Below, piece by piece: positions 1 to 64,000 of a stretch of DNA of 64,000 nucleotides. The stretch's first letter is position 1; the number at the start of each line of letters is the position of its first letter. Made by a program: the position numbers and the translations under genes. The notes under the pieces are model-generated. The model did not search any database. It saw only the letters and a program-made list of their open reading frames with translations, and was not told the DNA's origin. This stretch comes from Radicibacter daui (GTDB lineage: Bacteria > Pseudomonadota > Alphaproteobacteria > Radicibacterales > Radicibacteraceae): the NCBI GenBank assembly GCA_030657355.1, contig CP131056.1, positions 1,009,001-1,073,000 on the forward strand, written 5' to 3'.

Positions 1-277
1 CCGCCCACTGGGTGAGCACAGCGTCCAGCTCGGCTGCCGCCAGTGCTTCCACCGTCGGCCAGCGGTCGAGGAAGCGCTGGTAATAGGGGCCGACGGTCAC
101 CACCGTCGTCTGCTGCAGCATGATCTCCGACAGCCACACCCGGTAAGGATCGGCCAGCTCTCCCGGATTGGCGCGCCAGGGCAGCCGCCGGTGATGGCGG
201 TCATACCAGGCGAGCAGGTCGTCCGGGTTGGCCGGCGGCAGGGCCGGAAGGGCGGGGGCGGGTACAGGGTCAAGCAT
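1..277 (-). CDS. mutY: A/G-specific adenine glycosylase MutY, N-terminal part (cut by window edge)
   Basis: The reverse strand from the ATG at 277 encodes about 92 residues that run off the left edge. The visible part has the MutY hallmark segments: [12 protein letters not shown] near residue 25, then [17 protein letters not shown], then [11 protein letters not shown]. The family removes adenine mispaired with 8-oxoguanine and belongs to the HhH-GPD/Fe-S glycosylases; the HhH motif, catalytic Asp and Fe-S cluster lie outside the window. It is transcribed divergently from the DUF721 gene with about 65 bp between starts. The mutY / DUF721 / DsbA / smc neighbourhood is common in alphaproteobacteria and supports the call. 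Confidence 0.9.
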
Positions 278-342
278 CGTTCCTGCCGGTATAGGATAGC
301 GGCGTTTGCGCCGCCATAGGCACCGGTCTAGAATCGCTTGCG

Positions 343-876
343 ATGAAGGACGGGACGATGGCAGCGGAAGACGACAAGCAGAAGATACGGGTGCTGGAGC
401 GGCGCGAGGCAAGCACTTATGGCCTGACCGCCGTTGCCACCATCGTGCCCAAGGCGACGAAGAAGGCCCTTGGCACCAAGGGGCTTGCCTTCGGTGCCCT
501 GGCGCTCGACTGGGCGGCGATTGCCGGCCCCGATCTCGGCGCCCGCACGCTGCCGGAAAAGTTCGCCTTTCCCAAAGGCCAGCGTCGCGACGCCACGCTC
601 ACTGTCCGTGCCGGCAGTGCAGCCGCGCTTGAAGTGCAACATATGCAAAGCGTGCTGCTGGAGCGCATCAACACCCATTTCGGTTACAGCGCCGTTGCCC
701 GCATCAAGATCATCCAGGCCCCGCTGCCGGCAACCAAACGCAAGACGGTGCGCAGCAAGCCGGTAGGCCCTGCCCGGCTGGAAGGGATCGCCGCTGCCGT
801 GGCCGGCATCGAGGATGAGACCCTGCGCGAAAACCTGCGCCGTCTGGGAGAGGCGATTGCCGCCGAGCGCGGTTGA
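343..876 (+). CDS. DUF721 family protein (DciA-like)
   Basis: This 177-aa protein carries a DUF721 domain at about residues 15-125, with a conserved W-x-x-I-x-G-P-type segment ([19 protein letters not shown]) and a beta-rich stretch ending in [23 protein letters not shown]721 includes DciA, the ancestral loader of the replicative helicase DnaB in bacteria lacking DnaC, so a replication-initiation role is possible but not shown here. The tail after residue 125 is basic, then acidic/helical. The ATG at 358 (MAAEDDK) has a better Shine-Dalgarno (AAGGA, 8 nt away) than the ATG at 343, so the true protein may be 172 aa. It lies between mutY (divergent) and the DsbA-like gene. Confidence 0.8.
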
Positions 877-1030
877 CGCGCCGGCGCGGCTTCAAACCTT
901 CGTGATCGGGCCGACGTTCGGGCCGTTCATTTGCCCCAATCACATGCTCTTGTCTGGACAGGACCCTCGCAAGGCCGTTTAAGTCGCATTTGCAGGGAAC
1001 ACGACAGTTGCAGGGTCACTCCGGGAACCG

Positions 1031-1741
1031 ATGAATATGATCAAGACATCCATGCGCCCCTCCGTGGGCTCCCTTATGGGCCCCATGAATCGGCGCTCTT
1101 TCGTGGTGGCCGCTGTCGGCGTCACCGCCGCCCTTGGCCTGCCGGCCTTTGCCCGTGCCGACGATCCCGCTCCCGCCACCCCCGCACCGACCGGTGTTGA
1201 CGAGGCCGGCATCGATCTTGGCAAGGCTGCTGCGCCGCGTGTGCTCGGCAAGGCTGACGCCAAGGTCACCATCATCGAATACGCGTCCCTTACCTGCCCG
1301 CATTGCGCCGATTTTGCCGTTCACATCCTTCCCGATGTGAAGAAGGAGTTCATCGATACCGGCCGCGCCAGGCTGGAATATCGCGATTACCCGCTCGATG
1401 GCCTTGCCCTGCGCGCAGCCATGATGGCACGCCTTACCGAAGGCGAGCGTTATTTCCAGCTGGTCGAGATGCTGTTTTCCACCCAGGGCCAGTGGGCCCG
1501 GGCGAAGGATCCGCTCTCCGCGCTCAGCAATATCGGCAAGCTTGCCGGCATCGATGCCAAGCTCATCGACAAGGCGCTGTCGGACGAAAAGCTCAGCGAC
1601 ATCGTCCTGCAGTCCCGCATGGAAGGTGAGAAGACCTGGGGTGTCGATGCCACGCCGACCTTCTTTGTCGGCACGCGCAAGATCTCCGGTGCCCAGCCGA
1701 TCGAAGAATTCCGCAAGGCGATCGAAGCAGAGGGCGCTTGA
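1031..1741 (+). CDS. Exported DsbA-family thiol:disulfide oxidoreductase
   Basis: This 236-aa protein has an N-terminal export signal, MNRRSFVVAAVGVTAALG ending AFARA; the NRRSFV core looks like a twin-arginine signal. A thioredoxin-fold DsbA domain follows. The active site is CPHC, preceded by YASLT, and the cis-proline loop reads DATPTFFVG. The family oxidises or isomerises protein thiols in the periplasm. The ATG at 1085 (MNRRS) would place the signal at the very N-terminus and is an equally plausible start. The gene is sandwiched between dciA-like and smc, as in many alphaproteobacteria, without obvious functional coupling. A stable hairpin follows it. Confidence 0.9.
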   Translation: MNMIKTSMRPSVGSLMGPMNRRSFVVAAVGVTAALGLPAFARADDPAPATPAPTGVDEAGIDLGKAAAPRVLGKADAKVTIIEYASLTCPHCADFAVHILPDVKKEFIDTGRARLEYRDYPLDGLALRAAMMARLTEGERYFQLVEMLFSTQGQWARAKDPLSALSNIGKLAGIDAKLIDKALSDEKLSDIVLQSRMEGEKTWGVDATPTFFVGTRKISGAQPIEEFRKAIEAEGA

Positions 1742-1750
1742 CGCCCTGAC

Positions 1751-1795
1751 GTTCAGAGGCGAGACCTTGAAGTTCCAAGATCTCGCCTCCTGAAC
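1751..1795 (+). other. Hairpin between the dsbA-like gene and smc
   Basis: The arms GTTCAG-AGGCGAGA and TCTCGCCT-C-CTGAAC pair over 14 bp with one bulged C. The loop can form a further CTTG/CAAG stem. No T-tract follows, so it is not a classical terminator. It ends 15 nt before the TTG start of smc, where a ribosome binding site would be expected, and could affect smc translation or separate the two messages. Confidence 0.5.
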
Positions 1796-1810
1796 GATCC
1801 GTAACCCACC

Positions 1811-5269
<3,459 letters not shown>

Positions 5270-5277
5270 GGCGCCAT

Positions 5278-5322
5278 AGCAGGGTTTCTCCGGGTCCCGC
5301 GAGGCCCTGCTTTCGTTCAAGA
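5278..5322 (+). terminator. Weak candidate terminator after smc
   Basis: The arms AGCAGGG (5278-5284) and CCCTGCT (5305-5311) can pair, with extra internal pairing. An interrupted T-rich stretch (TTCGTTCAAGATTTTCG) follows. The T-tract is imperfect, so this is a low-confidence terminator separating smc from the ATP synthase operon. Confidence 0.4.
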
Positions 5323-5376
5323 TTTTCGTTTGTTTTCGGCCTGTTTTTCACCCCGTCAAGGGGGGTGCCATGCGCC

Positions 5377-5405
5377 TTGACACCGCAGGGACGCATCCGT
5401 ATGGT
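5377..5405 (+). promoter_or_regulatory. Sigma-70-type promoter for the F0 operon
   Basis: TTGACA at 5377-5382 is followed by a 17-nt spacer and TATGGT at 5400-5405, close to the sigma-70/RpoD consensus. It lies about 105 bp upstream of atpI on the same strand, between the smc end and the atp genes, so it is the likely start of the atpI-B-E-F'-F transcript. Confidence 0.6.
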
Positions 5406-5509
5406 CCACGCGCTTCGCTGAGGCGGCGGCTGTTCCGCTTCTTTGGAGTGAGGTCCCGTGCGTATGTTTCGGCATATGCCCAAAGCGCGGTAAATTTTGA
5501 AGGTTTGCC

Positions 5510-5908
5510 ATGCCTGAAGAGGACATCACACCGAAGGCGCAAGGGGCAGAGGGGGAGGCTGCTCAGAGGTCGTCGGATGACGATCTCGATGCCCGAATCC
5601 GCGCTGCCAGCGCAAAGCACATTCCGGAGTCAGCTTCAAAAGAAGCGGGCTCACCGTCTTCCGGCGGCATCGGCATGGGTTTTCGCATTGGCGTAGAGGT
5701 TGTTTCGGCGCTTGTCGTCGGCACGCTCATCGGCCTGGCGCTTGATCGCTGGCTGGGAACGGCGCCCTGGTTTGTGATCCTGTTTTTCCTTATGGGGTCC
5801 GGCGCGGGCGTGATGAATGTGTACCGGATCGTCAACGGTCTGGGGTACTCGGTGGGGTTGCGGGCGTCCGGGAGCAAGGGCGACGGCAGCGACGAGAACA
5901 AGATGTGA
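5510..5908 (+). CDS. atpI: ATP synthase accessory protein AtpI
   Basis: This 132-aa protein starts with a polar, disordered stretch (residues 1-55). Two transmembrane helices follow, around GVEVVSALVVGTLIGLALDRWLG and PWFVILFFLMGSGAGVMNVYR. The second ends in the G-x-G-x-x-N-x-Y-R signature of the AtpI/AtpZ family. AtpI helps assemble the c-ring and may carry Mg2+ or Ca2+. A GAAGG Shine-Dalgarno lies 6 nt before the ATG. It is the first gene of the F0 operon, as usual in alphaproteobacteria where F0 and F1 genes are separated. Confidence 0.92.
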   Translation: MPEEDITPKAQGAEGEAAQRSSDDDLDARIRAASAKHIPESASKEAGSPSSGGIGMGFRIGVEVVSALVVGTLIGLALDRWLGTAPWFVILFFLMGSGAGVMNVYRIVNGLGYSVGLRASGSKGDGSDENKM

Positions 5909-5970
5909 AGCCGCCCTTCCGGCCGTCCGGGCCGGGGCAGGGCACAGTCAGCAATGTTGGGGGATAGTCC

Positions 5971-6708
5971 GTGGCCGGTCCCATTGAACAGTTTGAGATC
6001 GTTCCCCTGGTCAAGCTTCCGCTTGGCCTCGACTACACCAATTCCGCGCTGTGGATGACGCTCGCGGTCGTGGGCTCCTTCGCCGTCATGCTGCTTGGCA
6101 TGCGCGGGGCGAAGACGGTGCCCGGCCGTTTCCAGTCCGTTTCCGAGCTGCTTTACGAATTTATCGCCGGAATGGTCCGAGACCATGCCGGACACAAGGC
6201 CACGCCCTATTTTCCGTTTGTCTTCAGCGTGTTCATTTTCGTGCTGTTCGGCAACGCGCTGGGCATGATCCCGTGGGCCTTCACCTTCACCAGCCACATC
6301 ATCGTGACCTTCACGCTGGCGGCGATGGTGTTCATCTTCGTGACCCTGCTTGGCATCTACAAGCACGGGCTCCACTTCTTCTCCCTCTTCCTTCCGGAAG
6401 GCGCGCCGCTTGCGCTGGCGCCGATCATCGTGCCGATCGAGATCATCAGCTATCTCTCGCGCCCGGTCAGCCTCTCCATCCGACTGTTTGCCAACATGAT
6501 GGCCGGCCACACCATGATGAAGGTGTTCGCCGGGTTCTCGGTGTCGCTTGGCGCGGCGCTGGGTGTGGCGGGTTATACCGTGGGTATCCTGCCGATCATC
6601 ATCAATGTGGGTCTTGTGGGCTTCGAGTTTCTCGTCGCCTTCCTGCAGGCCTACGTGTTCACCATTCTGACCTGCCTCTACATCCGTGACGCTCTCGAGC
6701 TTCACTGA
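5971..6708 (+). CDS. atpB: F0F1 ATP synthase subunit a
   Basis: This 245-aa membrane protein forms the proton half-channels of F0. The essential stator arginine is R171 in the conserved block ISYLSRPVSLSIRLFANMMAGH. Further hallmarks are the FGNALGMIPWAFTFTSH segment and the C-terminal FLVAFLQAYVFTILTCLYI helix. The start is GTG, preceded by GGGGGA at good spacing, and the protein begins MAGPIEQFEI, as in relatives. The downstream order atpE-atpF'-atpF matches the standard alphaproteobacterial F0 operon. Confidence 0.97.
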   Translation: MAGPIEQFEIVPLVKLPLGLDYTNSALWMTLAVVGSFAVMLLGMRGAKTVPGRFQSVSELLYEFIAGMVRDHAGHKATPYFPFVFSVFIFVLFGNALGMIPWAFTFTSHIIVTFTLAAMVFIFVTLLGIYKHGLHFFSLFLPEGAPLALAPIIVPIEIISYLSRPVSLSIRLFANMMAGHTMMKVFAGFSVSLGAALGVAGYTVGILPIIINVGLVGFEFLVAFLQAYVFTILTCLYIRDALELH

Positions 6709-6800
6709 CCCCGTAAGGCGGCCATCGGAAAAAACCAGTACCCTTTTTCCCATCAACTGAAGTCTGTTTTATTACTTCGAGCCAGAGAGGAAGCTCAGTC

Positions 6801-7025
6801 ATGGAAGCTGAAGCCGCCAAGTACATCGGTGCCGGTCTTGCCGTTTTCGCGCTGTTCGGCGTCGGCCTCGGTATCGGCAACATCTTCTCCAACCTGATCC
6901 AGGCCATCGCCCGTAACCCGGCGGTGCAGCCGAAGGTCTTCCCGATCGGCATTCTCGGCTTCGCTCTGACCGAAGCCGTCGCGCTCTTCGCGCTGCTGAT
7001 CGCCTTCCTGATCCTGTTCGCCTGA
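6801..7025 (+). CDS. atpE: F0F1 ATP synthase subunit c
   Basis: This 74-aa two-helix proteolipid forms the c-ring. The polar loop ARNP is at residues 37-40, and the proton-carrying carboxylate is E58 in [15 protein letters not shown]. An AGAGAGGAAG-type ribosome binding site precedes the ATG. The following 184-bp gap contains three palindromes that may raise the amount of atpE message relative to the genes downstream, consistent with the high copy number of subunit c. Confidence 0.97.
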
Positions 7026-7031
7026 GGCCGG

Positions 7032-7172
7032 CGAACCCTTAAAACAGGGTTCGGGTTTATCGTGCCGGTGGCATGGGGTCTTCCGCCTTCCGGAAGGCAG
7101 CCGTCCGCCGGCTCGGTATTGCTGGGGATAGGGTCATCGCCTGTGCCGGTCTGCTCTCCCGATCGGGAGAGC
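7032..7172 (+). promoter_or_regulatory. Three palindromes in the atpE-atpF' gap
   Basis: Three inverted repeats follow one another. CGAACCC (7032-7038) pairs with GGGTTCG (7047-7053). GCCTTCCGGAAGGC at 7085-7098 is fully palindromic. A perfect 20-bp palindrome, GCTCTCCCGA joined to TCGGGAGAGC, occupies 7153-7172. The first could act as a partial terminator or 3'-end stabiliser after atpE; the last is close to the start of atpF' and may be a processing or protein-binding site. The role is inferred. Confidence 0.5.
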
Positions 7173-7209
7173 CGTCCGGTTCAGTGTGAGGCCCGGAGGA
7201 ACGCGGATC

Positions 7210-7806
7210 ATGACGGAACATCTCAAAGCCTTTTTCCGTCCGCATTTCGCCGTGCTGATGGTTGCGCTTCTGGCCCTGCCGGGTCAGGCGTTCGCCGAAG
7301 GTGGTGAAGAGGGCGGCCTGCCGCAGCTCAACACTCATACCTACGGCACCCAGATTTTCTGGGGTCTCGTGCTCTTCGTGGTGCTCTACCTGCTGATGTC
7401 GCGGGTGGCCTTGCCGCGCGTGGGCGAGGTACTGGAAGAACGCAGCAAGCGGATCACCGGCGATCTCGAGCGTGCGCAGCAGCTGCGTGCCGAGACCGAG
7501 GCGCTGGTTGTCTATTACGAAGAAGGCCTCGCCAAGGCCCGTGCCCATGCCGGTCAGGTTATCTCCGGTGTGAACCACGAGCTCTCCGCTGCCACCAATC
7601 ATCGTCTCGATGAAGTGGGCAAGGCGCTGGCCAAGAAGATCGAAACGGCTGAAAAGCGCATTGCCAAGGCCCAGGCCGAAGCGATGGGCGAGGTCCGCAA
7701 CGTCGCTGTCGACGTGGCTGCCACCGTGCTCGACAAGCTGGTCGGTATCTCCGACCGCGAACAGGTCACCTCTGCGGTTGACCGCGTGATGGGAGAGCGT
7801 GCGTGA
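7210..7806 (+). CDS. F0F1 ATP synthase subunit b' (peripheral stalk)
   Basis: This protein of about 198 aa starts with a hydrophobic leader (FAVLMVALLALPGQAFAEG). A membrane anchor follows (GTQIFWGLVLFVVLYLLMSRVALPRVGEVLEER), then a long alpha-helical stalk rich in A, E and K. This layout is the b' type found next to a second b gene in alphaproteobacteria and phototrophs. The ATG at 7210 is chosen because GGAGGA lies 9 nt upstream; an in-frame GTG at 7186 lies before that Shine-Dalgarno. The stop overlaps the atpF start as TGATG, so translation is coupled. Confidence 0.93.
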   Translation: MTEHLKAFFRPHFAVLMVALLALPGQAFAEGGEEGGLPQLNTHTYGTQIFWGLVLFVVLYLLMSRVALPRVGEVLEERSKRITGDLERAQQLRAETEALVVYYEEGLAKARAHAGQVISGVNHELSAATNHRLDEVGKALAKKIETAEKRIAKAQAEAMGEVRNVAVDVAATVLDKLVGISDREQVTSAVDRVMGERA

Positions 7807-8297
7807 TGGCCGAGTGGATCCAGGACGCCCATTTCTGGTACTTCGTCGCCTTCGCCATCTTCGTCGTGCTGGTGTGGAAGAAGGTTGCGACCGTCGTTCC
7901 GCAGATGCTCGATTCGCGTGCCGAAGCCATCCGCAAGGAACTGGACGAGGCTGCTGCCCTGCGTGAGGAGGCTCAGGCCCGTCTCGCGGAAATCCAGCAG
8001 AAGAGCAATGAGGCCGAGCGTGAAGCCGAGCTGATCGTGGCGCATGCCCGCGAGGAAGCCGAGCGTCTGCGCAAGCGAGTCTCTGCCGAGCTTGAGCTTG
8101 CGGTCCAGCGCCGTGAAGAGCAGGCCCTTGCCAAGATTCACCAGGCCGAGGCTGCTGCTGCCGAGCAGGTGCGCAATGTCGCCGTTGACCTTGCTGTCAA
8201 CGCCGCCACCCGTGTGCTCAGCGAGCACATGAAGGCGGATACCGCCAACGGCCTCATCGACAAGGCAATCAAGGAACTGCCGACCAAGCTTCACTGA
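7806..8297 (+). CDS. atpF: F0F1 ATP synthase subunit b
   Basis: This 163-aa protein has one N-terminal transmembrane helix (FWYFVAFAIFVVLVWKKV) and then the dimerising coiled-coil stalk (RAEAIRKELDEAAALREEAQARL onward) that links the a subunit to F1 delta. The ATG at 7806 overlaps the b' stop by one base; a GTG at 7803 is possible. It is the last gene of the F0 operon, directly followed by a strong terminator. No F1 genes are present in this window. Confidence 0.95.
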   Translation: MAEWIQDAHFWYFVAFAIFVVLVWKKVATVVPQMLDSRAEAIRKELDEAAALREEAQARLAEIQQKSNEAEREAELIVAHAREEAERLRKRVSAELELAVQRREEQALAKIHQAEAAAAEQVRNVAVDLAVNAATRVLSEHMKADTANGLIDKAIKELPTKLH

Positions 8298-8334
8298 ATG
8301 CTGGTCGCTGGTCCTGAACGGTCAGCCTGACGAC

Positions 8335-8376
8335 AAAAAAACCGCCGGTTCCCCTTGGGAGCCGGCGGTTTTTTTT
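8335..8376. terminator. Bidirectional intrinsic terminator between atpF and the lipoprotein gene
   Basis: An A-run at 8335-8341 precedes the stem ACCGCCGG (8341-8348), which pairs with CCGGCGGT (8362-8369). Eight T residues follow. Because A and T runs flank both sides, it can terminate the atp operon and the convergent lipoprotein gene. Confidence 0.92.
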
Positions 8377-8394
8377 GGATCCGGTTATCCGGGA

Positions 8395-8973
8395 TCAGCG
8401 TAGGACTGCGGTCGCCTTGTTGAAGTCCAACTGCTCCGGCGTGAGCTTGAGGCCGATGAGCACACGCAGGTTCTGGCCCTGCTCACGCTTGCCCAGGGGC
8501 AGGCGCTGCTCGATCTGGTCGACCACGCGCTGCTGGCGTCCGCCCTGGTCCACCGTGACCGGGGTAGAGAAATCCTGCTGGGCAATGATGGTGTCATCCG
8601 GCGCCACCACGGCGACGACATAGGGCACCTGAACGGTGTTGGAGGCGGCGTGGGGGCCAAGCTCGCCTTCCAGCGTCAGGTCGACATCCACGGTCAGCCA
8701 CTCCTGCCCGTCATCCTTGTCGTAGGTGCAGGTGCCGGTGTAGTCGATGAGCCGGGCGTGGCTATCGACGTCCGTCAGGTCGCGGCCCGGCCCGGGGGCG
8801 AAATTGGTCATCTCGGTAAGCTGGGCCACGAAGCCCACCTTCGGGCAGGTGAGGCCCTTGTCCGTCACGGTCTGGTTCTGCGCGGCGCAGCCGGCAACAG
8901 CCAGGGTGCTGGCGCCGGCCAGCAGCAGGACGGCGAGCGGACGGCGGACAAAAGCGATGCTGGGCAAACCCAT
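8395..8973 (-). CDS. Lipoprotein of unknown function
   Basis: This 192-aa protein has a lipoprotein signal: basic start, hydrophobic core LAVLLLAGASTLAVAGC, with C29 as the lipidated residue in the box AVAGC. The mature part (CAAQNQTVTDKGLTCPK...) has an Ig-like beta-sandwich feel, with repeated T-V/V-D-V strands and TCTYD. I cannot name a family with certainty. The ATG at 8973 is chosen because GAGAGAAAAGG precedes it and it puts the signal at the N-terminus. It is convergent with the atp operon and divergent from ispH. Confidence 0.75.
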   Translation of the reverse strand: MGLPSIAFVRRPLAVLLLAGASTLAVAGCAAQNQTVTDKGLTCPKVGFVAQLTEMTNFAPGPGRDLTDVDSHARLIDYTGTCTYDKDDGQEWLTVDVDLTLEGELGPHAASNTVQVPYVVAVVAPDDTIIAQQDFSTPVTVDQGGRQQRVVDQIEQRLPLGKREQGQNLRVLIGLKLTPEQLDFNKATAVLR

Positions 8974-9080
8974 GCCTTTTCTCTCAAGCAATGGTGCGAT
9001 AAGTCTGGGCCGGACTGTAGGCGAGCGGCTCGCCCGCCACAAGCGCGCGGCTTGGCCGCGGTAACAGGAAAACTACGCAA

Positions 9081-10037
9081 ATGACCACATCCTCGCGCCC
9101 GGGCCTGACCGTGCTCATGGCCAATCCGCGCGGCTTCTGCGCCGGCGTGGACCGTGCGATCCAGATCGTCGAGCGGGCGCTGGAGAAATATGGCGCTCCG
9201 GTCTATGTGCGCCATGAGATCGTGCATAACCGCTTCGTGGTCGATCAGCTGCGGGGCAAGGGCGCCGTCTTTGTCGACGAGCTGGACGAAATTCCCGATC
9301 CCGAGCGTCCTGTGATCTTCTCGGCCCATGGCGTACCCAAGGCTGTGCCTGAGGATGCCGAAGCGCGGCGCATGTTCTATATCGACGCCACCTGCCCGCT
9401 GGTCTCCAAGGTTCACCGCGAAGCCGAGCAGCATTTTGCCGAGGGCCGCGAGATCCTGCTCATCGGCCATGCCGGCCATCCCGAAGTGATCGGCACTATG
9501 GGTCAGCTTCCGCCGGGTGCGGTCCAGCTGGTCGAGACGGTGGAGGATGCGCGCCGGATCGTGGTCAAGAACCCGGACAATCTCTCCTTCGTGACCCAGA
9601 CCACGCTTTCCATCGACGATACCGCCGGCATCATTGCCGTGCTGCGTGAGCGTTTTCCGGCGATCGCCGTGCCGCGCAAGGAAGATATTTGCTATGCCAC
9701 CACCAACCGGCAGGAAGCGGTCAAGGGAGTTGCCGCGCGCTGCGATCTGGTGCTGGTGCTGGGCGCGCCCAACTCCTCCAACTCCAATCGCCTTGTCGAG
9801 GTCGCCCTGACCGGTGGCGCTGCTGCCGCCCGCCTGGTTCAGCGTGCCGCGGAGATCGACTGGAGCTGGTTTGAGGGGGTTACCACCCTTGGCCTTTCGG
9901 CCGGTGCGTCCGCGCCGGAGGTGCTGGTCGAGGAAGTGATCGATGCCTGCCGCGAGCGTTTCGAGGTGACGGTCGAGACCGTCTCCGATGTACGCGAGAA
10001 TGTCGTCTTCAAGCTGCCGCGGGTGCTGGCCTCGTGA
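9081..10037 (+). CDS. ispH: 4-hydroxy-3-methylbut-2-enyl diphosphate reductase
   Basis: This 318-aa protein catalyses the last step of the MEP isoprenoid pathway, reducing HMBPP to IPP and DMAPP with a [4Fe-4S] cluster. The three cluster cysteines are visible: C20 in [14 protein letters not shown]105 in [11 protein letters not shown] and C204 in [11 protein letters not shown]. Substrate-binding histidines sit in VRHEIVHN and [15 protein letters not shown], and the [12 protein letters not shown] block is present. The length is normal. Its stop overlaps rnhA by 4 bp (GTGA), so the two are translationally coupled, followed by cysQ. Confidence 0.97.
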
Positions 10038-10504
10038 GTTCGCCGGCGGTCGAGATTTTTACCGACGGCGCCTGCAGCGGTAATCCTGGCCCCGGTGGCT
10101 GGGGGGCGATCCTGCGCTGGAAGGGTAATGAGCGCGAGCTCTATGGCGGCGAGGCCGATACCACCAACAACCGCATGGAGCTGATGGCTGCCATCAGCGC
10201 GCTGGAAACCCTGACGCGTCCGATGTCGGTGGAGCTGCATACCGACAGCCAGTATCTGCGCCAGGGCGTCACCCAGTGGATCCATAGCTGGAAACGCCGG
10301 GGCTGGAAGACGGCCGATAACAAGCCGGTCAAGAATGTCGATCTCTGGCAGCGGCTGGAACTGGCGGCCGCCCGGCATCAGGTGAGCTGGCACTGGGTCA
10401 AGGGCCACGACGGCCATGCCGAAAACGAACGCGCCGACGAACTCGCTCGCAAGGGTGTGGCCGATGTGCGTGCCGCCGCGCGCGGCCCGCAGGAGAAAGA
10501 GTGA
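10034..10504 (+). CDS. rnhA: Ribonuclease HI
   Basis: This 156-aa protein cleaves RNA in RNA/DNA hybrids (primer and R-loop removal). The catalytic acidic residues are D11 ([16 protein letters not shown]), E49 (NNRMEL), D71 (HTDSQYL) and D135 (ERADELA), with H125 in the mobile loop [14 protein letters not shown]. The basic handle ([18 protein letters not shown]) is retained. The start codon is GTG inside the end of ispH, and the stop overlaps the cysQ ATG as TGATG. Confidence 0.97.
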
Positions 10505-11355
10505 TGAGCCTTACCCCGAAGTCTCCCTTCAGCCCGGCTGATCTTGAAGCGCTGCTGCCGGAGCTGATCCGTCTGGCGGACGAGGCCGGGGCGGCGATCA
10601 TGGATGTTTATGGCCGGGCCGATCATGGCGTGGTGACCAAGGACGACCAGAGCCCGCTGACCGAGGCCGATATGGCGGCGGACCGCATCCTCTATGCCGG
10701 GCTCAAGGCGCTTACCCCGGATATCCCGGTGATCACGGAGGAGCAGATTGCCTCCGGCCACGAGCCTGACTTCAGCGCCGGAACCTTCTGGCTGGTCGAT
10801 CCGCTGGACGGCACCAAGGAGTTCATCGCCCGACGCGGCGATTTCACCGTCAACATCGCGCTGCTGACCGATTACCGGCCGGTGCTCGGTATTCTCGGCG
10901 TGCCGGCGCGCGGCCAGCTTTACTGGGGCGGGCGCGGCATAGGCGCTTTCCGCCGCGATCAGGAGGGGATCGCCCCCATCGCAGCACGCGATGCCGTGCC
11001 GGAAGCGGGGCTGACGCTGGTTGGCAGCCGCATGCACCGCGACGGGCCGACCCTCGATCACCTGCTGTCCTGCCTGCCGATCGCCGGCCATGTCGCCGTT
11101 GGCAGCGCCGTCAAATTCGCCCGCGTGGCGGAAGGCGCGGCGGATTTCTATCCGCGCTTTTCCCCCACCTGCCTGTGGGACATTGCAGCCGGTCACGCCA
11201 TCGTCGAGGCGGCAGGCGGTGTGATGATGCGGGCCGATGGCGGCACTGTCAGCTACACAAGGCGCAAGGGGCAGGGCACCGAGGCTTTCCTCTCCGACTA
11301 TTTCGTCGCCGCCAGCGCGCCGACGGCAGCAAAGCTGCAGGGTTACCTGTCTTAA
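10504..11355 (+). CDS. cysQ: 3'(2'),5'-bisphosphate nucleotidase CysQ
   Basis: This 283-aa inositol-monophosphatase-fold enzyme removes the 3'-phosphate from PAP, the by-product of sulfate activation. The metal site motifs are ITEEQ and LVDPLDGTKEFIARRGDFTVNIAL; the second conserved block is TCLWDIAAGHAIVEAAGG. The ATG at 10504 overlaps the rnhA stop (TGATG). An intrinsic terminator about 100 bp downstream ends the ispH-rnhA-cysQ unit. Confidence 0.92.
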   Translation: MSLTPKSPFSPADLEALLPELIRLADEAGAAIMDVYGRADHGVVTKDDQSPLTEADMAADRILYAGLKALTPDIPVITEEQIASGHEPDFSAGTFWLVDPLDGTKEFIARRGDFTVNIALLTDYRPVLGILGVPARGQLYWGGRGIGAFRRDQEGIAPIAARDAVPEAGLTLVGSRMHRDGPTLDHLLSCLPIAGHVAVGSAVKFARVAEGAADFYPRFSPTCLWDIAAGHAIVEAAGGVMMRADGGTVSYTRRKGQGTEAFLSDYFVAASAPTAAKLQGYLS

Positions 11356-11458
11356 ACAAAAATTAACGTTGAGCGGGCCTGTAAATCTCTTTCAGACGCG
11401 CTACATGAAAATTATCCACTCGGAACGTTTTCCTGTACCGGGTGGTGCCCATCCTCCT

Positions 11459-11494
11459 GCCCCGGCCAGTCCCCCTCCGGCCGGGGCATTTTTT
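11459..11494 (+). terminator. Intrinsic terminator after cysQ
   Basis: GCCCCGGCC (11459-11467) pairs with GGCCGGGGC (11479-11487), followed by ATTTTTT. It lies in the 280-bp cysQ-azlC gap and ends the ispH-rnhA-cysQ transcript. I see nothing else definite in this gap. Confidence 0.85.
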
Positions 11495-11635
11495 ATCCGC
11501 GATTTGCCCGCCGGCATGGCTGCTCTGTGAGGCGCTGGCTTGCGGGGTGTCCGGCTTTTGCGCTCAGATGGCGGCCTACCCTGTGCACCCTTGTTTCCGG
11601 AGGGCGCGCCCGAAGGCCGGAGCCCCGCCCCTAGC

Positions 11636-12373
11636 ATGTCAGATTACGCACTTGATTACGGCAGCCCCCGCGGCGCTGCCTTGATGGGGCTTCGCCACGC
11701 CATGGGCTCGCCGCTCATTGTGCTGGGGGCCAGTTACGTCGGGTTCGGCTCGCTGGTGCGCTCGAGCGGCATTCCGCTGCCGGCAGGGTTGCTCTCCACC
11801 ATCCTTGGCTGGGCGTTGCCCGGGCAGGTGGCGGCCGTCGAACTTTACGGTATCGGCGCCTCGCTGCTGGCAATCATGGCCGCTGTCGCGCTCGTCAATG
11901 TGCGCATGATGCCGATGGTCATCGCCCTCATGCCGTTCCTGCGCCGACCGGGTGTGCCGCGCTGGCAATATGTGGCGGCGGCCCATCTCATCGCGGTGAC
12001 CAGCTGGGTCAATTCGATGCAGCGCTGCCCGCAACTGCCGCCGGAGCAGCGCATGCCCTACATGCTGGGCATCGGCGCTTCGCTGTGGTCGGCGATGGTC
12101 TTCTTTACCTGGGTCGGGTACGCCATTACCAACGAACTGCCGGCCAGCGTGTCGCTCGGTCTCGTGTTTCTCAATCCGCTCTACTTCATGCTCGTGCTGG
12201 TCTCCGACCTGCGTCAGCGCGCCCGGGCACTTGCCATCGGCCTCGGCGCGGTTGCCGGGCCTTTCACCTATATGCTGTCACCGGAATGGGGGTTGCTCTT
12301 CTGCGGCTTCGGGGCAGGCACGCTCGCCTTCGCCGTTGACCGGTTGCTTGCAGCGCGGGAGGCAACATCATGA
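11636..12373 (+). CDS. azlC: AzlC family branched-chain amino acid exporter, large subunit
   Basis: This protein of about 245 aa is very hydrophobic, with several transmembrane helices (for example LIVLGASYVGFGSLVRSSG, LAIMAAVALVNVRMM and VFFTWVGYAI). The family hallmark is the early GASYVGFG segment with the LVNVRMMPM block. AzlC works with small AzlD to export branched-chain amino acids or analogues. The ATG at 11636 (MSDYALDYGSPRGA) is preferred over an upstream in-frame ATG at 11540 whose extra residues look non-coding. It ends with a 4-bp ATGA overlap with azlD. Confidence 0.9.
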   Translation: MSDYALDYGSPRGAALMGLRHAMGSPLIVLGASYVGFGSLVRSSGIPLPAGLLSTILGWALPGQVAAVELYGIGASLLAIMAAVALVNVRMMPMVIALMPFLRRPGVPRWQYVAAAHLIAVTSWVNSMQRCPQLPPEQRMPYMLGIGASLWSAMVFFTWVGYAITNELPASVSLGLVFLNPLYFMLVLVSDLRQRARALAIGLGAVAGPFTYMLSPEWGLLFCGFGAGTLAFAVDRLLAAREATS

Positions 12374-12693
12374 TGGGCGCTTACGCAGCCATTCTGGGCG
12401 GCGCTGCCGTCACCTTCTTCTGGCGCCTGATGGGGTTGCTGCTTGCCGGCCGCCTCAAGCCCGATCAGCCCGTGGTGCTGTGGGTTGCCTGCGTTGCCTT
12501 CTCGCTCCTGGCGGGTCTTATCTCGCGCATGATCGTGCTGCCGCTGGGGCCGCTGGGTGAAACGCCGCTTACCGCGCGCCTTGCCGGTGTCGCCATCGCG
12601 CTTGCGGCCTTCTTCCTTGCCCGCCGCAGCATAGTGCTGGGTGTGCTGGCAGGAGCCGGGGCTCTGGTCGGGATTGCTGCGGCGCTCGCCTAG
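12370..12693 (+). CDS. azlD: AzlD domain protein, small subunit of the branched-chain amino acid exporter
   Basis: This 107-aa hydrophobic protein has about four transmembrane helices and the AzlD feature FFWRLMGLLLAGRL near the N-terminus. It overlaps azlC by 4 bp (ATGA), the normal arrangement. It converges on the M23-like gene, with about 24 bp between the stops. Confidence 0.88.
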   Translation: MMGAYAAILGGAAVTFFWRLMGLLLAGRLKPDQPVVLWVACVAFSLLAGLISRMIVLPLGPLGETPLTARLAGVAIALAAFFLARRSIVLGVLAGAGALVGIAAALA

Positions 12694-12717
12694 AGCGCTT
12701 GCTGCGCTGTCAAAAGT

Positions 12718-13563
12718 TCAGGAAAGCGGGGCGAGGCGCTTGCCACGGGTGGGCAGGCTCGGTCCCTGCCGGCCATCATCCAGCATGGTCGCCACCGGCG
12801 TTCCCATCGGGAAGGGCACGTCGAACGGACTTTGCAGCTGTGCGTGCAGATGCACCGGCACATCCGGGCTGATGCAGCGGCCGATAGGGGTGCCGGCGGT
12901 AATGGTCTCGCCGGCGATCACCTGCGGGCTGTTGCGGGCCAGATGGGCGATGGTGACGAAGACGACACCATCCGGCTGCCGGGTGCGGATGGTCACGCGG
13001 TTGCCAAGCCGCGCCTGCCAGCTGCCATGGGCGGCAAAACTCACCTCGTCGCGGCGTTCGGAGAGCGAGTGTTCATCGACCTTCGGCTGCTTGTAGGTCG
13101 GCAGGTCGCCGCGCACTTCCACCACCTCGCCGGAAACCGGCGCCAGCACCTGCGGGCAGGCGGCACCCGCCGCAAGGCTGAAGCTGGGATCGGGCGTTAC
13201 CTCCAGCGCAAAGCGCGTGGCGGGCAGGGTAACATTGTGGTTCTGGTCATAACCGAGTCCGCCCTGCTCGACGATGCCCGGCCGGTCGAATGGCCAGGCC
13301 ACGGTAATGGCGCTCTCGCTGTCAAAGCGCGCACCGGGATAAGGCACCACACCAACGCCCCACAGCCACAGGCTTGGAAAACCGCCGATGAGCCCGACCA
13401 GCAGCCCGAAGAGTGGCGCCGCCCGCAACCGGCGGGTAAAGGCAAGGCGCAGCGCGCTGACGATCAGCATGGCGAGCCCCAGCACCGGCCCCGCGCCCAT
13501 CACCACGCCGAGCCAGAGCTGTGCGCCGGCTTCGCCGCCCTGAAAGGCGACGGCCCAGGCCAC
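12718..13563 (-). CDS. Membrane-anchored M23/LytM-like protein
   Basis: The C-terminal half has a lysostaphin/LytM-like beta layout: APVSGEVVEVRGD, then a DGVVFVTIAHLARNS segment, AGETITAGTPIGRC, then VHLHAQLQSP. The M23 H-x-H pair corresponds to HLH, but the first H-x(n)-D metal motif is not clear, so activity is uncertain. The N-terminus carries several transmembrane segments. The canonical start (GTG at 13563) cuts into the first helix. The open frame continues upstream through more hydrophobic residues to an ATT at 13650 and a CTG at 13647, placed 6 and 9 nt after a perfect GGAGGA. A non-canonical start is therefore likely and the true gene may extend to 13650. It follows pepF on the same strand. 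Confidence 0.7.
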   Translation of the reverse strand: MAWAVAFQGGEAGAQLWLGVVMGAGPVLGLAMLIVSALRLAFTRRLRAAPLFGLLVGLIGGFPSLWLWGVGVVPYPGARFDSESAITVAWPFDRPGIVEQGGLGYDQNHNVTLPATRFALEVTPDPSFSLAAGAACPQVLAPVSGEVVEVRGDLPTYKQPKVDEHSLSERRDEVSFAAHGSWQARLGNRVTIRTRQPDGVVFVTIAHLARNSPQVIAGETITAGTPIGRCISPDVPVHLHAQLQSPFDVPFPMGTPVATMLDDGRQGPSLPTRGKRLAPLS

Positions 13564-13684
13564 TGCCAGCGTGGCGGCCAGCAGGGCAACGCAGAGGGTC
13601 CCGGCAAGGCCAATCAGCCGACCCGCCGGACCTGAGAGCGAGAACAGAATTCTTCTTCCTCCCGGCGGGGAAGAGGGGGCCTCC

Positions 13685-15553
13685 TCAGGCCCCTTCCGCC
13701 GCCAGCTGGTCGATCAGCCCTTCAACCACCGTCAGGCCCTTGTTCCAGAAGGACGGGTCGGTGGCGTCGAGGCCGAACGGGGCCAGCAGTTCCTTGTGCC
13801 GCTTGCTGCCGCCAGCACGCAGCAGGTCAAGATACTTCTCCGCAAAGCCCTTCTCGGCTTCCTGGTAGACCGCATAAAGCGAGTTCACGAGGCAGTCGCC
13901 GAAGGCATAGGCGTAGACATAGAAGGGCGAGTGGATGAAGTGGGGGATATAGGACCAGAAGTTCCGGTATCCCTCGTCGAACTCCAGCGCAGGCCCAAGG
14001 CTCTCGGTCTGCACTTCCATCCAGAACGCGCCAATCTCCTCTGCCGACAGCTCACCCTTGCGGCGGGCATTGTGGACCTTCTGCTCAAAACGGAAGAACG
14101 CGATCTGGCGCACCACCGTGTTCAGCATGTCCTCCACCTTGCCAGCCAGCATGGCCCGGCGCTTGGAGGGATCTGCCGTATTCGCAAGCAGGCTCTGGAA
14201 CGTCAGCATCTCACCGAAGACCGAGGCAGTTTCCGCCAGCGTCAGCGGCGTATCCGCCAGCAGCAGGCCCTGGCCGCCGGCCAGCACCTGATGCACGCCG
14301 TGGCCCAGCTCGTGGGCCAGCGTCATCACGTCCCGCACCCGGCCCTGATAGTTGAGCAGCAGATAGGGGTGGGCACCCGGCACAGTCGGGTGAGCAAAGG
14401 CGCCCGGCGACTTGCCCGGCCGCACCGGCGCATCGATCCAGGCATTGTCAAAGAAACGTTTGCCGACGCCGGCCAGTTCACCGGAAAAACGCCCGTAGGC
14501 ATCCAGCACCATGGATTGCGCCTCCGCCCAGGGGATGATGCGTTCATCCTCGTCCGGCAGCGGGGCATTGCGGTCGAAATAGTCCAGCTTGTCGCGGCCA
14601 AACCATTTGGCCTTCATCTGGTAGTAGCGGTGCGACAGGCGCGGATAGGCGGAAACCACCGCTTCCGTCAGCGCATCCACCACTTCGTCTTCCACCAGAT
14701 TGGAGCGGTTGCGCGCTGCTTCCACCCGCTCATAGCGGTGCCAGCGGTCGCCGATTTCCTTTTCCTTGGCCAGCGTGTTGGTCACGAAGGCAAAGGTGTG
14801 GACGTTCTCGCCCAGCACCTTGCCGATGGCCTCGCCGGCACGCTTGCGCTTTTCGCGGTTGGTGGAGGAAAGCCAGTCGCTGGCTTCGGTCAGCGTCAGT
14901 TCCTTGACCGTGTCGCTGCCCGGCTCGGCGAGGGGGAACCGCAGCCGCGCGATGCTTTCGTCGAAAAAGCGGTTCCAGGCGCCGCGCCCGGCCAGCGAGA
15001 GTTCGCTCTCGAAGCGCGTCATCTCGTCGGAGAGCTGGTGGGGCTTGAACACGCGGTTATCGGCAAGCCAGGGCTTGTAGCGGGCAAGCGCCTTGCTGGC
15101 GGCGACCTTCTCGGCCAGCGCCGCATCATCGAGGTCATTAAGCTCAAGGGTAAAGAAGGTGAGATGGGAGGCCGTCTCCGTCAGCTTTTCGCTGACACCC
15201 TGGGCAAAGCGGGCAATGTCGCCATCGGTGATGTCGCCGGCCCGCATCAGGCCGGAATAGGAGCCGATGCGGTTCAGCACTTCCCACAGACGCTCGAATT
15301 CGGCGATGGCCGCGGCCAGAGCGTCGCCATCCAGCGTTGCCAGCTTGCCGGCATAGGCCTCGCGGAAGAGGCGGGCGTCCTTGTCGCTGCCTTCCAGATC
15401 CTGCTTCAGCTCGGCGCTGCCCTGGCCGGGATAAAGATCGTTGAGGTTCCACTCCGGCAGATTGCCCAGATCGGGTGTGCCGGCGGCAAGAGCGGACTGG
15501 CCTTCGGGCGCGCTGAACGGGTGCAGGGCCGGGCGCCGGGCGGAATGGTGCAT
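13685..15553 (-). CDS. pepF: Oligoendopeptidase F (M3 family metallopeptidase)
   Basis: This 622-aa protein is a cytosolic zinc oligopeptidase. The zinc site is HEXXH in MTLAHELGHGVHQVL, with the downstream glutamate in LAETASVFGEM. The PepF-type N-terminal helical domain (PEWNLNDLYPGQGSAELKQDL) and the substrate-binding YVYAYAFGDCLVNSLY segment are present. GGAGGC precedes the ATG at 15553. The length is normal for M3B enzymes. The M23-like gene follows closely. Confidence 0.95.
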   Translation of the reverse strand: MHHSARRPALHPFSAPEGQSALAAGTPDLGNLPEWNLNDLYPGQGSAELKQDLEGSDKDARLFREAYAGKLATLDGDALAAAIAEFERLWEVLNRIGSYSGLMRAGDITDGDIARFAQGVSEKLTETASHLTFFTLELNDLDDAALAEKVAASKALARYKPWLADNRVFKPHQLSDEMTRFESELSLAGRGAWNRFFDESIARLRFPLAEPGSDTVKELTLTEASDWLSSTNREKRKRAGEAIGKVLGENVHTFAFVTNTLAKEKEIGDRWHRYERVEAARNRSNLVEDEVVDALTEAVVSAYPRLSHRYYQMKAKWFGRDKLDYFDRNAPLPDEDERIIPWAEAQSMVLDAYGRFSGELAGVGKRFFDNAWIDAPVRPGKSPGAFAHPTVPGAHPYLLLNYQGRVRDVMTLAHELGHGVHQVLAGGQGLLLADTPLTLAETASVFGEMLTFQSLLANTADPSKRRAMLAGKVEDMLNTVVRQIAFFRFEQKVHNARRKGELSAEEIGAFWMEVQTESLGPALEFDEGYRNFWSYIPHFIHSPFYVYAYAFGDCLVNSLYAVYQEAEKGFAEKYLDLLRAGGSKRHKELLAPFGLDATDPSFWNKGLTVVEGLIDQLAAEGA

Positions 15554-15628
15554 TGATGCCTCCTGTGCTTTCCTCCTACATAGGGCTTCGGGGCCTCAAG
15601 GCCAAGACGGGGCCGGGAAAGGGAAAGC

Positions 15629-16021
15629 ATGGCAGCGCAGATCATGATCGAGGTCGCACCGGGCGAGCTCATCGACAAGATCACCATTCTGGAAATCAAG
15701 CTGGAGAATATGACGGACACGGCCAAGCTCGCCAATGTCCGCCATGAGCTTGATGTGCTTGCCGCGGCGCGGGATGCCGCGATTTCCGCCTCGGATGATC
15801 TCGACTACCTGACCGGCGAACTCAAGCGCGTCAATCTCTCGCTCTGGCAGATCGAGGACGATATCCGCGATTGTGAACGGGCTAACGATTTTGGCGAGGC
15901 CTTCGTCGAGCTTGCCCGCGCGGTTTACAAGACCAACGACCTGCGCGCCGCCCTGAAGCGCAAGATCAACGAACTGCTCGACTCGCCGATCTTCGAAGAG
16001 AAGTCCTACGCGCCTTATTGA
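15629..16021 (+). CDS. DUF6165 family protein
   Basis: This 130-aa soluble, mostly helical protein begins IMIEVAPGELIDKITILEIKLENM, the typical start of DUF6165, and ends in a basic helix (RAALKRKINELLDSPI). Such proteins are often found near glycan or sugar-transfer genes elsewhere, but the function is unknown and nothing here clarifies it. AAGGGAAAGC precedes the ATG. It is divergent from pepF. Confidence 0.75.
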   Translation: MAAQIMIEVAPGELIDKITILEIKLENMTDTAKLANVRHELDVLAAARDAAISASDDLDYLTGELKRVNLSLWQIEDDIRDCERANDFGEAFVELARAVYKTNDLRAALKRKINELLDSPIFEEKSYAPY

Positions 16022-16026
16022 GTGAT

Positions 16027-16190
16027 CCTTCCCCGTTGCGGGGAAGGTCCGGCGCAGCCTCTGCCTTGTGCCTTGCTCATTACCCCCATCCGGCCTTCGG
16101 CCACCTTCCCCACGCTCACGCGCAGGGAAGGGCTTTAGTTCCTCCCCACCCAAGTGGGGAGGTGGCCCGCAGGGCCGGTGGGGGTAATGA
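16027..16190. repeat. Intergenic palindromic repeat cluster, copy pair 1
   Basis: A tight hairpin (CCTTCCCCG TTG CGGGGAAGG, 16027-16047) is followed by two inverted units. Unit A (16077-16111) begins TCATTACCCCCATCCGGCC and ends CCACCTTCCCC. Unit B (16156-16190) is its reverse-complement type, GGGGAGGTGGCCC ... GGGTAATGA. The same unit occurs twice more at 19291-19400. The features fit a REP/BIME-type dispersed non-coding repeat in the DUF6165 / MDR-reductase gap. Confidence 0.75.
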
Positions 16191-16231
16191 ATAGAAATTC
16201 GGCAAAAGCTTTTGAAGGCTAGGTTTGGCTC

Positions 16232-17233
16232 TCACCGTGACGCCAGCAGCACCATGCCAGCCCTGCCGGGGGCCTCGGCATGGGCAACAGCCTTGCCGAT
16301 GTCGGCGAGGTCATAGGTTGCCTCTACCGGAAACAGGTCGGCCTTCTGCTCCGCCAGCTCCAGCGCCAGCCGGATATCGGCCTTGCGCACCTCCGCCGGC
16401 AGTGCCGCCCATCGGCCGACGGTCACGCCGCAGATGTGCAGATCGCGTGTCGGGAACAGAAGGCCGGGTACGCTGACCGGGTCACCAGAGAGATTGCCGT
16501 AGACGATCAGGTTTCCACCCTGGCCGAGCAACTGCGCCATGGCGCCGGCCGTCTCACCGCCAACCGGATCGAGCACAACGCCGATGGGCTGGCCCGCGGC
16601 GGCCGCGATCAGCTTTTGCTGCCAGCCTTCCCGTTCGGTCGAGATTACCGGAAGGTCGGGAAACACCATATTCAGCTCATTGACGCCGGCCTCGCGGCGA
16701 ACGACGCCGATCACATCATAACCGCGCTCCAGCAGCAGGCTGATCGTCAGGCGTGCGACCGCGCCGCCGGCAGCCGTCAGCACGATCACATCGTGGCCGG
16801 CTTTTGCTGCCGAGGCTTCGACGGCGCGCAGCAACAGGGCCGTTGTCAGCGGGGTTACATGCAGCTGTGCCGCCGCCTCGTCACTCACCCCGTCCGGGAT
16901 TTCAGTGACATATTCGGCCGGAACCAGCGTCTTTTCTCCCCAGGCCGCCGCGCCGGGGAAAAAGGCGACCCGCGTACCCGGTTTCAGGTGCACGCACTCG
17001 CCGGCCTGCTCGACGATGCCAAAGCCTTCAAGCCCCGGCCGCGCGCCGCCTTGCGGAACGGCGGCGCCCGGCCGGTAGCGGCCGGAGATGTTCAGCAGGT
17101 CGCCATGGTGGACCGGCCGCAGCAGTACGCGCACCAGAACCTCGCATGGTCCCGGGCTTGCCGGAGCGTCGACCTCTGCGACCTGCAGCACCTCTTCGGG
17201 TTTTCCGTGGTCCAGATAGAGGATGGTGCGCAT
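16232..17233 (-). CDS. MDR-family NAD(P)H-dependent reductase, zeta-crystallin / enoyl-reductase-like
   Basis: This 333-aa protein has a GroES-like N-terminal domain (VLVRVLLRPVHHGDLLNISGRY) and a Rossmann domain (VIVLTAAGGAVARLTISLL, then VVLDPVGGETAGAM). The catalytic-zinc cysteine and histidine motifs of classical alcohol dehydrogenases are missing, so it fits the zinc-free quinone oxidoreductase / 2-enoyl thioester reductase branch (VHHGD in place of HPSDIN-type residues). The ATG at 17233 fits the family start MRTILYLDHG. It lies 58 bp downstream of the SDR gene and probably shares its transcript. Confidence 0.85.
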   Translation of the reverse strand: MRTILYLDHGKPEEVLQVAEVDAPASPGPCEVLVRVLLRPVHHGDLLNISGRYRPGAAVPQGGARPGLEGFGIVEQAGECVHLKPGTRVAFFPGAAAWGEKTLVPAEYVTEIPDGVSDEAAAQLHVTPLTTALLLRAVEASAAKAGHDVIVLTAAGGAVARLTISLLLERGYDVIGVVRREAGVNELNMVFPDLPVISTEREGWQQKLIAAAAGQPIGVVLDPVGGETAGAMAQLLGQGGNLIVYGNLSGDPVSVPGLLFPTRDLHICGVTVGRWAALPAEVRKADIRLALELAEQKADLFPVEATYDLADIGKAVAHAEAPGRAGMVLLASR

Positions 17234-17291
17234 GACAGGGGTTCCTTCAGCTGAAAGGAGGGCGACCGGGGCCGCCCTCCTGTTGCTCGGG

Positions 17292-18047
17292 TCAGATCTG
17301 GGCCTTGCCGCCATCGACGAAGAGTTCGGCGCCGTTGACGAAGCTCGACTCTTCCGTGGCGAGGAACAGCACGGCCTTGCCGATCTCTTCCGGCTGGCCA
17401 ACGCGGCCGAGCGGAACGGTGGAGGCGAGGTAGTCGAGCAGGCCTTGCTGCTGCGCCTTGTCGTCGCCGGCCAGTTCAACGAGGCCGGTGGTCTCGATCG
17501 GGCCGGGCGAGACCACATTGACCCGCACGCCGGTGCCCTTGAGGTCGAGGATCCAGGAGCGGGCGAGGTTGCGCAGCGCTGCCTTGGAAGCCGAATAGAC
17601 GCTGAAATTGGCGTTGCCTTCGATGCCGGTCGTCGACCCGGTGAGGATGATCGAGGAGCCCTTGCCAAGCAGCGGCAGCGCCTTCTGCACGGTGAAGATG
17701 ACGGCCTTGACGTTGCGGCCGAAAATGTCGTCGACCTGCGCCTCGGTGATCTGGCCGAGCGGCAGCATGTCGCCGCCGCCGGCATTGGCGAACAGCACGT
17801 CGAGGCGGCCATGATCGGCCTTCACCCGGGCATAGAGCCGGTCGAGGTCTTCCAACTTGGCGGAGTCTGCCTGGACGCCGGTCACGTTGCCGCCGATCGT
17901 GGCGACGGCCTTGTCGAGCACATCCTTGCGGCGGCCGGTGATGTAGACGTGGGCGCCTTCGGCAGCGAAGATTTTTGCGGTGGCAAGGCCGATGCCGCTG
18001 GTGCCGCCGGTCACAACGGCAACCTTGTTTGCAAGCCTGTTGGTCAT
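17292..18047 (-). CDS. SDR family oxidoreductase
   Basis: This 251-aa classical short-chain dehydrogenase has the cofactor motif TGGTSGIG near residue 15, the NAG-type motif ANAGG, catalytic Ser in TGS, catalytic YxxxK in YSASK, and PG in VVSPGPIET. The C-terminal [12 protein letters not shown] is typical. The substrate is unknown. The ATG at 18047 has GGAG 8 nt upstream and is preferred over the ATG at 18059. It lies between the LysR gene and the MDR reductase on the same strand. A palindrome matching the one before lysR lies 190 bp upstream, suggesting control by that regulator. Confidence 0.9.
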
Positions 18048-18236
18048 TTGGGTCTCCATCCTTGAAGATGTGTTCGAGGGTTCGCTCCCGGCGGTGCCCG
18101 GAGCGTTGAAAGGGTTTTGTTTTTCGGGTGGAGAGCGGCGGCCGCCTGCTGGTTGCTGCGGCCCTGTCGTCGCCGTCCGATGACCTGAACTTATGAAGTC
18201 AGGGCAGGAGCGAGAAGACAGTCCTTCTGGAATCAC

Positions 18237-18254
18237 TATCCATGAGAATGGATA
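18237..18254. promoter_or_regulatory. Palindromic operator, copy 1 (upstream of SDR/MDR genes)
   Basis: TATCCAT-GAGA-ATGGATA is a 7-bp inverted repeat with a 4-bp spacer. It lies just after the end of lysR and upstream of the SDR gene. The only close match seen is at 19242-19259, before lysR itself. The pattern fits a LysR-type binding site. Confidence 0.6.
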
Positions 18255-18263
18255 ATGGCCGGC

Positions 18264-19175
18264 TCAGTAGGGGCGGGCGTTGCAAGGCGCAAACACGGCC
18301 GCCGCCCAGTCGGCGAAGGCCCGCAGTTTCGGGCTGGGGAAGCGGCTTGCCGGATAGACAAGGTGCAGAACATTGCCGCGGGGGCGCCAGTCCGGCAGCA
18401 GTTCCACCAGAGCGCCGCTTTCAAAATGGCGCCGGGTCATAAAGCCGTAGGTCTGCCCCACGCCAAGGCCGCAGAGCAGGCTGTTCAGATGGGCGGTGCT
18501 TTCATTGACCGCGATGCCCGATTTCGGCGTGATCTCGATCTGCTCGTCTCCCCGCGTGTAGCGCAGCGGCATCGTCCTGCCGGTGGCGGCGGAGAAATAA
18601 CCGACGATCCGGTGATCCCCTTCAAGGTCCGCCGGTGTCGCGGGCAGGGCCCTTCCTTCCAGATAAGCCGGCGCGGCGCAGGTTACCCAGTCCAGTTCGC
18701 ACAGCTTGCGGGCGACAAGCGACGTGTCCGCCAGCTGCCCGGCCCGGATAACGCAGTCCACCCCTTCCCCGATCAGATCGACCTGCCGGTCGCTGATGCC
18801 GAATTGCAGATCGATATCCGGGTATTTTTCCTGGAAGGAAGGCAGCGCCGGGATGAGAACCAGATTGGCAAGGCTGGAGCCCACATCCACCCGCAGACGG
18901 CCCCGGGGGGCGATGCGCGCGCTCGCCGCCATGCTGTCCATCTCGTCGATATCGGCCAGCACGGCCAGCGCCCGCTCATGATAGGCGGCGCCATCCTGCG
19001 TGATCGTCACCGCCCGTGTGGTGCGCTCCAGCAGCTTGGTGCCGAGATGGGCTTCGAGGTCCTGCACCAGTTTGCTGACCGAGGAGCGCGGCAGGTTCAT
19101 CCTGTCCGCGGCCTTGGCGAAGGACCCGGCCTCGGCAATACGAACGAAGGCACGAAGGGCAAGCAGATGGTCCAT
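18264..19175 (-). CDS. LysR family transcriptional regulator
   Basis: This 303-aa protein has an N-terminal winged helix-turn-helix (LLALRAFVRIAEAGSFAKAADRMNLPRSSVSKLVQDLEAHL split as two helices) and a LysR-substrate domain (GRLRVDVGSSLANLVLIPALPSFQ, then DCVIRAGQLADTSLVARKL), of the CrgA-like subgroup. The ATG at 19175 is used; an in-frame TTG lies at 19184. It is co-directional with the SDR and MDR genes. Matching palindromes upstream of its own start and upstream of SDR suggest autoregulation plus control of these two genes. The inducer is unknown. Confidence 0.93.
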   Translation of the reverse strand: MDHLLALRAFVRIAEAGSFAKAADRMNLPRSSVSKLVQDLEAHLGTKLLERTTRAVTITQDGAAYHERALAVLADIDEMDSMAASARIAPRGRLRVDVGSSLANLVLIPALPSFQEKYPDIDLQFGISDRQVDLIGEGVDCVIRAGQLADTSLVARKLCELDWVTCAAPAYLEGRALPATPADLEGDHRIVGYFSAATGRTMPLRYTRGDEQIEITPKSGIAVNESTAHLNSLLCGLGVGQTYGFMTRRHFESGALVELLPDWRPRGNVLHLVYPASRFPSPKLRAFADWAAAVFAPCNARPY

Positions 19176-19241
19176 GAAGCGCAATCCTCAAAAGGCGGCT
19201 TCCCGGACATAAGCGTGGGGGCTGAAGGTGGTCAAGGCGAT

Positions 19242-19259
19242 CATCCACCCGCGTGGATA
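19242..19259. promoter_or_regulatory. Palindromic operator, copy 2 (upstream of lysR)
   Basis: CATCCAC-CCGC-GTGGATA matches copy 1 at 18237-18254 in arm sequence (ATCCA / TGGAT), arm length and spacer length. It lies 67-84 bp upstream of the LysR start, a usual place for an autoregulatory site. Confidence 0.6.
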
Positions 19260-19290
19260 AATCCCCCAATGCTCCAGTGGTGAGGCGTTT

Positions 19291-19400
19291 GGGGAAGGTG
19301 CCGCAACGCGGCGGATGGGGGTAATGAGGTGAGGCCAGTCAAAGGCCTTCGCCTTATGGCTCCCTCATTACCCTCACCGGCCCTGCGGGCCACCTCCCCA
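19291..19400. repeat. Intergenic palindromic repeat cluster, copy pair 2
   Basis: Unit C (19291-19327) reads GGGGAAGGTGCC ... GGGGGTAATGA, and unit D (19365-19400) reads TCATTACCCTCACCGGCCC ... CACCTCCCCA. They are inverted relative to each other and are the same family as the pair at 16077-16190, but with the TCATTA ends facing inward instead of outward. The rest of the 19176-19428 gap holds the lysR promoter region and operator copy 2. Confidence 0.75.
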
Positions 19401-19428
19401 CGTGGGTAGGGAGGGTGTATTCCGGCTC

Positions 19429-21336
19429 TTACACCGCCCAGCAGGCGCAGCCGAGGGCGCCCCAGAAGTTCTTGAGGTCATCCACCGGCATCACCTTGCT
19501 CCAGGCGCTGGCATGGGCATGGCCGTGGACGTTGCATTCATGTCCGCAGCCGCAGGCCGCCTCCGCCTGCCGCATGACAGCCTGCTGGCTATGCAGGTTA
19601 TGCCCGGTAAGGGCGCTGTCACCCCAGGCGCCATAACCGCCGAACTTGCGCACCGGAGACCAGTCGGGCATGGCCGGCGGTACGTCGCTTTCATCAAGGC
19701 TGGCGAAATCACCTGCGCCATAGACGACCTTGCCGCCCACCATGGTCAGGAGCGCGCTCATGTCGGCGATCTCGTTTTCCGCGCAGGCAAAGAAGTCGCG
19801 ATCCGGCACGATCAGGTCGGCAAGCTGCCCGGCTTCAATCCGGCCCTTCTTGCCTTCCTCGTTGGAGAACCAGGTGACGTTCTCGGTCCACATGCGCAGT
19901 GCCGTCTCGCGGTCGAGGCAATTGTGCTGCGGATAGAGGCGAAGCCCGCCGACGGTACGCCCGGTGATGAGCCAGGAGAGCGAGACCCACGGATTATAGG
20001 AGGCAACGCGCGTGGCATCCGTGCCGGCCGAGGTCTTGATGCCCTTTTCCAGCATGCGGGCAACCGGCGGGGTGGCCGCGGCGGCGCCGAGGCCGTACCG
20101 CTCGACGAAATATTCGCCCTGATAGGCCATGCGGTGCTGTACGGCGACGCCACCACCAAGGGCGGCGATACGGTCAATCGAGCGCTCGGAAATGGTCTCG
20201 GCATGGTCGAAGAACCAGTTGAGGCCCTTCAGCGGAATGTCCTTGTCCACCTTCTCGAACACATCGAGCGCGCGGGAGATGGTCTCGTCATAGGTGGCGT
20301 GCATGCGCCAAGGCCAGCGGTTCTCCGCCAGTACCCGCACCACCTCTTCCAGATCGCCTTCCATCTCCGGGCCCATATCCGGGCGAGGCTGGCGGAAATC
20401 CTCGAAATCGGCAGCGGAGAAGACCAGCATCTCGCCGGCGCCGTTGTGGCGGAAATAATCGTCGCCCTGCTTGTATTTCGAGGTCTTCGTCCAGTTGAGG
20501 AAGTCCTCCTTTTCGCCCTTGGCCTTCTGGGTAAAGAGGTTATAGGCAAGGCGGATGGTCAGCTGTCCGTCGTCATGCAGCTTCTGGATGATCTCGTAAT
20601 CGTCCGGATAGTTCTGGAAGCCGCCACCGGCATCGATGGCGCCGGTCACACCCAGCCGATTCAGCTCGCGCATGAAGTGGCGCGTGGAATTCAGCTGATA
20701 TTCCGGCGGCAGCTTGGGACCCTTGGCAAGGGTGGAATAGAGGATGCCGGCATTGGGTTTGGCGAGCAGCAGGCCGGTAGGATTGCCGGCGGTATCCCGC
20801 ACAATCTCGCCGCCCGGCGGGGCCGGGGTGTCCCTGGTGTAGCCCACCGCCCGCAGCGCGGCGGCGTTCAGCAGCGCGCGATCATAGAGATGTAGCAGGA
20901 ACACCGGCGTGTCCGGGGCCACGGCATTGATCTCGTCGATGGTCGGCAGGCGCTTTTCGGCAAACTGGGTCTCGGTGAAGCCGCCCACCACGCGCACCCA
21001 CTGCGGCGGCGGGGTGATCGCCACCTGCGCCTTCAGCATGTTCATGGCGTCGGCCAGCGAGCGCACGCCGTCCCAGCGCAGCTCCATGTTGAAGTTGAGG
21101 CCGCCACGGATGATGTGCAGATGGTTGTCGATGAGGCCTGGCAGGACACTGCGGCCCATGAGGTCGATGACCTTCGTCTTCGCTCCCTTCAGCGCCATCA
21201 CGTCCTTGTCGCTGCCCACCCGGGTAAAGCGGCCCTCCGTGATGGCGACGGCGGCGGCCATCGGATTGGCGCGGTCGAGCGTGGTGAAACGCCCGTTATG
21301 GAGGATGAGGTCGGGGGAGGTATCGGTCATCGTCAT
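19429..21336 (-). CDS. Amidohydrolase family protein (YtcJ-like) with Cys/His-rich C-terminus
   Basis: This protein of about 635 aa belongs to the metal-dependent amidohydrolase superfamily: LILHNGRFTTLDRANP at the N-terminus, the metal motif LPGLIDNHLHIIRGG, an HATYDE segment, a DHAETIS segment and SAGTDATR with the last Asp. The overall layout fits YtcJ-like exoenzymes; the substrate is unknown. Beyond residue 575 an extra tail contains CGCGHECNVHGHAHA, a Cys/His-rich patch that could bind metal. The ATG at 21336 follows AAGGGA. It is followed upstream by XapX and YcaC-like genes on the same strand, probably one operon. Confidence 0.85.
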   Translation of the reverse strand: MTMTDTSPDLILHNGRFTTLDRANPMAAAVAITEGRFTRVGSDKDVMALKGAKTKVIDLMGRSVLPGLIDNHLHIIRGGLNFNMELRWDGVRSLADAMNMLKAQVAITPPPQWVRVVGGFTETQFAEKRLPTIDEINAVAPDTPVFLLHLYDRALLNAAALRAVGYTRDTPAPPGGEIVRDTAGNPTGLLLAKPNAGILYSTLAKGPKLPPEYQLNSTRHFMRELNRLGVTGAIDAGGGFQNYPDDYEIIQKLHDDGQLTIRLAYNLFTQKAKGEKEDFLNWTKTSKYKQGDDYFRHNGAGEMLVFSAADFEDFRQPRPDMGPEMEGDLEEVVRVLAENRWPWRMHATYDETISRALDVFEKVDKDIPLKGLNWFFDHAETISERSIDRIAALGGGVAVQHRMAYQGEYFVERYGLGAAAATPPVARMLEKGIKTSAGTDATRVASYNPWVSLSWLITGRTVGGLRLYPQHNCLDRETALRMWTENVTWFSNEEGKKGRIEAGQLADLIVPDRDFFACAENEIADMSALLTMVGGKVVYGAGDFASLDESDVPPAMPDWSPVRKFGGYGAWGDSALTGHNLHSQQAVMRQAEAACGCGHECNVHGHAHASAWSKVMPVDDLKNFWGALGCACWAV

Positions 21337-21414
21337 GGGTCCCTTGGAAGATCGGATCCTGCCGGCGCAAGAGGGCTCGAGCCGGCTCAAAACCGGGCGG
21401 CGGACGCCGCTATC

Positions 21415-21699
21415 TTAACCTTCGGCGGATGGTTCGGAAGTTGCGGCAACGTCGCGCGCGGATGGCGCGCCCTTGGGCAGATGGCCAAACATGTGGGGGC
21501 GCACCTGATGCAGCCAGGACTGCACGATGGGCTCCTTCTGCCAGATATGGCGCACCAGCGGCGGGATCTGCTCGCCCGCCAGCATGCCCAGAAGGCCCAG
21601 CAGCGCCACTACGGGCGGCGCCGGGGAGCGCACATGGATGAGGCTGTAGATGATGCCGACCAGAAGGCCGGCGAGGATCGAGGCCAGATAGAGTTTCAT
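21415..21699 (-). CDS. XapX domain (DUF1427) small membrane protein
   Basis: This 94-aa protein has the XapX core: KLYLASILAGLLVGIIYSLIHVRSPAPP, then ALLGLLGMLAGEQ, giving two hydrophobic helices. The function is unknown. XapX genes are often located with amidohydrolase and isochorismatase-like genes, as here. The ATG at 21699 is chosen as the family start. It is likely co-transcribed with its neighbours. Confidence 0.85.
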   Translation of the reverse strand: MKLYLASILAGLLVGIIYSLIHVRSPAPPVVALLGLLGMLAGEQIPPLVRHIWQKEPIVQSWLHQVRPHMFGHLPKGAPSARDVAATSEPSAEG

Positions 21700-21788
21700 G
21701 GGTGAAGCCCTGCCGCAGCAAAAGGAAGGGCCGGGCTGCCCCATTTCTCCCCCTTGGGGGCGGGCAACCCGGCCATGAGATGCTGAAA

Positions 21789-22442
21789 TCAGCCCTCGTG
21801 CGCGCCGAACATGCTCTTGGCGTAGATGATGCCAAGGCCGTAGGCGCCGCCGAACTTCTTCGCCACGCCGGTGGTCTGTTCATAGGTCTCGGTGCGGGCC
21901 CAGTCGCGCTGCAGCTCGAGCAGGTACTGAAGCGAGGTCATCGGACGGGCACCGGCCTGCACCATGCGCTCGATGGCGCGCTCATGCGCTTCGGCGGAAA
22001 CGTCGCCGCAGGCATCGGTGATGACATAGACCTCGAAGCCCTGGTCGATGGCCGACAGGGTGGGGCCGACGATGCACACGCTGGTCCACAGGCCGGCGAA
22101 GACGAGACGGGTCTTGCCGATCTCGTTTACGCGCTTGATGACGGCCGCATCTTCCCAGGTGTTCATCGAGGTGCGGTCGAGCAGCGCCTGGCCCGGGAAG
22201 GCATCGGTGATTTCGCTGAACATCGGGCCGGAGAAGCTCTTCTCGGCAACCGTGGTCAGGATGGTCGGCACCTTGAATTCGGCAGCGGCGTTGGAGATCA
22301 GCGCCGCATTGTTGCGTAGCGTGATCGCGTCGATCGAATGCGTCGCAAACGACATCTGCGACTGGAAATCGATGAGGATCAGCGCGTGATCCGTCGGCGA
22401 CAGCAGCAGGGCGCCCGGAGTGGGGGTGGCGGTGATCGGCAT
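21789..22442 (-). CDS. YcaC-like isochorismatase-fold hydrolase
   Basis: This 217-aa cysteine hydrolase has the catalytic Asp in ALILIDFQSQM, a Lys in TTVAEKSFSGPM and the nucleophile Cys in VFAGLWTSVCIVGPTLSAI. The segments DACGDVSAEAHERAIERMVQAGARPMTS and ELQRDWAR closely resemble E. coli YcaC, an octameric hydrolase of unknown substrate. The ATG at 22442 is chosen as the family start. It lies downstream of the wHTH-ATPase regulator gene and upstream of XapX, all on the minus strand. Confidence 0.88.
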   Translation of the reverse strand: MPITATPTPGALLLSPTDHALILIDFQSQMSFATHSIDAITLRNNAALISNAAAEFKVPTILTTVAEKSFSGPMFSEITDAFPGQALLDRTSMNTWEDAAVIKRVNEIGKTRLVFAGLWTSVCIVGPTLSAIDQGFEVYVITDACGDVSAEAHERAIERMVQAGARPMTSLQYLLELQRDWARTETYEQTTGVAKKFGGAYGLGIIYAKSMFGAHEG

Positions 22443-22560
22443 GGTGTTCTGTCTCCGCGCGCCGCCTCTTTTCAAGGCGGCGGATTGTTGAAATCACGGG
22501 GCAGACACTAGGCCCGGCGTCCGGGGCGGTATTGTCCACAAGCTGGGGATTTGGATAATC

Positions 22561-25416
22561 CTATGCCCGTGCCAGTGAATTTTTGGCCGTCGCCACCAGC
22601 GAACATCCTTCCGTCCTGCCGCCGCCCTGGCGGGCAAGGGCTTCATCCAGCAATGCCCGGCAGTCAATCACGATTCCCGAGCCGGAAGGCTCTACCAGCT
22701 CGGCCAGCACGGCACGCAGCCGGGTAACCGCCGGGGCGGTCCGGCCGCGGGTAAGGTTGAAGCGGGCAAGATCGGCTTCCGCGCGCAACTGCCAGGCAAG
22801 GTGGCTCTGCCGCCTTGCAGTCTCGATTGCCCGCATCAGCAATATCTCGGCTTCCTGCTCGTGGCGCACCGGATCCTCGGCCAGTAATTGCAGGCTGCGG
22901 ACGCGCCAGGCCTCGGCCGCCATCCAGTTTTCCGGATCGGCGTCGATATGGGCGATAAAGCTCGCATCGACCAGCGCCGGATGGGACGGCCCCAGCAACT
23001 CGCTGTGCAGCAGGGACGGCGGCGCCCAGTCGAGCGGCGCCGGCCCGCGGCGGCCGCCCTGAAGCTGCAGGCACAGCTCCAGATAACTTGCCCATTCGCG
23101 CCAGTGGCCAAGGCCATGTTCGTCGGCATGGCGCTGCAACAGATCGATGCTGCGCCGGGTGCCCCGCGCGTCGCCTGACCACAGGGGCAGCAACACGCAG
23201 GTCGTCACGATGACGTAGCAGATGGTGGGGGCATGGCCGAGGGCGAGGGCGTCGTCGAGGATCGCCGCGCTTTCCCGCTCCCCGGCTGCAAAGTGGCCCT
23301 TGCACCACAGGACGAGCGCACGTGCGGCGCGCGCCACGATCCACGGGTCGTAGTGAAAGCTGGTGCGCAGCAGGGCCGGGTTTTCGCGCGGGGTTACGGC
23401 AAGCGCGGCTTCGGCATGCACGCGGGCTTCATCCAGATGGCCAAGGCGCAGATGCGCCACCGCCAGCATGCGCCGGTGCACGAAGCGCAGCACGCTCTGG
23501 CCGGGATAGTTGGCGGCGATTTCGCCAAAACTCCGGGCATGTTCCAGCGCCAGCCGGCAGTCGGAGGCGTAGTTGGCGGCGGTATAGAGCAGCTTGAGGA
23601 CGCGCAGTTCGAACACGGGCATCGCCAGCCGTTCGGCCAATTGCTGCGCCCTCAGGGCAGCGGCGCGGGTTTCATCCGTGAAGCCGCGCAGATTGAACAG
23701 GCAGGCACTGAGCGCCGTCTTGAGGCGCATTTCTTCTTCCGGCATTTCCTCCGGCAGGTCGGCAAGCCGCGCGAGCGCCAGTTCGATCAGACGGCCATAT
23801 TCGGCGATGTAGCCAAATTGCAGCCACAGCGGCGCCGAATAGGCGGTGATGCGGATAGCCTCGACGCTGTTACCTTCCCCATCGAATCCCCAGCGCAGCG
23901 TCTCGCGCACATCGTTGAGATTGCGCCGGTAAAACTCCATGCGCGCCGGGGTCGTCTCGCCTTCCCAGTCACCTTCGTCGGCGGCGAACTGCCGTGCCAG
24001 CAGAGTGGCCATGCGCTCGCGCGCCAGCGTGCCTTCACCGGCATCGGCCAGTTTTTCGAGCGCATAGCTGCGGGTGGTCTCCAGCAGGCGGAACAGCACC
24101 TGGCCCGGCCGGTTCACCGTGACCAGCATGGATTTGGACACAAGGCCCGAGAGTGCATCGAGAAACCGGCCGGAGGCCTCTGCGCTGCCCCGCACGACGA
24201 AGGCGGCGCTTTCCATCGGAAATTCCGACCGGAACAGGGCGACCCGCCGGAGCGCGGCCTGCTCGTCCGGTGTCAGCAGCGCATGGCTCCAGTCCAGTGT
24301 TGCCCGCAGCGTCTGCTGGCGTCCGCTATAGGTCCGGTATCCGCGCGACAGCAATCCCAGATGATCATCGATGCCTGTGGCAAGTGCCCCGACACTCAGG
24401 ATGTCGAGCCGGGCGGCGGCCAGTTCGATGGTCAGCGGGATGCCTTCCAGCCGCCGGCAGACGGCTGTTGCAGCAGCGATGTTGCCATCGTCCAGCCGGA
24501 AGCCGGGAGCTGCGGCCTCGGCGCGGGCGGCAAACAGCTGCAGGGCAGGATAACGCCCCGCCTCGGCGGCGGTCGGCCGGCCCGTTTCCGGCGGCAGCGC
24601 CAGCGGCTGCAGACGCTTGATCTTTTCGCCGCGGGTGCGCAGCGGCTCGCGGCTGGTCGCAAGGATGACCGGCCCTGCCGTCTCCAGCAGCAACCGCTCC
24701 ACCAGCGTGGCAATCGCATCGACGAGATGTTCGCAATTATCGAGCACCAGCAGTATCCGCCGCCCGTCCAGTTCGCGGGCGAGCAGCCGCTCGGGTTCCG
24801 CGGTGCTGGAGAAAAGGGAGAGTGCAGCCGCGACCGTGCCCGCCACCCGCTGTGGGTCCTCCAGGGCGGAAAAATCAATGAAAAAGGTACTGCGCCGGGT
24901 ATCGCGGCTGAAATGCTCCATCACTGCGCGGGCCGTGCTGGTCTTGCCGATACCGCCGGAGCCGACCAGTGTCACCAGCCGGCTGCGGGTCAGCTCGTCC
25001 GCGATGTCGGCGACCGTTTCGTGCCGGCCGAACAGGGCGTTTGCCGGTAGCGCCGGGCGTGCGTCCAACGGTGCCCGCGGTGCAGCAGCCGGCTGCGCCG
25101 ATGCGGCAACGGGGGCGATGAAGCTGTAACCCCGGCCGGGGATATTGGTGATGTAACTGCCCGATCCGGGCGCATCGCCCAAAATCTTGCGCAGCGCCGC
25201 CATGTGCACGCGGATGTTGCTTTCATCCACCGTCAGGTCCGGCCAGACTTCAGCCATCAGCTGAGTGTTCGTCACCACCTCGCCCGGGTGAGAGGCAAGA
25301 GTGATCAGCAGATGCAGTGCGCGCGAGCCGATCTTGACCGGCACCCCGGCGCGCAGCAGCAGGCGCCGGTCGGTCAAGAGCTCAAACGGCCCGAAAGAAA
25401 GGCTCTGCGCGTTCAC
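22561..25416 (-). CDS. wHTH DNA-binding / ATPase transcriptional regulator
   Basis: This 951-aa protein has an OmpR/PhoB-type winged helix at residues 5-102 (GEVVTNTQLMAEVWPDLTVDESNIRVHMAALRKIL in two parts, GRGYSFIAP). An AAA/NB-ARC-like ATPase follows, with Walker A GSGGIGKTS at 152-160 and Walker B RILLVLDNCEHL. A long helical TPR-like region extends to the C-terminus. The layout is that of large regulators fused to an NTPase sensor, without a receiver domain. It is transcribed divergently from the isochorismatase/AraC pair and toward the YcaC-XapX-amidohydrolase genes; control of either side is inferred from position. Confidence 0.88.
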   Translation of the reverse strand: MNAQSLSFGPFELLTDRRLLLRAGVPVKIGSRALHLLITLASHPGEVVTNTQLMAEVWPDLTVDESNIRVHMAALRKILGDAPGSGSYITNIPGRGYSFIAPVAASAQPAAAPRAPLDARPALPANALFGRHETVADIADELTRSRLVTLVGSGGIGKTSTARAVMEHFSRDTRRSTFFIDFSALEDPQRVAGTVAAALSLFSSTAEPERLLARELDGRRILLVLDNCEHLVDAIATLVERLLLETAGPVILATSREPLRTRGEKIKRLQPLALPPETGRPTAAEAGRYPALQLFAARAEAAAPGFRLDDGNIAAATAVCRRLEGIPLTIELAAARLDILSVGALATGIDDHLGLLSRGYRTYSGRQQTLRATLDWSHALLTPDEQAALRRVALFRSEFPMESAAFVVRGSAEASGRFLDALSGLVSKSMLVTVNRPGQVLFRLLETTRSYALEKLADAGEGTLARERMATLLARQFAADEGDWEGETTPARMEFYRRNLNDVRETLRWGFDGEGNSVEAIRITAYSAPLWLQFGYIAEYGRLIELALARLADLPEEMPEEEMRLKTALSACLFNLRGFTDETRAAALRAQQLAERLAMPVFELRVLKLLYTAANYASDCRLALEHARSFGEIAANYPGQSVLRFVHRRMLAVAHLRLGHLDEARVHAEAALAVTPRENPALLRTSFHYDPWIVARAARALVLWCKGHFAAGERESAAILDDALALGHAPTICYVIVTTCVLLPLWSGDARGTRRSIDLLQRHADEHGLGHWREWASYLELCLQLQGGRRGPAPLDWAPPSLLHSELLGPSHPALVDASFIAHIDADPENWMAAEAWRVRSLQLLAEDPVRHEQEAEILLMRAIETARRQSHLAWQLRAEADLARFNLTRGRTAPAVTRLRAVLAELVEPSGSGIVIDCRALLDEALARQGGGRTEGCSLVATAKNSLARA

Positions 25417-25576
25417 ACCCGCTCCTGGAAAGAAAGGCCATTCGCGCCCGCAAGACCCGAAGGGTCTCCATCATAGCGCGGCGGGTGAGGGGGTGTGTTG
25501 TCTGATCATGCCCTGACGTGACGCCGCGCCCGTAGGTCTCGGTTGTGAACGGATTTTCAACGGAGCGGGCGTTATT

Positions 25577-25614
25577 GAGGTCTGTGACCTCCCGATTGCG
25601 GGTGTCATATGACA
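25577..25614. promoter_or_regulatory. Two palindromes in the divergent intergenic region
   Basis: GAGGTC-TGT-GACCTC (25577-25591) and the perfect palindrome TGTCATATGACA (25603-25614) lie close together in the 314-bp gap between the wHTH-ATPase regulator (minus) and the isochorismatase-like gene (plus). They are candidate operators for a local regulator. No other clear element is seen in the gap. Confidence 0.45.
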
Positions 25615-25730
25615 AGCGCGGCACAAGCACACAATATGGCCTGTGCCGGCAGAGCAATAATGCCGCAACTGCACCCCGGCGATCCGGACCGGAAGGGCAA
25701 GGGCGCAACGGAAATTCAGGCCGATATCGC

Positions 25731-26357
25731 ATGCTGCGCAGCTACAGCCCCGACAACACCGCCCTGCTGATGGTCAACCCCATCAACCATATCCTGAGCG
25801 AAGGCGGGGTGGTGTGGCGCCAGATCCGTGCCGTCGCCCAGGGGGTGGACATGCTGGCGAACATGCGCCGTCTGCTCGCCGCCGCCCGGGAGAACGGCTT
25901 CAGGGTCGTCTTCATCTCCCGCCGCTACTGGGACGAATCCTCCTTCGACAGCTGGCGCCATCCCACCCCCTGGCAGCGTCAGGCGGCGGCTCACGGCTTT
26001 TTCCAGGAGGGCAGCTGGGGGGCGGACTGGCATCCCGATTTCGCGCCGGAGGCCGGGGAGCTGGTGGTGGATGCCGGCTTTACCCAGAATGCCTTCGTCT
26101 CCGGCGGGCTTATGCCGCTGCTCAGCCAGCACGGTATCCAGAAGCTGATCTTTACCGGTGCGCCCGCCAGCGCCTGCATCGAGGCAACGGCCCGCGCTGC
26201 CGCCGATGCCGGCTTCCATGTGACGCTGGCGACCGATGCCACGGCCGCCCCTTCGGCCGAGGCGCTGCGGTTTGCGCATGAAGTCTGCGGCGCGCTTTAC
26301 GCCCATGTCATGGCCCCGGTCGAATCCATTCTCCGCGCCTTTCCGGAGCCCTTGTAA
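25731..26357 (+). CDS. Isochorismatase-fold protein with altered catalytic Asp
   Basis: This 208-aa protein has the isochorismatase-like fold: start ALLMVNPINHIL, then NGFRVVFISRRYW, then LIFTGAPASACIEATARAAADAGFHVTLATDATAA. The presumed nucleophile Cys is present. The residue that is normally the catalytic Asp (as in ALLVIDxQ) is N16 (MVNP), so hydrolase activity is uncertain. The ATG at 25731 (MLRSYSPDN) fits the family start; upstream in-frame residues look non-coding. It is divergent from the wHTH-ATPase regulator and followed by an AraC-type gene. Confidence 0.8.
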   Translation: MLRSYSPDNTALLMVNPINHILSEGGVVWRQIRAVAQGVDMLANMRRLLAAARENGFRVVFISRRYWDESSFDSWRHPTPWQRQAAAHGFFQEGSWGADWHPDFAPEAGELVVDAGFTQNAFVSGGLMPLLSQHGIQKLIFTGAPASACIEATARAAADAGFHVTLATDATAAPSAEALRFAHEVCGALYAHVMAPVESILRAFPEPL

Positions 26358-26492
26358 GGCGTTCAGGGCCGCCGTTTTTTCCGGTCTCTTTACACGGCTT
26401 CCCACCGCTTAACTTTGTGTGAGGGCCCGCAAGGCGCACCTTTGATGCCGGTCGCCGGGCGGGCGGCCATCAGGCGACGCGAGGGGGCGGTC

Positions 26493-27044
26493 ATGCTGGT
26501 GTCCGAGCAGCAGTCAGCGATCCGGGGAGAAAGCCGGCTTTCGGTTCAGGTCGCAGACCTGTTGCACAATGCCGTGCATCTTCTGGAGGACGACAAGGAA
26601 GCGGCCCGCCGCTGTCTGGATGCCGCCCGCTGTCTTCTGCTGGAGCAGGAGCAGATGGAGGCCGGCACCCGGGGCGGCCTTGCCCCCTGGCAGCAGACCC
26701 GCGTGCGTCACTTCATCGACGACAACCTGTCGGTGTCGCTGCGCATCGGGGCAGTGGCCGCCTGCGTGCGGCTCAGCTCCAGCTATTTTTCCCGCGCCTT
26801 CAAGGCGAGCTTCGGCAGCCCGTTCTCACAATATGTGATGGAGCGCCGAATCGCCTTCGCCCGCCAGATGATGCGGGACGGGGACGAGCCGCTGAGCCAG
26901 ATCGCGCTGGCCTGCGGCCTTGCCGATCAGGCGCACTTCACCCGGCTTTTCCGCAAGTTCGTAGGCATGACACCCAGCCAGTGGCGCCGCATGCACGGCG
27001 CCGGGGCCGATGGCCTGTTGCTGGCAACGCCGGCCGCTGCCTGA
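26493..27044 (+). CDS. AraC family transcriptional regulator, DNA-binding domain only
   Basis: This 183-aa protein has a C-terminal AraC double helix-turn-helix: SVSLRIGAVAACVRLSSSYFSRAFKASFG, then EPLSQIALACGLADQAHFTRLFRKFVGMTPSQWRR. The N-terminal 70 residues are a short helical stretch, not a cupin, so no ligand pocket is evident. The ATG at 26493 follows GAGGGG. It lies downstream of the isochorismatase-like gene and is convergent with gapR. Confidence 0.88.
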   Translation: MLVSEQQSAIRGESRLSVQVADLLHNAVHLLEDDKEAARRCLDAARCLLLEQEQMEAGTRGGLAPWQQTRVRHFIDDNLSVSLRIGAVAACVRLSSSYFSRAFKASFGSPFSQYVMERRIAFARQMMRDGDEPLSQIALACGLADQAHFTRLFRKFVGMTPSQWRRMHGAGADGLLLATPAAA

Positions 27045-27067
27045 GGGCAGGACGGCCGGGGCCGGCC

Positions 27068-27316
27068 TTACTCCATGCCGAGCGCGGCCTTGTAGAGCTC
27101 CAGGATCTCTTCCTGCTCGCGGCGGTCGTCATTGGCCATTTTGCGCAGGCGGATGACCTGGCGCATGATCTTGACGTCGAAGCCAAGGGCCTTGGCCTCG
27201 CCATAGATGTCCTTGATGTCGTCCTGCAGGCCGCGCTTTTCCTCCTCAAGACGCTCGATGCGCTCGATATAGGATTTGAGCTGCTCGCCCGCGATGCCAC
27301 CGACTTCTTCGGCCAT
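27068..27316 (-). CDS. gapR: GapR family DNA-binding protein (DUF2312)
   Basis: This 82-aa protein matches the DUF2312/GapR family along its length: QLKSYIERIERLEEEKRGL, IKDIYGEAKALGFDVK, IMRQVIRLRKMANDDRR, EEILELYKAALG. GapR in Caulobacter binds overtwisted AT-rich DNA ahead of replication and transcription forks as a clamp. The ATG at 27316 is the family start. It lies next to DUF1244 on the same strand, a common alphaproteobacterial arrangement. Confidence 0.92.
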   Translation of the reverse strand: MAEEVGGIAGEQLKSYIERIERLEEEKRGLQDDIKDIYGEAKALGFDVKIMRQVIRLRKMANDDRREQEEILELYKAALGME

Positions 27317-27422
27317 CTTGTCTCGTCTCCGCTGCTTGGGTTCTGTCGAACCGGTCCGTTCAGGGCGCCGGTTATAAAGGGGCCGGCGCCGCGCGGCAAT
27401 GCCGGCCCCGCGACCGGGAGGG

Positions 27423-27743
27423 TCAGTGTCCGGCCGGCTGGCTCTTGCTGAAGGTGGCCTGCTGCTCGGCGCTGGCTTCCTTCTGGTGCCGGTCTTTCCA
27501 CTCGCTGTACGGCATGCCGTAGACGATCTCGCGCGCGCCTTCATAGTCGAGCGGCAGGCCCTTCTCCTCGGCGGCGGCCCGGTACCATTTGGCGAGGCAG
27601 TTCCGGCAGAAGCCGGCAAGGTTCATGAGGTCGATATTCTGCACGTCGGTGCGCTCGCGCAGATGCGCTACCAGCGTGCGGAAGGCGGCGGCTTCCAGCT
27701 CGGTGCGGGTGGCCTCGTCGATCTCGGGCCGGGTCGCGGTCAT
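27423..27743 (-). CDS. DUF1244 domain protein
   Basis: This 106-aa protein contains the DUF1244 core: AAFRTLVAHLRERTDVQNIDLMNLAGFCRNCLAKWY, here seen as two blocks with the CRNC motif, then GMPYSEWKDRHQ. The family is small, cytosolic and of unknown function. GAGGAATGCACC precedes the ATG at 27743. It is upstream of gapR and divergent from the S10 operon. Confidence 0.9.
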   Translation of the reverse strand: MTATRPEIDEATRTELEAAAFRTLVAHLRERTDVQNIDLMNLAGFCRNCLAKWYRAAAEEKGLPLDYEGAREIVYGMPYSEWKDRHQKEASAEQQATFSKSQPAGH

Positions 27744-27934
27744 GGTGCATTCCTCGCAGGGCTATATATAAGAGTGTGGCTCTGCCGGCCGGGACGGCAG
27801 CGGGGCCTTCCCTCCGCACTTAGGCACCCCGGGCGACGGCGTCAATCACCCCTGCCCAGGCCCCTGTTGCCAGCCATGCGCTGGACGCAACCCGCCTGCC
27901 CTTGAAAGGCGGAAAACCTAGGCCGGGATTCGGT

Positions 27935-27963
27935 TTGCAATGGGGGGCGGTTTGCCGTATAAG
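27935..27963 (+). promoter_or_regulatory. Candidate promoter of the S10 ribosomal operon
   Basis: TTGCAA at 27935-27940, a 17-nt spacer and TATAAG at 27958-27963 form a good sigma-70 promoter pointing to rpsJ. It would give a leader of roughly 350 nt before the first ribosomal gene. Confidence 0.55.
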
Positions 27964-27969
27964 GCCCGC

Positions 27970-28317
27970 CTGCATTCCGTTGGATTGCCAGACCGGGTGG
28001 CGAATTCGTCCATCTGAAGTGGCTGCCGGCGTGGTGTTCGGGGTAGGTGAGGCCCCTTTAAACAAACTCACGTGCGAAGGCCGAGTAGCAGGGGTGCCCG
28101 TGTGAGCGGGGCGTTTGCGACACGGTCGGACAACAAAGGCCTCTGTGGCGGCTGCCAACCATCGGATGAAGGTCCGAAGGTGGGGCGGTCTTTCGCATTA
28201 TCTGCCCGGTGCTTCGGCGCCGGAAGGAGAAGGGCGAAAGAGCGTTCCGGGGTAGCGGTCGACATGCCCTTCAGGTCGCTTCACATGAAAGCGCGACCTG
28301 ACTGACAAGGATGGTAG
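27970..28317 (+). promoter_or_regulatory. Long structured leader of the S10 operon
   Basis: The 574-bp gap between DUF1244 and rpsJ has no convincing gene. Near its end it holds nested hairpins: CTTTCGC (28190-28196) with GCGAAAG (28234-28240) enclosing CCGGTGC-TTCG-GCGCCGG (28206-28223), a stem closed by a UUCG loop. AGGTCGC (28273-28279) then pairs with GCGACCT (28293-28299) just before the Shine-Dalgarno. In gammaproteobacteria L4 represses its own operon through an S10 leader; whether this unrelated leader works the same way is not known. Confidence 0.5.
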
Positions 28318-28629
28318 ATGATGGAAGGTCAGAATATCCGCATCCGCCTCAAGGCGTACGATCACCGGATCCTGGATGCGTCCACGGCCGAGATCGTTAA
28401 CACCGCGAAGCGGACGGGCGCGCGAGTGCGCGGTCCCATTCCCCTGCCGACTCGGATCGAGAAGTTCACGGTGCTGCGTGGTCCGCACATCGACAAGAAG
28501 TCCCGTGAGCAGTTCGAAATCCGTACCCACAAGCGCCTGCTCGACATCGTCGATCCGACCCCGCAGACGGTTGATGCTCTTATGAAGCTCGACCTCGCTT
28601 CCGGTGTCGACGTCGAGATCAAGCTCTAA
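28318..28629 (+). CDS. rpsJ: 30S ribosomal protein S10 (uS10)
   Basis: This 103-aa protein has [12 protein letters not shown] at the N-terminus and the assembly loop segment GPIPLPT in the middle, with [14 protein letters not shown] after it. S10 is in the 30S head and also pairs with NusB in antitermination. The start is ATGATG; either ATG is possible. It is the first gene of the ribosomal cluster; no fusA or tuf lies before it. Confidence 0.97.
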
Positions 28630-28643
28630 GGGAGGCTCGGCAC

Positions 28644-29393
28644 ATGCTTCGTGATATTCAGGGGCACCGCCGCACCGGCGTCGTCGCACAGAAGGTCGGC
28701 ATGACCCGCGTGTTCGATGAGCAGGGCGCTCATGTTCCCGTTACCGTGCTCAAGCTGGACAATCTCCAGGTGACCGCGGTCAAGACCGCAGAGACCGACG
28801 GCTACACCGCCGTTCAGCTCGGTGCCGGCACCGCCAAGGTGAAGCGCACCTCCAAGGCTGAGCGCGGTCACTTTGCCAAGGCCAAGGTCGAGCCGAAGAA
28901 GAAGGTCGTCGAGTTCCGCGTCCCGGCTGACGCCCTGCTGGAAGTTGGTGCGGAAATCTCCGCCGAACATTTCCTGCCGGGTCAGTTCGTCGACGTGGTC
29001 GGCACCTCGGTCGGTAAGGGTTTTGCCGGCGGCATGAAGCGCTGGAACTTCGGTGGTCTGCGTGCGTCCCACGGCGTGTCCGTGTCGCACCGCAGCCACG
29101 GTTCCACCGGTCAGTGCCAGGATCCGGGCAAGGTCTTCAAGGGCAAGAAGATGGCCGGTCATCTGGGTGACGAGCGGGTTACCGTTCAGAACCTGAAGAT
29201 CGTGCGCGTCGATGCCGAAGCCGGCGTCATCCTCGTCAAGGGCTCGATCCCGGGTCATGACGGTGGCTGGGTGCTGGTTCAGGACGCGGTCAAGAAGCCG
29301 CTTCCGGAAGGCGCTCCGTTCCCCGCCGCTCTTCGCACCGTTGCTGCTCCGGCTGCCGCTGAGGCTACCGAGACGGCTGGCGGCGAAGCGTAA
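28644..29393 (+). CDS. rplC: 50S ribosomal protein L3 (uL3)
   Basis: This 249-aa protein is an early assembly protein near the peptidyl transferase centre. The conserved loop reads [15 protein letters not shown] with [13 protein letters not shown]. It is longer than the E. coli protein because of an Ala/Glu-rich C-terminal tail ([15 protein letters not shown]), common in alphaproteobacteria. It lies 14 bp after rpsJ. Confidence 0.97.
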
Positions 29394-29423
29394 GACCGCG
29401 CCGATCCAAAGGGATATGACCAA

Positions 29424-30041
29424 ATGAAAATCAAGGTTGTGAACCTTCAGAACGAGCCGGTCGGCGACATCGAACTGGACGATGCCGTTTTCGGCCTCAA
29501 GTCCCGTTCGGACGTTCTGTTCAAGGTTGTGAACTGGCAGCTGGCCAAGCGCCGTGCCGGTACCCACAAGACCAAGGGCATCAGTGAGATTTCTGGTACG
29601 ACGGCCAAGCCGTACAACCAGAAGGGCACTGGTCGCGCCCGTCAGGGCTCCAAGCGTTCGCCGCAGTTCCGCGGCGGTGCGACCATCTTCGGACCGGTTG
29701 TTCGCTCCCATGCGTTCGACCTGAACAAGAAGGAACGCAAGCTCGGCCTCAAGACCGCCCTGTCCACCAAGCTCGCCGCTGGCAAGCTCGTCATCATCGA
29801 CGACGCCAAGGCTACCTCGCACAAGACCCGCGAGATGGCTGCGCTCTTCGGCAAGAATGGCTGGGACTCGGTCCTGTTCGTCGACGCTGGCCGTGACGAG
29901 AACTTCGAGCGCGCTGTCCGTAACATTCCGAAGATCGACCTGCTCCCGCAGGAAGGCGCGAATGTTTACGACATCCTGCGCCGCGACACGCTGGTCCTCA
30001 CCAAGGCCGCTGTCGAGCAACTGGAGGCCCGCCTGAAATGA
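29424..30041 (+). CDS. rplD: 50S ribosomal protein L4 (uL4)
   Basis: This 205-aa protein has the exit-tunnel loop with [17 protein letters not shown] and [11 protein letters not shown]. In E. coli L4 is also the autorepressor of the S10 operon. It overlaps rplW by 4 bp (ATGA). Confidence 0.97.
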
Positions 30042-30370
30042 GCCTTAAGTATCGCAGCACCGTCAGCAAGGATACGCTCCCGCTCGAGCGTGCCTATGAC
30101 ATCGTCCGCGCTCCCGTGATCACGGAAAAGTCGACCCTCGGCTCCGAGCATGGCCAGGTGACCTTCAAGGTTGCCAGCGATGCCACCAAGCCGGAGATCA
30201 AGGCCGCCGTCGAAAAGATTTTCGACGTCAAGGTCAAGGCCGTGAACACCCTTGTCACCAAGGGCAAGGTCAAGCGCTTCAAGGGCACTCTTGGTCGCCG
30301 CAGCGACTACAAGAAGGCCATCGTGACCCTCGCCGAGGGCCACACCATCGACGTCACCGTCGGCGTCTGA
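30038..30370 (+). CDS. rplW: 50S ribosomal protein L23 (uL23)
   Basis: This 110-aa protein lies near the tunnel exit, where it docks trigger factor and SRP. Recognisable parts are [39 protein letters not shown] and [20 protein letters not shown]. About 15 extra N-terminal residues precede the core. The start overlaps the rplD stop. Confidence 0.96.
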
Positions 30371-30385
30371 GGGGGAGCGTAGATC

Positions 30386-31213
30386 ATGGCATTGAAGCAT
30401 TTCCGCCCGATCACGCCGGGTACCCGCCAGCTGGTCATCGTTGACCGTGGCGAGCTTTGGAAGGGCAAGCCGGTCAAGTCCCTGACCGAAGGCCTGACCA
30501 AGTCCGGCGGCCGTAACAACACCGGTCGTATCACGGTCTTCCATCGCGGTGGCGGTCACAAGCGCCGTTACCGTCTGGTCGATTTCAAGCGCACGAAGTT
30601 CGACGTCGTCGGCACCGTGGAACGTCTTGAGTACGATCCCAACCGCACCGCGTTCATCGCGCTGGTCAACTATGCCGACGGCACGCAGGCCTACATCCTG
30701 GCCCCGCAGCGCCTCAAGGCCGGTGACCAGGTCGTCGCTGGCAACAAGGTGGACGTGAAGCCCGGTAACGCCATGCCCCTCAAGAGCATGCCGATCGGTA
30801 CGATCATCCACAATGTTGAACTGACCCCCGGCAAGGGTGGCCAGATGGCCCGTTCGGCTGGCACCTATGCCCAGCTCGTCGGCCGCGACGGTGGTTACGC
30901 CCAGATCAAGCTCGCTTCCGGTGAGCTGCGCATGGTGCGTCTGGAGTGCATGGCATCCGTGGGTGCCGTGTCCAACCCGGACAACATGAACACCTCGATG
31001 GGCAAGGCCGGTCGTCATCGCTGGCTGGGCATCCGCCCGACCGTGCGTGGCGTCGCCATGAACCCGATCGACCACCCGCATGGTGGTGGTGAAGGCCGTA
31101 CCTCCGGTGGCCGTCACCCCGTCACCCCGTGGGGCAAGCCGACCAAGGGCAAGCGCACCCGCTCCAACAAGGCAACGGATAAGTTCATCATCCGTAGCCG
31201 GCACAAGAAGTAA
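30386..31213 (+). CDS. rplB: 50S ribosomal protein L2 (uL2)
   Basis: This 275-aa protein is needed for subunit joining and peptidyl transfer. The conserved C-terminal block [17 protein letters not shown] followed by [12 protein letters not shown] contains the key histidine. The N-terminal [12 protein letters not shown] and [21 protein letters not shown] match the family. The length is normal. Confidence 0.97.
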
Positions 31214-31222
31214 GAGGGCAAC

Positions 31223-31501
31223 ATGGCACGTTCAGTCTGGAAGGGCCCCTTCTTCGACGCCAATCTGCTTCAGAAGGCGGAGAAGGTGCGCTCCTCGGGT
31301 CGCAATGAGGTCATCAAGACCTGGTCGCGGCGTTCCACCATCCTGCCGCAGTTCGTCGGCCTCACTTTCGGCGTCTATACCGGTCAGAAGTTCCTGCCGG
31401 TTTACGTCACCGAACAGATGATCGGTCACAAGCTGGGCGAGTTCGCGCCGACCCGTACCTACTACGGTCACGCCGCGGACAAGAAGGCGAAGAGGAAGTA
31501 A
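31223..31501 (+). CDS. rpsS: 30S ribosomal protein S19 (uS19)
   Basis: This 92-aa protein begins [12 protein letters not shown], and contains [22 protein letters not shown] and [16 protein letters not shown]. It contacts S13 in the 30S head. It lies 9 bp after rplB. Confidence 0.97.
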
Positions 31502-31506
31502 CCGTC

Positions 31507-31893
31507 ATGGGTAAGCCGAACAACGCTCCGCGCGTCGCGGAGAATGAAAGCCGGGCCGTGGCGCGTCACATCCGCACCAGCCCGCAGAAGCTCAACCTGG
31601 TTGCCGCTCTCATCCGTGGCAAGACCTGCGACAAGGCCCTGGCCGATCTCACCTTCTGCGAACGCCGCGTTGCCGGTGTCGTCAAGAAGGCCCTTGAGTC
31701 TGCCATCGCCAATGCCGAAAACAACGCCCAGCTCGACGTCGATCGGCTGTTCGTTGCCGAGGCATTCGTGGGCCGCACCCTGGTGATGAAGCGTTTTCGT
31801 CCCCGGGCCCGTGGTCGCGCGGCCGGTATCGAGAAGCCGTTTGCGAACCTCACCATCGTGGTTCGTGAGCGCACCGAAGTGGAGGCCGCGTAA
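31507..31893 (+). CDS. rplV: 50S ribosomal protein L22 (uL22)
   Basis: This 128-aa protein lines the exit tunnel. It shows [33 protein letters not shown] and the loop [15 protein letters not shown]. It is preceded by rpsS (5 bp) and followed by rpsC after one base. Confidence 0.96.
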
Positions 31894-31894
31894 C

Positions 31895-32557
31895 ATGGGT
31901 CAGAAGATTAATCCGATCGGCCTTCGCGTCGGCATCAATCGTACGTGGGACAGCCGCTGGTATGCGGACAAGGACTACGCCGATCTGCTGCACGAAGACC
32001 TGCGCATCCGCAAGTTCCTGGAGAGCAAGCTTCTCCAGGCCGGTGTGGCGCGCATCGTCATCGAGCGTCCGGCCAAGAAGGCCCGCATTACCATTCACAC
32101 CGCCCGTCCGGGTGTGGTGATCGGTAAGAAGGGTGCGGACATCGAGAAGCTGCGGGTTCAGCTCTCCAAGATGGTCGGCGGCGAAGTCGCCCTGAACATC
32201 GTCGAGATCCGCAAGCCTGAAATCGAGGCCAAGCTGGTCGCGGAGAACATCGCTTCCCAGCTCGAGCGTCGTGTGGCTTTCCGCCGCGCGATGAAGCGCT
32301 CGGTGCAGAACGCGATGCGTCTCGGTGCCCTCGGCATCCGTATCAACTGCGCCGGTCGTCTCGGCGGTGCGGAAATCGCTCGTACCGAATGGTACCGCGA
32401 AGGCCGCGTTCCGCTGCACACGCTGCGTGCAGATATCGATTACGGCCGGGGCACTGCCCACACCACCTACGGTACCTGCGGTATCAAGGTCTGGGTGTTC
32501 CGGGGCGAGATCATGGCCCATGACCCGATGGCGCAGGACAAGCGCTCTCAGGGTTGA
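31895..32557 (+). CDS. rpsC: 30S ribosomal protein S3 (uS3)
   Basis: This 220-aa protein starts [23 protein letters not shown] and has a KH-type RNA-binding loop, [16 protein letters not shown]. The C-terminal domain reads [31 protein letters not shown] in two parts. It shapes the mRNA entry site with S4 and S5. The ATG at 31895 is the family start. A stable hairpin follows it. Confidence 0.97.
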
Positions 32558-32570
32558 GATTGACCCGAGT

Positions 32571-32598
32571 CGGCGGTTCGCTACGAAGCGGACCGCCG
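32571..32598 (+). other. Intercistronic hairpin, rpsC-rplP
   Basis: CGGCGGTTCGCT (32571-32582) pairs with AGCGGACCGCCG (32587-32598) over 12 bp with one T-G wobble and an ACGA tetraloop. No T-run follows, so it is more likely a processing or stability element than a terminator. Confidence 0.55.
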
Positions 32599-32621
32599 CT
32601 TGAAGACAGGATGTTGCGGAA

Positions 32622-33044
32622 ATGCTGAGTCCTAAGCGTAGGAAATTCCGGAAGTCGCATAAGCTTTATGCGTCCGGCGTGGCCAAAGGCGGCACCGCGC
32701 TCAATTTTGGTGCCTTTGGCTTGAAAGCCCAGGAACCCGGGCGTATAACCGCTCGCCAGATTGAAGCGGCCCGCCGTGCCATTACGCGTCACATGAAGCG
32801 TCAGGGCAAGGTGTGGATCCGCATCTTCCCGGATGTGCCGATTTCCAAGAAGCCCCTCGAAGTCCGAATGGGTTCGGGTAAGGGTTCGCCGGAATATTGG
32901 GCATGCGGTGTTGGTGCAGGCCGTGTGATGTTTGAACTTGACGGCGTCCCTGTGGATGTTGCGCGTGAGGCTCTCAGCCTCGCTGCCGCTAAGCTCCCGC
33001 TCCGGACCCGTTTTGTCGCCCGTCTGGGCGAACTAGAGGGTTAA
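32622..33044 (+). CDS. rplP: 50S ribosomal protein L16 (uL16)
   Basis: This 140-aa protein helps position tRNA in the A site. It has [36 protein letters not shown] and [24 protein letters not shown]. The length is normal. Confidence 0.97.
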
Positions 33045-33049
33045 GAGCG

Positions 33050-33262
33050 ATGAGCAAGGCGGTCGATCTGCGCTCCAAGAGCGACGACGAACTGCAGCAG
33101 AACCTGCTGGACCTGAAGAAAGAGCAGTTCAACCTGCGCTTTCAGAAGGCGAGCGGTCAGCTGGAAAACACCGGTCGCGTCAAGGCGGTTCGCCGTGACG
33201 TCGCCCGCGTCAAGACACTCCTGAGCGAGCGCAGCCGTAAGGCTGCCGACGCGCAGGCCTAA
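33050..33262 (+). CDS. rpmC: 50S ribosomal protein L29 (uL29)
   Basis: This 70-aa two-helix protein has the family stretch [22 protein letters not shown] and [15 protein letters not shown]. It lies near the tunnel exit next to L23. It starts 5 bp after rplP. Confidence 0.95.
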
Positions 33263-33283
33263 GTTTAAGGAGTACCAAGGGCC

Positions 33284-33544
33284 ATGCCGCGTCGTGTGCT
33301 GCAGGGTAGGGTTACGAGCACCAAGCAGGAAAAGACTGTGACCGTGCTCGTCGAACGCCGGATCATGCATCCGGTGTACAAGAAGTACATCCGTATGACG
33401 AAGAAGTACGCCGCGCACGTTGAGGCCGGCTCCTTCAACGAAGGGGATGTGGTTCTCATCGAGGAATGCCGTCCGATTTCCAAGCGTAAGACCTGGAAAG
33501 TCGTCGGTACTCCGGGTGATGTGGCGGAGGCCGCCGCCTCCTAA
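33284..33544 (+). CDS. rpsQ: 30S ribosomal protein S17 (uS17)
   Basis: This 86-aa OB-fold protein has [19 protein letters not shown], then [19 protein letters not shown], and [14 protein letters not shown]. It is an early 16S rRNA binder. A 141-bp gap with two hairpins follows, marking the classical S10/spc boundary. Confidence 0.96.
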
Positions 33545-33567
33545 GGGCGGTTCCTTCCCAATTCATG

Positions 33568-33640
33568 CTTCCTGGTCCGGTTCTTCCGGGCCAGGAAGGT
33601 TCCAGAGTCAACCTGCCGAAAACGCCCATGCGTGCATGGG
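33568..33640 (+). other. Two hairpins at the rpsQ-rplN (S10/spc) boundary
   Basis: CTTCCTGGTCCGG (33568-33580) pairs with CCGGGCCAGGAAG (33586-33598) in a 13-bp stem. CCCATGC (33625-33631) pairs with GCATGGG (33634-33640). No clear promoter was found in the gap. The structures may control or separate the spc part of the cluster. Confidence 0.55.
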
Positions 33641-33685
33641 GCCGATCGGTGGGTTCAAGGCATTTACGGTAAAAGGGTCAATGCC

Positions 33686-34054
33686 ATGATTCAGATGCAA
33701 ACCAACCTGGATGTCGCCGACAACAGCGGCGCGCGGCGGGTGCAGTGCATCAAGGTCCTGGGCGGCTCCCATCGCCGGTCTGCTTCCGTGGGCGACGTCA
33801 TCGTCGTTTCCATCAAGGAAGCCATTCCGCGTGGCCGCGTTAAGAAGGGCGATGTGCACCGCGCTGTGATCGTGCGTACCGCGAAGGAAGTGCGCCGGGC
33901 TGATGGTACTGCCATCCGTTTCGACCGCAATGCAGCGGTTCTCATCAACAAGCAGGGCGAGCCTGTCGGGACCCGTATCTTCGGGCCGGTGACGCGTGAA
34001 CTGCGTGCGCGCAAGTTCATGAAGATCATCTCGCTGGCCCCGGAGGTGCTGTAA
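33686..34054 (+). CDS. rplN: 50S ribosomal protein L14 (uL14)
   Basis: This 122-aa protein starts [20 protein letters not shown] and has [24 protein letters not shown]. It forms part of an intersubunit bridge. The ATG at 33686 is the family start. The stop overlaps the rplX ATG by one base. Confidence 0.97.
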
Positions 34055-34368
34055 TGGCTGCCAAGGTCAAGAAGGGCGACACCGTTGTCGTCACCACCGG
34101 CCGTGACAAGGGCAAGCAGGGCTCCGTCCTGCAGGTTCTTCCGGCTGAGGAGCGTGTTGTCGTTCAGGGCGTGAACGTCGTCACCCGTCATCGCAAGCCG
34201 TCCGGCGTGCGTGAGGGCGGCCTCGATCGCTTTGAGGCGCCGATCCACATCTCCAACGTCATGCATATCGACCCGAAGGACGGTAAGGCCACCCGTGTCG
34301 GCTTCAAGATTGAAGACGGCAAGAAGGTGCGCGTTGCCAGGCGTTCGGGCGAGCTTCTGGACAAGTGA
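34054..34368 (+). CDS. rplX: 50S ribosomal protein L24 (uL24)
   Basis: This 104-aa protein has a KOW motif near the N-terminus ([20 protein letters not shown]) and the loop [15 protein letters not shown]. It initiates 50S assembly. It is coupled to rplN by TAATG. Confidence 0.96.
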
Positions 34369-34378
34369 GGCGCGGAAC

Positions 34379-34918
34379 ATGGCACGCTTGAAGCAGGAAT
34401 ATGTCGCAACGATCCGCCCGGCCCTTCTGAAGGAGCTCTCCCTGGAGAACATCCACGAAGTGCCGAAGCTGGATAAGATCGTCCTCAACATGGGCGTCGG
34501 CGAAGCTGTTGCGGATACCCGCAAGGCACAGAACGCCGCCGGCGACATGGAAAAGATCGCAGGTCAGAAGCCGGTTATCACCCGCGCCAAGACGTCGATC
34601 GCCCAGTTCAAGGTTCGCGGCAACATGCCCCTCGGTGTGAAGGTCACCCTTCGCGGCGAGCGCATGTACGAGTTCCTTGACCGCCTGATCACCATCGCGC
34701 TCCCGCGCGTTCGTGACTTCCGCGGCGTTTCCGGTACCAGCTTTGACGGCCGTGGCAACTACGCCATGGGCATCAAGGAACAGCTGATTTTCCCGGAAAT
34801 CGAATACGACAAGATCGACGAGATCCGCGGTATGGACATCGTCATCTGCACCACGGCGAAGACTGACAGCCAGGCCAAGGCCCTGCTGAAGGCCTTCAAC
34901 ATGCCGTTCAACAGCTAA
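34379..34918 (+). CDS. rplE: 50S ribosomal protein L5 (uL5)
   Basis: This 179-aa protein has [34 protein letters not shown] and the loop [20 protein letters not shown]. It binds 5S rRNA with L18. The ATG at 34379 gives the family start MARLKQEY. Confidence 0.97.
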
Positions 34919-34938
34919 GCGGCGGAAGGATACCGATC

Positions 34939-35244
34939 ATGGCGAAGACTTCGTCCATCGAAAAGAACAACCGCCGCGCCCGGCTGGTGAAGAAGCAGGC
35001 AGCCAAGCGTGCCGAGCTCAAGGCCCAGATCAAGAATCTGGCCCTGGCCCCGGAAGATCGCTTCGTCGCTGTCATGAAGCTTAACGAACTGCCGCGTGAC
35101 GGCTCCAAGGTGCGCGTTCGCAATCGCTGCGAAGTCACCGGCCGCCCGCGTGCTTTCTATCGCAAGCTCAAGATGTCCCGCATTGCCCTGCGTGACCTGG
35201 CCTCCATCGGCCAGATCCCGGGCATGGTGAAGTCGAGCTGGTAA
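34939..35244 (+). CDS. rpsN: 30S ribosomal protein S14 (uS14), zinc-free form
   Basis: This 101-aa long-type S14 has the C-terminal [21 protein letters not shown] and MVKSSW. The CxxC zinc pairs of the short form are absent, so it does not need zinc. It lies 20 bp after rplE. Confidence 0.97.
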
Positions 35245-35258
35245 GGAGGACCTGATCT

Positions 35259-35660
35259 ATGGCGATGAGCGATCCTCTCGGCGACATGCTGACCCGTATC
35301 CGTAACGGTCAGCAGGCGCGTAAGGCGACGGTCACCTGCCCGGCGTCTAAGTTTCGTGCGAATGTCCTCGAGGTTCTGAAGGAACAGGGTTACATCCGCG
35401 GCTACGGTCTCGAAGACGTCCGCAAGGGCATTTCGAACCTGCGCATCGAGCTGAAGTACTCTGAGGGCGGTGAGCCGGTTATCAAGGAGATCCAGCGGGT
35501 CTCCACCCCCGGCCGTCGTGTCTATTCGAGCGTGGGCGACCTGCGCCAGGTCTATAACGGCCTGGGTATCAGCATCCTCTCCACCCCCAAGGGTGTGATG
35601 TCGGATCATGATGCACGCGCCCAGCATGTCGGCGGCGAGATTCTCGCCGAGGTGTTCTAA
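35259..35660 (+). CDS. rpsH: 30S ribosomal protein S8 (uS8)
   Basis: This 133-aa protein has [16 protein letters not shown] near the start and the C-terminal signature [27 protein letters not shown], seen in two blocks. In E. coli S8 is the translational repressor of the spc operon. GGAGGACC precedes the ATG. Confidence 0.97.
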
Positions 35661-35674
35661 GGGAGACAGATGAG

Positions 35675-36208
35675 ATGTCGCGTATTGGCAAGCATCCCGT
35701 CGAGATCCCGGCCGGCGTTCAGGTTACCCTCGCGGATAACCTGCTGACGGCAAAGGGCAAGCTCGGCGAACTCAAGGCCGTGGTCAGCGACGACGTTGAT
35801 GTCGTCGTTGAGAGCGGCAAGGTCGTCGTCTCGCTGGTCGAGGGCAACAAGCGCTCTCGGCAGCAGTGGGGCGCGACCCGCACCCAGGTGGCAAATCTGG
35901 TCGCTGGTGTCTCGAACGGCTTCACCAAGGAGCTCGAGATCAACGGCGTCGGCTACAAGGCCGCTGTGCAGGGTAAGGAAATCGTGCTGAGCCTCGGCTT
36001 CAGCCACGAAATCCGTTACCCGATCCCTGCTGGTATCGAAGTCAAGTGCGAGAAGCCGACGTCGATCTCCATCAAGGGGGCGGACAAGCAGCAGATTGGC
36101 CAGATGGCCGCCGAAATTCGCGCCTTCCGGCCGCCTGAGCCCTACAAGGGCAAGGGCGTCAAGTACGCCGGTGAGGAAATCCTGCGTAAGGAAGGCAAGA
36201 AGAAGTAA
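35675..36208 (+). CDS. rplF: 50S ribosomal protein L6 (uL6)
   Basis: This 177-aa protein has two repeated alpha/beta domains, [17 protein letters not shown] at the start and the C-terminal signature [16 protein letters not shown]. It lies close to the sarcin-ricin loop. The length is normal. Confidence 0.97.
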
Positions 36209-36220
36209 GGAGCGCGGGTT

Positions 36221-36589
36221 ATGAACTTGAAGCGCTATAGCAAGCAGACTGCGCGTCGCGTTTTCCGCGTCCGCAAGAAGCTCAAGGAAGTCGCAGGCGA
36301 TCGTCCGCGTCTTTCCGTGCATCGCTCGAATAAGAATATCTACGCCCAGATCATCGACGATGTTCGTGGCGTGACGCTGGCGGCGGCCTCTACCCTGGAC
36401 AAGGGCCTGAAGGTCGAGCTGAAGCATGGTGGTGACATCGGTGCGGCAACTGCCGTCGGCAAGCTGATTGCCGAGCGGGCCAAGGCTGCCGGCATCGAAG
36501 CCGTCGTGTTTGACCGCGGCGGTTACATCTACCATGGCCGCGTCAAGGCGCTGGCCGACGCCGCCCGCGAAGGCGGGCTGACGTTCTAA
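36221..36589 (+). CDS. rplR: 50S ribosomal protein L18 (uL18)
   Basis: This 122-aa protein has [20 protein letters not shown] and the C-terminal [24 protein letters not shown] in two parts. It binds 5S rRNA. It is in normal order between rplF and rpsE. Confidence 0.97.
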
Positions 36590-36602
36590 GGGAGCCGCAG
36601 AC

Positions 36603-37172
36603 ATGGCAAAGGGTGATCGCGAGCGCGGTGGCGAACGCCGTCGCGAAGGCGAAGAAAGTGAACTGATCGAGAAGCTCGTCGGTATCAACCGCGTGGCCAA
36701 GGTGGTCAAGGGCGGCAAGCGCTTCGGCTTTGCTGCTCTGGTGGTTGTGGGTGACGGCAAGGGCCGTGTCGGCGTCGGTTCGGGCAAGGCACGTGAAGTG
36801 CCGGAAGCCATCCGCAAGGCGACCGAAATGGCCAAGCGCAACATGGTCCGCGTTCCCCTGCGGGAAGGCCGGACCCTGCATCACGACATTACCGGTCACT
36901 TCGGTGCCGGCCGTGTCGTGATCCGCACCGCCCCGTCGGGCACCGGCATCATCGCCGGCGGTCCGACCCGCGCGATCTTCGAAGCTCTCGGCGTTTCTGA
37001 CGTGGTGTGCAAGTCGACGGGTACGTCGAACCCGCACAACATGGTCAAGGCCGTGCTCGATGGCCTGCAGCGCAGCCAGAGCCCGCGCTCTGTTGCTGCC
37101 CGTCGTGGCCGCCGGGTGAGCGATATCCTGGGCCGTCGCGAAGGCGACGTCGCCGTTGCGGCGCAGGGGTAA
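36603..37172 (+). CDS. rpsE: 30S ribosomal protein S5 (uS5)
   Basis: This 189-aa protein has a charged N-terminal extension, a double-stranded RNA-binding-like domain ([20 protein letters not shown]) and [16 protein letters not shown]. It contributes to decoding accuracy with S4. It is 6 bp before rpmD. Confidence 0.97.
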
Positions 37173-37178
37173 TCGATC

Positions 37179-37385
37179 ATGGCTAAGAAGCAGACCGAAG
37201 AGAAGAAGACCGTCATCGTTACCCAGACGGGTAGCCTTGCCGGCCGCACGCAGGCCATCCGTGACACGCTCAAGGGTCTCGGTCTCGGCAAGCTCAACCG
37301 CACGCGCGAACTGGAGGATACTCCGGCCGTGCGTGGCATGATCCACAAGGTTCACCACCTTGTTCGGGTCGAATCGGCCGAATAA
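37179..37385 (+). CDS. rpmD: 50S ribosomal protein L30 (uL30)
   Basis: This 68-aa protein has [20 protein letters not shown], then [25 protein letters not shown] in part. The order rpsE-rpmD-rplO is standard. It is a small peripheral 50S protein. Confidence 0.95.
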
Positions 37386-37396
37386 GGAGTCGCGAG

Positions 37397-37900
37397 ATGA
37401 AGCTCAACGAACTTCACGACACCGAAGGCTCCCGCAAGGAGCGTATCCGTGTTGGCCGCGGCATCGGTTCCGGTAAGGGCAAGACCGGTGGTCGTGGCGT
37501 CAAGGGTCAGAAGTCCCGCTCCGGTGTGAGCATCAAGGGCTTCGAAGGTGGTCAGATGCCGCTGCATCGCCGCCTGCCCAAGCGTGGTTTCAACAACCTG
37601 TTCGCCAAGGACTACGCCATCATCAATCTCGGTGATGTGCAGAAGGCCGTGGAAGCGGGCCGTATCGACGCCAAGGCCACCATCACCGCCGAGAGCCTGC
37701 GCTCCGCCGGTCTGGTGCGTGCCAGCCGCGACGGCGTGCGCCTGCTGGGCGAGGGTGAACTGTCTGCCAAGCTCTCCTTCGAGCTCGCTGGCGTCTCCGA
37801 AGCGGCTCGCGCCGCTGTCGAGAAGGCTGGTGGTTCGGTGACCGTTCTGGAGCCCAAGGCCAAGGGCAAGGCTCCGGTGCGTTACGCCGACAAGGCCTGA
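37397..37900 (+). CDS. rplO: 50S ribosomal protein L15 (uL15)
   Basis: This 167-aa protein has [20 protein letters not shown], the Gly-rich [20 protein letters not shown] and the block [19 protein letters not shown]-terminal extension ends in [15 protein letters not shown] 250-bp gap with a very strong hairpin separates it from secY. Confidence 0.97.
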
Positions 37901-37990
37901 CAAGACCGGTCCGTTTTCCGTACCAAAACAGGTCGTCGTCCGCCCTTCGGGGCAGGCGGCGCCTGCGGTCCGGAAGGATGACCAAATCCG

Positions 37991-38042
37991 ATAACGCGCC
38001 CGGCCGCTTCCTCACTAACGAGTGAAGTGCCGGGCGCGTTAT
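37991..38042 (+). other. Strong hairpin in the rplO-secY gap
   Basis: ATAACGCGCCCGGC (37991-38004) pairs perfectly over 14 bp with GCCGGGCGCGTTAT (38029-38042). The loop can form another stem (CTCACT / AGTGA). Only a weak T-stretch (TCGTTTG) follows. It may attenuate transcription into secY-adk or serve as a processing site. The rest of the 37901-38150 gap shows no gene. Confidence 0.65.
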
Positions 38043-38150
38043 TCGTTTGCAGGCAAGGGGTCTGCCGGGCTAAACCGGCCTGCCGGGGTCCTCAGTTGCC
38101 ATAGCAATTCCCCGCCAGCATTACTTCGCGCCAGCCAGAAGGATCACAGC

Positions 38151-39491
38151 ATGGCTTCCGCAGCCGAGCAGTTGGCCGCCAACCTCAATTTCGGGGCTTT
38201 CTCCAAAGCGACCGATCTCAAGAAGCGCATCTGGTTCACCCTGGGCGCGCTCATCATCTACCGCCTCGGCACCTATATCCCCCTGCCGGGTATCGATGTC
38301 GGCGTGGTCGAGCAGCTGTTCAATCAGAATGCCGGCGGCATCCTGGGCATGTTCAACATGTTCTCGGGCGGTGCCGTTAAGCGCATGACCATCTTCGCGC
38401 TTAACATCATGCCGTACATCTCGGCCTCCATTATCATCCAGCTCCTCACTTCCGTCGCACCGTCGCTGGAATCGCTGAAGAAGGAAGGGGAGAGCGGCCG
38501 CAAGAAGATCAACCAGTACACCCGGTACCTGACGGTGATCCTCGCCGCGGTGCAGGCCTGGGGCCTCGCCGTCGGGCTTGAAGGCCTGTCGGGCGGTGGC
38601 GGCAGCGCCGTCATCAATCCGGGCTGGTTCTTCCGCATCACCGCAGTGGTCACGCTGGTCGGCGGCACCATGTTCCTGATGTGGCTGGGCGAGCAGATCA
38701 CCCAGCGCGGCATCGGCAACGGCATCTCGCTGCTCATCTTCACCGGTATCGTCGCCACGCTGCCGGCCTCGCTGGCGGGCCTCCTGGAACTGGGCCGTAC
38801 CGGCGCCATGTCGTCCTTCTTCATCCTGCTGCTGATCATCGGCGCAGTGGCGGTCATCGCCTTCATCGTCTTCATGGAGCGCGCCCACCGGCGATTGCTG
38901 GTGCAATATCCAAAGCGCCAGATGGGCAACCGCGTCATGGGCGGTGAAAGCTCGCATCTGCCGCTGAAGGTCAACACCGCCGGCGTTATCCCGCCGATCT
39001 TCGCTTCCTCGCTGCTGCTGCTGCCGCTGACGGTGGTAGGTTTCGCGGCGGGCTCCGGCCCCAGCTGGCTGCAGGGCATCGCCCAGCATCTCGGCCACGG
39101 CACGCCGGTTTTCATGGTGCTCTATGCGCTGCTGATCATCTTCTTCTGCTTCTTCTACACGGCCATCGTGTTCAACCCGCAGGAGACAGCTGACAATCTG
39201 CGCAAGTATGGCGGCTTCATTCCGGGCGTTCGCCCCGGCAAGCACACCGCCGACTATCTGGACTATGTGCTGACCCGCCTGACGGCGATCGGCGCGGCCT
39301 ACATCACCGTAGTCTGCCTCCTGCCCGAGTTTCTGATGGCAAAGTCGGCGCTGCCTTTCTATTTTGGCGGCACCAGCCTGCTCATCGTCGTCTCGGTGAC
39401 GATGGACACCGTGGGCCAGGTTCATTCCCACCTTATTGCGCACCAGTATGAAGGCCTGATCAAGAAGGCCAAGCTGAAGGGGAGGCGTTGA
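38151..39491 (+). CDS. secY: Preprotein translocase subunit SecY
   Basis: This 446-aa protein has ten transmembrane helices and forms the Sec channel. It has KKRIWFTLGALIIYRLGTYIPLPGID, NIMPYISASIIIQLLT and FIVFMERAHRRLLVQYPKRQ as family blocks. The ATG at 38151 (MASAAEQLAANLNFGAF) is chosen. An upstream in-frame start at 38022 lies inside the hairpin region. The stop overlaps adk as TGATG. Confidence 0.97.
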   Translation: MASAAEQLAANLNFGAFSKATDLKKRIWFTLGALIIYRLGTYIPLPGIDVGVVEQLFNQNAGGILGMFNMFSGGAVKRMTIFALNIMPYISASIIIQLLTSVAPSLESLKKEGESGRKKINQYTRYLTVILAAVQAWGLAVGLEGLSGGGGSAVINPGWFFRITAVVTLVGGTMFLMWLGEQITQRGIGNGISLLIFTGIVATLPASLAGLLELGRTGAMSSFFILLLIIGAVAVIAFIVFMERAHRRLLVQYPKRQMGNRVMGGESSHLPLKVNTAGVIPPIFASSLLLLPLTVVGFAAGSGPSWLQGIAQHLGHGTPVFMVLYALLIIFFCFFYTAIVFNPQETADNLRKYGGFIPGVRPGKHTADYLDYVLTRLTAIGAAYITVVCLLPEFLMAKSALPFYFGGTSLLIVVSVTMDTVGQVHSHLIAHQYEGLIKKAKLKGRR

Positions 39492-40057
39492 TGATAATGA
39501 TCCTGATGGGCCCGCCGGGCGCCGGTAAGGGCACACAGGCCAAGCGTCTGATGGACAAGTACGGTTACGTGCAGCTGTCCACGGGCGATATGCTTCGGGC
39601 CGAGATCGCCGCAGGGTCGGACCTCGGCAAGAAGGCGGAAGCCATCATCAGCGCCGGCAACCTGGTCTCTGACGACATCATGGTCGGCATGATCGCCAAG
39701 CGCCTCGATGCTCCCGATGCTTCCAAGGGCGTCATTCTTGACGGCTTCCCGCGTACCGTGCCGCAGGCCGAAGCGCTGGACCGGATGCTGTCGGACAAGG
39801 GCCGCAAGATCAACATCGCCATCGAACTCAAGGTCGAGGCGGATGAGCTGATCAAGCGCATCCTCAACCGTGCGAAGGAAAGCGGCAACGCCCGCGCCGA
39901 CGACAATGAGGAAACGCTGCGCAAGCGCCTTGATGTCTACAAGAGCCAGACGGCGCCGATCCTGCCCTATTACAAGGGCAAGGGGCTGCTGACCCAGGTC
40001 GACGGCATGGCCGATATGGACACCGTCACCAACCAGATCGAGGCCGCGCTCAACTGA
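39491..40057 (+). CDS. adk: Adenylate kinase (short LID type)
   Basis: This 188-aa protein interconverts ATP, ADP and AMP. It has the P-loop GPPGAGKGTQAKRL, YVQLSTGDMLRAEI, the DGFPRTVPQAEAL block and NRAKESGNARADDNEETLRKRL. The LID is short, without the long zinc-type insertion, as in many alphaproteobacteria. The ATG at 39491 overlaps the secY stop; GGAGG lies 5 nt upstream. Confidence 0.96.
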   Translation: MIMILMGPPGAGKGTQAKRLMDKYGYVQLSTGDMLRAEIAAGSDLGKKAEAIISAGNLVSDDIMVGMIAKRLDAPDASKGVILDGFPRTVPQAEALDRMLSDKGRKINIAIELKVEADELIKRILNRAKESGNARADDNEETLRKRLDVYKSQTAPILPYYKGKGLLTQVDGMADMDTVTNQIEAALN

Positions 40058-40115
40058 GCCTGGCTGCGAAGGAGAAGGGCGCAGGAAGCCCCGTCAAGTC
40101 CGGCTGCATTGCCGC

Positions 40116-40143
40116 TTGACATATCGCGCTTCCTGCGCATACT
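40116..40143 (+). promoter_or_regulatory. Candidate promoter of the rpsM-rpsK-rpoA-rplQ unit
   Basis: TTGACA (40116-40121), a 16-nt spacer and CATACT (40138-40143) form a sigma-70-like promoter in the adk-rpsM gap. Transcription from it would pass the terminator-like hairpin at 40183-40208 before reaching rpsM. Confidence 0.55.
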
Positions 40144-40182
40144 CCGCCCACCCTCGTTCCGGGCGATCCTTGCGGGAGACGG

Positions 40183-40214
40183 CAAAGCCAACCAAACGGT
40201 TGGCTTTGTTCTTT
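40183..40214 (+). terminator. Terminator-like hairpin upstream of rpsM
   Basis: CAAAGCCAACC (40183-40193) pairs perfectly with GGTTGGCTTTG (40198-40208) around an AAAC loop, followed by TTCTTT. It lies after a candidate promoter and before rpsM, so it could end the secY-adk message, act as an attenuator in the rpsM leader, or both. Confidence 0.65.
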
Positions 40215-40271
40215 AGTCGGGCCTGAGTTCCGGAACGAACGTTTACTACGCTTAAACAAGGAGCGATCACC

Positions 40272-40640
40272 GTGGCACGTATTGCCGGTGTAAACATTCC
40301 GACGCAGAAGCGCGTGATCATTGCGCTTCAGTACATCCACGGCATTGGCGCCGCCAAGGCCAAGGAAATCATCGAGAAGGTCGGCATCGCCGAAGCGACT
40401 CGCGTCAATCAGCTCACCGAAGATGAAGTCCTGCGTCTGCGCGAGACCATCGACCGTGACTACCTCGTCGAAGGTGATCTTCGCCGCGAAGTGGCGATGA
40501 ACATCAAGCGCCTGATGGACATGGCCTGCTACCGCGGCCTGCGTCATCGCAAGGGTCTTCCGGTTCGCGGCCAGCGTACGCATACCAATGCGCGCACCCG
40601 CAAGGGGCCTGCCAAGGCCATCGCCGGTAAGAAGAAGTAA
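40272..40640 (+). CDS. rpsM: 30S ribosomal protein S13 (uS13)
   Basis: This 122-aa protein has [20 protein letters not shown], then the C-terminal [21 protein letters not shown] in part and [13 protein letters not shown]. It contacts the P-site tRNA and L5. The start is GTG after AAGGAG. rpmJ, often near here in other bacteria, is absent. Confidence 0.97.
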
Positions 40641-40661
40641 GACCAGAAGGGCTCTTGAATC

Positions 40662-41054
40662 ATGGCTAAGCCGCAGGCTAATCGCGTTCGCCGTCGCGAG
40701 CGCAAGAACATCACCTCTGGCGTTGCGCACGTTAACGCCAGCTTCAACAACACCCACGTCACCATCACCGACGCCCAGGGCAACACCATTTCCTGGTCTT
40801 CCTCGGGCATGATGGGCTTCAAGGGTTCGCGCAAGTCGACCCCGTATGCTGCCCAGATGGCTGCCGAAGATGCCGGCCGCAAGGCTCAGGAACACGGCAT
40901 GAAGATGCTGGACGTGCTGGTGAAGGGCCCGGGTTCGGGTCGCGAATCGGCTCTGCGTGCCCTGCAGTCGATCGGTTTCACGATCACTGCGATCAAGGAC
41001 ATCACGCCGATCCCGCACAACGGCGTCCGTCCGCCGAAGAAGCGCCGCGTCTGA
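40662..41054 (+). CDS. rpsK: 30S ribosomal protein S11 (uS11)
   Basis: This 130-aa protein has [20 protein letters not shown], then [19 protein letters not shown] and the C-terminal [18 protein letters not shown]. It is part of the 30S platform. A 155-bp gap to rpoA follows. Confidence 0.97.
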
Positions 41055-41104
41055 TCTGACGCGGCTGACCTTCTCGAAGGACAGCCGAACGTACATCAGA
41101 GAAA

Positions 41105-41162
41105 GCCGCCCCGGGACAAGCCAGGCATCGCCATAGCCGGCTTATGGATTGGGGCGGCATTT
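41105..41162 (+). other. Possible long hairpin in the rpsK-rpoA gap
   Basis: GCCGCCCC (41105-41112) can pair with GGGGCGGC (41151-41158), enclosing an AAGCC ... GGCTT inner pairing, and ATTTT follows. The loop is long, so this is a weak call. Nothing else was seen in the 155-bp gap. Confidence 0.35.
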
Positions 41163-41209
41163 TCCGTGGAGTGGGCTCCACGATCCCATGGCGAAAGGAT
41201 TGAAAGACC

Positions 41210-42223
41210 GTGCAGAAGAATTGGCAGGAACTGATCAAGCCGAACAAGCTCGAAGTCCAGCCGGGTCATGACCCGCAGCGTCAGGCGACCATCATCGCCG
41301 ATCCGCTGGAGCGTGGCTTCGGTCTGACTCTCGGCAACAGCCTGCGCCGCGTGCTGCTGTCCTCCCTGCAGGGCGCTGCCGTGACCGCCATCCAGATCGA
41401 CGGCGTGCTGCATGAGTTCTCGTCGGTCAACGGCGTTCGCGAGGACGTCACCGACATCGTGCTCAACGTCAAGCAGATGGCGCTGCGCATGGGCGGTGAA
41501 GGCCCGAAGAAGATGCGCCTGCGCGCCGAAGGCCCGTGTGAAGTGACCGCCGGCATGATCGAGACCGGCCATGACATCGAGATCATGGACGCCGATCATT
41601 ACATCTGCTCGCTGGATGCCGGTGCGCGCTTCAACATGGAATTCACGGTCGAGACCGGCAAGGGCTATCGCCCGGCTGCCCTCAACCGTCCGGAAGACGC
41701 TCCGATCGGTTTCATCCCGGTCGACAGCCTGTTCTCCCCGGTCCGCCGCGTGGCCTACAAGGTCGAGAACACCCGCGTTGGCCAGATCACCGACTACGAC
41801 AAGGTGTCGATGGTGGTCGAGACCAACGGTGCCGTGACCCCGGATGATGCTGTGGCGCTTGCCGCCCGCATCCTGCAGGACCAGCTCCAGCTCTTCATCA
41901 ACTTCGAAGAGCCGGAACTCGTCACCGCGACCGAGGCCAAGGAAGACCTGCCCTTCAACAAGAACCTTCTGCGCAAGGTGGACGAGCTGGAGCTTTCCGT
42001 CCGTTCCGCCAACTGCCTGAAGAACGACAACATCGTCTATATCGGCGACCTGGTTCAGAAGTCCGAGGCGGAGATGCTCCGTACCCCGAACTTCGGCCGC
42101 AAGTCGCTGAACGAGATCAAGGAAGTCCTCTCCCAGATGGGCCTCCACCTCGGCATGGACGTGCAGAACTGGCCGCCCGAGAACATCGAGGACCTGGCCC
42201 GCAAGCTCGAAGAGCCGTACTGA
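41210..42223 (+). CDS. rpoA: RNA polymerase alpha subunit
   Basis: This 337-aa protein has the N-terminal dimerisation/assembly domain ([22 protein letters not shown]) and the C-terminal helix-hairpin-helix domain that contacts UP elements and activators ([37 protein letters not shown]). The start is GTG, giving [14 protein letters not shown] as in other alphaproteobacteria. The length is normal. Confidence 0.98.
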
Positions 42224-42335
42224 GACGGACCTTCGGGTTAACTACCTGGCCGCCGGGGCCCGCTGTGGGTTCCGGCCGCCCAATGAATAAAAATCTAGGG
42301 GACCTACCCCAGGACAAAAGGAAGAGAGAGTAGTC

Positions 42336-42767
42336 ATGCGTCATAATGTTGCCGGCCGTAAGTTCAGCCGCACCTCCTCCCATCGCAAGGCGATGTTCAC
42401 CAACATGGTGGCCTCGCTGTTCCTGCACGAGCAGATCACCACCACTCTGCCGAAGGCCAAGGACCTGCGTCCGATCGCCGAGAAGCTGATCACCCTCGGC
42501 AAGCGTGGCGACCTGCACGCCCGCCGTCAGGCGATCGCCCAGGTGGGTGACGAAGCTGTCGTGCGCAAGCTCTTCACCGTCATCGCCGACCGCTACAAGG
42601 ACCGCAACGGTGGTTACACCCGCGTCCTGAAGGCTGGCCGTCGTTATGGCGACAACGCCCCGATCGCCGTGATCGAGCTCGTTGACCGCGACTTCGACGC
42701 CAAGGGCGCCGCCGACCGTGCCCGTCACGAGGCTGCCCAGGCTGCCGCCGAGACCGACGCCGAATAA
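42336..42767 (+). CDS. rplQ: 50S ribosomal protein L17 (bL17)
   Basis: This 143-aa protein starts [21 protein letters not shown] and has [23 protein letters not shown]-terminal Ala-rich tail is present. It is the last gene of the ribosomal cluster, just before a strong terminator. Confidence 0.97.
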
Positions 42768-42800
42768 GCTTCTGGTCCCTCGCCGGGCTGTTTGCTGAAG

Positions 42801-42843
42801 AAAAGGCCGCATCGTGCAATCACGATGCGGCCTTTTCTTTTTT
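42801..42843 (+). terminator. Strong intrinsic terminator of the ribosomal cluster
   Basis: AAAAGGCCGCATCGTG (42801-42816) pairs perfectly over 16 bp with CACGATGCGGCCTTTT (42821-42836) around CAAT. CTTTTTTC follows. It ends the rpsM-rpsK-rpoA-rplQ transcript. Confidence 0.95.
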
Positions 42844-42953
42844 CATCGTCACATCGGTGCAAGGCACCGGACGGAGTGGGGGTCCTGCGGGCGAGGGCAT
42901 CGTCCAGATGGCAGTCGACCCTGCAAGGCAAGGCCGCATGGGGTGCCGGAACC

Positions 42954-43832
42954 ATGACGTTGCTCGTCCATCAAGAGAAGTATGCGGTAACGTCCCACCT
43001 CAGCTCGCCGCTCGTCTGGCCTGACATGCAGGTCGAGCACCGCCGCATTGAGCCCGGTTCCATGCAGCCGGTGACGTTCTCCTGCAACTCGGTTGCCGTG
43101 GCGCTTGCCGGTCGCACGCCGGTCAGCCGTACGGCAAACGGCCTGCAACAACGCACCGTCATCCGGCCCGGTATGGCCGCCATCGAGCCCGTGGGGTTTC
43201 ATGAGAGCGAGGCCGAAATCGCCTCTCCCCTCGATTGTCTTCACATCTATCTCGAACCCGGGCTGGTGGGCTCATCGGCGCTGACCGATTTCGATCTCGA
43301 TCCGGCCAAAGCCCGGCTTGCCTATGCCGGTGGCCTGATCGACCCTCTGCTCAACCAGATCGCCATCGCCTTTCACGGCATTGTCGTCCGCGGTGTTGAA
43401 CCGGTGGACAGCCTGCTGATCGACGGTATGCGCTCGGTGCTTACATGGCACTTGTTGACGAAATATTCTCTCGATCGCTGGCAGTACCAGTTGCCCCAGC
43501 CCTGCCTTGCCTACGACAAGCTCAAGCGCGTGGTGGATATGATCGAAGGGCGTCTTGGCGAGCAGATATCGCTGCGGGATATGGCAGGGGAGGCGGGTCT
43601 TAGCGACTTTCATTTCTCGCGCCTCTTCAGGCGGGCAAAAGGCCGCTCTCCCCATCTCTTCGTGCTGGAACGCCGCATTCAGGCGGCTCAGGAACTGCTC
43701 GCCAAGGCGAACGCCTCCCTCGTTGAGGTCGCACTGGAGACAGGCTTCGGGTCACAGGCCAGTTTTAACCGCGCCTTTCTCAAGCAGGTCGGGCTAACCC
43801 CCGGCCAGTTTCGCGCACAGCACAGCCGCTAA
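42954..43832 (+). CDS. AraC family transcriptional regulator
   Basis: This 292-aa protein has an N-terminal sensor part (residues 1-170) and a C-terminal AraC double helix-turn-helix: EQISLRDMAGEAGLSDFHFSRLFRRAKG, then ASLVEVALETGFGSQASFNRAFLKQVGLTPGQFR in two helices. The ATG at 42954 (MTLLVHQEKYAV) is chosen; in-frame residues upstream overlap the rplQ terminator and are not coding. It is followed by an alpha/beta hydrolase gene on the same strand, a possible target. Confidence 0.88.
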   Translation: MTLLVHQEKYAVTSHLSSPLVWPDMQVEHRRIEPGSMQPVTFSCNSVAVALAGRTPVSRTANGLQQRTVIRPGMAAIEPVGFHESEAEIASPLDCLHIYLEPGLVGSSALTDFDLDPAKARLAYAGGLIDPLLNQIAIAFHGIVVRGVEPVDSLLIDGMRSVLTWHLLTKYSLDRWQYQLPQPCLAYDKLKRVVDMIEGRLGEQISLRDMAGEAGLSDFHFSRLFRRAKGRSPHLFVLERRIQAAQELLAKANASLVEVALETGFGSQASFNRAFLKQVGLTPGQFRAQHSR

Positions 43833-43988
43833 GCGGCTACAGGCGGGTTTTCCGCAGCAAGAAGTGCACGTTGTCTGGCAAGAAACGAAAATACGCCCGC
43901 CGGACCGGAGCGTATCTTTGCTGCCGCAATTCCGGAGCGGGGCATCTGTCGGTAAGCGAGCCCTGCCAGATCCCAGGGGAGGTGCGGC

Positions 43989-44672
43989 ATGTCCAGCAAA
44001 CCCAGCATCGTCTTTGCCCACGGTCTGTGGGCCGACGGCTCCTGTTTCAGCAAGGTGATCGATCTGCTTCTTGCTGATGGCTACGAAGTGATCGCGACAC
44101 AGAACCATCTGAATACGGTGGCGGATGATGTTGCCGCCGTGAGGACGTCATTCGGACGCGCCAGCGGACGTGTCGTGCTTGTCGGGCACTCCTACGGGGG
44201 AACCGTCATTACCGCGGCCGGTACCGATGATCGTGTTGCCGCGCTGGTCTATATCTGCGGTTTCGCGCCGGACGATGGCGATGCCACCGAAGTCGACCAG
44301 GGCAAGTTTCCGCAGACGGCGATCTTCGAGCATATTGAAGTCGTGGACGGGCGGGTGTTCCTGAAGCCGACCGGCGTTCCGGAATTTGCAGGAGACGTGC
44401 CGGAGGCGGAACAGAAGCTGATCTGGGCGACCCAGATGGCGCCGCTGGCTGATTTGTTTACCCAGCCTGTGCCCGGGGCTGCCTGGAAATTGAAGCCGAC
44501 ATACTACATCGTTGGAACCGAGGACCGGACCATTCAGCCAGAGCTGCAGCGTTTCCTCGTAAAGCGCATGGGAGCCAGGGCAACCGAGCTTGCCACCAGC
44601 CATGTGCCGATGCTGTCGCAGCCCCGGCGGGTCTACGAGGTCATCCGGCAGGCCGCTGAGGCGGTGCAATGA
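43989..44672 (+). CDS. Alpha/beta hydrolase
   Basis: This 227-aa protein has the oxyanion HG motif (VFAHGLWADGS), the nucleophile elbow GHSYGG with S68, the Asp in YIVGTEDRTI, and His in ATSHVPML. The form resembles small esterase-like AB hydrolases of the EstC/salicylate-esterase type. The substrate is unknown. GGGGAGGTG precedes the ATG. It lies 156 bp after the AraC gene. Confidence 0.88.
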   Translation: MSSKPSIVFAHGLWADGSCFSKVIDLLLADGYEVIATQNHLNTVADDVAAVRTSFGRASGRVVLVGHSYGGTVITAAGTDDRVAALVYICGFAPDDGDATEVDQGKFPQTAIFEHIEVVDGRVFLKPTGVPEFAGDVPEAEQKLIWATQMAPLADLFTQPVPGAAWKLKPTYYIVGTEDRTIQPELQRFLVKRMGARATELATSHVPMLSQPRRVYEVIRQAAEAVQ

Positions 44673-44715
44673 CAGGCTAACGAGTTTCTGCCGCTCTTCA
44701 TGCGGCGGGGCGAGG

Positions 44716-44755
44716 GCAGGGGCCGCATTCCGTGATGCGGCCCCTTGCTTTTGAA
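44716..44755 (+). terminator. Intrinsic terminator after the alpha/beta hydrolase
   Basis: GCAGGGGCCGCAT (44716-44728) pairs with ATGCGGCCCC-T-TGC (44735-44748) with one bulge, followed by TTTTG. It separates the hydrolase gene from the ECF42/DGPF cluster. Confidence 0.7.
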
Positions 44756-44806
44756 GCCTTCTCGACGGGCTTTACGAAAAATAAATTGCCTCTTTTTCTC
44801 CGCTGC

Positions 44807-44835
44807 TGTCGATTTCCGGGAAGCCCGCACGTCGA
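44807..44835 (+). promoter_or_regulatory. Putative ECF42-type promoter
   Basis: TGTCGA at 44807-44812 is followed after 17 nt by CGTCGA at 44830-44835, about 80 bp upstream of the first DGPF gene. TGTCGA in the -35 region and a CGA-type -10 are reported features of ECF42-controlled promoters, so the sigma factor encoded two genes downstream probably drives its own operon. Confidence 0.6.
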
Positions 44836-44916
44836 TGTTGCGTGAAAGGGCTGGCGACAGGCGCCGCCCTCCTGTCCGGCCCCTGAAGGGACGGACCGAT
44901 CCAGGAGAATGAGGCA

Positions 44917-45267
44917 ATGAAGTTCGCTCTGCTCATCTATGAAAACGAAGCCAACTTTACCGGCGCGGACGCGGCGGAGAAGATCAGCCGGCGCAAGGCC
45001 GGGCATCAGGCCTTTGGCGCGGCCAACCGGGCCGTAATCGTCGGCGGTGCCGGGCTGCGCACCACGGAGACGGCGACCACGGTGCGGGCGCCGGCCAAGG
45101 GCGCGGATCGCAGCCTGCATGACGGCCCCTTTGCCGAGACGCACGAACAGCTCGGTGGTTTCTATCTCGTCGATGTGCCGGACCGGGAGGCTGCCGTCGC
45201 CCTCGCCCTCGAGATACCGGTGGGCCAGAACGGCAGCATCGAAATCCGCCAGGTCATGGCTGAGTGA
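44917..45267 (+). CDS. YciI-like DGPF family protein (1)
   Basis: This 116-aa protein has the YCII-related fold with the motif HDGPFAETHEQLGGFYLVD. DGPF proteins are of unknown function and are the usual genomic partners of ECF42 sigma factors. An ECF-type promoter lies about 80 bp upstream. It is the first gene of a three-gene operon with a paralogue and the sigma factor, with a 14-bp gap to the next gene. Confidence 0.92.
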   Translation: MKFALLIYENEANFTGADAAEKISRRKAGHQAFGAANRAVIVGGAGLRTTETATTVRAPAKGADRSLHDGPFAETHEQLGGFYLVDVPDREAAVALALEIPVGQNGSIEIRQVMAE

Positions 45268-45281
45268 AGGGAGGGCCGACG

Positions 45282-45635
45282 ATGAAATACGCCCTGCTCA
45301 TCTATGAAAAGGATGGATATTACGAACCCGCCCCCGGCGGCATGAAGCGGGAGGAGGCGTTTTCCAACCACCGTGCCTTCCAGGGGCGCCATGGTGGCAT
45401 CCTCAAGGGCGGCGCCGGGCTGGAGCCCACCACCACCGCCCGCACCGTACGGGTGGCGGGGGAGAGGCATGGCCGCACCGTGCATGACGGGCCGTTTGCC
45501 GAAACGCGCGAGCAGCTCGGCGGCTTCTATCTTGTCGATGCGCCCGATCTCGATGCCGCCATCGCCATTGCCCGCGACCTGCCGCTGGCTGCCGATGGCG
45601 CGGTCGAAATCCGCCCGTTGCTGACGCAGGACTGA
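45282..45635 (+). CDS. YciI-like DGPF family protein (2)
   Basis: This 117-aa paralogue of the preceding gene has MKYALLIYEKDGYY and HDGPFAETREQLGGFYLVD. The ATG at 45282 follows AAGGGAGGG. Its stop overlaps the sigma-factor ATG by one base (TGATG), so expression is coupled. The tandem pair probably arose by duplication. Confidence 0.92.
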   Translation: MKYALLIYEKDGYYEPAPGGMKREEAFSNHRAFQGRHGGILKGGAGLEPTTTARTVRVAGERHGRTVHDGPFAETREQLGGFYLVDAPDLDAAIAIARDLPLAADGAVEIRPLLTQD

Positions 45636-46888
45636 TGACGGTCTTCGTCCTTGCCGAGGTGGTGCGGGCGGCGAGCGGGCGCATCACCGCCGCGCTCGCC
45701 GCCCGCTACCGCGACCTCGACATCGCCGAAGAGGCTCTCGCCGAGGCAACGGCCCGCGCGGTTGAGGCGATTGCCGCCGGGCAGCTGCTGGCTGACCCTG
45801 CCGGCTGGCTCTACCGGGCGGCCGGCCGCTGCGCCCTCGACATGCTGCGCCGACGGGCGACGCGTGAGCGCCTGCCGCCGCCAGAACCGCTGCCGGAGCC
45901 GAGTGTGGAAGACCGCCTGACCGGGGATGAGGCGATCATCCCCGACGAGCGCCTGCGCCTCATCTTTGTTTGCTGCCATCCCGCGATTGCCGCAGAGACA
46001 CGGGCTGCCCTTACCCTGCGCCTCGTGTGCGGCCTCACCACCGCGCAGATCGCCCATGCCTTTCTGGTGGCCGAGCCGGCGCTGGCGCAGCGCCTGACCC
46101 GCGCCAAGCGCAAGATCGCCGAAGCGGGCGTTGCCTTCGAGGTGCCGCCGCCCGAGGGCTGGGCCGAGCGGCTGGAGGCCGTTCTCTCCACGCTGGAGAT
46201 CGCCTATGCCAAGGCGCATGAGGATGCCGCCGGCACCGGCAGCCATGCCGGTTACGCCGGTGAGGTGCTGCGCCTCACCCGCCTGCTGGCCGACCTGTTG
46301 CCGGCTGAAGGGGAGGTGCTGGCGCTTGCCGCGCTGGTGCGCCTTGCCGAGGCGCGGCGTCCCGCCCGTCTCGGTGCCGACGGCCGCATGGTGCCGCTTG
46401 TCGAGCAGGACCCCGCCCGCTGGACGCCTGCCTTGATCGCCGAAGCGCACGGCTTTCTGGATCGGGCAGCGGCACTGCCGGCGCACGGCCCGCGGTATTT
46501 TCAGGCCATGATCCACGCGGTCTGGTGCAGCCGGCGATCCCTTGCCGATCCTGCCCCCTGGCCGCAGGTACTGGCGCTTTATGACCGGCTGCTGTTGCAA
46601 CGCGACGATGTGGTGGTGCGCCTCAACCGCATCGTGGCGCTGGCAGAGGTTGCCGGCATCGCTGCCGCCTTTGCCGAACTGACGGCGCTGGAGGCTGCGG
46701 GAGCCGGGCGGGGTATCCAGCTTTCAACGTTCCTGCCCTATCAGGCGCTGAGGGCTGATCTCAGCCGCCGGGCGGGCCATCTGGAGGCCGCGGCCGATGC
46801 CTATCGCACCGCGCTTTCCCTCGGCCCGGCGGCGGCGGAGCGTGATTTTCTTGCCGCGCGGCTCGCCGCACTACGCCCTTCCGGTTGA
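45635..46888 (+). CDS. ECF sigma factor, ECF42 type with C-terminal extension
   Basis: This 417-aa protein has sigma region 2 (residues 25-90, with ALAARYRDLDIAEEALAEATAR) and region 4 (RLIFVCCHPAIAAETRAALTLRL, then GLTTAQIAHAFLVAEPALAQRLTRAKRKI). A long C-terminal DUF6596/TPR-like domain (to residue 417) follows, as in ECF42. In studied members that extension is needed for activity and there is no dedicated anti-sigma factor; none is seen here. The two preceding DGPF genes match the group's standard context. Confidence 0.9.
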   Translation: MTVFVLAEVVRAASGRITAALAARYRDLDIAEEALAEATARAVEAIAAGQLLADPAGWLYRAAGRCALDMLRRRATRERLPPPEPLPEPSVEDRLTGDEAIIPDERLRLIFVCCHPAIAAETRAALTLRLVCGLTTAQIAHAFLVAEPALAQRLTRAKRKIAEAGVAFEVPPPEGWAERLEAVLSTLEIAYAKAHEDAAGTGSHAGYAGEVLRLTRLLADLLPAEGEVLALAALVRLAEARRPARLGADGRMVPLVEQDPARWTPALIAEAHGFLDRAAALPAHGPRYFQAMIHAVWCSRRSLADPAPWPQVLALYDRLLLQRDDVVVRLNRIVALAEVAGIAAAFAELTALEAAGAGRGIQLSTFLPYQALRADLSRRAGHLEAAADAYRTALSLGPAAAERDFLAARLAALRPSG

Positions 46889-46974
46889 CGGCGGACGCCA
46901 AAGGACAATGATCAGGGGCGGGAAGTCCGGTGCCGTCACCGGGCTTCGGGGCACTTTTGCGGGGGGAGCTTTGA

Positions 46975-47418
46975 ATGCTCAATGATTTCAAGGCATTTAT
47001 CGCGCGTGGCAACGTCATGGATCTCGCTGTCGGCGTGATCATCGGCGGCGCGTTCGGCGGCATCGTCAAATCACTGGTCGGCGATATCATCATGCCGATC
47101 GTCGGCGCGGTTTTCGGCGGGTTCGATTTTTCGAACTACTTCATCCCGCTGTCGTCCGTCGTTACCGCCGATACGCTGGAAGAGGCACGCAAGCAAGGTG
47201 CGGTGTTTGCCTATGGCAGCTTCATCACCGTCTCCATCAATTTCCTGATCCTCGCCTGGATCATCTTTTTGATGGTGCGCGGTGTGAATGCCCTGCGCCG
47301 CCAGGTGGAACGCCGGGAAGAGAAGGTGGCTGAAGCGGCACCGCCGCCCCCGCCGCCGGCCGACATCGCCCTGCTGACGGAAATCCGCGACCTGCTGGCC
47401 GCCCGTCAGGGCAGCTGA
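46975..47418 (+). CDS. mscL: Large-conductance mechanosensitive channel MscL
   Basis: This 147-aa protein opens under membrane tension to release solutes during osmotic downshock. TM1 is [21 protein letters not shown] and TM2 is [19 protein letters not shown], with [11 protein letters not shown] between. A charged C-terminal helix with a Pro-rich linker ([22 protein letters not shown]) completes the family layout. GGGGGAG precedes the ATG. Confidence 0.97.
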
Positions 47419-47442
47419 GAGCGCGCTTGAACACGGAACGGG

Positions 47443-47472
47443 AGAGGGGGCTTCAGTCCCCTCTTTCCTTTT
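47443..47472. terminator. Terminator between mscL and the HxlR gene
   Basis: AGAGGGG (47443-47449) pairs with CCCCTCT (47458-47464), followed by TTCCTTTT. It lies between the convergent mscL and HxlR-regulator genes. Confidence 0.65.
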
Positions 47473-47932
47473 AGCCGGCCTCTGCCAGCGCGGCGTCGAA
47501 GGCGGCGCGGGCACTGCGGATTGCCGGATGGCTCTGCGCGGCCCACCGGGCAAGGATGGCGAGCGGCTCCAGCAGCGAGCTGCCAAGCGGCGTCAGGCTG
47601 TATTCCACCGCCGGGGGCTGGGTGGGAAACACCTTGCGGCTGACCAGCCCGTCGCGCTGCAGGTCCCGCAGGGTCTGCGTCAGCATGCGCTGGGAGATGT
47701 CCGGCACCATGCGCCTGAGTTCACCGAACCGGCGCGGCGCTTCGGCGAGCGCGATGACCAGCAGCGTTGCCCATTTGTCGCCGATATGGTCCAGCACGTC
47801 GCGCACCGGGCATTTTTCGGCGCTCATGTCGCTGCCCGGCGGGGCGGTTACGGCCAGACGCAGCGTTGCGAGCGTGTCCTCGCAGGGGTTCTGCAGGGCT
47901 TCAACGGGTTTGAGAACGCTCTGGCGTGCCAT
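47471..47932 (-). CDS. HxlR family transcriptional regulator
   Basis: This 153-aa winged-helix protein has the family core [54 protein letters not shown] and SLTPLGSSL. The cysteine in the CPV motif is typical of thiol- or electrophile-sensing members. The ATG at 47932 has AAGGGA 8 nt upstream; the ATG at 47827 is possible and would start MSAEKCPV. It is divergent from the quinone-reductase-like gene, an arrangement like ytfH/ytfG (qorB) of E. coli. Confidence 0.88.
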
Positions 47933-47997
47933 GGGGTGGTTCCCTTCAGGTAACTATCACCCGTTAAACTGCCTTCTTTTGCAGATCGCGGGCACTT

Positions 47998-48027
47998 CCT
48001 AAATTAGGTCTAGTCTCATTTTGAGAC
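47998..48027. promoter_or_regulatory. Palindromes in the HxlR / quinone reductase divergent region
   Basis: CCTAA-A-TTAGG (47998-48008) and GTCTCA-TTT-TGAGAC (48013-48027) lie side by side in the 158-bp gap between the divergent genes. They are likely operators for the HxlR repressor acting on both promoters. Confidence 0.5.
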
Positions 48028-48090
48028 CAGCATTCAGACCGGTCAAGAGGCCGGTCATTCATGAAGGCAGCAAAAAGGAAGTCCCGTTCC

Positions 48091-48993
48091 ATGTCCGCCA
48101 CCACCCCCCGCCTGCTCGTTACCGGCGCTTCCGGCAAGCTCGGCCACGCCACCATCGCCCACCTCCTGGGCAGCCAGAAGGTTCCCGCCAGCCAGATCGT
48201 CGCCGGCACCCGCAAGCCGGAGACGCTGGCCGATCTCGCGGCCCAGGGCGTCGAGGTCCGCAAGGTTGATTTCGAGGATGCGGCCGGCCTTGCCGCCGCT
48301 TTCGCCGGCATCGACCGTCTGCTGGTCATTTCCACCGACGCGCTGGAACAGCCGGGCCAGCGCCTTGCCCAGCACAAGGCCGCCATTGCCGCCGCCGAGG
48401 CGGCCGGTGTTGCCCATGTGATCTACACCTCGATGCCGAAGCCCGAGCCCGGCAATCCGGTGCTCTTCGCGCCCGACCACTGGGGCACCGAGCAGGCGCT
48501 GGAAGCCAGCAAGCTCGCCGGCTGGACCGTGCTGCGCAACAACTGGTACTTCGAGAACATCTTCATGAGCGCGGCCAGCATCCTTGCTTCCGGCCACTGG
48601 TACACCGCTGCCGGCGAGGGGCGTTATGCCAATGTCGGCCGCGATGATTGCGCTGCCGTTGCCGCCGCCGTGCTCGCCAACCCGCCCGCCGGCAAGGTGA
48701 AGCTGGATGTTACCGGCGGCGAGGCGCTGACGGTCGATGAGGTCGCCGCCCTGCTCTCCGGTGCCACCGGCAAGCCGGTCGAAGTGGTGAAGCTCACGTC
48801 CCAGCAGCTGGCCGAAGGTATGGCCGCAGCCGGCGTGCCGGCCCCCTGGGTCCCGCTGCTGGTCAGCTTTGACGATAATGGCCGAGCCGGCGGGTTTAAC
48901 CTCGTGAGCGACACGGTTGAGCGTCTCACCGGCCGCAAGCCGCAGAAGTACAAGGATTTCCTGGTGGCGAATGCCAAGGCTCTGGCTGGCTGA
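48091..48993 (+). CDS. NmrA/QOR2-like NAD(P)H quinone oxidoreductase
   Basis: This 300-aa atypical SDR has the nucleotide motif LLVTGASGKLGHATIAHLL and the NmrA-type blocks VIYTSMPKP, GWTVLRNNWYFEN and ANVGRDDCAAVAAAVL. There is no YxxxK triad, as in QOR2/YtfG. It reduces quinones in E. coli. The ATG at 48091 has AAGGAAG upstream; the in-frame ATG at 48061 is less likely. It pairs with the divergent HxlR regulator. Confidence 0.88.
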   Translation: MSATTPRLLVTGASGKLGHATIAHLLGSQKVPASQIVAGTRKPETLADLAAQGVEVRKVDFEDAAGLAAAFAGIDRLLVISTDALEQPGQRLAQHKAAIAAAEAAGVAHVIYTSMPKPEPGNPVLFAPDHWGTEQALEASKLAGWTVLRNNWYFENIFMSAASILASGHWYTAAGEGRYANVGRDDCAAVAAAVLANPPAGKVKLDVTGGEALTVDEVAALLSGATGKPVEVVKLTSQQLAEGMAAAGVPAPWVPLLVSFDDNGRAGGFNLVSDTVERLTGRKPQKYKDFLVANAKALAG

Positions 48994-49025
48994 TCCCCGG
49001 ATATCAGACCTGCGCAGAGAACTGG

Positions 49026-49053
49026 AAAAGGGGCGGCCGGACCGCCCCTTTTT
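49026..49053 (+). terminator. Intrinsic terminator after the quinone reductase gene
   Basis: AAAAGGGGCGG (49026-49036) pairs with CCGCCCCTTTT (49042-49052) around CCGGA; the T-run ends the stem. Confidence 0.85.
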
Positions 49054-49306
49054 CATTGAGCCCTGCGTAAATTGCTGGTCTTCGCAATGCTGCCCTGCAC
49101 CACGCGCTCTTGTGTGATGACAATTTTGCCTGTATCTCCACCCCCATCGCGCCGGTTGCCCCCTTTTCCTGATGTGAAAGAGGCCGGGCGCACTCACCGG
49201 GCCCCGCCTGTCCCGCGTTAGCGGACCATCGGACGTCCCCCTTATATATTTGAAGAGCGTCCTTGGGGTTTTTCCCGCCGGGCGCCCTCCGACGGAAGAA
49301 CCGTTT

Positions 49307-50536
49307 TTGACCAATTTTGCAGACCTCGGCCTCACCGGGCCGATCCTCTCCGCGCTTGCCGACGAAAAGCACAGCGAACCGACCCCCATCCAGGAAGCCG
49401 CCATCCCCCATGCCCTCGACGGCAAGGATGTGCTTGGCATCGCCCAGACCGGCACCGGCAAGACCGCCGCTTTCGTTCTGCCCACCCTGCAGCGTCTCGT
49501 TGCCTCGCGCCGCCGCCTTGAAGGTGGCGAGGCGCGTGCCGTGATCCTCAGCCCCACCCGTGAACTTGCCGGCCAGATCTTCAGCCGCGTCAAGGCTTAC
49601 GGCAAGAACATGCGCCTGCGCAGTGCGCTGGTCGTTGGCGGCGCCCCGATGGGCCGTCAGGGCCGCGATATCGGTTTCGGTGTTGATGTTCTGGTTGCCA
49701 CGCCGGGCCGCCTGCTCGACCTCATGGGCCGCAGCTGGGTGCGTCTCGACACCGCCGAGGTGCTGATCCTCGACGAAGCCGACCAGATGCTCGACCTCGG
49801 TTTCGTCAAGCCGATCCGCGACATCGCCCGCTCGACCCCGCGTGAGCGCCAGACCATGCTGTTCTCGGCCACCATGCCGCAGACGGTTGCCGGTCTCGTG
49901 CGCGAGCTGCTGACCGACCCGGTCGAGGTGAGCGTTGCTCCCCCCGCCAAGCCGGCCGTGAATGTCGAACAGCAGGTCGTCATCATCGAAGGTGCCCGCA
50001 AGCGTGAAGCGCTGGCGGAAATCCTCAATGACGAAGCGGCTGAAAGCGTCATCGTCTTCGCCCGCACCAAGCGCGGCGCCGATCGTCTCGCCCGTGATCT
50101 CGACCGTGACGGCCAGCGCACCGTTGCCCTGCATGGCGACATGAGCCAGGGCCAGCGCGACCGTGCGCTCGCCATGTTCCGGGCCTCCCGTGCCCGTATC
50201 ATGGTGGCGACCGACGTGGCTGCCCGCGGCATCGACATCACCGGCGTCACCCATGTGGTGAACTACGACCTGCCGGATGCGCCGGAATCCTACGTGCACC
50301 GTATCGGCCGTACCGGCCGCGCCGGCGCCAGCGGCATCGCCATCTCGCTCTGCGCCCCGGACGAATATGATCGTCTGCGCTCGATCGAGAAGCTGATTTC
50401 CCGCGTGCTTCCGCAGGATGACCGCCGCCACATCAAGACGCCGCTCGGCAAGGGCCGTCCGAACGCCGGCAAGGGTGGCAAGGGCCGTCCGCAGCAGCGC
50501 TCGCGCCGCCCGGCACCGCGCCGTCAGGCTGCCTGA
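49307..50536 (+). CDS. DEAD-box RNA helicase (RhlE/DeaD-like)
   Basis: This protein of about 409 aa has the complete DEAD core: Q motif (PTPIQEAAIP), motif I AQTGTGKT, Ia PTRELAGQ, Ib TPGRLLDL, II DEAD (LILDEADQMLDLGF), III SAT, then VATDVAARGIDI and HRIGRTGRAG. The C-terminal tail is basic (KGRPNAGKGGKGRPQQ), as in RhlE-like helicases. The TTG at 49307 (giving MTNFADLGL, with GGAAG upstream) is preferred; an in-frame TTG at 49250 would add 19 residues. About 250 bp between terminator and start form a long 5' region; no clear promoter or gene is seen in it. Confidence 0.92.
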   Translation: MTNFADLGLTGPILSALADEKHSEPTPIQEAAIPHALDGKDVLGIAQTGTGKTAAFVLPTLQRLVASRRRLEGGEARAVILSPTRELAGQIFSRVKAYGKNMRLRSALVVGGAPMGRQGRDIGFGVDVLVATPGRLLDLMGRSWVRLDTAEVLILDEADQMLDLGFVKPIRDIARSTPRERQTMLFSATMPQTVAGLVRELLTDPVEVSVAPPAKPAVNVEQQVVIIEGARKREALAEILNDEAAESVIVFARTKRGADRLARDLDRDGQRTVALHGDMSQGQRDRALAMFRASRARIMVATDVAARGIDITGVTHVVNYDLPDAPESYVHRIGRTGRAGASGIAISLCAPDEYDRLRSIEKLISRVLPQDDRRHIKTPLGKGRPNAGKGGKGRPQQRSRRPAPRRQAA

Positions 50537-50567
50537 AGCCGCTTCAGCGGATCAGGACCGAAAAAAG

Positions 50568-50598
50568 AAAGCAGCCTCCCTCGGGAGGCTGCTTTTTT
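50568..50598 (+). terminator. Intrinsic terminator after the DEAD-box helicase
   Basis: AAAGCAGCCTCC (50568-50579) pairs with GGAGGCTGCTTT (50584-50595) around a CTCG loop; the T-run continues to 50598. Confidence 0.9.
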
Positions 50599-50710
50599 GT
50601 GCTCTCAGCCCCTATGTCTATTTCTGTGCCGGTGGAAGGTTTCGCCCCTGCCGGTGCGGGATTAGCATTGCCTGCTGCCTGGGGAGGCGCAGAAGCGGCG
50701 GAGGGGTGTT

Positions 50711-51838
50711 ATGTGGCTCTATGAATTTCTGGCCCGGCTTGGCCTGCGCCAGTCCTATGTCGCCAAGATCATGCTCATCAGCTTTCTCGGCGTGCATGTT
50801 CCGCTCATCGTGCTGGTCGCCTATGTGCTGGTCAGTGCCGATGTCTCGCTGATGCAGTCGCTGCCGGTCTTGCTGGTGGTGCTGGTTGCCACGCTCATTG
50901 GCGCCGGCGTTACCCTTACGGCGCTGTGGATGCTGCTGGCGCCGCTGCGCCAGGCCTCCACCAGCATTCACGCCTATCTCTCCCGCCGCCAGATCGTGCC
51001 GCTGCCCACGCGCTATCAGGACGAGGCCGGGCAGCTGATGGCCGATATCCAGGAAGGCATTACCCGCCTCGATGCCGCGCTCGACAGCGCGGAGGGGGCG
51101 GCCCGCCGCTCCGAGGATGAGCGGCAGGGCCAGTTCGAGATGCTCTCGCGCATGAGCCACGAACTGCGCACCCCGCTCAACATCATCATCGGCTTTTCCG
51201 AGGTGATCCAGAGCCAGATCATGGGCCCGCTCGGCACCGATGTTTATGGCAGTTATGCCGCCGATATCCGGGCCAGCGGGCTCGATCTGCTGGAGCGGGT
51301 CAACGCCCTGCTCGAACTTTCCGCCACCAAGGCCGGCGCCTTTGGCGGTGAGGAGGAGCGCCGCGAGATCGATCTGGGGGAAGCGCTGGAGACGGTCAAA
51401 GGGCTGCAGCATTTCCATGGCGAGCGGCGCGGGGTGGACATCCGGCTGGTTCCGCCAGCGCGCCCGATCCTGGTGCGGGCAGAGCCACGCGCGCTCAAGC
51501 AGGCCTTGCTGCATGTGGTGCAGGGCGTCGTCGCCGGGTCGCAGTCAGGCCACTATGTGCTGATCAAGACCGCGCCCGGCGCTGGCGGGACGGGGGCGGA
51601 GCTCATCGTCACCGTGCCGCAGGCCCCCTTTATCGCCGATGACCTGCCCCGGCCGCTGGAGCCCTATTTTGAGGGCGCACCTGAAGGCCGGCAGGAGAGG
51701 GGGGAGATACTCCGCCAGACCTCGGCACAGGGTTTTTCCCTGAGTGTTGCCGCCGCCATCGCCGTCACCCAGAAGATCGGCCTGCGCCTTGCCAACCCGA
51801 TCAGCGGCGGGCGCACCGTGCGGATGAAGTTCTCCTGA
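50711..51838 (+). CDS. Sensor histidine kinase-like membrane protein with degenerate ATPase domain
   Basis: This 375-aa protein has two transmembrane helices at about residues 19-43 and 49-77, a HAMP-like linker and a HisKA domain with H150 in MLSRMSHELRTPLNIIIGFSEVI. The C-terminal HATPase part lacks the N-box Asn (the corresponding stretch reads RALKQALLHVVQGVV) and no clear DxGxG box is seen, so ATP binding is doubtful. No response regulator is adjacent. It may be an orphan acceptor or scaffold in a phosphorelay. GGAGGGG precedes the ATG. Confidence 0.78.
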   Translation: MWLYEFLARLGLRQSYVAKIMLISFLGVHVPLIVLVAYVLVSADVSLMQSLPVLLVVLVATLIGAGVTLTALWMLLAPLRQASTSIHAYLSRRQIVPLPTRYQDEAGQLMADIQEGITRLDAALDSAEGAARRSEDERQGQFEMLSRMSHELRTPLNIIIGFSEVIQSQIMGPLGTDVYGSYAADIRASGLDLLERVNALLELSATKAGAFGGEEERREIDLGEALETVKGLQHFHGERRGVDIRLVPPARPILVRAEPRALKQALLHVVQGVVAGSQSGHYVLIKTAPGAGGTGAELIVTVPQAPFIADDLPRPLEPYFEGAPEGRQERGEILRQTSAQGFSLSVAAAIAVTQKIGLRLANPISGGRTVRMKFS

Positions 51839-51885
51839 CACAAAACGGGCTCCCTATAGGGTGTTTCGTAGTTCGCCCTGTTTGG

Positions 51886-51916
51886 TTGACATATTCAGTA
51901 AAATACCATATTCAGT
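51886..51916 (+). promoter_or_regulatory. Promoter with direct-repeat operator of the XRE island
   Basis: TTGACA at 51886-51891 is followed 17 nt later by TATTCA (51909-51914); TAAAAT at 51899 is an alternative -10. The 10-bp repeat CATATTCAGT occurs twice, at 51890-51899 and 51907-51916, overlapping the -35 and -10 with 17-bp spacing. This fits autorepression by the XRE protein encoded downstream. Confidence 0.6.
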
Positions 51917-51949
51917 TGCTTGGGGTGATTTTAACTGCGGCGGGGTAAA

Positions 51950-52603
51950 ATGGGCGGGGTTAGACCAGAAGATTTCCTGCGAGATCAGTTTCCTGCCGGG
52001 TATTGGCACTTGATCCCGGCTACCTTGCGGACAGCCTATAAAGCCGCGCAGGAGTTGGCCAATTCTGATCCCATTTTACAGATAGAAAGCGCTGTAGATA
52101 ACCGTGGCCGCTTAATCTCTTGGGCGACAGATTTGGGATTTAAAAGGCTCATAGAATCCGGCAAGTTGCCATTTGACTATGCTTGGCGGCCTTTTGTCAT
52201 GCCGACCGGTCGTTATCTTCAAATTCGATTATCTCATTCCGTGCTCACTATTAGTCAGGTTGCGAATCCGAGGCGACAGCCACGCTCGGTGAGATTCCGG
52301 GAAAATGGATGTGTGAACAACCAGCCTTTCTTTGATTTTCCGGATTTTGCGACTGAGCAGGATGTTATTGGGCTGCCACATCTCCTGTTGATCCATGGGC
52401 ATCAGGAGTTACATTTCGCCCATCTAACGGTTCCCCATCCCGAGCATGCGAAGGGATTTCGCTACAGGTCGGGAAATCTTATGAAGATTCCTCATTTGGT
52501 CGAGACTAGTGAGCCAGCCGTGGAAAACACGGACGCTGATTTGGACGACCTCATCTCTCTCAAGGAAGAGATAGAAAAGTGGCGACGAGACAATGACAGC
52601 TAG
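51950..52603 (+). CDS. Unknown protein, putative partner of the XRE-metalloprotease
   Basis: This 217-aa soluble protein has no signal peptide, no membrane segment and no family I recognise. Visible blocks are FPAGYWHLIPATLRTAYKAA, FDYAWRPFVMPTGRYLQIRL, FRENGCVNNQPFFDFPDF, and HLLLIHGHQELHFAHLTVPHP, a His-rich stretch. A charged helical tail (DADLDDLISLKEEIEKWRRD) follows. Its base composition is lower in GC than the surrounding genes. It overlaps the XRE gene by 11 bp, so the two are co-expressed; a toxin or effector role is inferred only from this pairing. Confidence 0.8.
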   Translation: MGGVRPEDFLRDQFPAGYWHLIPATLRTAYKAAQELANSDPILQIESAVDNRGRLISWATDLGFKRLIESGKLPFDYAWRPFVMPTGRYLQIRLSHSVLTISQVANPRRQPRSVRFRENGCVNNQPFFDFPDFATEQDVIGLPHLLLIHGHQELHFAHLTVPHPEHAKGFRYRSGNLMKIPHLVETSEPAVENTDADLDDLISLKEEIEKWRRDNDS

Positions 52604-53789
52604 AGACGGAAACATCGTTCCGTTTCCAAGCGCCGCCCGAGATGAAAATCTAGGGCGGCAATTGATTCCGGGACGCCTTTATGAGGCTCGCTTAGCAAAG
52701 CGCCTTAATCAGACTGAGCTGGCTGACAAAGTCGGTCTTAGCCGGCAAGCGATCTCCGCATTTGAACAGGGGGCGAAATCCCCTGAAGCTGCAACCTTGG
52801 TCAATTTGGCCCGGCAGTTGGAACAGCCAGTGGCGTACTTCACTGGTGTTGAGCCAGAGAGTTTTGGTGAAATCCGGGCAAAATTTTTTAGAAAAGTCGG
52901 CCCTGACACCAAGCGTCGAAATATGGCCTGTGAAGTTTTGGCCAAATGGTTGGTGAATGTATCTTGCTTATTTGATGGTATGGTGAATTATCCGAATGTG
53001 AATATTCCTGTATATTCTCCAGAGGATGAGATTTCTAGTTCTTATTCCGATATGGAAATTGAAAATATCGCAACAGAAGTTAGAAAAAATTTTGGCTTGG
53101 GCCTAGGTCCCATTTCGAATGTTGTTCGGCTGTTGGAGACTCAAGGGGTTATTGTGTCTCGCTTCCAGCTCCAGGGGGAGTCTGTAGAGGCATTCTCTTT
53201 TTGGAGTGGTGATAGACCCTTCGTTTTTCTCGCCTCTGACAAGGAAAGCGGCGCTCGGGCTCGATATGATGCGGCACACGAGCTTGGCCATTTGGTCCTG
53301 CATCGTTGGGTGAGTAAAGACGAAATTGAGAATAAGGATAGATTAAAGAAAATCGAAAATGAGGCGGATCGGTTTGCTAGTGCATTTCTTTTGCCTAAAG
53401 AGACTTTTTTAAATGAAATATATTCACCTAGATTGGCCAATTTTGTTTCTTTGAAGGATCGTTGGAAGGTTTCAATACAGGCTATGATATATAGATGTAA
53501 GCATCTTGGTATATTTGATGAGCAGCAAATAACAAGCTTATACAAACAAATTTCATCTAGAGGTTGGAGAAAAAAGGAACCTTTGGATGGCTTGGGTGGG
53601 ATTAAGATAGAGGATCCCATGCTGTTGCGTAGGGTGATTGAAGTTGCTATCGATGGTGGGCGAATTGGTCGTGATAATGTTAAGGTCGCATTAGGGTTTT
53701 CTCAGTCAGTTATTGAGCAATTGGCTAACTTACCTTCTGGATATTTGTCTATTTCTCCACCAACTGAATTTCTTCCAACTTTAAAATGA
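52593..53789 (+). CDS. XRE-family helix-turn-helix / ImmA-IrrE metalloprotease fusion
   Basis: This 398-aa protein has an N-terminal XRE helix-turn-helix (RLNQTELADKVGLSRQAISAFEQGAKSPEAAT, seen in two helices, residues 35-66) and a central DUF955 (ImmA/IrrE) peptidase domain. The zinc site is intact: ARYDAAHELGHLVLHRW with HELGH, then ENEADRFASAFLLP with the third Glu. The family cleaves repressors (ImmA, IrrE cutting DdrO) or acts as antitoxin with XRE. The gene, especially its second half, is AT-rich compared with its neighbours, suggesting acquisition. It overlaps its partner's stop by 11 bp. Confidence 0.9.
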   Translation: MTARDGNIVPFPSAARDENLGRQLIPGRLYEARLAKRLNQTELADKVGLSRQAISAFEQGAKSPEAATLVNLARQLEQPVAYFTGVEPESFGEIRAKFFRKVGPDTKRRNMACEVLAKWLVNVSCLFDGMVNYPNVNIPVYSPEDEISSSYSDMEIENIATEVRKNFGLGLGPISNVVRLLETQGVIVSRFQLQGESVEAFSFWSGDRPFVFLASDKESGARARYDAAHELGHLVLHRWVSKDEIENKDRLKKIENEADRFASAFLLPKETFLNEIYSPRLANFVSLKDRWKVSIQAMIYRCKHLGIFDEQQITSLYKQISSRGWRKKEPLDGLGGIKIEDPMLLRRVIEVAIDGGRIGRDNVKVALGFSQSVIEQLANLPSGYLSISPPTEFLPTLK

Positions 53790-53804
53790 GGCGCTGGGAG
53801 CGAA

Positions 53805-53830
53805 GAGGAAGGCCGTTAGGCCTCCCTCTT
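53805..53830 (+). terminator. Weak terminator-like stem after the XRE gene
   Basis: GAGGAAGGCC (53805-53814) pairs with GGCCTCCCTC (53819-53828) with one mismatch and a GTTA loop; only TT follows. It lies between the convergent XRE and hydratase genes. Confidence 0.4.
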
Positions 53831-53838
53831 AAGAACTC

Positions 53839-55482
53839 TCAGGCCAGTTTCAGGTGCCGGATGCCCTTGAGCTCGGCCTCTTCCAGCGCTTCCTCGTACC
53901 CCGCATCGGCATAACGCATCACACCCAGCGAGGTGTCGTTGGTCAGCGCGTTCTTGAGGCGCAGGTCAGCCTCCGGCGTACCGTCGGCCACCAGCGTCAC
54001 GCCGCTGGAGGTCATGTAACCGGCATAACCGCCGCCGCCGGAATGGATGACGACAAGGTCAGCCATCGAGGAACAGAGCGTCATGGCGTTGAGGAGCGGC
54101 CAGTCGGCAATCGCGTCGGAGCCGTCCTTCATGTTCTCGGTCATGATGTTCGGATGCGCCATCGCTCCGGCGTCCAGATGGTCACGCGAGAAGGCGACCG
54201 GGCCCTTGAGCTCGCCCGAGGCCACCATGCGGTTGACCGCCCGGGCCACTTCGGTGCGCACGCCATGGCCCAGCCAGGCAATACGCGCCGGCAGCCCTTC
54301 GAACGGCACATTCTCGCGGGCAAGGCGGATCCAGTTGGTGACGATGCGGTTATCCGGATAGTCCCGCAGCACCAGATCGTCGATCTTGCGGATATCCTCC
54401 GGATCACCCGACAGAGCCATCCAGCGGAAGGGGCCGATGGCGCGGCTGAAGAGCGGGCGCAGCCAGGCTTCGGTGAAGATCGGGATATCGAAGGCGTTTT
54501 CCACGCCGCCATCACGGGCATGGGTGCGGATGAGATTGCCATTGTCGAAGACGACGGCGCCCTTCTGCTGGAACTCCAGCATCGCCCGCACCTGGGTGAC
54601 GATGGATTTGCGGCTCTCCGCCATCAGGCGCGCCGTGTCAGACGTGCGCATGGCGCGCACTTCTTCCAGCGTGAAACCGGCCGGCACATAGCCGTAGACA
54701 AGATCATGCGCGGCGGTCTGGTCGGTCACGATATCGGGCACGATGCCGCGCCGGGCGATCTCGGGATAAATGTCGGCGGCATTGCCCACCAGCGCGATGG
54801 AGGCGGGTTTGCGCGCTTTTACCGCCGCGTCGATCATGGCAAGCGCGCTGTCGAGGTCCGGCGCCACGGTGTCGATATAGCCGATGGCCTTGCGCTTTGC
54901 GACACGCTCCGGATCGATATCGACGCCCAGGATCGCGGCATTGGCCATGCGGCCCGCCAGCGGCTGGGAGCCGCCCATACCGCCAAGTCCGGCGGTCAGG
55001 ATGAAGCGGCCATGCAGGTCGCCGTCAAAATGCTTCTCGGCGATGCGGGAGAAGATCTCGTAGGTGCCCTGGATGACGCCCTGGCTGCCGATATACTGCC
55101 AGGCGCCCGCCGTCAGGCCGCCCCAGCAGATGAGGCCCTTTTCCTGCAGGTCGTAGAAATACTCGGCCTTGGCCCACTGCCCCACGATGTTGCAGTTGGC
55201 CATGATGACCAGCGGCGCGGCCGCATGGGTCTTCAAAACGCCGATAGGCTTGCCGGACTGGATGATGAGCGTCTCATCCTCTTCCATCGTCTTCAGCGTC
55301 TCGACGATGGCGTCATGTGCTGCCCAGCTCCGCGCCGCCTTGCCAAGCGCGGCATAGACGATGAGCTGGTCGGGGTTCTCGCCGACGCTCAGCACATTTT
55401 CCATCAGGCGCAGCAGGGCTTCCTGCCGCCAGCCCTTGCAGCGAAGGGTGGGGCCGCCGGGCACGGGGAAACGCGGGTTCAT
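53839..55482 (-). CDS. Urocanase-family hydratase, probable thiourocanate hydratase
   Basis: This 547-aa NAD+-dependent hydratase shows urocanase blocks: CKGWRQEALLRLMENVL, IIQSGKPIGV, GAWQYIGSQGVIQGTYE, ILTAGLGGMGGSQPLA and the DHLDAGAMAHP segment. It departs from canonical HutU: the Cys-containing motif LPARICWVG reads LPARIAWLG (A402), and the HHGGGVGMG loop reads HSGGGGYAG. No hutH/hutI/hutG set is nearby; it is the last gene of an operon with DUF917, hydantoinase and carbamoylase. The context suggests hydration of thiourocanate to the thiohydantoin propionate. AAGGAGGAG precedes the ATG. Confidence 0.82.
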   Translation of the reverse strand: MNPRFPVPGGPTLRCKGWRQEALLRLMENVLSVGENPDQLIVYAALGKAARSWAAHDAIVETLKTMEEDETLIIQSGKPIGVLKTHAAAPLVIMANCNIVGQWAKAEYFYDLQEKGLICWGGLTAGAWQYIGSQGVIQGTYEIFSRIAEKHFDGDLHGRFILTAGLGGMGGSQPLAGRMANAAILGVDIDPERVAKRKAIGYIDTVAPDLDSALAMIDAAVKARKPASIALVGNAADIYPEIARRGIVPDIVTDQTAAHDLVYGYVPAGFTLEEVRAMRTSDTARLMAESRKSIVTQVRAMLEFQQKGAVVFDNGNLIRTHARDGGVENAFDIPIFTEAWLRPLFSRAIGPFRWMALSGDPEDIRKIDDLVLRDYPDNRIVTNWIRLARENVPFEGLPARIAWLGHGVRTEVARAVNRMVASGELKGPVAFSRDHLDAGAMAHPNIMTENMKDGSDAIADWPLLNAMTLCSSMADLVVIHSGGGGYAGYMTSSGVTLVADGTPEADLRLKNALTNDTSLGVMRYADAGYEEALEEAELKGIRHLKLA

Positions 55483-55508
55483 CTTGTTGTCTCCTCCTTG
55501 GTGCCGGA

Positions 55509-56603
55509 TCAGCGGCCAGCAAGCGCGTAGCGCGCCAGCTCAATGCCCATGGCCTTTTCCACCGGCGGATAGACGCTGGGGTCCAGCACGCTGGCGGAAA
55601 GCGGGATGATGCTCATCGGTACATGCAGCACATGGATGCGCATGCCGACATGCAGCTGGCCGACGCTGAGCGGCTCGCCCTCCGGGCTCAGCGTGGTGAT
55701 CACGTCGGGAAAGGTAGCGATGCGGGCGCCGCCGGCATCATCCACCGCCATATATTCGTTCATCACATGCAGCGTGCTGGCCTTGTCGCCGCGCCCGAGC
55801 GTGACGGTGCCGATATCGAAGGCCTCTTTCGTGTAGACCACGTCCTTGGCCGTAATCTCGCCTTCCACAAGGATGGAGCCGCCCGTCGTCTTGCAGATGG
55901 CATCGATGATGGCGCTGCCGCCTTTCGCTTCTGCCGCGATGATGGCCTCTCCCAGCGCCAGCGCCATGGAGATGCCGCCAAGCGCGGCGTGGCTCTTAAC
56001 ATAGGAAGCGCGCACCGGGTTGCGGCAGGAGGCAATGAAGCCTCCCGACATGTCGGAGGCGGTGCGCAGGATCGGGGAGACCTTGGCGGTGGCGCCACGC
56101 GTCACCAGCTCGATATAGCGCCCTTCCTCCCGGTTGCCGCCCACGGCGGTCTGGATCATCGGCTCGGGCGAGGCGGCAAGGCCGATGGAGCCCATATCTC
56201 CGGTCGGATGGGCGCGGATATCGCCCACCGCATCCACCACCTTGGTGCCGAGAATGGCAGAGGGCAGCCAGCCATTGAGTGTGGAAGATTTGCCGTTCTG
56301 CCCGACCATGAGGCCGGAGAGTTTTTCGCCCAGTTCTTTTTCCAGAAGGCGCACGGCGTTGACGTAATCGACGCCCTGCATCTCCCACTTCGTGGTCCCG
56401 GCGGGGGCGCCGATGGCGGCAGCGGTAGCGACCCAGTCATTGGCATCCAGCTCGTCCACCGAAACAAGCTCCGGCTTGCCGGCGCGCACCGCAGCGGTAC
56501 CCAGCATGCGGCCATGGTCAGCCCAGCCGCCGCCGCCGGCAGCGTAGACAGAACCTCCCTTGACCGCTGCCTCGACGTCCTTCTCCGTCAGGATGCGTCC
56601 CAT
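55509..56603 (-). CDS. DUF917 family protein, probable thiohydantoin desulfurase
   Basis: This 364-aa protein matches DUF917 (S-methyl-thiohydantoin desulfurase family) over its length: AAVKGGSVYAAGGGGWADHG near the start, GDIRAHPTGDMGSIGLAASP in the middle and a beta-rich C-terminus. Between a urocanase-like hydratase and a hydantoinase, the predicted job is removal of sulfur from 3-(5-oxo-2-thioxoimidazolidin-4-yl)propionate to give hydantoin-5-propionate. It starts 44 bp after the M20 gene and is 26 bp before the hydratase gene. Specificity for the thione or S-methyl form cannot be told here. Confidence 0.82.
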   Translation of the reverse strand: MGRILTEKDVEAAVKGGSVYAAGGGGWADHGRMLGTAAVRAGKPELVSVDELDANDWVATAAAIGAPAGTTKWEMQGVDYVNAVRLLEKELGEKLSGLMVGQNGKSSTLNGWLPSAILGTKVVDAVGDIRAHPTGDMGSIGLAASPEPMIQTAVGGNREEGRYIELVTRGATAKVSPILRTASDMSGGFIASCRNPVRASYVKSHAALGGISMALALGEAIIAAEAKGGSAIIDAICKTTGGSILVEGEITAKDVVYTKEAFDIGTVTLGRGDKASTLHVMNEYMAVDDAGGARIATFPDVITTLSPEGEPLSVGQLHVGMRIHVLHVPMSIIPLSASVLDPSVYPPVEKAMGIELARYALAGR

Positions 56604-56647
56604 CGTCGTCCCCGTTTTCTCTCATGCGATAAGGGGCCGCCTTGCCG

Positions 56648-57931
56648 TCAGGGCAGGGCGGCGTCGATACGTTTGACTGTTTCCAGCAGCACGGCGGCGC
56701 CCATCGCCACCTCGTGCGGCTCGGTCCATTCCTCCGCGCAGTGGCTGCGCCCGCCAAGGCAGGGGATGAAGATCATCGCTGCCGGTGCCACGCGGGCGAA
56801 CCACGCCATGTCATGCCCGGCGCCCGACGCCATGCGGCGGTGGCCGGCACCCAGCAGGTCGCAGGCGCCTTCCAGCTGCTTCATCAGTGCTTCGGTGCTG
56901 GGGGTCGGCGGGTTGTCGGAAACCCGGCGCGGCGGCGCGATGGTCACGCCGTGGCGTCCGGCGGTTTCTTCCACCAGTTCGGCCAGGCGCACCGCAAAGG
57001 CTTCCATATCGGGGCGCAGTTCGGCGCGGGTGTCGATCAGCAGACGGGCCCGGCTCGGCACCACATTGGCGGCATTGGGCTCGATATCGAACTCGCCCAC
57101 CGTGGCGGCGAAATGCCCCGGCCCCTTTGCGCGCTCCACCGCATCGGCGCGGATGGCCAGCACCAGTTCGCTGGCGGCAACCAGTGCATCGAGGCGATTG
57201 GTCATCAAGGTGGTGCCGGCATGGTCCGGCCGGCCCTCGACGATGATCTCGAAGCGGGTGATGCCGGAGATGGCGGTAACGACGCCGATATCGAGCTTGC
57301 TGCTTTCCAGCACCGTGCCCTGCTCGATATGGAGTTCCAGATAGGCGGCAATGTCGCTGCGCTTGGCTTCGGCCAGCCGGTCGGGATGGCCGCCCATACG
57401 GCGGATGCCGTCGACCAGCTTCTCGCCCTCGGAATTCTCGCGGGCCAGCATCACCTCATCCAGCGTGCCGGAGATGCCGCGGCTGCCGACGCAGGAAAGG
57501 CCATAGGGGCTCACTTCCTCGGCAAGGCAGTCGATCACCTCAAGGTCATGCTCCAGCGTCACGCCGGCTTCCATCAGGGCGCGGGCCACTTCCAGCCCGG
57601 CCAGCACGCCGGCGGGGCCGTCGAAGCGGCCACCATCCGGCACGGTGTCGGTATGGGAGCCGAGCACGATGGCGCCGGCACCGGGGCGCGAACCCTTGCG
57701 GCGGCCGATCAGGTTGCCGGCGGTATCCAGCCTCACTTCAAGGCCGGCATCCTGCATGTGGGAGACCAGCCAGTCGCGCCCTTCCAGAAAACGCGGGGAA
57801 AAGGCGCGCCGGGTCCATTTCCGGTCCGGCTCGGTAATCTCGGCCAGCGCCATCAGATCGTCCCACAGCCGCTGCTGGTTGACCGGCAGGTTGCTGCGGG
57901 ATTTTTCGGAAGCGGGAACGGGGGTGGTCAT
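56648..57931 (-). CDS. M20 family hydantoinase/carbamoylase amidase, probable N-carbamoyl-L-glutamate hydrolase
   Basis: This 427-aa metal-dependent hydrolase has LGSHTDTVPDGGRFDGPAG with H93 and D104, the E-E pair in CLAEEV, ELHIEQG with the His, and HAGTT in the dimerisation lid. This is the amidase branch with N-carbamoyl amino acid and allantoate hydrolases. The context points to N-carbamoylglutamate to glutamate, CO2 and NH3. The ATG at 57931 overlaps the amidohydrolase stop as TGATG; a TTG at 57934 is in frame. Confidence 0.85.
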   Translation of the reverse strand: MTTPVPASEKSRSNLPVNQQRLWDDLMALAEITEPDRKWTRRAFSPRFLEGRDWLVSHMQDAGLEVRLDTAGNLIGRRKGSRPGAGAIVLGSHTDTVPDGGRFDGPAGVLAGLEVARALMEAGVTLEHDLEVIDCLAEEVSPYGLSCVGSRGISGTLDEVMLARENSEGEKLVDGIRRMGGHPDRLAEAKRSDIAAYLELHIEQGTVLESSKLDIGVVTAISGITRFEIIVEGRPDHAGTTLMTNRLDALVAASELVLAIRADAVERAKGPGHFAATVGEFDIEPNAANVVPSRARLLIDTRAELRPDMEAFAVRLAELVEETAGRHGVTIAPPRRVSDNPPTPSTEALMKQLEGACDLLGAGHRRMASGAGHDMAWFARVAPAAMIFIPCLGGRSHCAEEWTEPHEVAMGAAVLLETVKRIDAALP

Positions 57932-59310
57932 CAAATCTCTCCGGCCAGGATGCGGGTGGCGGGCGGGCGCACGAAGCGCCCGGTGCCCGGTTCGGCCAGC
58001 ACGGATGTGCCATCGAAGGCAAGTTGTCCGCGCAGCCAGGTGGCGCTGACCTTATAGGGCAGCTCCATCCCCTCATAGGGGCTCCAGCCAACCACATTGT
58101 GGCCGCTGGCCGCAGGGTCGTAGCGATAAGGTTCTGGCGTCAGCACGGTAATGTCGGCGTCACGGCCCACGGTAAGGGCGCCCTTGCTGTTATCGATGCG
58201 GAAATGCCGGGCCGGATTTTCCGCCATCAGCCGTGCCGCCCAATGGAGCGGCACGCCGCGCTTCAGCGCTCCGGCCACAAACAGCGGCACCATCACCTCC
58301 AGCCCCGGCACGCCGGAGGAGTTGGTGAGCATGTCGGCCTTCGTCTTGCGGTCTTCCGACCAGCTGACATGGTCGGTGGAAACCAGCGTCACATTGCCGG
58401 CAGCCACATGGCGCCACAGCTTCTCCACCTCGGCGCGCGGGCGGATCGGCGGGTTGATCTTGGCCTTGCCGCCAAGGCGGCTCACATCATTCTCTTCATC
58501 CAGCACCAGATAGTGGATGCAGGCCTCGATGGTCGCCTCATATCCTTGCGCCCGGTAACCGGCCGCGATGTCGTAACCGCGGCCCAGCGAGCAGTGCACC
58601 ACATGGGCCGGGCAGCCGGTCAGCGCCCCGGTCTCATAGATGTCGTGCATGGCGAGCAGTTCGGTGATCGGCGGGCGCGACATGCCATGGGCGCGCCAGT
58701 CGGTAATGCCGGCGGCCTTGACCCGCGCCATGAAGGCATCGACCGCCTCGTGGTTCTCGTTATGCACACCGGCGGCAAGGCCGGTCGGGGCGATGGCGCT
58801 GAAGCAGTCGTAAAGGAGCTGCGGCGGGATGCGGGGGAAGCGCTTTGCATCGGTGCCGAAGGTGGAGAACTTGAAGGCGGCAACACCTGCGGCCACCTGC
58901 TCGGTTATGCGGGCCGGGCCTTCCTCCGGGTTCACGGTGCCATAGAGCGCCACATCCACGCGGGCGGTCGCCTCGGCATGGGCGGCCTTCTGCTTCACCG
59001 CCCCGGCGGAGCAGACGAGGTTGCCCTCGTCATACGGCATGTCGACGATGGTGGTGACGCCGCCGGCGGCTGCCGAGCGGGTGGACCAGATAAAATCTTC
59101 CTGGTTCTTCTGCGAGAGCGAATGCACCTGCGCGTCGATGGCGCCCGGCAGGATCAGGGCCTTGCCCAGCAGGTGGCGCTCGCGCGCAGCCGGCGGCTCT
59201 CCCATGCCCACGGCCGCCACCTTGCCATCCCGTACCGCCACGAAGCCGGCTTCCAGCACCCGGTCAGGCAGCACGACGGTGCCGGCGAGAACGAGGTCGA
59301 AATCGCTCAT
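57931..59310 (-). CDS. Cyclic amidohydrolase (hydantoinase/allantoinase family)
   Basis: This 459-aa TIM-barrel enzyme has the binuclear metal pattern of hydantoinases: K147 (FKFSTFG), H183, H239 (HVVHCS) and D313 (STDHVSW). The first HxH motif is Q61-V-H63 in PGAIDAQVH, so one ligand is Gln; a QVH form is known in some dihydroorotases. The proposed substrate is hydantoin-5-propionate, giving N-carbamoyl-glutamate. The start overlaps the permease stop by 4 bp (ATGA). Confidence 0.85.
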   Translation of the reverse strand: MSDFDLVLAGTVVLPDRVLEAGFVAVRDGKVAAVGMGEPPAARERHLLGKALILPGAIDAQVHSLSQKNQEDFIWSTRSAAAGGVTTIVDMPYDEGNLVCSAGAVKQKAAHAEATARVDVALYGTVNPEEGPARITEQVAAGVAAFKFSTFGTDAKRFPRIPPQLLYDCFSAIAPTGLAAGVHNENHEAVDAFMARVKAAGITDWRAHGMSRPPITELLAMHDIYETGALTGCPAHVVHCSLGRGYDIAAGYRAQGYEATIEACIHYLVLDEENDVSRLGGKAKINPPIRPRAEVEKLWRHVAAGNVTLVSTDHVSWSEDRKTKADMLTNSSGVPGLEVMVPLFVAGALKRGVPLHWAARLMAENPARHFRIDNSKGALTVGRDADITVLTPEPYRYDPAASGHNVVGWSPYEGMELPYKVSATWLRGQLAFDGTSVLAEPGTGRFVRPPATRILAGEI

Positions 59311-60059
59311 ATCTTGTCTCCCGTACGGGCAAGCCCGCTCCGGCGGGCAGCGTTTCGTACGACCGCGCCGAGCGCGTCGTAGATCAGGATAGCCATCAGG
59401 GCGACGACGATGCCGCCCTGGAGGATGAAGGCGTCATTGCTGGAAAGAAGCCCCGCCACGATCACCTCGCCCAGCCCCTTGGCGGCGACGGTTGATCCCA
59501 GCGTGGCGGTGCCGACATTGACGATGGTGGAGATGCGCACACCTTCAAGGATGACCGGCAGGGCGAGTGGTAGCTCGACACCGAACAGGCGCTGGCGCGC
59601 ATTCATGCCCATGCCGCGCGCGGCCTCCACCACCGGGGCCGGTACCTCGCTGAGGCCGGCGAGCGCGTTTTCGAAGATCGGCAGCAGCCCGTAGAGGAAA
59701 AGGGCGATCAGCGTCGGTTTGAGGCCGAAGCCCACGCTCGGCACGGCAAGCGCCAGCACCGCCACCGGCGGCACCGTCTGGCCGATATTGGCAAGGCTGC
59801 GCGAGAAAGGCAGGAACTCGCGGCCCGCCGGCCGGGTCACGAAAATCGCCATGCCGACAGCGACGATTGTCGCCAGCACGGCAGCCAGCAGCACGATGCC
59901 CAGATGCGCCATCGCCAGCTGCCAGAAGGGCGTGCGGTCATAGATGGCCGGCGCGCCGTTCTGCGTCAGTGGCTCGAACAGCGGCTGGAACAGATGCGGG
60001 TCGACCAGAAAGGCCGCCAGTACCAGAACCACCGCAAGGCGCAGGAGAGTAACGGTCAT
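59307..60059 (-). CDS. OpuC/YehW-type ABC transporter permease
   Basis: This protein of about 250 aa has some six transmembrane helices and the OpuC-type permease signature EAARGMGMNARQRLFGVELPLALPVILEGVRIS, seen here in adjacent pieces. An earlier VPPVAVLALAVPSVGFG segment and a GLGEVIVAGL segment are also present. The ATG at 60059 overlaps the ATPase stop (ATGA); the ATG at 60068 is also in frame. It pairs with the second, longer permease. Confidence 0.88.
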   Translation of the reverse strand: MTVTLLRLAVVLVLAAFLVDPHLFQPLFEPLTQNGAPAIYDRTPFWQLAMAHLGIVLLAAVLATIVAVGMAIFVTRPAGREFLPFSRSLANIGQTVPPVAVLALAVPSVGFGLKPTLIALFLYGLLPIFENALAGLSEVPAPVVEAARGMGMNARQRLFGVELPLALPVILEGVRISTIVNVGTATLGSTVAAKGLGEVIVAGLLSSNDAFILQGGIVVALMAILIYDALGAVVRNAARRSGLARTGDKI

Positions 60060-60994
60060 AACGGGCATCCCGCCTCGGCCAGCACGCGGGAAAGCCGCAC
60101 GATGCCAAGGTCAATGCCGTCGGCGCCCACTACCGGCGCGGCATCCCGCCGGGTCCAGATCAGCTGGGAGAGGGCATCGCGCAGGTTGGTGGTGGCCGTA
60201 ATCGGCGTGCCCTCCGCCGTGCCCGGCTCGGCCAGGTCGGCCACATAGGCGAGGGAGAGCAGGCGGAAGGGGCGCTCGCCATTGGCAATCAGCTGCTCGA
60301 CGAAACCGGCAGCCGGGGCGCCTAGTATGGCTTCCGGACGGTCATATTGCAGCAGCTTGCCGCCATCCATCACCGCAATGCGGTCGGCCAGCATGACCGC
60401 CTCTTCCATGTCATGCGTCACCAGCACGATGGTGGTGCCGAAGCGCTCATGGATCGCCAGCAGGTCTTCCTGCGCCTTGGCGCGGATAACGGGGTCGAGC
60501 GCGCCGAAGGGCTCATCCATCAGCAGCACTTCCGGCTCGGCGGCAAGGCCGCGCGCCACGCCCACACGCTGCTGCTGCCCGCCCGAAAGCTCATGCGGAA
60601 ACTTGCCGGCATAAAGCGCCGGGTCGAGCTGGAAGAGGGTGAGGAGTTCGCTGACACGCCTGTCGATGCGGGCCTTGTCCCAGCCGAGGAGGTGCGGCAC
60701 GGCGGCGATGTTGCGGGCAACCGTCCAGTGCGGGAAAAGCCCGTGGCCCTGGATCACGTAACCGATGCGCCGGCGCAGGATGTCCGGCTGCAAGGTCTTT
60801 GTATCCACCCCGTCGATGCGGATGGCGCCGCCCGTTGGCTCGATCAGCCGGTTGATCATCCGCAGCGTGGTGGATTTGCCGGAGCCGGAGGTGCCGACGA
60901 TGACGGTGATGGTGCCGCGCTCGATGGTCATGGACACATCGTCGACAGCCAGCTGGTCGCCAAAACGGCGGGAAAGACGGTCGATCTCGATCAT
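60056..60994 (-). CDS. OpuC/YehX-type ABC transporter ATPase
   Basis: This 312-aa protein has Walker A GTSGSGKST at residues 34-42, Q-loop YVIQGHGLFPHWTV, signature LSGGQQQRVGVARGLA, Walker B VLLMDEPFGALD and the switch His in THDMEEA. The C-terminal residues after 240 form a CBS-like part typical of betaine/osmoprotectant ATPases. The ATG at 60994 overlaps the permease stop by 4 bp. Confidence 0.93.
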   Translation of the reverse strand: MIEIDRLSRRFGDQLAVDDVSMTIERGTITVIVGTSGSGKSTTLRMINRLIEPTGGAIRIDGVDTKTLQPDILRRRIGYVIQGHGLFPHWTVARNIAAVPHLLGWDKARIDRRVSELLTLFQLDPALYAGKFPHELSGGQQQRVGVARGLAAEPEVLLMDEPFGALDPVIRAKAQEDLLAIHERFGTTIVLVTHDMEEAVMLADRIAVMDGGKLLQYDRPEAILGAPAAGFVEQLIANGERPFRLLSLAYVADLAEPGTAEGTPITATTNLRDALSQLIWTRRDAAPVVGADGIDLGIVRLSRVLAEAGCPL

Positions 60995-62163
60995 GACTTC
61001 CGGCCTTTCATAAGCTCGATACCGGCGTCGAAGAGAATGGCGGCGGCAAAGGCCAGCGCCACGGTCGGCAGGGCGCCCAGCAGCACCAGATCGGTTGCCG
61101 TCTGCCCCAGCCCCTGAAAGACGAAGACGCCGAAGCCGCCGCCGCCGATAAGGGCGGCAATCGTCACCATGCCGATATTCTGCACCGTGACGATGCGCAG
61201 GCCGGCGAGGATGACCGGCAGGGCCAGTGGCAGTTCCACCTGCATCAGGCGCTGGGCGCTGGTCATGCCCATGCCGCGCGCTGCCATCACCGCCTCGGGC
61301 GGCACCTGCCGCATGCCGACGGCGGCATTGGCGACGATGGGCAGCAAGGAATAGAGAAAGAGCGCCACCATGGCCGGCGCCGTGCCGATGCCGCGGATGC
61401 CAAGGTCCTTCGCCAGCGCCACATGGGCGGCGAGATAGCCCAGCGGCCCCATCAGCAGGCCGAAGAGGGCGATGCTGGGCACGGTCTGGATGATGTTGAG
61501 CACCGGCAATGTCACCGAGCCTAGCTTCTCGATGCGGGCGCAGGCGATGCCAAGCGGGATGCCGATGACGGCGGCCGCCACCACGCTGGCGCCGGCAAGG
61601 GCCAGATGTTGCCCCGCTTCGCTCCAGAAGCTGCCGGCACGGTTGGCATATTCCTTCATCAGGGAAAGGCCGTCCCAGACGCCGAAATGCAAGAGGGCGC
61701 CGAAGAGGGCGAAGGCGGCAATCAGGGCGCCGACGCGCAGGGCCGGGCCGGGGGAAAGCCGCACCAGCGCATCGCCGGCACCCAGAAGGCCGGCAAAACA
61801 GCCGATCCAGAAACCGGCCCCCGGGGCGATGCGGGCATAGCGGTTGCCTTCCGGCGTCAGGAAACTTGCGCTTTGCCCCATCACCAGCACCAGCACGACC
61901 AGCAGCACCAGTGCCGCCGCCAGCCGCCACCCCGCCCGGCTGCGGGCGGTGAAGACGGCGCAGAAGAGCATCAGTGCCAGGATCAGGGCCGCGACCCCGC
62001 CCATCGGCAGGGCGGAGAGCAGCAGGTGATCGACGCCGGAGGCGATGCGGGTCGGGCGGAAGGTTGCCAGCGGGGTAAGTGACAGCCCGGCGAGCGCCAG
62101 CAGGGCGATGGCACTGCCCAGCCGGTCCATTCCGGGTGCGGTTCTGAAAATCGGCGAGGCCAT
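60991..62163 (-). CDS. OpuC/YehY-type ABC transporter permease with extra N-terminal helices
   Basis: This 390-aa protein has about ten hydrophobic segments. The C-terminal half is the permease core (IIQTVPSIALFGLLMGPLG, then EAVMAARGMGMTSAQRLMQVELPLALPVILAG in two parts, then GGGGFGVFVFQGLG). The first 170 residues add transmembrane helices, as in YehY. It lies 75 bp after the binding-protein gene, a gap that contains a stable hairpin. Confidence 0.9.
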   Translation of the reverse strand: MASPIFRTAPGMDRLGSAIALLALAGLSLTPLATFRPTRIASGVDHLLLSALPMGGVAALILALMLFCAVFTARSRAGWRLAAALVLLVVLVLVMGQSASFLTPEGNRYARIAPGAGFWIGCFAGLLGAGDALVRLSPGPALRVGALIAAFALFGALLHFGVWDGLSLMKEYANRAGSFWSEAGQHLALAGASVVAAAVIGIPLGIACARIEKLGSVTLPVLNIIQTVPSIALFGLLMGPLGYLAAHVALAKDLGIRGIGTAPAMVALFLYSLLPIVANAAVGMRQVPPEAVMAARGMGMTSAQRLMQVELPLALPVILAGLRIVTVQNIGMVTIAALIGGGGFGVFVFQGLGQTATDLVLLGALPTVALAFAAAILFDAGIELMKGRKS

Positions 62164-62185
62164 CGCGTGTTCCCGGGATCAGGGG

Positions 62186-62220
62186 GCCCCGGCGCCGCTT
62201 CTGTCAGGCGGTGCCGGGGC
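62186..62220 (-). other. Intercistronic hairpin after the binding-protein gene
   Basis: GCCCCGGCGCCGC (62186-62198) pairs with GCGGTGCCGGGGC (62208-62220) in a 13-bp stem with one wobble. It lies between the binding-protein stop and the permease start and could stabilise the binding-protein message or reduce read-through, as in maltose-type operons. Confidence 0.6.
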
Positions 62221-62238
62221 TGATGCGGGGCGGGCGGC

Positions 62239-63150
62239 TTACTTGAGGAAGCCGTGCGAGGTCAGATAGTCCTTGGCAACGGCGGCGGCGGGTTCGCCCC
62301 CCACCTGGATGCGGCCGTTCAGCTCCTGCAGGGTTACGAGATCAAAGCTCTCGAACACCGGCGCCAGCATGTCGGCGATCTGCGGGTACTGCTTCAGCAC
62401 CTCTTCGCGGATGATCGGGGTCGGCAGGTAAACCGGCTGCACGCCCTTGTCGTCATCCAGCACGGTAAGGCCCGAGGGGGCGATGCCGCCATCGGTGCCA
62501 TAGACCATGGCGGCGTTGGTGCCTTCATTCTGCTCGGCAGCGGCCTTGATGGTCGCTGCGGTATCGCCGCCGGAGAAGGTCAGCAGCTGATCGGAAGAAA
62601 GCTGGAAGCCATAGGTCTTCTGGAAGGCGGGCAGGGCGCTTGCCGAATTCACGAACTCGGCGGACGCTGCGAGCTTCACCTTGCCGCCGCCGGAAACCCA
62701 CTTGCCGAAATCGCTCATGGTCTTGAGGCCGTCGGCCTTGGCAACCTCGCTGCGTACGGCAATCGCCCAGGTGTTGTTGGCCGGGGCCGGCGTCAGCCAG
62801 ACGATCTTGGCGCCGTCATAATCCAGCTTCTTGGCTTCTTCGTAGCCCTTGACGGCGTTGTTCCACACCGGCTCATCGGCCTTGTTGTAGAAGAAGGCGG
62901 CGTTGCCGGTGTACTCGGGATAGATATCGATTTCGCCAGCGGTGATCGCCTTGCGCACCACGGGGGTGCCGCCCAGCTGGATGCGGTCCTGTGTCTTGAT
63001 GCCGCCCTGCTCGAGCACGAGCTTGATGACATTGCCGAGCAGGCTGCCTTCGGTATCGATCTTGGAGGAAACCACCACATCGGCGGCGGCGGGGCCCGCG
63101 GCGAGCGCGGCGGCGGTGGCAAAAGCCAGGGCCAGTTTACCCAGGGTCAT
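62239..63150 (-). CDS. OpuC/OsmF-type periplasmic betaine-binding protein
   Basis: This 303-aa protein has a Sec signal (MTLGKLALAFATAAALAAGPAAA, cleaved before D) and the glycine-betaine-type binding fold: VVVSSKIDTEGSLLGNVIKL, then AGEIDIYPEYTGNAAFFY, then VYGTDGGIAPSGLTVLDDDKG. The ATG at 63150 follows AGGAGAG. It is paired with two permeases and an ATPase. The ligand is probably a betaine; ergothioneine is proposed because of the adjacent catabolic genes. Confidence 0.88.
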   Translation of the reverse strand: MTLGKLALAFATAAALAAGPAAADVVVSSKIDTEGSLLGNVIKLVLEQGGIKTQDRIQLGGTPVVRKAITAGEIDIYPEYTGNAAFFYNKADEPVWNNAVKGYEEAKKLDYDGAKIVWLTPAPANNTWAIAVRSEVAKADGLKTMSDFGKWVSGGGKVKLAASAEFVNSASALPAFQKTYGFQLSSDQLLTFSGGDTAATIKAAAEQNEGTNAAMVYGTDGGIAPSGLTVLDDDKGVQPVYLPTPIIREEVLKQYPQIADMLAPVFESFDLVTLQELNGRIQVGGEPAAAVAKDYLTSHGFLK

Positions 63151-63231
63151 GATTATCTCTCCTGCTGTTCGTTGGTGGCCTGCGGTTTTTGTCGGGTGCA
63201 AGCCTTATGTGTTGATTGGATTTGCAGATTT

Positions 63232-64000
63232 CTACTGCGCTGCCAGTTCAAGCGGCGGTACGGCGGCAAGGCCGAGCGCCTGGTCCAGCAGCGGCAGGGC
63301 AGTTGCGGCGAGCAGCGGGCCGGTGCCGGCCTGATTGCTGAAATCGACCGCCAGCGCCTCCAGTTCGGAGGAGAGCGAGCGGTCTTCGGTGGTCTGCGCC
63401 GCGATGAGCCGCACGCGCGCCCGCACAAGGCCCGCGGCGCCCTGTGGCACGGCCCCGCGCAGGTCCAGCGCCTGGGCGGCAAACAGGCCTTCCAGCGCCA
63501 TCATCATGGTGAGTGCCTGCGTCTGGGTTTCCAGCCGTTCCGCCAGCAGCGGAGCGAGCGAGCCCTCATCCTCGATACCGTCGGAAACGGTGATGGCGAG
63601 CGCCGAGACCGGCATCGTTTCCGCCATCACGCGGGCATAACAGTCACCGGCCAGCTTCAGCAGCGGGCCGAAGCCGGTGGCGCCGGAGGTCGGGTCGACC
63701 AGATTCATCGGCAAGCCGGCATGGCGGCCGTTGGCCAGCAGCACGAGGCGCGAAAGCGAGTTGCGCGCCACATGGGCAATCGCGGCGGCGGCCGATTGCA
63801 GCACCAGCGCCACATCCAGCGGCAGCGAGCCGCCATGGGTATAAAGCGCGCCATCCAGCACGGCGGGATTATCGTCGCAGCGTGCCGTTGCCCGCTCCAG
63901 CGTGCGAAGGCCGCTTGCCAGCACTTCCAGCACCGAGCCGAACACCTGCGCCAGCATGCGGAAGCTGAGGGGATCCTGAACACGCGTTGCCTGCGGCCAG
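63232..64000 (-). CDS. HAL-family aromatic amino acid lyase, C-terminal part (probable ergothionase)
   Basis: The frame runs off the right edge; about 256 residues of the C-terminus are visible. They include the lyase hallmark RVQDPLSFRMLAQVFGSVLEVL, then the DNP segment (RCDDNPAVLDG) and GGSLPLDVALVLQS. The MIO-forming ASG motif and active-site Tyr lie outside the window. The sequence differs from classical HutH: VSDGIEDEGSL replaces the SQEDHVSMG type. The gene is upstream of the betaine transporter and the hydratase/desulfurase/hydantoinase/carbamoylase set, so elimination of trimethylamine from ergothioneine is proposed. Confidence 0.72.
   Translation of the reverse strand, partial: WPQATRVQDPLSFRMLAQVFGSVLEVLASGLRTLERATARCDDNPAVLDGALYTHGGSLPLDVALVLQSAAAAIAHVARNSLSRLVLLANGRHAGLPMNLVDPTSGATGFGPLLKLAGDCYARVMAETMPVSALAITVSDGIEDEGSLAPLLAERLETQTQALTMMMALEGLFAAQALDLRGAVPQGAAGLVRARVRLIAAQTTEDRSLSSELEALAVDFSNQAGTGPLLAATALPLLDQALGLAAVPPLELAAQ

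Follow-up and report, generated by a model that had tools for sequence, protein, structure and literature searches.

The window, that is, the whole stretch of 64,000 nucleotides of Radicibacter daui DNA that was analysed, ends in a run of genes on the minus strand. Listed by coordinate, with the matches on which each name is based, they are:

53839..55482, minus strand: predicted thiourocanate hydratase, 547 aa (NF058530, 1038 bits, cut-off 930; PDB 7ned, 827 bits; residue tally)
55509..56603, minus strand: predicted thiohydantoin desulfurase, S-Me-THD-like/DUF917 family, 364 aa (NF058529, 599.7 bits, cut-off 440; Pfam S-Me-THD_N and S-Me-THD_C)
56648..57934, minus strand: predicted N-carbamyl-L-glutamate amidohydrolase ErtE, 428 aa (NF058540, 600.8 bits, cut-off 520)
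57931..59310, minus strand: predicted hydantoin-5-propionate amidohydrolase ErtD, 459 aa (NF058538, 797.9 bits, cut-off 600), overlapping ErtE by 4 bp
59307..60068, minus strand: ABC importer permease, YehY-like (PF00528), overlapping ErtD by 4 bp
60056..60994, minus strand: ABC importer ATPase, ProV-like (TIGR01186, 281.6 bits, under the cut-off of 326.6)
60991..62163, minus strand: ABC importer permease, YehW-like, 390 aa (PF00528)
62239..63201, minus strand: substrate-binding protein, OsmF type (NF049931, 501 bits, cut-off 400; PDB 5teu/4nd9, about 450 bits)
63232..64000, minus strand: putative ergothionase-like trimethylamine lyase, C-terminal part (best PDB match ergothionase 6s7j, E 1e-38)

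Read in the direction of transcription the order is lyase, OsmF-type binding protein, permease, ATPase, permease, ErtD, ErtE, desulfurase and hydratase. The lyase gene extends past the window and in full encodes 532 aa (L003:10233-11831; genome C1:1072232-1073830); beyond it lies a divergent gene for a LysR-type regulator (L003:12265-13191). The start of the ATPase, read by hand as MIEIDRLSRRF, forms an ATGA overlap with the next permease gene. Several of the genes overlap by 4 bp, an arrangement as in one operon, whose members would make up a complete set for ergothioneine degradation. The hydratase is thus encoded together with an ergothionase-like lyase and a thiohydantoin desulfurase; the neighbours match the named models of every later step, and hut genes are absent from the operon. 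As in the ergothioneine utilisation operons of Rhizobium, Devosia, Ensifer and others, the genes for the later steps (NF058538, NF058540 and NF058529) are all present and contiguous. Convergent with the operon end is a plus-strand gene (52593-53789) for a regulator with HTH and Peptidase_M78 (IrrE-like) domains, preceded by a 217-aa open reading frame without a Pfam match (51950-52603); the pair resembles ImmA-type or toxin-antitoxin-type combinations of regulator and protease.

The hydratase gene begins with ATG and runs for 547 codons with no internal stops. Its product matches all three Pfam urocanase domains and retains the GGMGG dinucleotide-binding stretch, in keeping with the first-pass annotation, which had described a urocanase homologue with its NAD-binding and overall blocks kept and its catalytic motif altered. 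The alterations were also as described there: residues 397-407 read LPARIAWLGHG, with Ala402 (codon GCC) at the position of the HutU cysteine, and the loop at residues 480-488 reads HSGGGGYAG instead of HHGGGVGMG. To place these residues in a wider set we used an alignment of 119 rows, consisting of the window protein, 87 relatives from the loci described below, the solved structures 7ned and 8q9u, 28 HutU proteins of the class and a further set of relatives. Rows were assigned to the thiourocanate-hydratase type (TUH-type) or to HutU according to how closely they match the window protein (identity of at least 65% versus at most 54%) and not by residue pattern, and the division itself was not counted as evidence. 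Many of the 90 TUH-type rows are close rhizobial relatives and hence non-independent; the range is extended by 7ned, a Paracoccus copy (L136) and a Burkholderia copy (L135), the last with LPARIAWLGHG and HSGGGGYSG.

Position 402 was Cys in 28 of 28 HutU rows and Ala in 89 of 90 TUH-type rows, including all 89 proteobacterial relatives; the remaining TUH-type row, 7ned, has Gly, as does the S-methyl enzyme 8q9u. The HSGGGGYAG loop was present in 90 of 90 TUH-type rows and is absent from 8q9u; its counterpart HHGGGVG[MI]G occurred in 27 of 28 HutU rows. This uniformity within each set of rows indicates that Ala402 and the loop are fixed features of a family, neither chance nor sequencing error. 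The change of Cys to a small residue, of the loop His to Ser and of Leu to His at 406 are common to, or near, the residues of 7ned and 8q9u, and the Gly402 of both solved enzymes suggests that what is needed at this position is a small residue and not Ala specifically. The first-pass annotation had also read the changes as fitting an enzyme that accepts sulfur at C2 of the imidazole. It is plausible that the sulfur is accommodated through Ala402 and the changed loop; this part is a correlation only, because about 65 positions separate TUH-type from HutU rows at 95% conservation or more. An AlphaFold2 model of the hydratase, built from a five-sequence alignment, was poor (mean pLDDT 61.9) and was left out of structure searches and contact analysis.

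In NCBIfam release 20.0, thiourocanate hydratase, S-methyl thiourocanate hydratase and HutU each have a curated model of their own. The window protein scored 1038.3 bits over residues 12-546 with the first (NF058530), above the cut-off, and 744.2 bits with the second (NF058531), below its cut-off of 880. It also passed the low cut-off of the HutU model TIGR01228 (698.4 bits against 375), but that model is non-discriminating, since it accepts 7ned (704 bits) and 8q9u (657.6 bits) as well. As controls, 7ned gave 1022 bits with NF058530 and 8q9u gave 960 bits with NF058531, and the two specific models therefore separate the solved enzymes. Scores with NF058530 were bimodal across 289 genomes of the class, with four proteins at 963-1038 bits and all others at or below 722. 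The closest solved relative of the window protein was 7ned, which carries the PDB name 'Urocanate hydratase'; it resembles the window protein in its full-length match above the cut-off, the identical HSGGGGYAG and the same group-specific residues, and differs in having Gly where the window protein has Ala402. In a tree of 36 sequences, a branch with SH-aLRT support of 99 set all TUH-type rows, among them 7ned, apart from HutU; the single S-methyl row (8q9u) formed a long branch whose position there is uncertain. From these sequence comparisons and the gene neighbourhood, we consider it almost certain that the window protein is a thiourocanate hydratase, catalysing step 2 of ergothioneine degradation. 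As the protein passes the HutU cut-off, it may retain some residual turnover of urocanate. NCBIfam already names the family and has named models for the three later steps, and the window protein is an ordinary member. Published enzymology reportedly comes from Burkholderia sp. HME13, and the Seebeck group is said to have worked on ergothionase and the S-methyl enzyme; in the open-access literature we found no text on thiourocanate hydratase itself.

The alternative that the protein is an S-methyl-thiourocanate hydratase acting in the breakdown of S-methyl-ergothioneine, which had been left open beside the 2-thio substrate in the first-pass annotation, draws on its likeness to 8q9u: the two share the urocanase fold, a small residue in place of Cys at 402, H406, S481 and F431. 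However, 8q9u lacks the HSGGGGYAG loop and differs at residues 441, 446 and 447, and the window protein failed the model with which 8q9u scores 960 bits. The adjoining desulfurase is likewise of the other type, failing its own S-methyl model, NF058532, with 286 bits against a cut-off of 450. No member of the S-methyl family was found in 398 genomes, leaving 8q9u as its sole representative. Of the two substrates first suggested, then, the 2-thio compound is favoured by models, solved relatives, tree and neighbourhood, and we regard the S-methyl compound as very improbable.

We give still less credence to the proposal that the gene encodes a second ordinary urocanate hydratase, a HutU paralogue serving histidine degradation whose active site has drifted harmlessly. 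The window protein does share with HutU the fold, the three Pfam domains and the dinucleotide-binding stretch, it passes TIGR01228, and public records call its relatives urocanate hydratase; but the altered Cys402 equivalent and HHGGG loop are substitutions fixed in 90 relatives, the protein lies in a separate clade, and it is encoded at a separate locus in an operon for thiohydantoin and hydantoin steps with no hut genes. In addition, the genome already has a full HutU within a hut locus, where Cys and HHGGGVGMG are kept and the scores are 969 bits with TIGR01228 and only 680 with NF058530. The first-pass argument against an ordinary histidine-pathway urocanase thus held. The data do not tell sulfur from selenium, and a further alternative is a hydratase for some other C2-modified imidazole acrylate, such as one formed from selenoneine or a different thiohistidine betaine; as the models that the neighbours match are all named for the ergothioneine route, we hold this idea, too, to be extremely improbable.

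For the thiourocanate hydratase and its neighbours we propose the following pathway, in which the reactions and the use of NAD+ come from established knowledge of the families, while the assignment of the sequences to families, the structure and conservation of the operon, and the intact HutU elsewhere were observed directly. The ABC importer would take up ergothioneine, its presumed substrate, and the lyase, which lacks the MIO group, would eliminate trimethylamine to give thiourocanate. The NAD+-dependent hydratase would then add water to form 3-(5-oxo-2-thioxoimidazolidin-4-yl)propionate, in which the desulfurase would swap sulfur for oxygen to yield hydantoin-5-propionate; ErtD would open the ring to N-carbamyl-L-glutamate, and ErtE would convert this to L-glutamate. 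In urocanase, NAD+ acts as an electrophile: it first forms an adduct with the imidazole ring, and the addition of water follows. Because the dinucleotide-binding stretch is kept in the window protein, the same chemistry acting on thiourocanate appears likeliest.

The lyase has the histidine ammonia-lyase fold but carries GSIGCADIG where histidine ammonia-lyases have GSVGASGDL, so that the Ala-Ser-Gly triad of the MIO group is replaced, as expected of an ergothionase, which lacks this group (PMC13405746); its orthologues likewise lack the triad. NCBIfam gave no ergothionase model match for the lyase, and its relation to 6s7j is distant. EgtD was not found in the genome, and an EgtB-like match was weak and below the cut-off.

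Conservation was counted over 76 named loci with complete 5' flanks. All 76 contain the desulfurase and ErtE, 70 contain ErtD and 66 the lyase. In all ten genomes searched, including those of nine of the ten loci without a nearby lyase, an orthologue of the lyase (46-49% identity) is present elsewhere in the genome; the tenth such locus (L073), whose genome was outside the lyase search, has a 29% match within the locus. The notion that loci without ergothionase run a thiourocanate-only pathway was rejected, as the ten genomes searched all have an ergothionase orthologue elsewhere. Upstream of ErtE, four Rhizobium loci (L037, L039, L043 and L060) carry an ABC importer of the polar-amino-acid type together with a gene for a luciferase-like monooxygenase; they have neither ErtD nor ergothionase within 10 kb, and ergothionase is encoded elsewhere in the genome.

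The OsmF-type importer module of the window was found at only 11 of the 76 loci, compared with 66 to 76 for the enzymes; the importer module thus varies between loci, and the core consists of the enzymes. Its binding protein scored about 450 bits against the rhizobial and betaine-type structures 5teu and 4nd9 and about 93-100 bits against the ergothioneine-binding EgtUC chains. The protein may serve in the import of ergothioneine or of a different quaternary amine. That it belongs to a dedicated ergothioneine transporter distinct from the known EgtU type is a tentative suggestion, to which we give somewhat less than even weight.

Beyond annotation the gene is ordinary; what the analysis adds is a residue signature that tells thiourocanate hydratases from HutU, namely a small residue at 402 with HSGGGGYAG as opposed to Cys with HHGGGVG, which can serve as a sequence test for the family. 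Plasmid records in public databases still label relatives of these proteins urocanate hydratase and DUF917 family protein, and with such labels the capacity for histidine degradation may be over-called and that for ergothioneine degradation overlooked.

Outside the window, the same genome has in its hut locus a second homologue of histidine ammonia-lyase without the Ala-Ser-Gly triad (motif GSVGYLSHMAH; L004:572-2218, minus strand; genome C1:350661-352022), adjoining HutF, HutC and an intact HutU. If it works as ergothionase does, its reaction might be the elimination of trimethylamine from hercynine, with urocanate as the product; we offer this as a lead. Among 385 genomes of the class, the exact DNA pattern occurred only in the genome that carries this gene. 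Homologues with 66-68% identity and the same motif type are present in Burkholderia pyrrocinia (L137) and on pSymB of Sinorhizobium meliloti (L138), where they adjoin ABC importers of the amine or glycine-betaine type.
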